Below are positions 1 to 42,608 of a stretch of DNA of 42,608 bases, in pieces. The DNA comes from an uncultured bacterium (GTDB taxonomy: Bacteria > Patescibacteriota > Gracilibacteria > Absconditabacterales > Absconditicoccaceae), in the NCBI GenBank assembly GCA_946611795.1, contig CAMOEC010000068.1, forward strand, positions 1 to 42,608, in the 5' to 3' direction. Made by a program: the position numbers and the translations under genes. Under the pieces are notes generated by a model. The model saw only the letters and a list, made by a program, of their open reading frames with translations. It was not told where the DNA came from and searched no databases. The stretch's first letter is position 1. Every line of letters begins with the position of its first letter.

Positions 1-3000
1 AGCCGAAGAAAATGCTATTAATGAGTGAGCTTGAACATGATTATTACAAGAATTGAATAAAAGAAATGCCTTAGATTTTTGATTCTTCTGACATGAGAAT
101 TTTTCTCTTGAGGAATTATGATTATTAAATTTAAATAAGATCCCTTGATTAGATGAGAGTGATGATATAAGAGCTGGTATTGAAAATGCTATAGTGCGTT
201 CGATTAAATATGAGTTTTCTCATGGTTTAGATAATGAAATTGCTCGTAAATTTAATGATACTGTTAAATATCATAATACCACACTTTCAGAGCTTTTAGC
301 GACAATAAATTTGTTTGAAAATCAATTAAATTGAGAAGATAAGTGAAAGTATTTAAAGTTTAGAAATAACTTTGTTTTAACTTTTTTGCAGATTAAGAAT
401 AATCTTGCTCCTATTAATGATGCTTCAAATAATAATATTAATGAGAATCTAAATACAAAATCTTTTTCTGATTGGACTGAGAGTCAACAGAAGTGATTTG
501 ATTATCTCTTTAGTAAGCTAATTCTTTCAAGGTTACATTCTAGAGTTGAATGAATCTCTACAATGGCAGAAGATATTACTAATTCTTTTTCTTTGCCATT
601 ATCAATGAGTGTTATTCCACAATCTCAAGAATATAGTATTGGGGAAAATGGATATGAAAGTTTAAAAGAATATGCTAAAGATAATTTCCCTGAATTGTAT
701 GAAGAACTTCAGAATGCAACAGAAGAAAACTTAGAAGAAGTTTATTGGAAAATATATTTAAACAAAATAAATCAAACAGATTCAGCTATGGCTGATGCTT
801 TATGAGTTCTTTATGAAAATAATTTTGATGTTGCTTGTTTAAATAATGATCCTGCAAAAAGAGACGTATTCATCTCTAAATTGGCTGAATTGAGATTAAA
901 AGGAATGGAGGAGAGTTGAGCTATTGAAGCTTTTGGTAATGATACAGAACAATTTAAACGTTTTTTCTTAGATCTTTTTGATTTTTCTAAGAATGAAGTT
1001 ATTGTTAATTGAATGACTTTACATATTGACAAGGAGTTAAAATGAGGAGTTGTTAATCCTGATTTGAAGAACTTATCTGATTTTATGAATGCAAAGGATT
1101 TACCTATTAAGTTTTCAGTTAAGTGAGTAGATAGTTTAAATCTTTCAATGGATGACCAACAATTATTTAATAAATTATTTCAATGAGATTTTGTTGATGT
1201 TGCTGAGACTAATCCTGATTGAACTCCATGAACTGTACATAAAGATCTTGTGTTAGAAGATTCAAAAATATGAAAGTTTCTTATTTTCTATTTAATGTGA
1301 AATCCTTCAGTTATTGAAAGTTATAATCCTGAATCAGAACAAGGAAAAAAGTTAAATAATTTTTTCAGATCTTTAGATAGAGATATTGCTATTGATAAGA
1401 GTAAACGTGAACTTTCTGAAGATGAAAAAAGACATGATGAAGATTGAGAAAATCCTGAAGATGAAGAAGAAAATAGAGAGGAATGAGAATCTATAAAAGA
1501 AAAAATATTAGGACTATGGAATGGGTTAAAAGGTGATGAAGCAAGAGAGGGAGAAGAATCGTTTAAAGAATGAGCTATATTATATTATCCTTTTTGAGAA
1601 TCAGTACTTCCTCCTAAAGGTGATTCTTCTAAAGATTGGATGAAACTCTATATAAAAGATGTTGATTGGGACAGATGAATGATAAAAATGAGGAGTAATG
1701 GTGTTGAATTGGAACTTCCTTGAGGATGGGAGAATAAAGATATTGAAATGCCATTAACTGTTTTTTCAAAACGTTTTTTGGAAGGCTCTCCTGATGTTTG
1801 AGGAGCTCCTTTTAAACAGCTTACAAGAAAATCTAATTTAGAAGAAGCTTTTAAAGGATTCTCAAAACAAGGACTTTGTAAGGATAGTATTTTATGAGAT
1901 GCTAGCTTTGAAGATTGAAAGTTAATGCTTAGAACAAGATGAATGGATTGAAAAGAGCATAATGAAGAGGTTAAGTATTTCAGCTCTTGATTAAATGTCC
2001 CTGATGATAGTAAAGTTGTTTATGGTGTTAATTGGAATTCTGATGGTACAGTAACTGTTAAATCGAGTTCTTTTGTATCTGATGGAAAGCCTTATGAATA
2101 TAAAAGGAAGATGTCATATCCTGATTTTTTACTCTTTTTAAGCGAAAAACAGCTTTCACCAAGGACTGAGCGTATGGCTGAAGATGAAAAAGTTAGAATT
2201 AAGGATGTTGTTTCACACACAACAACTAAGATAAAATGGATGACAATTTGATGATTAATTTATTCATTTAAGAATATTTGGAAAACATTAAATGATTGAA
2301 TTGATAATTATCAAAAAAAACAGAATCAAGAATGTTTGGATTGGCTTGTTAGTAAATGAATTTATGATAAAATTTGAAAATGGTTTTGATGGGCTTCTCC
2401 GTCTTTAGCTGAAGCTGCAATGCAAGCACAAGATAAGGCAGAAAAATGAATGGATAAAGCTACTTGGGAAGGAATTGATGCTTGGTTAAAAGAGTTCTCT
2501 AGTTTGGCTGATTTTGCTAATTTCTTTGAAAAGTGAGTTGATGCTCCAAGTTGACAGAAATTTAGGGAGCTTAATAAGATTTTAAAAGCGAATGGATTTA
2601 AGACATTAAAGGATGTTGTTTCATCATGAACATTTGTTTGAGAAAATGATAAGTTAAGACCAATTATAGCTGCTGCTATGATTGCTAATATTAAGAAATG
2701 AGCATGATTATATCGTTGATTAGCTAATCAAGATAATCAATGTTTATGGATTAGATGTTTGTTATGACCTGCTCATTATAGAAGATATCTTGAAATGAGG
2801 AGAAAACTTGAGAATGATATTAAGCAAGCCGAACTTAATAAAGATTGAGGTAAAGTAAAACAGTTAAGTGATCTTTTAGTTCAATCTGAAACAACATATA
2901 TTATTAACTGTATAGAAAATTCTCATGGAAAGGATGAGTATTTTTGAGCTCCTAGTGATAACAATACACAAGCTTTAAAATTGTTATATTCTAATGAATT

Positions 3001-4459
3001 TGCATCTCAATTAGGTAGTGCTGTAGATGAAGGAATAGGAGAAGCTGCAGTTGATAAAGGTTATTCATGAACAAAGAAATATAATCTATTTGATCCTGTT
3101 TTTAAGGAAGTTGAAAAGAATATTACTTCTTGAAGAATTGATAGATGATTATGAAATATTGAAAGGTTATGAGAGGTTGCTGTTAATGATTCAGATTTTG
3201 TTAATTTGAATGTTGCGATGACTTTTGTGACTTTGACATGAATCTTGAATAGAAAAGAAGGTAAGAATATTAGAACGAGATTTGATGGTTTAGCAAGAGC
3301 GTATATGCTTCCAACTGCATTCTTTTGAGAGAAAAATGAGAATCAAAGGAATGCTTGGTATATTTTGGAGAAGTCGTGATGTTGATTCTCAGAATTTATG
3401 GCTTCTAAATGACTTTCTATGGAACAATTCATGTCTACATCAGATGATGTTCCTTATAAGCAGTTGTTTTGAGCATTAAAGGAATGGTGGGTTAAAAATT
3501 CTAAGCAAATAGATACCTATTTTGAATCATTAAAGATTAATGAACAAAAAGATCCTATTTTGAAAAAGGTTAGGGATATTCTTTGGGAGACTAATCCAGA
3601 TTCAATCAGTCCAAAATGGAGATCAAAACCAAAGATTACATGACATTATGCATTGTTAGCTTCTCCAGAATCTATCCGTCAGAATAAGGGTTATGATAGA
3701 GATTGATTCTCTTGAGATACTGATGAAAGAAATGATAAGGCAGCATTCTGGGAGAGTTTATTAAAATCATTAAAAAGAGCTCCAGAAGATGTTGATCCTA
3801 AATTTTTCTTAAAAGAATTTAAATTGCTTTTCAATTATGAAGGATTTTGAACAGGTAATGATGCTGAAAATAATATGATGATAAAAATGATAAAAGATGT
3901 TAAAGAACGTGCTTGAGAGCCAATAGTTTTCCATGTGCCTCAATGATGAGGAATGATTGATATACCTTCAAGATTTGTTTATTCAAAAGATGATTATAAA
4001 CATTTGATTTGGTATATGTTTAAATGACGTGTGTTGTATAATAATTGAAGATCTGCACCACCTAAACAGGTTGATGATGTGTTGAATTTTTTTGTAAATT
4101 ATTTTACAAGAAATTTTGATAGAATTGCATGAGATGATGCTTTGTTAAATGATGTATTCCCAATGGCAGAAAAATTACCTGAAAGAAGGTTAGTACCTTG
4201 GTGAGAATATCAAGATAATATTCAATGAGATAATAATTATTTTGATTTAGGATCTGATTCTGATGAAGCAGATATTGATTCAAAAGATCTTGAAAAACAG
4301 AGGAAAGCGATGAGAAATAGAAAGAAAAAGTATTATAGAAGAAGTGATTTATTTTATAATGATGAATTACTTCAATTGCAAAAAGGTTTGAAGAGAATAG
4401 GTGTCTCAGCTAAATCTTTGGCTGAACTTGGTTGAGAAAGATGAGTAGAAATTAATTAA
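1..4459 (+). CDS. Giant soluble protein of unknown function, 3' portion (5' end outside window)
   Basis: I do not recognise this protein. Reading frame 2 is open from the left edge to a TAA at 4457-4459, giving at least 1,485 residues, with very many in-frame TGA (Gly) codons. The start lies upstream of the window. It is rich in Asp/Glu/Lys and looks mostly helical. I see no signal peptide in the visible part and no clear run of transmembrane helices, apart from one short hydrophobic stretch near 2240-2275. An acidic, low-complexity patch (repeated Glu/Asp) lies around 1400-1500. Trp and Tyr are frequent. No nucleotide-binding or catalytic motif was recognised. It converges on the uvrB C-terminal half with only two bases between the stop codons. 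Proteins this large in reduced CPR genomes are often surface or host-interaction proteins, but nothing here proves export. Confidence 0.85.
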
Positions 4460-4461
4460 GA

Positions 4462-5241
4462 TTATTCTCAAGATATTTCTTTGATTTGGTCGCGGATTAC
4501 TGCGGCTTTTTCAAATTCCCAAGCTTTAATTGCTTCGTCTAATTGGATTTTTAAGTCTTTTAAAATTATAGCTTTTTCAGCTTTGGTGGCTTTCTTTAAT
4601 TTTTTAGTTTTATTTTCTTGTGTTATTTTTCAGAAAGATTGTTCAAGATCAAGGTCTGTTTTAACGGTTTCTAATGATTTTACATTTGAAGAAGCAAGCT
4701 TTGGAGTGATTCCATGTTCTTTATTAAATTTATCTTGGATGTTACGACGACGATAGGTTTCCCAAAGTGCTTTAATCATTGATTCTGTGAAAGCATCAGC
4801 ATAGAGGATTACTTCACTATTTGGGTTCCTGGCAGCACGTCAGATAATTTGAACTAGAGAAGTAGTTGATCTTAGGAATCATTCTTTATCAGCATCTAAT
4901 ACTCAGATTAATGTTACTTCTGGGAGGTCTATTCATTCTCTAAGAAGATTTACTCATACAATGATATCGATTTCTCAAGTTCTTAGTTTTTTTATTATTT
5001 CCCAACGGTCTATTGCTGCGATTTCACTATGAAGATAGAATGCTTTGAAACCTTGAGATATTAGAAAACTTGTTACTTCTTCTGAAGATTTTTTTGTTAA
5101 TGTAATAAGAAGAATCTTTCATCATTTAGAGATATGTAGTTTTATCCTTTCTAAGAGATGTTCCAAAAATGCTGGATGCTTTTCAGCAACAGCTTCTTTA
5201 TTATCAGTTTGTAGATAGGTATCAATAAGTGATTTAACCAT
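4462..5241 (-). CDS. uvrB: UvrB C-terminal half: second helicase domain and UVR domain (split excinuclease subunit B)
   Basis: This encodes about 259 aa that match only the C-terminal part of UvrB, the damage-verifying helicase of nucleotide excision repair. In order are a motif IV region ([14 protein letters not shown]), motif V (VGVNLLREGIDLPEV), the DADKEGFLRS segment, motif VI (QIIGRAARN), the YAD element, the RRRNIQ...HGITP segment and a C-terminal UVR domain ([11 protein letters not shown]), which in the family binds UvrC. Several invariant Gly residues in motifs V and VI are TGA. Walker A, DESH and the beta-hairpin are absent here; they are in the ORF at 21266-22879. The ATG at 5241 is the first start, but the frame stays open about 20 codons upstream, so a non-ATG start is possible. 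About 30 residues before motif IV look non-homologous and could be a docking segment. An intact UvrB is about 670 aa. Confidence 0.9.
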
Positions 5242-5472
5242 ATAGTTTGTATTGAGTAAATTATTGTAATGAGAGTAATTATCTTTTAAAAGAAAGCAAG
5301 GATACTTTAATTAAAATCGTTTTAAGTATTAAAATAATCTGGATTTTTTTGATATTTTAGTTTGATACTTGGTTTTTATCTGTTTTTGAAGATTGTTGTT
5401 TTTTCTGCTTGAATTATTTAATGATATCCTTTTATATGTTTAATATGTTTTATACTTTCATATGTTGGTTAT

Positions 5473-6642
5473 ATGAAGCATAATAAACTTTGATTGTTAT
5501 TTTTAGGAAGATTAGAAACTGAAAAAGGTTTTGATTTGATTTTTGATTTTATCAATCAATATCCAAATAAAGAGCTTCCATTTGAACTATATATTTTTTG
5601 AACATGAAGTTATGAAGAATGAATAATGGAGTTATCTCATCGTTTTAAAGAGATTCATTTTTTTTGATGGAAGCCATTGTCTGTTGTAGAAAGGTATTTA
5701 GAGAATATAGATTATTGTCTTATGCCTTCTAGATTCTTAGAAACTTTTTGATTAAGCGCTATTAATGTTTTAAAGTGGGGTATTCCTGTAGTTTGATTTA
5801 AAAAATGAGGGCTAGTTCCTTTTATCCCTGATGAGTATGCAATAGATAAATGTAAATGAAGTACAGAATTTTCTCAGTTTTCTGAAATGTTATTAAAATT
5901 AGAAAAAGAAAGGAAAGATAATGATTTTCATTTTTATGAGAAATTGGCAGAAAAATCAAAGTGAATAGCATTGAGATATACTAAAGATAGATGGTATGAG
6001 AGGTTTCAGAAATTAACTTTTGATTTTAAAGTAAAAAAAGTCGTACTTGTTAGTGATTTTATTAATAAAGTTTGATGAATAGAAACTTATATTCATGATG
6101 TAAAAGCGTTATTAGAAAGTCATTGATATGAAGTTGTTCTTTATTGAAGTACTTGTCCTAAGTGATTTTTATGAAAGATTAAAAAACTATTTGGTATTTG
6201 ATTATGATGTTTTAATCTTTATGAAGCAATAAAGTTTTATTCTTTTATTAAAAGAGAAAAACCTGATTTAATATGGTATAATAGTATGTTGCGTTGGTTA
6301 TGATGGATGCCTTTATGGATGAGTAGAAATATAAAAGCAAAAAGGTGGATGATGTATCATGATTTTTGATATTTTGTTCCTTATCCACATGCTTTATATG
6401 AAACTAAGGGAATTGACGAATTGTCGTTGAAGAATTATTTAAAACATGCAAATACTAAAAATCCTTTAAAGTGTTTGTTGATAATGTGAAAATATTTTTC
6501 TTTGAAGCTTTTAGTCTCTTCATTGAAGAAGCAAATAGATTTGCATTTAGTGCCTTCTGAGTTTATGGTTCCTATTGTTTCAAAGAGTTTTTGAATTGAT
6601 GAAGATAAGGTAAAGTATTTCAATCATTTTCTTCAGGATTAG
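5473..6642 (+). CDS. GT-B (GT4-like) glycosyltransferase with circularly permuted domain order
   Basis: This is a 389-aa protein. Residues 1 to about 190 look like the C-terminal nucleotide-sugar-binding domain of a GT4 enzyme: LLFLGRLETEKGFDLI at the very start (normally the inter-domain junction), then FGTGSYEE, then the EX7E-like region PSRFLETFGLSAINVLKWG, where the second Glu is Asn, and a GGLVPFI loop. From about residue 195 the acceptor domain that normally comes first appears: KVVLVSDFINKVGGIETYI, with the Gly-Gly loop of GT4 enzymes, then HGYEVVLYG, a YHDFGYF segment and LVPSEFMVPIV, stopping where the linker to the C-domain normally begins. So the two Rossmann domains are both present in swapped order. 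It probably transfers a sugar during surface glycan synthesis, in line with the pyruvyl transferase at 7379. The start ATG is chosen because it immediately precedes the first beta-strand. Confidence 0.85.
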
Positions 6643-6644
6643 TT

Positions 6645-6677
6645 AAAAAACTAGCACCATAAATAATGATGCTAGTT
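6645..6677 (-). terminator. Rho-independent terminator for the 6683-7228 gene
   Basis: A 10-bp stem (6651-6660 with 6666-6675, one G-U wobble when read on the minus strand) is followed on that strand by six T residues. It sits just past the stop codon of the minus-strand gene. Confidence 0.7.
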
Positions 6678-6682
6678 GTCCG

Positions 6683-7228
6683 TTATTGAAGAAGTAATTC
6701 TTCAAGAGCTTCGATTTCTTCAGAGAGTTTTATTTTCTCTGAAGCATCTTCAGTTAACTCTATTTCTATTTCTTTAATCTCTTTTTTGAGTTTGAGTTTC
6801 TTTTTCTCTGAGCATGGAATAGAAGAAAGTTTGATTTCATTTATTCTTTTTTTTGCTTCGAGTTTATCTTTTTCATTAGAAGAGATTCCGAGACCTAAGT
6901 ATTCTATCATTATGCCATATTTGGCTTTTTTGATTTTGTCTTTTTCTCGTTGTTTCTTGTGGATTAATCTAGGGATGAGCTTTTGCTCGATGATGAATTC
7001 ATAGTAGAGAGAGCTTTTCTGGTTCCGGACGGCTATCATTAATATTACAAATGAAACCAGCGTTGAAAACAAAATTACTATCCAGAACGAACTCACAATC
7101 CCTGTTAACGTCTTTAAAATTGAACGTTCAAGACTGAAATAGATTAGAGCGAATGCTAGTGCTCCCATGGATGATCCAAGCATCTTCCAGAGGAGCTCTT
7201 TTTCATAGAATTTGTAAATTTTAACCAT
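6683..7228 (-). CDS. Small membrane protein with C-terminal coiled coil; codon use unlike its neighbours
   Basis: This 181-aa protein is not recognised. Two predicted transmembrane helices (about residues 17-34 and 45-66) are followed by a long, highly charged Lys/Glu helical region (about 75-181) with heptad-like Leu/Ile spacing, probably a cytoplasmic coiled coil. Its stop is TAA. Unlike most neighbours it has no TGA codon. Its Gly codons include GGC, GGG, GGT and GGA, and CGG, GTC and GCC codons appear, which are scarce elsewhere in the window. This could reflect recent acquisition from a standard-code organism, or minus-strand base skew plus chance. It sits between two envelope-glycan genes on the other strand and has its own promoter and terminator. 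Confidence 0.85.
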   Translation of the reverse strand: MVKIYKFYEKELLWKMLGSSMGALAFALIYFSLERSILKTLTGIVSSFWIVILFSTLVSFVILMIAVRNQKSSLYYEFIIEQKLIPRLIHKKQREKDKIKKAKYGIMIEYLGLGISSNEKDKLEAKKRINEIKLSSIPCSEKKKLKLKKEIKEIEIELTEDASEKIKLSEEIEALEELLLQ

Positions 7229-7261
7229 AGTTGTATTTGTTTTTTTGTTTTTGCATTTTAT

Positions 7262-7290
7262 CTTTTATCCATTTTGATAAGAGAAGTCAA
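7262..7290 (-). promoter_or_regulatory. Putative promoter for the 6683-7228 gene
   Basis: On the minus strand TTGACT is followed after 17 bp by TAAAAG, about 35 bp upstream of the ATG at 7228. Confidence 0.4.
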
Positions 7291-7311
7291 TGTTAAGTGA
7301 ATTCTTTTTTG

Positions 7312-7339
7312 TTGTAATTTCTGATTCGTTTACTATAAT
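7312..7339 (+). promoter_or_regulatory. Sigma-70-type promoter for the pyruvyl transferase gene
   Basis: TTGTAA and a perfect TATAAT are separated by 16 bp, with the start codon 40 bp downstream of the -10 box. Confidence 0.6.
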
Positions 7340-7378
7340 TTATTTGAGATATGCTGTCTTTATTCTTATTTCTTTTTC

Positions 7379-8383
7379 ATGGAAAGAATGGAATTAGAGA
7401 AAACTCTCCCAATTGAGGGGAATAAAGTATTGATTATGGGAAATTGGTCCTATAAGAATATGGGAGATGAACTTATTTTGCTATGAACAATTCGTTTGTT
7501 GCAAAAACAGTGAAAAGAGGTGGTAGTTTCTGCATATGATGTAAAACGGCTTAAATCTTTCTTTTCTCAATTTACTGATTTAAAGCCAATAACTTATTTA
7601 CATGAGTTTCCGAAATGAATACGTTCTTTTTTTAGGTATTTTTTTACTAAAATAAGAAGGGAATTGAAAGTATACAGATCTGTTGATAGCGTTATTATAT
7701 GATGAGGGGAAATTTTAACAGAAGAGAGTCCAAATTCTTATCGATATTGGCTTGTTTGATTGTTACCTTTTTTTCCAAAATTGGATAAGATTAATGTTTA
7801 TTTAATGTGAGGAATTCAAATACCTGAGAAGAAATTCAATATTTGGTTGTTTGATTATTTATTATCAAAAGTGAAGGCTATTTATGCTCGCGATAATGAA
7901 TCAGTAGAAGCACTTACTGAATATTGATATAAAAATGCTCAGTTTTTTCTAGATACTAGTTGGTTTGCATATTCATGGTGACGAATTAAAAGAGAAATTG
8001 AACATAGTAAGGTAGCGTTAATAAATTTGAATAAGAATTGAGAAAAGTTTTTTGATGATTTAGTTCTTCAATGTGAATCTTTATTATCTAATGGATATAC
8101 AATAAAGTATGTACCTGTGAGTAAGGGAAATAATAGAGTTTATAATGATTTGTATTATAAAGAAGTATTAGAAAAAAGATTGATGACAAAATTTGAAGTT
8201 TTAGATTGGGAAGAGAGTTTTTCTTCTTTTGTTCAGGAGGTTAAAAATGCGGATATCGTTGTAACTGCGAGATTGCATTTATTTTTGGTAGCAAGTTTTT
8301 TGTGAGTTGAGACAAAAGTGTATCCTTATCAGATGAAAATTTTGAAGATGAAAAAGATAATTCAGGAGTTCTTTGAAGAGTAG
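7379..8383 (+). CDS. Polysaccharide pyruvyl transferase family protein (CsaB-like)
   Basis: This 334-aa protein resembles the polysaccharide pyruvyl transferase family (PF04230), whose members add pyruvate ketals to cell-surface sugars. It opens with a Rossmann-like strand and the family's N-terminal signature MGNWSYKNMGDELIL. A glycine-rich VIIGGGEIL follows at mid N-domain, then MGGIQIP, the YARDNESVEAL segment and, near the C-terminus, NADIVVTARLHLFLVASFLG, which matches the conserved 'R(L/M)H' region of the C-terminal domain. The first ATG at 7379 is used; a second in-frame ATG lies three codons later. With the permuted glycosyltransferase at 5473 it suggests a surface-glycan decoration locus. 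In CsaB systems pyruvylated glycans anchor S-layer proteins, but no S-layer protein was recognised here. Confidence 0.8.
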
Positions 8384-8481
8384 TATTATAATACATATTG
8401 CATATAATAATTTCATTAAGTCAACTAGAAAAGAAAGATTATTTTTTCTATTAATAACTATATTTTTAATTTTGTTTATAC

Positions 8482-8510
8482 TTGATATTAAAGAGTGAAG
8501 ATTCTTTAAT
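8482..8510 (+). promoter_or_regulatory. Putative promoter for the tandem membrane-protein pair
   Basis: TTGATA is followed after 17 bp by TTTAAT, 17 bp before the ATG at 8527. The surrounding 8384-8526 gap is otherwise AT-rich DNA with no RNA gene recognised. Confidence 0.4.
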
Positions 8511-8526
8511 TTATTGAAAATTCATT

Positions 8527-10941
8527 ATGATATCTAGTGTAATATCATTTCTAAAAAAACAAGTAAAACAAAAAAAGAAATTATTGTTAAAGTCATTGTT
8601 TATCTTATTGTTATGATTTTCTTTTATGCCTCAACAGACCTATTTTTCTGTTAATGAGGTTTATGCTGCAGGTACAGAAAAAGACAATGATGAGGTTCAA
8701 AAACAGAGAGAAGCGCTTTCTTCTTTAGATACTTTTATGCAGGCTGTTTCAGATATTGCTTTTGCTTTACTTTGGCCACTTGTTGCATTGGCTGGTTTGG
8801 CAATGGATAATACTTTGATTTATGGCTCTTTTATGTGACTTGATGTTTCATTATGGAATATTTGGCAAATAGTAAGAAGTTTCGCAAATTATACGTTATG
8901 ATTTTTGCTTTTAATTTGAGTGTTACGATATAATTTGTCGTGAAAGGATTCTATTAGTGGTATAAAATTGCCAGATTTGTTAAAGAAAGTATTGATTGCT
9001 AGTGTTCTGATTCAAGCAAGTTGGTTTATAATGATGGTATTGGTTGATCTTTCAACAATTATGACATATGGTGTTGGATGACTTCCTATTTCTGTTTTGT
9101 GAGAAAAAACTCTTTGATCTTGAGATGATTCAAGAATGTTTAAAATGAATGTTGATTTGAGTTTATGAGATTATGATTCTAAGATAGAATGACAATGAGA
9201 TAGTGCTGGTGCAATAAAATATTATTGGCATGTAACATGATCAACTTATGTAGCTCCATGTAAAACAGTTGACGTTGATTTTTGATGAAATGATGGTAAG
9301 CAAGCATTTGTTATTGGTAGAGAATTTATTGAACTTCCATGAACAGATGGTAAAACTAGTTATACAATGAAGCCGTGATATTGTATGTATTATTGAGCTT
9401 TGGTGACTTTTAATGATTTTTATCCAAATCAAGGTTGATCATCAGGGGATACTTATTGAACAGCATTAAGTACTTTTAGTAAATTAATTGAAGATACCAA
9501 TAATGATGCTGCTAAGAAGCTTGTTGATGCTGGGATTATTTTCCCTATATCAACTTGAAAAATTCCATATTTATCTGGGAATAAAGCCACTTTTAACCCA
9601 GTTGAATTGTCTTGAAAGAATGGTGATAAATTAACATATTGAAATAAAACTGCATGTAATCAATGAATTTGAATTGTATCTGCTAGAAAAGATCTAAAAA
9701 CCAAAAAATGGAATTGTCTTTATGGCGAAACAGATATTACTTTTTCTAATCTTTTAAAGAAGGCTAATTCTATGACATGACCATTCGCGGCTTTATATTC
9801 AAGTTTGTCTGTTTATTCAAATCTTCAAGTAGATGGTAAATGATTGTGGCAGAAATTTGTAATAACTTTTGTAAACGTTTGTTTTTCTGCCTTACTTGTT
9901 CTTCCTTTGGTAGCGTTAGTTGTTGTTTTGTTTACGAGAATTTGATTACTTTGGCTTGCTATAGCACTTTCTCCATTTTTGGTTCTAGTAAAAGTCTTTA
10001 GTGGTATGATAAAATTACCTTGAGATCTTGATAAATATCTTAATTTTGGTGAACTAATTAAATTATTGTTAGCTCCTGTTTTAATTAGTTTTGCTGTTTG
10101 AATGTCTATGATTTTTATGTCTGTATTAAAAAATTCTGTTTGAGTTTGACCTGATGAATCAGCTTATTTAGATAAGAATAATACAAAAGAATTTTATAAA
10201 AATTTTGAAAATATTTCGTGAATTAAGGTTTCATGAACTGATTTAGATTTATTATGATTTATTAAATTAAAACTTGATTCAACAATGATAAATCTTTCAT
10301 GGATGATATCAATGTTCTTTTGATTGTGAATAACATGGTTTTTGCTATTTCGGGCTATTAAGCAAACAGCTATTTGAAAAAATATTTGAACAACATTGCA
10401 AAATTTATGAGAAACTTTTATAAAAACAACTCCGATTATACCTGTAGGTAAGAATTGATTATCTTTGAAATGATTAGAAAATGCTCCTGAACAGATATTT
10501 AGCAAAATTTCAGATGATAGAACTGATGCTGATTGAAAAAGATTACAATCTCTTTTGGATATAGGTAAAGATGATTATGAAAAGATGTGAAGTCGTTTTG
10601 TAAGAAGCAAAACTATTTCCTTTAATGATGCATTTGAAATACAGGATAAAGATTATTGAGATACTGATAAAATGATTAAAAGATTGGATGGCGTTTATCG
10701 TTCTGAAGTATGGTGAAATAGGGCAGATGAGATTGCAGGAGTTTATAAATCTATGTTGTCAAATGCTCAGTCAAAGGATAGTGCTAATAAAATTATTGAT
10801 CATTTGAATGAAAAGTGAGATTCAAAGATAAATGTTAATTGAGAAAAATTCAAAGTTTGAGATACTGAATATACTGTTTGAATGTGAAAAGATTGAAAAT
10901 ATGTTTTACAAGGTGGATGAGATACTGATGCTGCTAAATAG
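8527..10941 (+). CDS. Polytopic membrane protein with signal peptide, first of a tandem paralogous pair (possibly VirB6/TrbL-like)
   Basis: This 804-aa protein starts with a strongly basic N-region and hydrophobic core (residues about 18-34), with a plausible signal-peptidase site at EVYAAG (about residue 46). Hydrophobic helices follow at about 70-92, 120-137 and 155-178, then a large loop (about 190-435) containing a few Cys residues. A second membrane cluster with very hydrophobic helices spans about 450-540 and 590-610, and a charged C-terminal tail ends the protein. The arrangement resembles VirB6/TrbL-type channel components of type IV secretion and conjugation systems, but I cannot see a diagnostic motif, so that role is a guess. 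The next gene at 10955, 13 bp downstream, is a paralogue: both carry NTLIYG-x-FM and QASWF-(3)-MVLVDLSTI. They are very likely co-transcribed and may form one membrane complex. Confidence 0.85.
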
Positions 10942-10954
10942 TCTAAAACAGTCA

Positions 10955-12949
10955 ATGTATTTAAAAATGTGAATTATCATTGTTATGGTAATGTTTTTCT
11001 CATTCCATCCTACTTTTGCTGATAGTTGTAGTTGATCAGTTGATGAAACGTTAACAATGATAAATGAATTATTCAAAAATTTATGAAGACTTTTTTCTTG
11101 GATATGGATAATACTTTGAAATTTTGCATGAGTTTTGATGACAAATACTTTGATATATTGAGAGTTTATGAATCTTGATTCATCCCTTCGAAATGTTCGG
11201 CAACTTACAAGAAGTATTGCTAATTATGCACTTTGATTTATTTTTATCTATAATATCTTTAAATATATTTTTTCTCATGGAGAAAAGGTGCCAATTGATA
11301 CAATAAAGCAAATATTGTTTGCTTCTGTGCTTGTCCAAGCAAGTTGGTTTTTTGTAATGGTTCTCGTTGATTTGTCAACAATAGGACTTGCAACGGTTTC
11401 CTCTTTCCCTGCTCAAGTGATGGTTTCAAGTCCAGATATGATGGAAACAATGAAACAACAAATTTGAATGAGTAGATTTTTGAATGATAAAAAGGTTGTT
11501 GTTATTAATGCTTTCTCTGACCAGTATTTGTCATGAGATAATACAAAATGGTTTGTGGTTGATCATGTAGAAGATCCAAATTCTGTTGATCCCAAAAAAG
11601 AAACAATAGATGCTTTATTACCAAGTCCTTCAAATTTGTGATGATCGTTTATGTATCTTTGATTTACAGCATTAAAAGCACAAAATTATGTTACTAGTCC
11701 TGCTCCTTCTTCTGCTTCATGTGTAGCAAAAACGGAAAAAGTAATAACGAATTTGATTCTAAATTCATGATTGTTAATAATATATTCTTTGGCATTGGTA
11801 CTTTTGATAGTATTATTGGTTATGAGATTATGATATTTATGGGTTTTTATTGCTATCAGTCCAATTATTATTGTTCTATATTTTATAAAAGATATAAAAT
11901 TTAAAGCATCTGATGATATTTTTGATTTGAAAAAGGCAATCTTTTTGATATTTCAACCTGTTCTTTTCGCTTTTTGGATATCAATTATGTTTTTGGTTGT
12001 TTTGATGGTTCAAAAAGTTTTTAGTCAATCAATTACAACAAATTTATCTTGATGAGTTACGGTTTCTAATGGTAGTAATTCTTCAACAGATAAGGATGCA
12101 CTTCCCAAAGTTTCTTCTGTTCTAGAAAATGCATGAATTGTTACTTTTCATATGAGAGAATGAGCTAAATCAATGAAGGATATAGTATTAGCTTTAATAA
12201 CATTGATTTTAATGTGGCAGTTAGTTAAATTAGCATTGACTTGAACAGTATCATGATTTAATGGTAATTCATCTTTGGCTAAAAGAATGGATAAGCTTGT
12301 TAGAAATACTTGAAAATTGTTTTGACAAGTTGGGATTGTCCCTACTCCTACATGAATGATGTGATTTAATCAGGTTTGGGATTGAGAAACAAGTAAACTT
12401 TGGAATTGAGCTGTTTGACGTTTGGAATCCAGTATGCTAAAAAGAGATAAATCAACGGATACAATTAATGAATTGATGTGATGGACTAATTCAACTGTTA
12501 TAAAGTCTTTGAGTTTTACACAAAAACAATCTTTGGAAAGAGCTTCTACATTATCTGGAAAATTGCCAAGTCATTTTGTAAAAGAACTAGAAAATGTGAA
12601 AAAAGACAATTTGTGATTGACGTATTCTGAAATCAAACCATATATTAATAATTGGTTGGATTTATATCGTTCCGCTTGAGTGAATAGTGATGAATATAAA
12701 CAAATGAATTCTTATTTTTGATGAGATGCAGCAAAAAATATTTGGTGAAATATAACGAGTAAATATAATGATAAAGAAAAAATGGATATTGATGCAATTT
12801 TGCAGGATATTGAAGTTATATGATCCGGATGATTTTCTTCATTTTATAAAAATGTTTTTTGAAGCACGGAAAATGTTCCAACTTCATATGAAGATTTTAA
12901 AAATAAAGGACAGAAAATTGTTTATAAATCTACATCAGAAAGTTCATAG
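10955..12949 (+). CDS. Polytopic membrane protein, second of the tandem paralogous pair
   Basis: This 664-aa protein has an N-terminal signal-like segment (residues about 5-21, ending FADSCSG) and helices at about 42-60, 90-105 and 120-145. A soluble loop follows, then two membrane clusters around residues 265-300 and 325-355, one more helix near 415-430, and a long soluble C-terminal tail. It shares with the preceding protein the NTLIYGEFMNLD motif, the ANYALGF helix and QASWFFVMVLVDLSTI, so the two arose by duplication and then diverged. Gly is mostly TGA. The function is unknown; a secretion- or conjugation-channel role (VirB6/TrbL-like) is only an inference from topology. Its last 20 bases overlap the 3' end of glyA on the opposite strand. 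Confidence 0.85.
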
Positions 12950-14192
12950 AAAACTCTTTAACTTCTCCTTTTAGGTTTTCTAAAGCTTTATTATTATCTC
13001 TTTCTATAATTCCTTTATCAATAAATTCAACAATCTTTTTGATATCGTTTTCTTTTACTCATCTTGTTGTCATTGCAGGAGTCCCTATTCTGACTCATGA
13101 TGGGCGAAATGGAGGACGAGTATCATTGGGTATGAGAGATTTAGAAACAGAAATACCTATTTTATCTAATGCATTTTCTACATCTGCTCAGTTATAGCTT
13201 TTATCTGATAAATCTAATATAATCATATGATTATCGGTTCATCATGTAACTAGCTTATATCAGCGTTTTAGGAATTCTTCAGCCATAACCTGTGCATTAA
13301 TAAGGGCTTGTTTTGCATAATTTTTAAAGTCTTCAGATTCTACTTCTTTTAAAGCTACTGTTATTCATGCAATAGTGTTCATATGTGGTCATCATTGCAT
13401 TCAAGGGAAAACAGCACGATCTATTCTTGTTGGAAGATTTTCTATTGTATCTTCAGGTTTTTTTAATGGATTTGAAACGATTCATTTACTAAGAATTATT
13501 GATCATCTTGGTCAGCGTAATGATTTATGTGTTGTTGTCATCATAGCATGGAATCCATAATCTAGTGGATTCTTTAGTAATCCTGCAGCAATAAATCATC
13601 ATATATGTGAGATATCAGCATAAGCAATAGCTCATATTTCGTGTGCAATTTCTACGAATTTTTCATAGTCTAATTCTCTTGGATAAGCGCTAAATCATGC
13701 TAAAATTACTTTTGGTTGATATTTATGAGCTAAAGTGCGGATTTGTTCATAATCAATACTTCAATCTTCTTTTGTAGTGTATCAATAAAAGTTGAAGATT
13801 TTTGAAAAAAAAGTAACAGGAGAACCATGTGTAAGATGTCCTCAATGTCACATTTCTAATCAAAGAATATTATCTCATGGATTCATTACTGCTGAATAAA
13901 AACAATTATTAGCAGCAGCTCCTGATAGAGCTTGAACATTAGCATGATCTGAATGAAATATTTTCTTAGCTCTTTGAATTGCTAAACTTTCTAATTTATC
14001 TGTAAATTCTTGTCCTCAGTAATATCTTTTTCAAGGATATCATTCTGCATATTTGTTAGCAAAAACAGAGGATTGAACAGCTAATACATCTTTTGATTGA
14101 TAATTTTCACTTGCAATAAGTTCAATTCCTTCTTGCTGTCTTTTTTCTTCTCATAAAATTAGATTTTCAACTTCGGTATCTTTTATGCTCAT
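12930..14192 (-). CDS. glyA: Serine hydroxymethyltransferase
   Basis: This 420-aa protein has the usual length for bacterial SHMT, the PLP enzyme that converts serine and tetrahydrofolate to glycine and methylenetetrahydrofolate in the cytoplasm. Visible are the N-terminal [27 protein letters not shown], the ALSGAAAN segment, the PLP-lysine motif [12 protein letters not shown] (Lys near residue 228), GGPHMN and the C-terminal [11 protein letters not shown]. Many of these Gly residues are TGA. It lies 30 bp downstream of pduL, probably in the same transcript, and its 3' end overlaps the convergent membrane-protein gene by 20 bp. In an organism that uses an extra codon for glycine, a glycine-producing enzyme is notable, but glyA is common and this may mean nothing. 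Confidence 0.97.
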
Positions 14193-14222
14193 GGGATTGA
14201 ACTTAGAATGTAAATTTTTTTA

Positions 14223-14795
14223 TTAATCGATAATGAGTTCTCACCAATCTCATTGTTTTATGTCTGCAGCATTAGCTTCCTCAATATCAATATGAGTATC
14301 TAATGCAAAAGAATCGCTTACTCTTATAACAACATTGTCAAATATTAAACCTCTTTCTCAATTAGTTTTTACTTTAACTATTTGTCCATTTTCAACACCA
14401 AAGTTTTTTGCATCTGCAACAGTCATATGAATATGTCTTTTTGCTACAATCATACCTTCTTTTAATTCTATTGTTCCTTTAGGTCAGATTACAGTTATAG
14501 GTGCTGATCATTTTAAATCTCATGATTCTCTGATTGGAGCAGGTGTTCATAGCTTTACAGTATCTCATTTCATTACTTCTACTTGAGTTTGTTTTCTATA
14601 TGGGCCAAGAACTCTTACTTTAGCTATTTCTGATTTTGGTCATTTAATAATTACACATTCTTCTGAAGCATATTGTCCTGGTTGAGATAAATCTTTAATT
14701 TTTGTTAGTTCATAATTAGGACCTCAAAATAGCGTGTTGGCATCAGCTTGTGTAAGATGAATGTGTCTGTTTGATACTCAAATTGGTACTCTCAT
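14223..14795 (-). CDS. pduL: Phosphate acyltransferase PduL (phosphotransacetylase)
   Basis: This 190-aa protein matches PduL, the zinc-dependent phosphotransacylase unrelated to Pta that interconverts acyl-CoA and acyl-phosphate. The family's repeated beta-barrel signatures are present: PIGVSNRHIHLTQADANTLF near the N-terminus and KRHIHMTVADAKNFGV in the second half, each with the metal-binding His pair. No N-terminal encapsulation peptide is visible, as expected for a free (non-microcompartment) enzyme. With acetate kinase at 32751-33941 it would form the acetyl-CoA to acetate route that yields ATP by substrate-level phosphorylation. It is the promoter-proximal gene of a probable pduL-glyA operon. 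Confidence 0.93.
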
Positions 14796-14829
14796 ACTTA
14801 ATTTTTACTTAGATAAAATATTAGTTTGA

Positions 14830-14857
14830 AGAATATGAATATTGTTAATATTTTCAA
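14830..14857 (-). promoter_or_regulatory. Putative promoter for pduL-glyA
   Basis: Minus-strand TTGAAA, a 16-bp spacer and TATTCT lie about 35 bp before the pduL ATG. Confidence 0.4.
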
Positions 14858-14909
14858 GATTAGTTTGTTCATAACTTGATTTATTGGTGTTTTATTTTAG
14901 AGGATTCTA

Positions 14910-14937
14910 TTGATATTAATGTTTTTTTTACTATATA
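14910..14937 (+). promoter_or_regulatory. Putative promoter for the FKBP lipoprotein gene
   Basis: TTGATA is followed by TATATA after 16 bp (or TATATT after 18), about 28 bp before the ATG pair at 14965/14968. Confidence 0.4.
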
Positions 14938-14964
14938 TTTCGTTATATTTTATTTCGTGATAGA

Positions 14965-15576
14965 ATGATGAAAAAAACATCAATGTTATTATTTTGAGTT
15001 CTTAGTTTGTCTATGTTAGTTTGTTGATGTGGACAAAATGCTCAAAATTCAATAGAGTCTGGAACATGAGCAGATGAAATTACTTGATCTTTATCTTCTG
15101 AAACTAAAGTTATGAAAGAAGTTGTTAGTACTTGAGATTTAGTTGTTGTAGATTATGTTTGAAAGCATTTAGATTGAACTGTATTTGATACAAGTGTTAA
15201 AGCTATTGCAGAAGAAGCATGATTATTTAATCCAAATAGAGATTATGATGCATGATTAGAATTTACAGCTGGTGCTGGTCAAATGATAAAATGATTTGAT
15301 GAGGCTGTAATTTGAATGAAAGTAGGAGAATCTAAGACTGTTGAGATTCCTGCTGAAAAAGCATATTGAGAAAGAAGTGAAGACTATGTTATTCATGTTC
15401 CTGTAGAAGAAGCTTGAGATCTATCTGGAGCTGAGGTTTGAATGCAGGTTATTTTATGAGGAGCATACCCAGCTAAGATTATTGAATTAAATGATAAAGA
15501 AGTTGTATTTGATGCAAATCATGAATTAGCTTGAAAAGATTTAGTATTTGATATTACTGTTAAGTCTATAGAATAG
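14965..15576 (+). CDS. FKBP-type peptidyl-prolyl isomerase, probable lipoprotein
   Basis: This protein is about 203 aa. A short basic N-terminus and hydrophobic stretch end in LVCGCGQ, a plausible lipobox with lipidated Cys at about residue 22, followed by a Ser/Thr/Gly-rich linker. The mature part (from about residue 55) is an FKBP domain: DLVVVDYVGKHLDGTVFDTS, then the FTAGAGQMIKGFDEAVIGMK core, the pattern of FKBP active sites, and KTVEIPAEKAYGER. A longer insertion before the last strand, ending NHELAGKDLVFDITV, is the SlyD-type arrangement. It should help fold proteins outside the membrane. Two ATGs (14965, 14968) are adjacent and in frame; either could start. The next gene begins 32 bp downstream and is probably in the same operon. 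Confidence 0.9.
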
Positions 15577-15608
15577 TATTAGAAGCTTTTACTTAACTTT
15601 TTATTCTT

Positions 15609-16085
15609 ATGGTTTCGTTGAAAGTTTATAATTGAGAAGTATTTGAAAGGTGAACATTATGGTATGTAGGATTTTTCTTAGTGATAGGAGCTGTTGTTTG
15701 TGTCTCTTTGTTTTATGAATCATGAGATAACTTGCAGTGACTTATTTGAGCAATAATCATGTTGATGATCGTTTGATGATATTTGTTCTTCTTGTCTAGA
15801 GAAAATACTGAAATAAAAATGGTTATTAAGCCTGAGGGGTTTGTTATTTGAGAAAGACTTATTCCTTATTCTCAGTTAAACGGTTTTGTTGTAGAAATGG
15901 ATAAAAAGACGATGAAGTTCAAGAATATTGTTCTTCTATTTGATAAGTCTGTTGAGATTTATTCTTTGAAAGATACTAAAAAGCAACAGGAATTGTTTTT
16001 TTCAAAGCTGTCTGAATTGGTTCCTTATGTTGATAAATATGAACAGAGTTCATTAGATAAATTGTTAAGGAGATTAAAGATATAA
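15609..16085 (+). CDS. Small membrane protein with two helices and a PH-like cytoplasmic tail
   Basis: This 158-aa protein is not assigned to a named family. Two transmembrane helices (about residues 18-36 and 44-62) form a hairpin. A soluble tail follows, containing KMVIKPEGFVIGERLIPYSQ and a strand-rich segment, then a C-terminal amphipathic helix. This resembles the general plan of small bacterial PH-domain membrane proteins, where a beta-sandwich follows a helical hairpin, but that is an inference from pattern only. It lies downstream of the FKBP lipoprotein and upstream of a clear terminator, so these two genes probably form an operon. Confidence 0.8.
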
Positions 16086-16100
16086 AAAACTTTATATACT

Positions 16101-16126
16101 AAGGCTCTCTTTTGAGAGCTTTTTTC
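16101..16126 (+). terminator. Rho-independent terminator after 15609-16085
   Basis: GCTCTC, a four-T loop and GAGAGC are flanked by AA/TT pairs and followed by a T run. Confidence 0.85.
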
Positions 16127-16187
16127 TTTGAAAAAGTTAGTAAAATCTGTAAATTTCGTTTGTTTTTATATTGGTAGGGTGATATTA

Positions 16188-18380
16188 ATGCTCAGAGATA
16201 ACCTTCGTTTTGTTGCATTGGATTTTGAGACAACTGGGCTTGATATCCATAATGATGTTCCGATACAAATTTGATTATTGGAGTTCGATAATAAGTGAAA
16301 TATTATTGCAGGATTTCAGTCGCTAATTTATCCTGAAAAGACAGTTAAGGAACTTAAAAGTATTGTTGGGTTTATAACTTGATTGTCTGTTGAAAAATTA
16401 GAAAATGCACCTCATTGTGAGGAACTATTGTCTCAATTAGAACCATTTTTTTGAGATAATACAGTGATTGTTTGACACAATATCTGATTTGATTTAGAAT
16501 TTTTGAAAAAGTTTTTCCCTACGTTGAAGTGGAAATCTAGTATAGATACCTTTCGTTTATCACAGGCTTTGCTTCATTATGTTCCAAGCTATGCATTGGA
16601 AGTTTTGATTGAGCTTTTAAATGAAAAAGTTGAATTTAAGGAGATTATTCAGAAGGTTCAGCCTTATTTATCAGAGGATGAAAATTTTCATGATGCATAT
16701 TATGATTCAAAATTAACTATTGCACTTTTTTGGTATCTTTTGAAAAAACTTGATTGAATTGTAGCAAATTATCCAATTTTAAAGACAATTATTTCTCAGT
16801 CAGAATGAAGTTTTGCCGAAATTTTTGTTAAGGAAGAGAATTCTCATTGAGGTATCCCTATTGTTTTACCATCATTAAAGAAAGCAGTTCCAGCAAATAC
16901 TCAGATGGTAAGCTGAGATTATGATATTCAAATAACGGATAAGCATTTATGAAAGAAATATTTAGTTAATAATGTCTCTTTAAAATCTTTGCTTTCTTCT
17001 CTGTCTAGTAATAAAAAGGTAATTTTTGCATTCTCTAATAAATCAAAATTGGATATTGCTAAAAATATGTTATCAGATTTGTGAGTAAAGAACCTTTGAT
17101 TTGTTAAAGAAGAACAAACTTTGAATAGTGAAAGATTACAAGAATTTGCAAATAAGTGAAGTTTCACAGAGAATGAACTCTATTTTCTTATTAAATATTT
17201 TTCGCATGCAAATCAGTGACTTTGAGTACTAGATCTGAATTCTAAGTGAGATTATGAAATTTATACTGCGATAAAAGAACAGAGAGATGTTGTAAATTAT
17301 CCAGTTATTTTAGCTACTCATGGTTGATTGTTTTCTTTGTTAGAACAGTGAGAAAAATATGAATGATATCGTATTGTTTTTTTTGATGTTGAATGGTGGT
17401 ATAAGAGCTATAATACTTATAAATCACGTAGTTATGATTTGAATTATACTTTGAATTATATGGATATGTTGAGTTATAAGTTTTGATTACAATATCAATT
17501 AAAATGAGATGAAACAATAAAAGATAATTGGAAGATATTTGAAGAATTTAAGCAATTCTTCATTATGTTTATGTGAATTTTATGACAGGAAACAAAAAGT
17601 TTTTTTACAAATACTGATGCGACACTTCAAACATTAGAACCAATTACTTGAAGTTTGTCTTTTTATCAAACTAATAAATTATTAACAAGATTTAGTGAGT
17701 ATTGGGAAGAAAAGTTAAAACTTATACTTCATCCAACTGAGTATATGACGATATGGAAACAAATAGAACATATGCAAATTATTTTTGATGGGATGTTGAC
17801 TGTTGAGAAAAAGATGCGGTGAAAATGAGATTTCTATTTTGTTTATTCTGAAAGTGTTAAGTATTCAAATTGGAATGAGTTTGCTGATGAATTTGAATGA
17901 CATGAAGTATTGTTTTTGTCAAATAATGATGAGTCTTTACCTTATTTAATTAATAAAGTTTCTAATTCTGAAAGTTTGGAAGAAAAAAATGTTGAGGATA
18001 AGATTTTTCATCTGAGTAAAATACCGTCTGTTGTTAAGGTCTTAGAAGATTATAATTTTGAGCAATATCCTAATTGACTAATATTTATCTTATCTGTTAA
18101 AAAGGATGAAAGTGTTGCTCTGTTTGAGGAATTTATTTCAAAATGATTTGATAAGAAGTTTATGTTGTTAGTTGAAAATATTACTTGATGATCTTGAAAA
18201 AATTTGTTCAAAGCTAAGCATCAATGAGCGAAAATTATTATTTGATGATATAATTTTTTGTTACAACTTTTTTCTCAAAAAATTGCAATTTCCCAGCTTA
18301 TAATATATAATAGTAAGTGAAATCAACAAGATTTGATTTATAGTGATATATTGCGATATGGACAAGAAACTCTTAGCTAA
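16188..18380 (+). CDS. DnaQ-type 3'-5' exonuclease fused to a degenerate DinG-like helicase
   Basis: This 730-aa protein starts with a DEDDh exonuclease domain (about residues 1-185): VALDFETTGLD (Exo I), VIVGHNIGFDLEFLKK (Exo II) and HDAYYDSKLTIALF (Exo III). All catalytic acids and the His are present. The rest follows the order of DinG/XPD-family helicases: KKVIFAFSNKSKL (Ia-like), PVILATHGGLFSLL (the 'TNHALL' region), YRIVFFDVEWWY where DEAH should be, GLIFILSVKKDESV (motif IV), and ITGGSGKNLFKAKHQGA (motif V region). No Walker A GxGKT exists between the exonuclease and Ia, and DEAH has become FDVE, so ATPase activity is probably lost. Bacterial DinG with an N-terminal exonuclease is known (Bacillus and Staphylococcus type). 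Cys residues of an Fe-S cluster are not seen. The last 23 bases overlap the next gene. Confidence 0.85.
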
Positions 18381-19254
18381 TATTACGTATTATGATGTCA
18401 TTAAGCTTTTGTGAGCTGTAGTGCTATTTTTTCTTGCATTAGTGATTTGAGTGAAAGAAGGAGGTGAGCCATTTACTATGGTTGAAAATGATTATTATGA
18501 AGAATATGCTGAAGATACTACTTCAAATGTTGAAGAACATCCTGCAGCTTCTCTTTCAATGTCTGATAAACTTGCAAGTGTTTGTGCTTTACATGATGAT
18601 TGGTGTAAGAAGATTGTATGGAGTTGAGCTTTTTCTGATATGGAAAAAATATGATATGTAAGCCAGTATTTTGTAATATTCAATTTTTTAGATAGGGGAA
18701 TTAATGAAGGTTTAGATATTAAGAAGGAATTTAAGACATTAGTTATTAATTCAAATGCTGGGAAAAGAAGATGAGGAGCTACGTGGTCAAAAATAACAAT
18801 TAATTTGGATTCGTTTACTGATATTTCTCAGTTTTGGCAAGTTCTTACTCATGAATTTTGACATATAGTTGATCTTTGAGTTTTAAATGGTAATAGTTTG
18901 GCAAAAAATTCTGATTATACAGAGTTTTGAAAAGTAAAGTTTTCTATAGATGATCCTTCTTTAGAATATTATAAGTATTCTTGGAATTCTGAAGATATTA
19001 GAAAATCAACAGCTCAGGAAAAGGATTTTTGTAGCCAATATGGAATGAGTAATCCTTTTGAGGATTTTGCTGAGTGTCATAATCTTTATCTTAATAATAG
19101 AAAATTATTTAGGACAATGGCTTCAGAGAGTTCTATTCTAAAAAATAAATTTAACTTTTTCTCAAATCTTTTTGATTATCAGATTCTTTGGGATAATAAT
19201 ACATGATTTCCATATGATTGATGGAGACCTTGGGATACTACAGTTTTGAGTTAA
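18358..19254 (+). CDS. Membrane-anchored HExxH zinc metalloprotease
   Basis: This 298-aa protein has one N-terminal hydrophobic helix (about residues 15-33), probably a signal anchor, then an acidic linker. The extracytoplasmic domain contains VLTHEFGHIVD with zinc-ligand His165 and His169 and catalytic Glu166. About 65 residues later comes PFEDFAECH (Glu235 and Glu239), a good candidate for the third, glutamate ligand of a gluzincin. Four Cys residues (in SVCALHDDWC, and at FCSQYG and AECH) could form disulfides. I cannot name the peptidase family. The start overlaps the exonuclease gene by 23 bp, so the two are translationally linked, although their functions seem unrelated. It converges on htpX about 50 bp downstream. 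Confidence 0.8.
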
Positions 19255-19304
19255 TTAATACAAAATAGTATAGATAATTTTTTATTGCTTTTTTCCATAG
19301 CTTA

Positions 19305-20201
19305 TTAGTAATGTTCTAGAGCTTTAATTCTATCTTCAATACTTGGATGTGTTTGAAAAAGTGTTGAAAATCATTTTCAAGATAGAGGATTTGCAGTAAA
19401 TAATGATGAAATTGAGTCGTTTTTTAAATTAACTGTTGAGTTTTGTGATATTTTTCTAAGTGCTGAAATCATTGCTTGGTTATCATGTGTTAGTACAACA
19501 CTACCTGCATCTGCTAAGTATTCTCTTTTTCTTGATATAGCAAGTCTTATAAGGGGATAGAATGCATATCAAAGGACAATAAATGCAAGTCATAAGTTCC
19601 TGCTTTTTTCGTTAGATGACCAGTAATAAATTTCACGTCAGATTGTACCGATAGCTCATATATAAAGTATTGTTATCGCCATGAGCAATGAATCTTTGTT
19701 GATAATATGAGTTAATTCATGTCATGCGACTGCTTCAATTTCTCTTCTATCTAAGTTATTTATAAGTCATCTTGTGAAGCAAACCCATGAATCTTTCATT
19801 CTCCATCAGACAGCGAAAGCATTCATTCAACTATCTTCTATTATTCAGATTTTAGGAGTAGGTAATCAGCGTGTTATACAAAGATTCTCTACTATATTAT
19901 ATAGTTCTGGATTTTCTTTTCTTGTAAGTTCTCTTGCTCATGAAAACGAAAACATGATTTTTTTCTGAGCAAAAAACGTTATTGCAAGTATTATTAAAAG
20001 AATAGGAACTCGGATAGCTAAGAAATCTATTGTTGCATCTAATGCGGTATTTGTAATATATTCATTAGACATTCAAGTCTTTGATGCTTCTCAATAGAAA
20101 ATTGAAAAAACTACAATAGCAAGAATCAATGGGAGTGAAATAACGAGAAAAAGTGATTTTAATCTATTAGTTCGTATTCCCTCCTGGAGAGATAATGGCA
20201 T
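19305..20201 (-). CDS. htpX: M48-family membrane zinc protease HtpX
   Basis: This 298-aa protein has the length and plan of HtpX: transmembrane helices near residues 15-35 and 60-80, the zinc motif HELTH (His161, Glu162, His165), two further helices after it, and the third-ligand region [20 protein letters not shown] lies upstream of the active site, as is typical. HtpX degrades damaged or misfolded membrane proteins. It follows lemA by 46 bp in the common lemA-htpX order and probably shares its promoter. Its start is the only ATG before the first hydrophobic segment. The gene uses TGA for several Gly residues, including the one just before HELTH. Confidence 0.95.
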
Positions 20202-20247
20202 ATTTGGTATAAATATTGATATATAAAAATCCTATTATTTAGAATTT

Positions 20248-20802
20248 TTAGAATTCAACTTTTGGAGAATCTTTTTCTTCTGGATTATCGATTTCAAAGT
20301 ATTCATATGTTGTGAATCCTGCAATACGAGCAACAATAACACTAGGGAATTGTTGAACAGCGATATTATAATCTTTTGTAGCTGAATTGAAATATCTTCT
20401 TGCAGCAGCTAGTTTATTTTCGATATCAGAAAGTTCTGATTGAAGTTGTAGGAAGTTTTGATTTGCTTTTAATTCAGGATATGCTTCAGCAACTGCGAAT
20501 AATGTTTTTAATGCTCCTGTAAGTTCGTTGTTTGCTTCAACTTTTCCTTCAATTGTTTTTGCATTCATGAATCCTGTTCTTGCTTGCATTACTTGATTTA
20601 AAACATCTTTTTCATGTTTTGCGTATCCTTTAACTGTATTTACAATATTTGGAACAAGATCAAATCTTAATTTTAATTGTACATCAATATCAGAGAATGC
20701 ATTTTCTCTATTTGCTTTTAAAGATACAAGACGATTATAAAGTGCAATTAACCATCCGATTAATACGACAACGATTAGAATAATAATTACATTTGTTTCC
20801 AT
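20248..20802 (-). CDS. lemA: LemA family membrane protein
   Basis: This 184-aa protein has an N-terminal transmembrane helix (about residues 4-21), then the canonical LemA body: YNRLVSLKANRENAFSDIDV, QLKLRFDLVPNIVNTVKGYA and HEKDVLNQVMQAR, with LKANQNFLQLQSELSDIENK and AARRYFNSATKDYN further on. LemA proteins form helical bundles, often encoded with HtpX, with no settled biochemical role. There is no TGA codon: all six glycines are GGA, unlike most genes here. Together with the strong upstream promoter, that suggests high expression and selection against UGA-Gly. It is the first gene of lemA-htpX. Confidence 0.97.
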   Translation of the reverse strand: METNVIIILIVVVLIGWLIALYNRLVSLKANRENAFSDIDVQLKLRFDLVPNIVNTVKGYAKHEKDVLNQVMQARTGFMNAKTIEGKVEANNELTGALKTLFAVAEAYPELKANQNFLQLQSELSDIENKLAAARRYFNSATKDYNIAVQQFPSVIVARIAGFTTYEYFEIDNPEEKDSPKVEF

Positions 20803-20858
20803 GTGTTATGGTTTATTAAATAAATAGAAAGTATCAAAGTCTTTTTGATATTGAATTC

Positions 20859-20886
20859 ATTATATTGATAAGCTTAAAATATGCAA
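20859..20886 (-). promoter_or_regulatory. Strong sigma-70-type promoter for lemA-htpX
   Basis: On the minus strand TTGCAT, a 16-bp spacer and a perfect TATAAT precede the lemA ATG by about 57 bp. Confidence 0.65.
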
Positions 20887-20941
20887 TTAAAAACGAATAA
20901 ATGTTGTTCTTTAATTTCGCTGAAAAAAAGATTGTGAAAAA

Positions 20942-20969
20942 TTGACAATTTTAAAATTGTTGTTATAAT
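20942..20969 (+). promoter_or_regulatory. Consensus sigma-70 promoter for the 73-aa membrane protein
   Basis: A perfect TTGACA and a perfect TATAAT lie 16 bp apart, 36 bp before the ATG. This is the best promoter in the window. Confidence 0.8.
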
Positions 20970-21005
20970 ATTGTTGTAATTATTTATTCTTAATAAAATA
21001 AAAAC

Positions 21006-21227
21006 ATGAAAAAGACTACTAAATCATTCGCAGAAAGGATTGGACTTGTTAAGCCTGAATGCGAAAGAACAAAAACTCAAAAAATCGTAAGAGATGTTGC
21101 TTTCTTTGCTGTAGTTATTTATGCAGCAGTTATCTCATTCTTATATTTTGATGCAGAAGCTCAAATTATTGAACTAGATTGTGGAAATGTTGGACAAGCA
21201 TCTACTCAAGTAGCTCTTAATAAATAG
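21006..21227 (+). CDS. Small single-pass membrane protein, probably highly expressed
   Basis: This 73-aa protein has no recognised family. A basic N-terminal segment (residues 1-30) is followed by one transmembrane helix (about 31-50, rich in Ala, Val, Phe and Ile) and a short acidic outer segment ending QVALNK, with one Cys on each side of the membrane. All three Gly codons are GGA, with no TGA. It has a perfect-consensus promoter 36 bp upstream and its own terminator. That, plus the codon choice, points to an abundant structural protein. The N-terminus could also be read as an uncleaved signal; DAEAQ just after the helix is a possible signal-peptidase site, which would release a peptide of about 20 residues. 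Confidence 0.85.
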   Translation: MKKTTKSFAERIGLVKPECERTKTQKIVRDVAFFAVVIYAAVISFLYFDAEAQIIELDCGNVGQASTQVALNK

Positions 21228-21247
21228 TTATTTTCCCTTTTAAAAAT

Positions 21248-21282
21248 AAACTCTGAATAATTTTTCTATTCAGAGTTTTTTT
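21248..21282 (+). terminator. Rho-independent terminator between convergent genes
   Basis: CTCTGAAT (21251-21258) pairs with ATTCAGAG (21268-21275), extended by A/T pairs and followed by a T run. The uvrB N-half stop codon lies inside the hairpin, so it may also end minus-strand transcripts. Confidence 0.85.
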
Positions 21283-22879
21283 CTTCTTCAGCTCAAAATA
21301 TTTCTTCTAGATTCAATTTATGTTGTTGTTCTGAAGATTTTTCTTCAGATTTCATAAATTCGTTAAGATAAGGCTTCTTGCTAAGAAGTTTTGGTAGAGA
21401 ATCGAGCAATATTGAATAATCTCAAGATTTTGGATACACAAAGGTAACTGGATCAAGAAGTCCTGTTGGTCTAATAATTTGTTCTACAACTTCGTCAGAA
21501 AGGTCTAATTCATATTCTGCAGGTGTCGCAGAAAGAAAGATAGATTTAACATTCTTCTTTGTTTTACGAGAGAGTGTTTCTTGCTGATTATTCTTTCTTG
21601 CTTCATGATTTATGAGAGAAGAGTTTTTATCTTCTTTTTTTCATTCATTTACAACTTGTTTATGAACGGTTGATACTAAGTCTAAATCTGCAGCAGCTTC
21701 ATCCAGTTTTATTTCATTTATATCTTTCCATTGGAGTGTTGCTTCTAGTTCTTCAAACCTTAGAGGTCTATGATCTATGGCTGAAGGTAGGCGGAATCAG
21801 TAGCGGATTAGGTTGTTTTTTCTAGCTCTATCTCATTGAGCCATTGCTCTTAATTGAGGAATAGTCATATGAGATTCATCTATGATAAGAAGGAAATCAT
21901 CAGGGAAATAATCAAAGATTGTGTTTGGTGGTTCTCAAGGTAATCTTTTGTCAAAGTATAGTGAGTAATTTTCAATTCAGTTAACAAATCCTGTTTCTCT
22001 AATCATTCTTATATCATATTCTACCTTTTTTTTGATTCTCTCTGCTTCAACAAGCATTCAGAGTTTTTCAAATTCTTTGATACGTAATTCTTTTTCTGTA
22101 TTAATCTGCTGGAGAATGAGCTCTAAATCTGAAGTGTCTTGTAGATATTGTGTAGCAGGCCAAAGCATTGCTTTTTGAACAGGTCATATTAGTTCATAAC
22201 TAAGAGAATCCCTTTGTTCTATTCTTTCGATTGTGTCTTCATCAAAAAAACAACGATATAAACATTTTTCAGTTGAAGAAAAGATATCAAGAATGTCTCA
22301 TTTCATTTCAAACATTCAAGCTTCAATTTTTCAATGAATTGGTTTATATTGCATGTGAAGTAGTTGTCTTTTTATTTCATTGAAATCATATTTTTTACCA
22401 ACATATAGTTGGAGACAGTTTTCTTCAAAAAATCTACTTTGTCAAAGTCCGTATAGAGAAGAGGCAGATGCTACAACTATTACATCTTTTCTACTTAATA
22501 GTGAAGCCATTGTTGCAAGTCTATACATTTCAATCTCTTGATTAACAGTTGCTTCTTTTTCAATATATGTTCATGAACTAGGAAGATAACTTTCTGGTTG
22601 ATAATAATCAAAGTATGAAATGAAATAGTGGACGGCGTTTTCTGGGAAAAATGCTTTAAATTCTGTAGCAAGTTGTGCTGCTAATGTTTTGTTATGAGAA
22701 ATAACAAGTGTTGGTTTTTGAACTTCTTTTATGATATTAGCAATTGTAAATGTTTTACCTGTTCCAGTTGCTCAAAGAAGAGTGATTTTATTTTTTCATT
22801 TAGAAAAACTATCAGCGATTTGTTTGATAGCTTTTGGTTGATCTCATGCTGGTTGGTAACTGGATTGTAGATTGAACAT
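21266..22879 (-). CDS. uvrB: UvrB N-terminal half: first helicase domain, damage-binding domains (split excinuclease subunit B)
   Basis: This 537-aa protein begins exactly like UvrB ([17 protein letters not shown]) with Walker A LLGATGTGKT (Lys42). The LAAQLATEF segment follows, then the damage-verifying beta-hairpin ([20 protein letters not shown]), the SASSLYGLG region, DESH (Asp334), [10 protein letters not shown] (motif III) and [15 protein letters not shown]. It stops with a real TAG about 30 residues later, after a charged tail. Motifs IV-VI and the UVR domain are missing and lie in 4462-5241. Between the QLRAMAQGDRARK region and motif III is a charged insertion of about 40 residues. 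The two ORFs divide UvrB at the boundary between its two RecA-like domains. The 152-aa gene upstream (22904-23362) is likely co-transcribed. Confidence 0.95.
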
Positions 22880-22903
22880 CTATAACATAAATTAGGTTAA
22901 AGT

Positions 22904-23362
22904 TTATTCAATTTCATTAAATCTTGGAAAGAAGAGGTAGACGATATTATAAAATGAATCTATAACTTTATCGAGTCCTTTTTCTTGTTTTAACATTTTT
23001 TCTGTAAGGATTCCTTCTAGTTTAAACATTTCGTTTTCTACTTGTTTTCATAGTGTTTGAAATTCTTTATCATCAATTGAAGAATCGTTTATTTCGCGAA
23101 ATTTCCAGAATAGGTCTTGATTGGTTTCTGCAAATCTTGCAAACAATTGTCATCATTTAGTCTTTTTTATTGATTCTAGTTTTTCTATGATATATTCTCT
23201 AATAATTTCATTTATTTCTTTTTCTTCTTCTTTTTTTAAGTTAGAAAAAATATTTCAGAAAATAGGGTGTTGTTGAAGATCTGAAAGATAGGGAATTCTT
23301 TTTTTTGAGTTTTCGAGGTTTGATAAAATGTTTTTTATTTGCTCTATTTCGGCAGTCTGCAT
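22904..23362 (-). CDS. Hypothetical helical protein upstream of the UvrB N-terminal half
   Basis: This 152-aa protein is not recognised. It is soluble, strongly helical and charged (Glu/Lys rich), with no signal peptide or membrane helix. Phe and Ile recur at positions that could build helical-bundle cores, and it ends FFPRFNEIE before a TAA. Only 24 bp separate it from the UvrB N-half start, so the two are very likely one transcript. In that position it could be an adaptor for the split UvrB, but nothing in the sequence shows that. Three TGA-Gly codons confirm the code. Confidence 0.75.
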
Positions 23363-23440
23363 ATTATTTTGATTCTTTTCAACTAAAAAAAATCCGAAAA
23401 TAGGATTTATCTATCTGTTTGGTAGTATGTAAATCTGTGT

Positions 23441-23474
23441 AAAAAAATCAAGAAAAAATCGTTTTTTCTCTTGA
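23441..23474 (-). terminator. AT-rich hairpin with T tract in the divergent intergenic region
   Basis: An imperfect inverted repeat (23448-23474, three-base loop) is followed on the minus strand by seven T residues. It sits between two divergent genes, so it may block antisense transcription or act as a leader element. It could also be chance in AT-rich DNA. Confidence 0.3.
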
Positions 23475-23479
23475 ATCAT

Positions 23480-23508
23480 TTGTTTATATTGCTATTTTAC
23501 AATAAAAT
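23480..23508 (+). promoter_or_regulatory. Putative promoter for the 23529 lipoprotein gene
   Basis: TTGTTT and TAAAAT lie 17 bp apart, 20 bp before the ATG. Confidence 0.4.
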
Positions 23509-23528
23509 ATTTTATAAAAAATAAAAAA

Positions 23529-24026
23529 ATGAAAAAATATATTTTCTTGTTCTTTGTGTTTATATTGGCTTGATGCTCTAGTTCTTTGAGTGGCGGTAAT
23601 ATAAAAGAATATAATAATTCTTTGATGGCGGTTCAGTCACAGTCAGTAGAGATAATAAAAAACTATTATGAGTGATTAGAAAAAAACTATGATGGTTCTA
23701 ATTTACTGGAGATGTTTACAGGAACAGTTGAAGAATTACAATGATTAGAATCAAAAGTTGAATTAATGTCTTGATGGAAGGATGATTATGAGTTAAGAGA
23801 TGCTGTTGCTAATTATATTTCTTGATTACAGGTTTCATTTATAAAAAATGAGTGGCCTATTGTGGAAATGCTTCTAGATTATACCTGACAAGTTTCTCGT
23901 TTTTATAGAGATAATGAGTCTTTTTTCTCAGATTCTGCTATGAAGTTTGCATGAGATTTAGCTGCATTGGATAAAGAAATGGAATCATATTATGTACATT
24001 TTTCTGAAAAATACTGATATAAATAG
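23529..24026 (+). CDS. Small lipoprotein, helical
   Basis: This 165-aa protein has a textbook lipoprotein signal: basic start, hydrophobic core and lipobox ILAGC with lipidated Cys16, the Gly at -1 being a TGA codon. The mature part is acidic and helical, without recognised motifs; it contains many Glu, Ser and aromatic residues and ends HFSEKYGYK. I cannot assign a function. It precedes the large surface protein at 24117 by 90 bp, but that gene seems to have its own promoter, so co-transcription is uncertain. Confidence 0.85.
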
Positions 24027-24047
24027 TAGTATTTTAGGAGTCTATGT

Positions 24048-24075
24048 TTGCATTTATTGGAATTATATTTATACT
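24048..24075 (+). promoter_or_regulatory. Putative promoter for the giant surface protein
   Basis: TTGCAT and TATACT are separated by 16 bp, about 41 bp before the ATG at 24117. Confidence 0.5.
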
Positions 24076-24116
24076 TATTCTATTGTATTAAGATAGTTTA
24101 GCTTCTATATATTATC

Positions 24117-27100
24117 ATGAAAAATTTCTCTACAAAAAAATTTCTAATATGTACGAGTGTTTTGTTCTTTTTGTTTTGAGGATTCTTAATTTATGCTGTT
24201 CCTCCTATTATGATTGATCCTTCTAGGTTTGTGGCTACAGTGAGAATTCAGCAAGTTAATTTGTATTATAGGGTAGAATCAGAACATGATACTGAATTAT
24301 CTAAAGGTGATATCGTAAAGGCGTGAATGGCTAATTATTGATGAATTAATAGATGAGTACTTTATATTAGGCCTGTTGATTATAGTGGTAATTTAGTTGA
24401 TTATACAAATAATACTGTTTTAAATCCTGATCATACATCTATTATCGGTTGACAGATGAATACTAATAGATGAGATGAAACAAGTATGATTTTGTGAGGA
24501 AGTAAGAATACTGTTGATTGACATTGAGTTGTTTTAATGTGATGAGATAATAATACAGCTTTGGTTGATAATGCTACGATTTTATGAAGTAAAAATAGTA
24601 CTGTATGATCTCCAAATGGAGTTGTTATGGCTGCTAATGGTTGAAGTGTTTATTGAAAAAATTCGACAATTTTTTGATGAGGTTGAAATATTTATGCTTG
24701 AGCAGATAATGTTTTTTCAATTGGTTGAGGCCCAGATATTTCTCATCAGTGAGTATTCTCATATGGTAATACAACTTCTCTTAAACCAAATATTGCGCAA
24801 TTTAATCAATGACAAGGAATTATTGTTTGATGGTTAAAACCTAATGGGAATCCAAATATTAAACTGTCAGTTAATTGAGCGCTTGCTATTTGACGTGGTA
24901 AATGTTCTAGAGAGATGATTTGATCAATATATTATAAACCTTGATTTTCGAAGTGCCCTGCTAGAGGAGGAGAACCTGAAAGGATGGTCCCAGCATATTG
25001 TTTGTGCTCTTGTGTAGCTAGCTGAACTGAATCAAAAGCTATAGCACTTTCTAATCAACCTTATTGTGATAATTTGTGTGCTTGTGAAAGCGATGATCCT
25101 ACTCAATGTCTTTTATGACCAGCAAAATGTTGAGAACGTTGATTGGAGTGAACTCCTAGGGTTTATGTTTCATGACAAAAGTGATGGCAAAAACCATCAA
25201 AATTCTGTGCGGATAATCGTAGCCCTATTGCTTATTATATTTATAGTGTTGATGATTCTGGGAAAAAAAGTGAAACTCCAAAACAATCAAAAGAGTGTCC
25301 CTATTCATCTTCAGATTGTGAACCACCTTTCCCATGAACGTGAGAGGAGGTAAAGTGGGTATGTGCTTGACCTGCTTATTGTACTCAAGTTGAGTGTTCT
25401 GCATATAGAGAAAAAGAGGCACCTGAGTTGGCAGCATGTTGAAAAAATGCAAAGAGGTATAAGGCGGCTGAGCAAAATTTTATATGGGGTTCTGAATCAG
25501 GTTTTTGTAATCGATTGAATCCTTGAGCTTGAGCAAGTGATCGAGCGCATAATGGATTGTTATCTGCATTTACTGGTTTAAGTAAGGATCAGGTTCAACA
25601 ATTGATTACAACCGGTTTTGACATTTCTTATATTTCATGAGAACTTGATTGATCTGTTTTAACTCATTTAACAATTTTACATCATTTAAATTCAGAAAGT
25701 GCTTTCCCTAAGCCATGAGGAAGAACATATTGGAAGTGTCAAACTTCTAATGCTGCATATGAGGTTGAGTGAAGTGAAATTGTTAATGAAACAGAATGTT
25801 ATGCAGAACGTTTAGAATGTAATTCTTGTGCGGCAGATGGATTCCCTTATTGCTTTAATGTTGATTTTAGTGATAACTGTGATTGTAAAGATCCGGTAAA
25901 ATGTCCTGTTGCGTGTATTCCTTGAACAGATAATGCTTGAAATTATTATCTTCATGTAAATTGAGATAGTACTGGTTCGGTTGTCACTTTAAACGCTGAT
26001 AGTAATAGTACTAAAGTAAAATCTCAAAGTCCTGAATTAAAGGCATCTATTGATGGAAATCAAGTTAGGTATGAATTCCCTCAGAATTTGTCTAGTGAGG
26101 TAAAATTGTATACAGCAAGTTTTTCTGCTACAGGAGATGTTAATTATTGTGATAGTTGGACTACAACTATTTATCAATGTCCAAAATGATTTGTATTTGA
26201 TGAAGCACAAAGTTCTTGTGTTCAAGAATGATATACGATAAGATTTGTGTGTTGAAGTTCATCTCCTTCAAAAATGCCAGATCAACATGTGCAAATATGA
26301 AAAGAAGTAACATTAAATAAAAATGTTTGTGAGTATAGTTGACATGCATTTTCATGATGGAGTAAGAATGAAAATGCAACAGTAATAGATTTTAGAGATC
26401 AAGAGAATGTGAAAGATTTATGAAATCCTTGAAGTATTGTAAATCTATATGCTGTTTGGGAAAATGAGAGCATTGTTGCTCATTATGATTGTAATTGAAA
26501 GTCATGAAATCCTAAAGATCAATTGTTTTATATTGGTGTTGCAAAGAAGTTATATAATTGAGATGTATGTACAAGTTGATGAGCTACGTTCTTATGATGG
26601 TCAACTATAGCAACTGATTCTGTTTGACAATATTCTTGATGACAAACTATTCGTTTGACGACAAAATGATCCTGAAGAATTACATTCTATGCAATATGGA
26701 AAGCTGCTCCAGCTGCTGTGTATGAATGTATGTGAGAAGTTCCAAAGGATGATGATCCAAATAAGTATATATTAGTGAATCCTTCGTTAAAGCCAAATAA
26801 AAAATGAACTCATTATTTTCTTGCATTTATGGAGGAATTTAGTCAGCCTTGTGCTTATAAATGTTGACCATGATATACTCTTCTTGTATTGGATTGATTA
26901 CGTTATTGTGCTAAGTGTAAACCTTGAACAACTCCTGATTATGAGCATTGAATTTGTACATATGAAGGTGATGTTACATGTCCTAGTCCTTATGTATGGT
27001 TTGAAAATTTGAATGTTTGTGCAATACCTGGTGCTTGTAGCTATTATTCTAAGAATAAGGAACAAACTGCTGAAGAAATGCAGCCGTTGTATAATGCTGC

Positions 27101-28367
27101 AGGATTAACACAATCTAAGTGTGTTAAGAATTCGGCTTGGGTAGAGCAGAATAAGTGTCAATTCTCTTGTAAAAAATGATATATTTGTAATAGATATGGT
27201 AATGAATGCATAAAACCTTCGTGTTATTATGATTGATATAATAGTCCTGTTTATACGGTTGATCATTGGGCAGATTTATATTCTTATATAGAAAAGGGTA
27301 AAGAATATAATGATGCATTAAAGAACCCAAGTTATCCAAATAGAGACTCTGTTCTGAAAAATAATATAGATTATGCGGCTTTTAAAGATACAAATAGATA
27401 TATTAATTTAAATCCGGAGATTAAAAAATGAGAATCTTATAGATATACTTTTAGAAAGGAGTGGGATCGTACTGAAACTATGAAACAGAATATTATTGAA
27501 TATCATAATCCTTCAATGGAGGATGAAGATCGGTTCTTTGTAATAGCTAATAGTGAATCTGAATTTAGAAACAAGGTTAACTGATTAACTGGATGTTTTT
27601 TCTGGTGTACGTGATCGTATTATCAAAAAAATTATGATGGTTATGAAGGAGATGATTTTACTTGTTGATTACCTCTTCCATCATGAGGAGATTGAAATAA
27701 TCCATGAAATCAGGGGTGAAATAGTAATGAACCTGAGAGAGAGACAAATCTTTGTGCGTCAATAAATATTTATTGACCTTATTGAACGTCTAAAACATTG
27801 TGATTTAAGTCACAACATAGTTGAGCTCCTTATTCTTGGACGTGGGATACTTATGCAAGTAGGAATGAAAATGCATTTTGTCATGCTTGGTGTCTAGAAT
27901 GATTCAAGCGTAAGGTTGAGTATGGTAATTATTATTGTTGAAAAGAGTGTCAAAATAATCAGTATTATGATAGTTCAACATTTGAGTGTAAAACGTGTCC
28001 TGATGGTTCATATCCAGATACTTCATTACCTGATGCTTTTTGAAATGCTCAGAGTTGTTGGAAAAATTGTAATGAAGGATTAGATCCTGCCCGTTATATT
28101 TCTGTAAATAATAATTGTGTTCTTTGTCCAGCTTGAAAAACTCCTGATACTTCTTCGACTGATTCTCATTGAAATCCAACTAGATGTAAAAATGTTTGTA
28201 AAGATGATGAAGCTTATTTAACTTGATATAACAATTGTTGAAAAGGTGTAAATGAATGTTGTTTGCCAGCTGTTCATAATCCTAATTCAAGATCATGTAA
28301 TGCTGAAGACTCAGAATGTTGGACTCTTGAAAACTGAACAACTTGTGCGTGTCCTTTAATATATTAA
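24117..28367 (+). CDS. Giant Cys-rich secreted surface protein with YadA-like head and two InlB-type repeats
   Basis: This 1,416-aa protein has an N-terminal signal or anchor helix (about residues 10-28). Residues about 110-240 hold a series of short repeats of the form N-T/S-x-(I/V)-x-GG (HTSIIGGQMN, TSMILGGSKN, GVVLMGGDNN, NSTIFGGGGN), as in YadA-type trimeric adhesin heads. A Cys-rich region follows. Around residues 700-860 there are two repeats of the Listeria/Bacteroides (InlB B, Flg_new) type, ending LYAVWE and FYAIWK and each containing F-x-GWS. The rest is Cys-rich, with many CxxC and C-x-PG motifs such as CPAGKTPDTSS, resembling growth-factor-receptor-like modules. No C-terminal anchor, LPXTG or beta-barrel is visible, so the N-terminal helix may hold it. 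It is probably an adhesin for host attachment. A terminator follows directly. Confidence 0.85.
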
Positions 28368-28387
28368 TTTGTTATTCTAATATCGAT

Positions 28388-28422
28388 AAAATACAGAAGA
28401 TTATGTGTCTTCTGTATTTTTG
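28388..28422 (+). terminator. Rho-independent terminator after the surface protein gene
   Basis: A perfect 13-bp stem (28388-28400 with 28408-28420) with a 7-nt loop ends in a T run. Confidence 0.9.
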
Positions 28423-28425
28423 TAT

Positions 28426-28453
28426 TTGAATTGAATATTTAAAAAAATATAAG
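28426..28453 (+). promoter_or_regulatory. Putative promoter for pth-dnaE(PHP)
   Basis: TTGAAT and TATAAG are separated by 16 bp, 29 bp before the pth ATG and immediately after the previous terminator. Confidence 0.5.
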
Positions 28454-28482
28454 AGATTTGTTATTTAAAATATGTGGTAAAT

Positions 28483-29022
28483 ATGAAATTGATTGTTTGA
28501 CTTTGAAATCCTTGAGCTAAGTATGAAAAAACAAGACATAATGTTTGATTCACTTTTATTAATCAGTGGGTTGATTTTATGTGATTTTGAAGTTGGAAAT
28601 ATGAATCGAAATATAAGGCTGAAATGATTACTACTGAGATTAATTGAGAAAAGATTGTCCTTTGTAAACCTCAAACATATATGAATCTGTCTTGAGAATC
28701 TGTAGGTCCTATAGCTAAGTTTTTTAAGATAGAGTGAAAAGATATTTTGATTATTCATGATGAGATAGATTTTGTAACTTGAAGGGTTGCTCTTAAATTT
28801 TGATGAAGTGCTGCTGGACATAATTGATTGAAAAGTATTATAGAGAAGTTGTGAACTCGTGATTTTTGGAGAGTGAGAATAGGTGTTGATAGGCCGGCTA
28901 CTAAGGATCAGATTGTAGATTGGGTTTTAAGTTCTTTTAAACCTAATGAAAAGGAACTTCTTGTAGAAAAACAAGATGAAATATTTAATCTTATTGATGA
29001 ATTTTTAACAAAAAAGAAATAA
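28483..29022 (+). CDS. pth: Peptidyl-tRNA hydrolase
   Basis: This 179-aa protein has the normal Pth length. The enzyme frees tRNA from prematurely released peptidyl-tRNA. Conserved positions are visible: [20 protein letters not shown] with Asn9 and catalytic His19, KPQTYMNLSGESV with its Asn, IIHDEIDF with the catalytic Asp, and SAAGHNGLKSI with the conserved His/Asn. Most of these glycines are TGA. It has its own promoter just after a terminator, and the PHP-domain DnaE fragment follows 27 bp downstream in the same direction. Confidence 0.97.
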
Positions 29023-29049
29023 TCTTATTTTAAAAGTAATTCGTAAAAT

Positions 29050-29988
29050 ATGTATATTCCATTGCATGGTCACAGTACGTTTTCTTTCTTGGAGGCTATT
29101 GGAAAACCAAAGGATATTGTTAAAAAAGCTAAAGAATTGTGATTCTCTGCTATTTGATTGACTGATTTAAATGTCATTTATGGACTTATCCAACTTTATC
29201 AAGCTGCTAATGCAGAAGGAATAAAACCTATTCTTTGAGTTGAAGTAGGATTCGTTTTGGACATTCATAATGTGAGAAATATGAAAAATGTTTGAAGTAT
29301 CTGTCTTTTAGCTACTTCAAGTCAATGATATTTGAATTTATTGAAACTTGTTACTTATGCGTCACAAGATTGAATAGAATATAGGCCAAAAATTGATTTT
29401 CAAGCGCTTAAAGAATATAAGGAGTGAATACTTTGTTTTACTTGAGGAGTTGATTCTTGGATAGCATCAATGATTAGAGATTCAGAGCCAATAGAAAAAG
29501 TAGATGAAACTTTTGATATGTTGGTTTCAATTTTATGAAAAGAGAATTGTTTCTTAGAAGTTATTGCTCAAGATGAAAAAGAAGAATCGGAAGTTAAGTC
29601 TATTAATGCTGCTATCCTTTGATTATCTCAGAGAAAAAATGCTCCATGTATTGTAAGTAATATTTATCAATATCCTTCAGTAGGTGATAAGGTGACTCAT
29701 GAATTGGCAATGGCAATTAAGGATAACTTAACGATATATGATCCAAATCATAGAGCTCCAAAGACTCAAAATCATCTTATGACTGAAGATGAAATTAGAG
29801 CTATGTGTAAAAAAAATTGATATGATGAAAGTTCAATTAATGAATGGATTGATAATACGCGGAAAATTGCTGATATGTGTGATGCTAGTATTGAAATGTG
29901 ACAAAAATTGTTCCCTAAATATGAAGTAGAGCCTGATGTTCTTGAAAAATATGAAAAATATAAGAATGATCTAGTTGTGGAGGATTAA
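29050..29988 (+). CDS. dnaE: DNA polymerase III alpha subunit, PHP domain only (split or truncated DnaE)
   Basis: This 312-aa protein matches only the N-terminal PHP domain of DnaE: YIPLHGHSTFSFLEAIGKP at the start, AIGLTDLNVIYGLIQLYQAA, GIKPILGVEVGF, then the later PHP landmarks LLATSSQGYLNLLKL and FTGGVDSWIA, and the closing helices with TRKIADMCDASIE and LFPKYEVEPD. It ends at a true TAA exactly where the polymerase palm would begin in a DnaE of about 1,100 aa. The rest is not in this window; the next gene starts on the other strand 3 bp later. Metal-site residues are partly lost (TDL instead of TDH), so it is probably structural, as in E. coli. It may pair with a separately encoded polymerase core. 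Confidence 0.9.
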
Positions 29989-29991
29989 TAA

Positions 29992-31338
29992 TTATTCTTC
30001 TTGTGTTATTACATTAGGTGATATTTTTTCATTGTTTTCATCTTTTATGCTGACTTCGAGTTCTCATACGATACTCTTTTTTACTCGTAATACTTTAAGA
30101 GAAAGGAACTTGTTCTTTTCTTTTTCGTCTCAAGCTTGAAGAGGTAATTGTAATTCTTCTCAAGTATTAGGGAATCTTTCGAAAGAACTGGTAATTAAGT
30201 AACTTAGGGTTTCTGATTCAAATTCATCATCTAGTCAAAGATCTTCAAATTGTATTCCGAGTACAGTAAGTACTTCATCTAATCTTACATATGATTGGCA
30301 TATTAATTCTGTTCCTTTTTCACTTTTTAGAATTGGTGGAATTTCTTCATCTGTTTCATCTTGAATTTCTCAGAAAACTTCTTCTATAATGTCTTCAAGA
30401 CTCACAATTCATTCAATTCATCCATATTCATCAACGATAACTGCGATGTGCTTATGGGTTTTTTGAAATTTTTCTAATAACGTATCAATTGGTTGTGAAC
30501 GAGGTATCTTAGAAATAGGAGTAAGCTTTAAGTCTGAGATTAATGTTGTTCATTTGTTTTTTTTCTTGATTCTTAGTAATTCTTTTAATGTTACAATTCT
30601 ATCGATGTTATCTATTGTTTCGTGATAGACCGGGATACGTGAATAATGATATTCTGTTAAAATGTCTATTGCTTGGTCTAGAGTATTATCATCATCTAAT
30701 GCTTTTATTTTTATTCTTGGGGTCATAACATCTTCTGCAGTTAAGTCATCAAGTGCAAGAAGTTTTTTTATCTTTTTATCTTGTCCGTGATCAAATATTC
30801 ATGATTGTTTTGAAAGTTCAATGAAGGCTTCAAGATCAGATTCACTTACTGCCTCTTTTTTTCATTTTTTATTAAGTCCTTTCATTAACCATTCGAGAGC
30901 TATGATTAATGGATATAGAATTTTTATTAGTCGAGTGTAGAAAGGGGCGATGATTAATGAAATTTTTTCAGCATGGGTTGTTGCAAAAGTCTTAGGAAAT
31001 ATTTCTCAGAATAACAACAAAAGTATTGTTACAACAATTGTTGCAATTGTAACGACTGTCCCTTGTTCATAATTAATTCATGCAGCTATTGATAATGAAA
31101 TTACAGTTGCTAATGATGCAGTTGCTGTATTCACGATATTATTTCAGATAAGAATGGCAATAATCATTCTTTCAGGTTTGCGTTTTAATTTTGAAAGTGC
31201 TTTTGCTCAACTTTTTTTCTCTTTAACGAGTGCATTAACTTTATGGATTGGTACAGAAGTGAATGCTGTTTCACTTCAAGAGAAGAACATTGATAATAAA
31301 ATTAGAATAAGAAATGCAATTAACGATAAGGGGTCCAT
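29992..31338 (-). CDS. CorC/HlyC-type membrane protein with CBS domain pair (CNNM/UPF0053 family)
   Basis: This 448-aa protein has the domain order of the CNNM/CorC magnesium-related family. An N-terminal CNNM membrane domain (about residues 1-190) has four hydrophobic helices, a FSGSETAFTSVP motif just after the first helix, and EIFPKTFATTHAE. A CBS pair (about 200-330) follows, with DVMTPRIKIKALDDDNT, SRIPVYHETIDNI, HIAVIVDEYGGIEGIVSLED and IIEEVFGEIQDE. Last comes a C-terminal CorC_HlyC (transporter-associated) domain. The family is implicated in Mg2+ or other ion export and resistance. The chosen ATG at 31338 begins just before the first membrane helix. Its stop codon lies 3 bp beyond the convergent PHP-domain gene. 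Confidence 0.93.
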
Positions 31339-31489
31339 AAGGAATAAAGAAATATGATAAATAAAAATTTTCTTACAATGAAGTATAGAAATACAAATAA
31401 TGAAGTCAAGATATATTAATATAGTTTTTCTTTAAATGGTTATAATGTCAATCATATTTTGTTTGTTCTTTATTAAAAGATGTATTTTT

Positions 31490-31518
31490 TTGTCACTTAT
31501 GTTTATAATAAGTATAAG
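31490..31518 (+). promoter_or_regulatory. Putative promoter for the NlpC/P60 gene
   Basis: TTGTCA and TATAAG are separated by 17 bp, 29 bp before the ATG; a second perfect TATAAT overlaps at 31504-31509. Confidence 0.5.
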
Positions 31519-31547
31519 GATTAATATTTATATATTAATTGATTGTT

Positions 31548-32690
31548 ATGAGCGAAAATCTATGAGAAATTGTAGGGAAAATGCTTTCAATTGAGGACAT
31601 CTCTCCTGAAATACAGGAGCAATTAATGGAAGTTAAAAAGTGAATTGCGAAAGAATATGTTACAAAAATGGTTAAGGATAAACCATCTCTTATTATTATG
31701 AAGGATCAATTAGAATCTTTTTTAGTTAATGATTGATGAGTTAAAGATTTCTTTCTTGATATCTTTAGAGAACATGCTATTTGAATCTTAGCTCCTGAAC
31801 AAGTTGAGAAATTTTGTTATGTTAAAGAAAAACTTTCTTGAATGAAGGAGGTTCCAACAAGTGAAGCATTATCAGCTTTAAAATCTGATATTTTGGAAGC
31901 TCATTCGTTATGAACTGATCAAACTTCACAAACAAATGAATGAGAAGGACAATCTTCATCTCAAAGTACTTCTCAAGAAGAACAAAATCCTGTTGATTCT
32001 CAAGAATCTACTAGTGGTTCTCCAGAAGAATCAAACGATAATACTTCAGATGATTCTAATAATAGTCAGGAGCAACAAGATAATCAAACTCCTTCTACAG
32101 AAACATGAAGTCAGACAGCCTCTGAGCAGGTTGATGGTATTTCAGAAGCTCAATGACCTTTTATAGAACAGGTTTATAAAGCCGCAGCATCTCAGATATG
32201 AGTTTGATATAAGTGGGGTTGAACTTCACCTGAAACTTGATTTGATTGTTCTTGATTGTGGAACTGGGCATTTAAACAACAATGAATTAAGTTCAAGCAG
32301 CGTTTGACAGCAGAGTCTTTCTCTTTTTCTGATGTCGATATTACAAAAGATAAAGTTGGGGTTTGAGATTTTATGTATTGGGACCAAAAGCCTTGAAAGA
32401 AAAAACATAGTTCTATATATCATATTGAAATGGTTATTTCTAAACCATATCAAAAAAATTGAAAAATGTATGTAAGGACGTTAGGTTCTTCAACTGATGC
32501 AAAAGATGACTGTAGAAATTATGTTTGAAAGTGAGTAAGAGTTAGAGAAAGAGAAATGAAGGATTATCGTCATTATTGAAGACCTCCTTATTATTATCAG
32601 TTGGCTGAGTATCAGAGAACAGGTAATTCAAATAATCTTGTAGCATCAGCAAATAAACCTTCAAAAGAGATTATTGATAATGTAGCTTAA
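31548..32690 (+). CDS. NlpC/P60-family cysteine hydrolase with helical N-domain and low-complexity linker
   Basis: This 380-aa protein has three parts. An N-terminal helical domain (about residues 1-125) carries no signal peptide. A Ser/Gln/Asn/Thr/Glu-rich linker (about 126-195) follows, then an NlpC/P60 domain with GYKWGGTSPETGFDCSGLWN (catalytic Cys234), the VGVGDFMYWDQKPGKKK segment and SIYHIEMV (His292). NlpC/P60 enzymes usually cut peptidoglycan stem peptides or related amides. Without a recognisable signal peptide, export would need another route, such as a type IV secretion or holin-like system; the tandem membrane proteins at 8.5-12.9 kb might matter, but that is speculation. It is followed by a bidirectional terminator shared with ackA. 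Confidence 0.85.
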
Positions 32691-32698
32691 TTATAATA

Positions 32699-32739
32699 AA
32701 AAAAAGACAGTAGAGTTTTGATTCTCTATTGCCTTTTTT
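32699..32739. terminator. Bidirectional terminator between NlpC/P60 gene and ackA
   Basis: An imperfect 10-bp stem around an 8-nt loop is flanked by an A run on the left and a T run on the right, so it can act in both directions. Confidence 0.65.
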
Positions 32740-32750
32740 CGTATCAAGAA

Positions 32751-33941
<1,191 letters not shown>

Positions 33942-33974
33942 ATGTATTATGCAAAAAATAAAAAGCTGTTTTAA

Positions 33975-34002
33975 AATGTATTAAAATGGGGAGAGAATAC
34001 AA
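33975..34002 (-). promoter_or_regulatory. Putative promoter for ackA
   Basis: Minus-strand TTGTAT, a 16-bp spacer and TACATT lie about 34 bp before the ackA ATG. Confidence 0.35.
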
Positions 34003-34128
34003 GATTAAGTTTTGTGATAAAAACTCTATAAAGATGTTGATTTTTTTATTGCTTTTATTATTAAATATTGTGAAAAATTTGTTCATAATTTTTTGGTAAA
34101 ATGAATTTTATTTTTTAGTTCGTCATTG

Positions 34129-36243
34129 ATGAAACCAGTTTATAATGCTGTGGAATATATTGATCCTGAAAAAGTATATTTGTATAGTAATCAAATTGGA
34201 GATGATATAAATTTGGAAGTATATATTCAAATTTGAAGTGAAAAATTTGTTGATTATCAAAAAGAGATTTTTGAAGAATTTGTAGCAGATTTTGTTGATG
34301 ATATTAAGGATTCTATGTTGAGTTCTGAAGAAGTTGAAAAACGTTTGGAGAAATTTTTGCAGTGATTAAATTCAAAATTACAAGCGTTTGCTGAGAAACT
34401 TCGTAATGTCCCTAAATGTGAATTAAAGGGATATGTACAAATAGTTATGGATAATGCTGTAAAAACTTGGATGATATGAAAAGTATCAATGATTATTATC
34501 CGTGATGATAAGGTTAATTCTGTTTTAGAGAATTCTTATAATGAACAATCAAGTATAGATCAATTTTCTGACTTTATTTGATGAGATTTGGAAAGAGGTG
34601 ATTCATTACTTTATTTATGAGCAAAATTATCTGAAGTATTAGATCAACATGATGTTGCTGATATTGAATCTGTTTTGGAAAGAGAAGATTCTATGGCAGT
34701 ATTGGATTTCTTAGATGATCTTTTTGCCACAAGAATTGATAAGAAAGAAATATGATTTATGTGTAATTATTCAATTAATTGAATTGAATTAAAAAAAGCT
34801 CATACTTGAGGTAAACTTTCTTGACTTGCTTCAAAGTATACATCAAAAATTACTTGAAAGATTTCTTCTAAAGTTGATTTGATGAAATGGAAGAGAAAGA
34901 CTAATTCATTGTTTAATGATAATAAATACTATGCAATGGTTTGATGCCTTGTATTAGCTATTTTGTTTTTGGTTTGAGCTATATTTGCTCAAATGAAGTC
35001 TGCTCAGGAAAATAAGATTCAATTTCAGACATCAACTTGAGAGTATGTCGATTTAACAATTGATTCTATTAAACAAGATATATTTGCATTTAAGATTTTG
35101 GATCCTACATCAGATGAAAAGTCTGAAAAATATAATGAAATCTCTCAAAAGATTCAGGTTGTAGAAGATAATGGTTTATGGATTGAGGATGTTGAAAACT
35201 TAAAATCTGATTTGCTTCAAGCATATGAAGAATGATTTATGGTTCGCGTTATTAAGAATCTATCTCAATTTGATAATGAAAAAATAGGAAAGAAGACAAA
35301 GATATTTACTTTTACTTCTTCTCAAAAGGAAGCTTTATGAGATTTAGTTAGTATCGCTGTTGATTCTTCAGTTAATGTATGATGATCACAAGCTGCTCTT
35401 ATTGGAATTGTGAATGATAAGACTAGTGTAACTCCTGTTGCATACAATATGTGAGAACCAGCTAAGGCTTGTTCATTGAGTTTAAGTAAAAAATGATTGT
35501 TCTGTTATACAGACTGATGAAATCTTTTCTATGTTAATAAAACTTGAATAGAACCAATGGAAGTTGTTGATTGAGATTGGTCTACAACATCTATTTGAGG
35601 TATTTGAACTTATGGAAATAATAAATTTTATCTTTTCCAAAAGAGTCCAAATAATATGGCTAATGCATTGTTAACAAGATATGCAGTTAAACCAAGATCT
35701 GAAAGTCAGTATACTAATCCAATTACTTATTCAGTTGCTGCAGCAACTTGAACAGTGCTTCCTCAAGAATTGAATTGATTTGCTATTGATGGTAATTTTA
35801 TGGCATGGTGAGATGGTAACTTATACCAATTCTGGAGAAGTTCAAATATGTGATCTACATTAGAGATGCGTATTGTTGATATTGAATGATGAGATAAGAC
35901 AGCATTAAGTCCTTATTCAAATAATGTTAAGGTATTAGCTTCAGATGATTCTCCATATGTTTTCTTATTTGATAAAGATAATCAAACAGTGACTGCATAT
36001 GAGTCAAGTCCAGCAAAGACACATAGTAATTATTCTACAAGTTTTAAACTATATTATATGTTTAGATTTAAGTTTGCTCTTGAAACAGAAACTATTATTG
36101 ATGCTGCAGTACCTTCAAGTACAGCAGATAGACCTGAATTATATTTGTTAAGCTCTGATGGTGTAAATAAGATTAATGTTTATGAGTTTATTGATGCATA
36201 TAAAGAGGATAGAAATTTGAGAGCTATAAATGCTGCAGAGTAG
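34129..36243 (+). CDS. Single-pass membrane protein with PP2C-like (probably inactive) cytoplasmic domain and extracytoplasmic propeller-like domain
   Basis: This 704-aa protein has a soluble N-terminal domain (about residues 1-250), one transmembrane helix (about 269-288) and a large extracytoplasmic C-terminal domain. The N-domain pattern (VSMIIIRDDKVNSVLE, QFSDFIGGDLERGDSLLYLG and a helical SEVLDQHDVADIE) resembles the beta-sandwich of PP2C/PPM phosphatases, but the metal-binding Asp motifs are not evident. The assignment is weak and suggests a pseudophosphatase. The C-domain has repeated strands such as GLFCYTDGGNLFYV, GNNKFYLFQK and DGNFMAWGDGNLYQFWRSS, spaced like beta-propeller blades. 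It could be a sensor coupling an outer ligand to the cytoplasm. The next gene starts 26 bp downstream, so they are probably co-transcribed. Confidence 0.8.
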
Positions 36244-36269
36244 TTTTGTAATTGTGTTTTATAAGTGAG

Positions 36270-37325
36270 ATGAATAGGAAATTAGGTATATCTTTAATTG
36301 TTTTATCGGTGGCTGTTCTTGTTTCTTGAACAGCTTTCCTTATGAGTGAAAAAAATATTGTTGAAGATACTTGAATTCCTCGTATTCAGGTTAATATTAC
36401 AACTTGAGTTGTTCAACAGAATGTTTCTGAAAATAATAAATTATTATTTAAAGATGCCTTAAATAATGTTGATACATCAAGTTTATCATGAGATGAAATA
36501 ATTCGTTATACTATGGCATCTTTGCCTATGTGCTGAGTGCCAGGGCTTTATAGAATACCAAATGTTATTTCTGATCATGTTCAGAATTGTAGAAGGAAAG
36601 CAAAAAAAGGAAGTTTCCCTGATTGATTGTGAGGAGTTTTCTTGAATTCATATACTTATGATACTACTTCTCATTCTGTGGTTTCAATTACTTCAAGTTT
36701 TTGATTAAATAGTGATGGAAATATTCAAGTCGATTGATATAATCCTGTTTGTAGTAGTTTCCTTAATGGATTTCCTGAAGTGGCTTATACTGTAGTTAAG
36801 GATTGAAAATTCATTGATGAGTCTGCTAAGTCTTTCTTTACATATTCTTGAGCTGCTTATGCTTTGGAAAAGGGGCTATCTAAAGAATATTTAACAATGG
36901 TTGATTATCTTTATGATGATTGAATGCTATATATTAATCAAAATGATGAAGATTTGCCAATAAATTATTGAGTTGGTGCTTGGTCTGATGGTAGTTGAAA
37001 TTATTTTATAGCATGACATAGTGTTGAGGGTAAATTTCTTTATCAGATAAATGATATCTTGTTTGATCCAGGTCAAGGAAATGGTAATAAGGATAATTTG
37101 TTTGATGAAAGTAATAATAAATGGGATTCAAGGTGGTATTTTTGATGATTTAGAGATTGAAAAGTTATTGTGAATAGATTCTTAGAATATCATTATTTAT
37201 GAACAACTGTTTCTTTTTGAACAGAATGCGTTGATGGATATTGTTGGGATAAAACTAAGAATGCATCAGAATTCTTGTTAGAGAGTTGTGAACTTGATTT
37301 AGATACTTTTAATTTAAATTCTTAA
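36270..37325 (+). CDS. Exported or anchored protein of unknown function
   Basis: This 351-aa protein has an N-terminal hydrophobic segment (about residues 5-25) after a basic start, so it is exported or membrane-anchored. The rest has few charges and many Asp, Asn, Gly and aromatic residues, with about seven Cys (MCGVPG, HVQNCRRK, NPVCSS, TECVDGYCWDK, ESCEL). I recognise no family; the disulfide-rich, strand-rich pattern suggests an extracytoplasmic domain. It lies 26 bp after the propeller-like membrane protein and only 9 bp before alaS, so all three are likely in one transcript. Several Gly residues are TGA. Confidence 0.8.
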
Positions 37326-37334
37326 TATAAACTT

Positions 37335-38909
37335 ATGTTAAATTTAACTTCAAATGAATTAAGAGAAAAATGGAAAAGCTTTTGGCAATCAAAAGGTCAT
37401 GTAAACTTACCAGAGGCTTCTTTAATTGCAGATAAAGAATCTACAGCTTTGTTTAATGTTGCATGAATGCAGCAATTAATTCCTTATTTGGCAGGTAAAG
37501 AACATCCATTGTGACATAGATTATTTAATATTCAAAAATGTGTAAGAACTGTTGATATCGATGAAGTTTGAGATAGTTTTCACCTTACTTTTTTTGATAT
37601 GATGTGAAACTGGTCTCTTGGTGAATATTTTAAGGCTGAAGCAATTCAATGGAGTTATGAATTTTTGGTAAATGAATTATGATTTGATCCTAAAAAATTA
37701 GCAGTAACAGTATTTGAAGGAAATGCTGATGCTCCAAGAGATGAAGTTGCTGCCGCTGCTTGGCAAAAAGCTTGAATTCCTGCAGATAGAATATCATTTT
37801 TGCCTGAAAAACATAATTGGTGGAGTCCAGGTCCTGTTTGACCATGTGGACCTGATACTGAAATATTTTATTGGGTTGGATCATCAGAATTTCCACCAGA
37901 AGGTTCTAATGTAAAGGATGATGAAGATAATTGGATGGAGATTTGGAATAATGTATTTATGGAGTTCTATAGAGATGAGAAAGGCCATTTCTCAAAATTA
38001 TCTCAACACAATGTTGATACTGGTATGTGATTTGAGAGAATGTGTAAGGTTCTACAATGAAAAGATAGTATTTATGAAACAGATCTTTTTGCTCCATTTA
38101 TTTCTCTTTTAGAAAAAACAACAGGGTTAACTTATAAGTGAAATGAGAGAAAGTTTAGAATTGTAGCTGATCATTTGAGAACAGCATTTATGTTGATTAA
38201 TGATGGTTTAACTCCTTCTAATGTTGGTGCTGGTTATGTTTTAAGGATGATAGTTAGAAGATGTTATTATAATTTGATTCTTCTTAAGAAATTGAACAGT
38301 GAAGAATTAAGTAGTTTTGTTGATGCTGCTTTTGTTTCATTTAAGTGATTAAGAGAATTTGATGAAGATAGAATTAAGAAAACTTTAATTAATGAAATAT
38401 CTCAATTTGAGAAAACTATTGCTAAAGGTAAATGAATATTAGAAGATTTATTGAAAAATGCTAATGGTAAGTTAGCTTGAGATCAGATTTTTATGCTTTA
38501 TGATACTTATGGATTTCCTTTGGAAATTACAAAAGAAATAGCTGCTGAGAAAGGTGTTGAATTGGATTTGGAATGATATAAGAAAGCATTAGAAAAAGCT
38601 AAGGAAAAATCTAGACAAAGTACAAAAGTAATGTTTCAAAAAACTGCTGATTGGTCTAAATATTTAGAGGGAATTCCTGCAACAGAATTCGTTTGATATT
38701 GAAGTCTTGATTTCCAAGATGCTAAGTTATTAAAAGAAATAGATACAGAAGAGGGACAAAAGATTCTAATTTTTGATAAAACCCCTTTTTATCCAGAGAT
38801 GTGATGACAGAATTGAGATTCTTGAAATGTTGTTTTAGATGATTGACGTGAATATACCATACTTGATGTTCAAAAAACAGCAGGAGTTATTCTTCATTTT
38901 GTAAAATAG
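37335..38909 (+). CDS. alaS: Alanyl-tRNA synthetase, N-terminal catalytic part ending inside the editing domain (split or truncated AlaRS)
   Basis: This 524-aa protein matches the N-terminal 60% of AlaRS, the class II enzyme that charges tRNA-Ala. It starts [19 protein letters not shown]. Motif 1 to motif 3 landmarks are present: [58 protein letters not shown], the [11 protein letters not shown] and [15 protein letters not shown] motifs, and the [14 protein letters not shown] and [13 protein letters not shown] segments. It enters the editing domain at FYPEMGGQNGDSG and stops at a TAG after VILHFVK. The editing zinc site (HxxxH, CxxxH) and the C-Ala dimerisation domain of a normal protein of about 870 aa are absent, and no continuation follows. 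EngB starts 27 bp later. Confidence 0.93.
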
Positions 38910-38936
38910 TGGCTTTATTCTTAGAAAGATTCTTTA

Positions 38937-39515
38937 ATGTTAATCACTTCAGTTAAGTTTTTAAAATCAGTAGCAAAAGTTAAAGATTGTCCTTTAGAGA
39001 CTTTTCCTGAGGTGGCTGTTATAGGTAGGTCTAATGTTTGAAAGTCTTCTTTAATTAATATGTTAATGTGACAAAATATCGCAAAAGCTTCTGATAAGCC
39101 TGGGAAAACACAGCTTATTAATTATTTTTTAGTAAATGAAAAATGGTATTTTGTTGATTTGCCATGATACTGATACGCTAAATCTAGTTTGGAATCTAGA
39201 AGAAATTGGATAGATGAAACTCATAATTATTTCATAACAAGAAAACCTCTAGTTTTGTTATTGGTTGATTGAAGTATAACACCTCAAAAAATTGATTTAG
39301 AGTTTATGCAAAGTCTTGAAGAAGAGAACTTAGATTTTGTTATTGTTATGACAAAAATTGATAAAGCAAATCAGAAGACGGTATCTCAGAACTTAAAATT
39401 ATTAAAGCAGCAAGTTCAAAAAACGATTTCTTATTTACCTGATATTATAATGTCTTCTTCTGTTAAGAAATCATGAAAAGATGCTATACTTTCATTGATT
39501 GAAAGATATTTATAA
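38937..39515 (+). CDS. engB: Ribosome-assembly GTPase EngB (YihA/YsxC)
   Basis: This 192-aa protein has the usual EngB length. It is a circularly ordered TrmE-Era-EngA-class GTPase needed for late 50S ribosomal subunit assembly. The G motifs are complete: G1 [16 protein letters not shown]2 [14 protein letters not shown]3 FVDLPGYGYAKSS, G4 VMTKIDK and a G5 SSSVKKSGKD. The P-loop Gly before Lys is a TGA codon, strong direct evidence for UGA-Gly. It follows alaS by 27 bp and is probably the last gene of that operon; the histidine kinase 68 bp downstream has a possible own -10 box (TATAAT at 39567). Confidence 0.97.
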
Positions 39516-39583
39516 CTATTTAAGCTTTATTTAAGGTTGTTGATTATATTAAAGTCGTTTTATAAGTATAATATTCGAGAAAC

Positions 39584-40921
39584 ATGTTCAAAAATTTAAA
39601 AACATCGACTCAAATATCGTTAAAATTTACTGTGTTTTCTGCGATAATCTTGTTCTTTGTTGCATGTTTTATGAATTTTTTCTTTTTTTCTTTTTGGTAT
39701 TTTGATTTGAAAAATCCTCCTTTTATGAGAAATGAATTCTTTAAGTGACCTCGTGAAATGATGGAGGATGTTAAATGATTAAGTTGAAATATTGTTGCTG
39801 ATAGAGGTGGAGATAGATGTCCTGATTGAATGTGTAAGCCTGATGAGAATAAACATTTTAATCCAGAGCAAAATTTTCCACAACATAGATTGCGTTTAAA
39901 TTATGGTTCAGATGAGGCAAAAGAGTTGTTAAGTCAGAAGAATATCTTAAATATTTATGTTGTTGATGGATATTATTTATATTTGCAAAGAGACTGAGAT
40001 TTTTTGCAGGTTAATAATGTGACACCTCATGTGCAATTACAATATTCTCTTCTTTGGATATCTATTGTTATCTTAATTGTTGGTATTGTTTTATCTTATA
40101 TTGCATCTTTGTTTTTTGTGAAAACAGCGTTGAAAAAGTTGAATGCTTTAAATGACGCTCTTGAATCCTTAGATATCGATCATTTGCATCATAGAATTCA
40201 AATTGAATGAGCTGAAGATGATGAGATCAATAAAGTAAGTATGAAGTTTAATCAAGCGTTAGAAAAAATTTCAAATCAAACATTGTGATTAAAAGATTTT
40301 GTAAGGAATGCATCTCATGAATTAAGGACTCCTTTAATGTGAATATCTACTTTGGTTGATTTGGCTCGTAAATCAAAAAACTATGATGAAAGTTTAAAAG
40401 AAGTTAAGGAGGAAATAAAAAGAATGGATGAGCTGTTGGATGCTTTGCTTTTGATTACAAGAATTGAGGAATCTGTTAGTTTAGATAAAGAAGAAAATGA
40501 TATTGTTAAGTCATTAAATTCAACATTAAGGCAATTGGCAATGGAGTTTGATGATAAAAAGATTATTGTTCATCAAGATATACCAAGTAAGCTTGTAAAA
40601 AAAGTCCATAAACAATGATGGGAAAGTATTATGACAAATCTTTTGAGAAATGCTTTTAAATATGTTCCTAATGAGTGAGAGATAAAAGTTAGTTTGAATG
40701 AAGATTGTTTTAAAGTTTGGAATTCTTGAGAATGAATTGCAGATGAAAATTTACAGAAAATATGGGAAAGGTTTTGGCAATGAGATTCATCTAATTCGGA
40801 TAGAAAAAGTTTTTGATTGTGACTCTATCTTTCAAAGCTATTTGCTGAGAAACAGTGATTTGAAATCTGATGTGAAAGTGAAAAATGAAAATGAGTAACC
40901 TTTATATTAAAATTTAATTAA
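39584..40921 (+). CDS. Membrane sensor histidine kinase
   Basis: This 445-aa protein has the standard two-helix sensor layout: helix 1 at about residues 12-38, an extracytoplasmic sensor of about 110 residues, helix 2 at about 151-175, then HAMP-like, dimerisation and ATPase domains. The sensor contains a Cys-Pro-Asp-Gly-x-Cys-rich piece (GGDRCPDGMCKPDE) with two nearby His residues, a possible metal or redox-sensing site; that is an inference. The H box FVRNASHELRTPL has phospho-acceptor His245. The N box LLRNAFKYV and G2 box SFGLGLYLSK complete the catalytic core. The response regulator begins 1 bp after the stop, so the two are one operon and a cognate pair. Confidence 0.95.
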
Positions 40922-40922
40922 A

Positions 40923-41582
40923 ATGGCTCTATCATTATTATTAGTTGAAGATACAAAAACTATAGCTGAAAGTATTAAAAAATATTTGGAATTGGATTGA
41001 CATACTGTTATGTGGGTTGATCATTGAAGTTATGCGAATGAATTAGTAAAACATCAAGATTTTGACATTATCCTTTTGGATTTGATGCTCCCTTGAGTTG
41101 ATTGAATAACAATTGCTAAAACTATTAGGTCAGTACATCCTGAAACACCTATTTTGATTATGACAGCAAAATGAGAATTAGAAGATAAATTGGAGGGGTT
41201 TGAAGTAGGAGCTGATGATTATTTGGTAAAACCATTTGATTTAGAGGAATTAGAGGCGAGGGTCTTGGCTCTGGCAAATAGATTACCTCAGAAAGAGGAG
41301 TTGTCTTTTTGAGATATTGTTTTGGATAGAAATCAGAAAAAAGTATTTAAGTGAGGAGAGGAATTGAAATTATCATTAAAGGAATTTCAGATTTTGGAAA
41401 TGTTAATGTTGAATCAATGAGTTGCTGTTTCGAGGCTTGATATTATAGAAGAAATTTGGTGAGGTGAAGCTTGATTTGAGGAAGATTGAAAATTGGATGT
41501 TTATCTTTCAACGATAAGAAGGAAGGTTTGAAAAGATTATATTGAAACAATTAAATGATTCTGATATAGAATGAATAAATAG
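40923..41582 (+). CDS. OmpR-family response regulator
   Basis: This 219-aa protein pairs with the preceding histidine kinase. The receiver domain has LLLVEDTKT with acidic pocket residues Glu9/Asp10, phospho-acceptor Asp53 in ILLDLMLPG, the conserved Thr (LIMTAK) and the Lys (LVKPFD). The C-terminal winged-helix DNA-binding domain includes [12 protein letters not shown] and the C-terminal strand ending GFGYRMNK. OmpR-type regulators usually activate or repress promoters in response to membrane signals. Its stop lies 5 bp from that of the convergent tatD. Target genes are not evident. Confidence 0.97.
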
Positions 41583-41586
41583 GATA

Positions 41587-42390
41587 TTATTTATATAGAT
41601 TGAAAAAATTTTCTTTAACTTGTTTTCGAAGTTGTTCTTCTGGGATATTTATTAGTTCTCCTATATATTTTCAGATTTCTTTAACTCTTTCTGGTGCATT
41701 TAAGGTTCAGCGGAATCATTGTGGTGAAAGATAAGGAGCATCTGTTTCTATTAATAGATTTTTTAGTGGAAGTATTTTTATGCTTTCTCTCAAATTTTCT
41801 GCGTTTTTATACGTGATGTTTCAGCAAAATCATATGTATAAATTATTAAAGGTTTTAAGCATTGTTTTTATTTCATCAGTTCAATATCATCGGCAATGAA
41901 TATAAACGGTGATGTTTTTAAAATTTTTCAATATTTCATAGGTTTCATTAAATGCGTCTCTAGAATGAATCATGATTGGAAGTGAAAGTTCTTCAGCTAG
42001 TTCACATTGAGAATTAAAATATTGTTGTTGAAGTTCTAAAGTTTTTCATTCTGGGTCATAATGAAGATCTATTCAACATTCACCAATAGCAACAACGTAT
42101 TCTTTATTGTTAAGTATTTCTTCTTTTAGCTCTATTTTTGTTTTATTATAATCTTGTCCGATTTGTTCTACATCACAAGGATGCCAACCTAATGCACATT
42201 TTACAAAAATGTTAGGGTATTTTTTTTGAACGATTTTTGAAATACAGAGTCAATTGTTGTTATAAACTCTATTAGCTCCTGCATTTATTAATCCTTTTCA
42301 TCATATATTAATAAAATTTTGGAGGAGTTCTTCTCGGCTTTTGAATAATTCATCTTGATTTAGGTGGGTATGAGAATCAAATATATCCAT
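41587..42390 (-). CDS. tatD: TatD-family metal-dependent DNase
   Basis: This 267-aa protein matches TatD, a TIM-barrel metalloenzyme with 3'-5' exonuclease activity on DNA. The metal site is complete: DSHTHL at residues about 5-10, AIGECGID with the Glu, IMIHSRDA with His, VYIHCRGYG with His, and IETDAPYLSPQGFRG with the Asp and the downstream conserved loop. The length is normal. It is convergent with the response regulator. The gap 42391-42552 separates its start from the bL9-like gene and holds only that gene's promoter. Confidence 0.96.
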
Positions 42391-42480
42391 ATTTAAGCAA
42401 TTAATTAAAATTATTTCTTCAAGTTTTTACCGTTTTATTAATGAAAAACAATAAAAAGACGAAAAATTAACGAAAACCAA

Positions 42481-42508
42481 TTGCATTTATGATTAAAATC
42501 AGTATAAA
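42481..42508 (+). promoter_or_regulatory. Putative promoter for the bL9-like gene
   Basis: TTGCAT and TATAAA are separated by 16 bp, about 44 bp before the ATG at 42553. Confidence 0.45.
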
Positions 42509-42552
42509 ATTCAACTGAACTTTATTTTACTTCCGTAAAGAAGCGTGTTAAA

Positions 42553-42608
42553 ATGCCAAGGAGATTAGTTAAAAACAGAAACATTGAAGTAATTTTATTA
42601 CAAGATGA
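42553..42608 (+). CDS. rplI: Ribosomal protein bL9 (partial, N-terminus only)
   Basis: Only 18 codons are visible before the window ends. The piece RNIEVILLQD resembles the start of bL9 (usually M-x-VILL-x-D), preceded here by an extra basic segment of about 10 residues (MPRRLVKN). No TGA is present. The call rests on one short motif, so it is tentative. The window edge truncates it; nothing can be said about the rest. Confidence 0.55.
   Translation, partial: MPRRLVKNRNIEVILLQD

Follow-up and report, generated by a model that had tools for sequence, protein, structure and literature searches.

Can the two halves of a GT4 glycosyltransferase exchange places along the chain and still make up one enzyme? 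This question was raised by a gene in the window analyzed here, a stretch of 42,608 nucleotides from an uncultured bacterium of the Absconditicoccaceae (contig CAMOEC010000068.1), which represents a single contig of a draft genome of 1.31 Mb. Glycosyltransferases most commonly adopt one of two folds, of which GT-B is one, and to our knowledge GT4 enzymes have been described with one domain order only. An earlier note on this DNA, made from the sequence alone, proposed that the gene encodes a circularly permuted GT-B enzyme. The gene becomes visible only with the appropriate genetic code: with translation table 11, long ORFs were almost absent from the window and none corresponded to the gene, whereas with code 25 the window was filled by genes, indicating that this genome reads TGA as glycine. 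Under code 25, an ORF starting with ATG spans exactly the interval listed in Table 1, is preceded by an in-frame stop codon and contains 22 TGA codons read as glycine.

Table 1. Coordinates, strand and supporting evidence of the features of the glycosyltransferase locus within the window.
Feature	Position	Strand	Details and evidence
Permuted GT4 glycosyltransferase gene	5473..6642	+	389 aa, code 25 (TGA=Gly), stop TAG 6640-6642
Donor (nucleotide-sugar) half, residues 1-182	5473..6018	+	PF13692/PF00534; Z 18.9 to GlgA 2bis_A 234..417; secondary structure to helix 171-182
GRLETEKG motif, residues 12-19	5506..5529	+	Sequence; R13 in 63/64 and K18 in 64/64 of the family
EX7E motif, residues 90-98	5740..5766	+	E90 kept, second position Asn
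New junction, residues 183-188	6019..6036	+	Secondary structure of the AF2 model
Acceptor half, residues 189-389	6037..6639	+	PF13439; separate AF2 model; VIA Z 10.8-13.2 to GT4 N-halves
KVGGIETY acceptor-domain loop, residues 199-206	6067..6090	+	Sequence
His296-Asp297	6358..6363	+	H296 in 66/66 of the family
Inverted repeat between convergent genes	6649..6677		1 found vs 0.6 expected in shuffles

The order of the Pfam matches is the reverse of the usual one. The donor half, equivalent to the C-terminal half of a canonical GT4, comes first and was matched by Glyco_trans_1_4 (PF13692, residues 8-117, E 1e-13, 52.2 bits with a cut-off of 27) and Glycos_transf_1 (PF00534, residues 6-144, 50.6 bits with a cut-off of 26.4). 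The acceptor half, equivalent to the canonical N-terminal half, follows and was matched by Glyco_transf_4 (PF13439, residues 200-381, E 1.8e-8, 35.0 bits with a cut-off of 28.5). Among 40 aligned members of the family, the GT4 C-half models matched all 40 and the Glyco_transf_4 N-half model 35. The protein thus belongs to GT4 by its profiles and departs from the N-half-then-C-half order, which is the customary GT4 arrangement and not a criterion of homology; it is a permuted variant of GT4 rather than an ordinary member. Pfam models of the MurG-EpsEF type (Glyco_tran_28_C and the Alg14 family) had no match in the protein, the GT4 models matching instead. Since all NCBIfam matches were GT4 models below cut-off and confined to the C-half, no specific function name is assigned.

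When a profile of 40 homologues was compared with PDB sequences, residues 253-426 of GlgA paired with profile positions 3-176, and GlgA 16-42 paired at the expected place with positions 193-219, the latter pairing not being significant by itself. Some matches in this search were titled as receptors and were set aside, the match running through their glycogen synthase fusion partner.

The predicted structure agrees with this order. AF2 modeled the full protein from the family alignment as two alpha/beta domains (pLDDT 93, pTM 0.89), and VIA-align matched residues 1-174 to positions 234..417 of the glycogen synthase GlgA of P. abyssi (2bis_A; Z 18.9, rmsd 2.5, 164 aligned). Because the comparison of the whole model reported mainly these residues, the acceptor half (residues 186-389) was modeled alone (pLDDT 90). 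It matched the N-terminal halves of 7qsg (-1..212; Z 13.2, rmsd 2.8, 153 aligned), MshA (3c4q 1..199; Z 12.2), PimA (2gej 1..169; Z 11.7) and GlgA itself (2bis_A -1..221; Z 10.8, rmsd 3.3, 161 aligned). Within one template, GlgA, each half is therefore covered once, and the cut falls in the linker between positions 221 and 234, about 12 residues long. The donor half's C-terminal helix (171-182) is connected to the first acceptor strand (189-196) by a junction of about six residues in the AF2 model. Hence, each part of the fold is present once, the old termini are joined and the new termini lie at the inter-domain linker, as in a circular permutant. The fold is GT-B, with two Rossmann-like domains predicted to form one cleft, and the pTM value supports their packing. 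The earlier note had placed the nucleotide-sugar half before the acceptor half and both termini within the usual linker, and had called for structure prediction against GT4 folds; Pfam order and fold matches bear out both placements, and the prediction yielded one confident two-domain model with complete halves resembling those of solved GT4 enzymes. As a separate observation, the homologues in genomes G044 and G039 (L048:4640-5908 and L051:3831-5111) carry a low-complexity insert of about 30-40 residues exactly at the half-half junction.

The residues expected of an active site are nearly invariant within the family. R13 and K18 of the GRLETEKG motif are taken here to be the donor phosphate contacts of GT4 enzymes, and His296-Asp297 presumably corresponds to the active-site His that PimA-type GT4 enzymes conserve in their N-half. 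The protein thus carries GRxxxxKG, the first Glu of EX7E and the N-half His, and has Asn98 in place of the second Glu, just as the earlier note had read it. While E90 is kept in 65/65 family sequences, position 98 varies (E 29, N 19, T 8, D 7, I 1, S 1), with Glu retained in the more distant members. The second Glu is common in GT4 and is not known to be strictly required. The variation across the family indicates that Asn98 is a feature of a clade and not by itself the sign of a dead enzyme. Judging from the kept residues, the protein is predicted to be an active enzyme that acts with retention, as GT4 enzymes do.

To evaluate the prevalence of the reversed order, several genome collections were searched. 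Within 118 related genomes, colinear homologues over residues 6-389 were found in most genomes of the same family, and a search of genome contigs gave 12 loci, including one in the complete SR1 genome CP006913.1. When a profile was run across the class (353 genomes), 69 genomes had a match, namely 45 of the 49 genomes of the host's family (f1), 23/27 of a second family (f22) and one genome of a third (f25). The donor-first (C-N) order was present in 41 of the 49 f1 genomes (41 of the 45 with a match), in nearly all f22 matches and in the f25 genome. The 41 include two genomes with an incomplete single ORF, one running off the contig end (G003) and one lacking its first residues through an apparent frameshift (G032). 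All fetched f22 members had the C-N order, the reading frame being interrupted in G122 by one in-frame TAG and in G144 by an apparent frameshift that leaves two overlapping frames; for G126, G128 and G143 the order was judged from the matched span only. The order also occurs in the single-contig genomes G007, G011 and G027. With full-length colinear homologues in dozens of independent genomes, it is far beyond chance. A search of viral contigs returned no relatives of the permuted glycosyltransferase, and a phylum-wide draw of 380 genomes at E 1e-28 matched the window's own genome only, the strict profile and threshold leaving room for distant relatives.

A few genomes of the collection depart from this pattern, all of them drafts, so that single cases may represent assembly errors or stray contigs. 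In G006, the C-half and N-half are encoded by adjacent genes in C-N order, in different frames and 10 bases apart, and in G012 the two half genes lie on different contigs, the N-half having no ATG near its start. Only an N-half was found in G017. G021 encodes one protein of 412 aa in canonical N-C order, and G179 holds a C-half that shares 52% identity with its G021 counterpart; it is cut by the contig start and has no N-half after it, as would fit the N-C order. G021 and its neighbours also share a longer loop after FGxG, comprising 33-141 residues, whereas the remaining members have 15-21 and canonical GT4s 16-35.

Trees were calculated for each half together with 27 canonical GT4s. The family formed one clade apart from these in both the N-half and the C-half tree (SH-aLRT 99 and 100, respectively), and the concatenated halves supported the clade with 100/100. 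One clade per half indicates that the association of the halves predates the divergence of f1 and f22. Neither half tree resolved which canonical GT4s are sister to the half, and for this reason the trees do not separate one ancestral GT4 from two paralogues. The best trees nested G021 within the family (SH-aLRT 96; 87/95 in the concatenated tree), and a position outside all other members was not rejected by the AU test (p 0.22). Its canonical order is probably secondary, that is, a return from the reversed order, as tree position and loop length favour. A constraint that united the C-N members to the exclusion of all others was strongly rejected, which says little on order because the grouping omits split members that plainly nest among the C-N forms.

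In the mechanism proposed, the donor-binding Rossmann half would be translated first, and its C-terminal helix, which in a canonical GT4 crosses back to the acceptor half, would lead through some six residues into acceptor strand 1, with the protein starting and ending at the usual N-to-C linker. Both halves are predicted to fold as an ordinary GT-B pair, which would allow the usual retaining GT4 reaction with a nucleotide sugar as donor; in the cleft, R13, K18 and E90 of the first half would meet H296 of the second. The most likely origin of the reversed order is either a tandem duplication with trimming or a split into two genes that were then rejoined in reverse; as the split members show, each half can be encoded by a gene of its own. 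The split and canonical-order relatives together suggest the fission and refusion route. More tentatively, half order may be evolutionarily free, an ancestral reversed fusion having been re-split in G006 and G012 and rejoined in canonical order in G021 and probably in G179; we regard this as quite possible but would not rely on it.

We consider it very probable that the protein represents a natural circular permutant of a GT4-type GT-B glycosyltransferase. A chimera, made of the C-half of one GT4 fused to the N-half of a different neighbouring GT4, is an unlikely alternative that would draw on the frequent tandem arrangement of GT4 genes and on the half trees, in which the canonical sister of each half was not resolved, so that their origins may differ. 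Against it, both halves are complete and cut within the linker at both ends, each carries its own share of the active site, the split pairs hold exactly one of each half, and in one relative a single chain carries these two halves in the canonical order. The earlier note's distinction between a true permutation and a fusion of two truncated enzymes stands as far as the completeness of the halves is concerned.

Misjoining of two gene fragments during assembly or binning would be conceivable in a set consisting mostly of metagenome-assembled drafts with breaks in a few members (G122, G144, G032), but the same order recurs in dozens of separate assemblies, including the single-contig genomes and CP006913.1, and we give this explanation practically no weight. 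The recurrence of the order in two bacterial families, for which the earlier note had suggested looking in related genomes, likewise refutes a misassembled pair of neighbouring genes. A degenerate, inactive remnant might be read from Asn at residue 98 and from the D, T, N, S or I that many relatives have there; it appears very unlikely, given that nearly every member, even across long branches, has retained E90, R13, K18 and H296, that distant members keep E98 and that the family is present in nearly all genomes of the host's bacterial family.

The genes on both sides of the glycosyltransferase gene (4462-5241 and 6683-7228) lie on the minus strand, leaving it isolated; 231 bp precede it and a hairpin follows it. 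On the plus strand, the inverted repeat is a hairpin only; on the minus strand it has a T-run tail and would serve the 6683-7228 gene as a terminator-like element. Across genomes, the neighbours vary, with housekeeping genes predominating (trmD-like, a TP_methylase gene, ruvB, tyrS and secF); O-antigen ligase-like and undecaprenyl-phosphate translocase-like genes also occur nearby, and in the window so does a gene for a polysaccharide pyruvyl transferase. These neighbours hint at envelope glycan synthesis, which would be our guess for the role of the enzyme in this reduced-genome bacterium. The pyruvyl transferase gene (7274-8383, +; PF04230, E 7.6e-24) is the second gene downstream and is also kept in the sister genome G001, as are two large plus-strand ORFs (8482-10941 and 10832-12949; 819 and 705 aa, with a 110-base overlap), neither of which had a significant Pfam match. 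A 1468-aa protein at 53-4459 (+), with 72 TGA-encoded glycine codons, had no Pfam match either. UvrB is encoded in the window by two minus-strand genes about 16 kb apart, one for the N-half (21266-22879, 537 aa, TIGR00631 positions 2-383) and one for the C-half (4462-5241, 259 aa, positions 427-657). The parts lie in separate ORFs in G001, G007, G011 and G027 as well, and in a single 662-aa ORF in G107 (f22); this cut falls between the two helicase domains and therefore at a domain boundary, as in the glycosyltransferase.

A permuted GT4 that is lineage-wide and has split and canonical relatives would allow the route of a permutation to be traced in nature, and the two related families of ultra-small bacteria would hold a natural record of an enzyme cut and rejoined. 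Free half order, if true, would mean that a single enzyme family has, by fission and fusion, gone through a complete natural cycle of permutation. Such an enzyme would also test how far domain closure and catalysis depend on the inter-domain linker, and it could serve as a natural template when glycosyltransferases are to be split or permuted. Annotation based on domain order can miss or misname enzymes of this kind, the more so in code-25 genomes.

A search of the open-access literature found no description of a permuted GT4, in line with the earlier note, which knew of no well-described GT4 with this order. Compared to canonical GT4 enzymes (GlgA, MshA, PimA and BshA), the permuted form shares the Rossmann halves, GRxxxxKG, the first EX7E Glu and the H-D positions; it differs in the order of the halves, the relocated covalent link and the second EX7E Glu, which is relaxed in part of the family. 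KpsC (GT107) and WbbB (GT99) also have a rearranged GT-B architecture and were considered as precedents; they were dismissed as such, their halves being displaced by inserted helices, with no permuted order described (PMC10148158, PMC9587256). A reversed GT-B order is nevertheless not unprecedented. The closest known parallel belongs to a different GT-B family: Alg13-Alg14 fusions with reversed order occur in Entamoeba histolytica and Dictyostelium discoideum, and the Alg13-Alg14 family shows split, canonical-order fused and reverse-fused forms (eLife 2022;11:e67448, PMC8993221). Like the permuted GT4, the reverse fusions are two-domain GT-B proteins with the donor half before the acceptor half. 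Alg13-Alg14, however, is eukaryotic and of MurG/EpsEF type, with the inverted order reported for Amoebozoa, whereas in the permuted GT4 the reversed form dominates two bacterial families.
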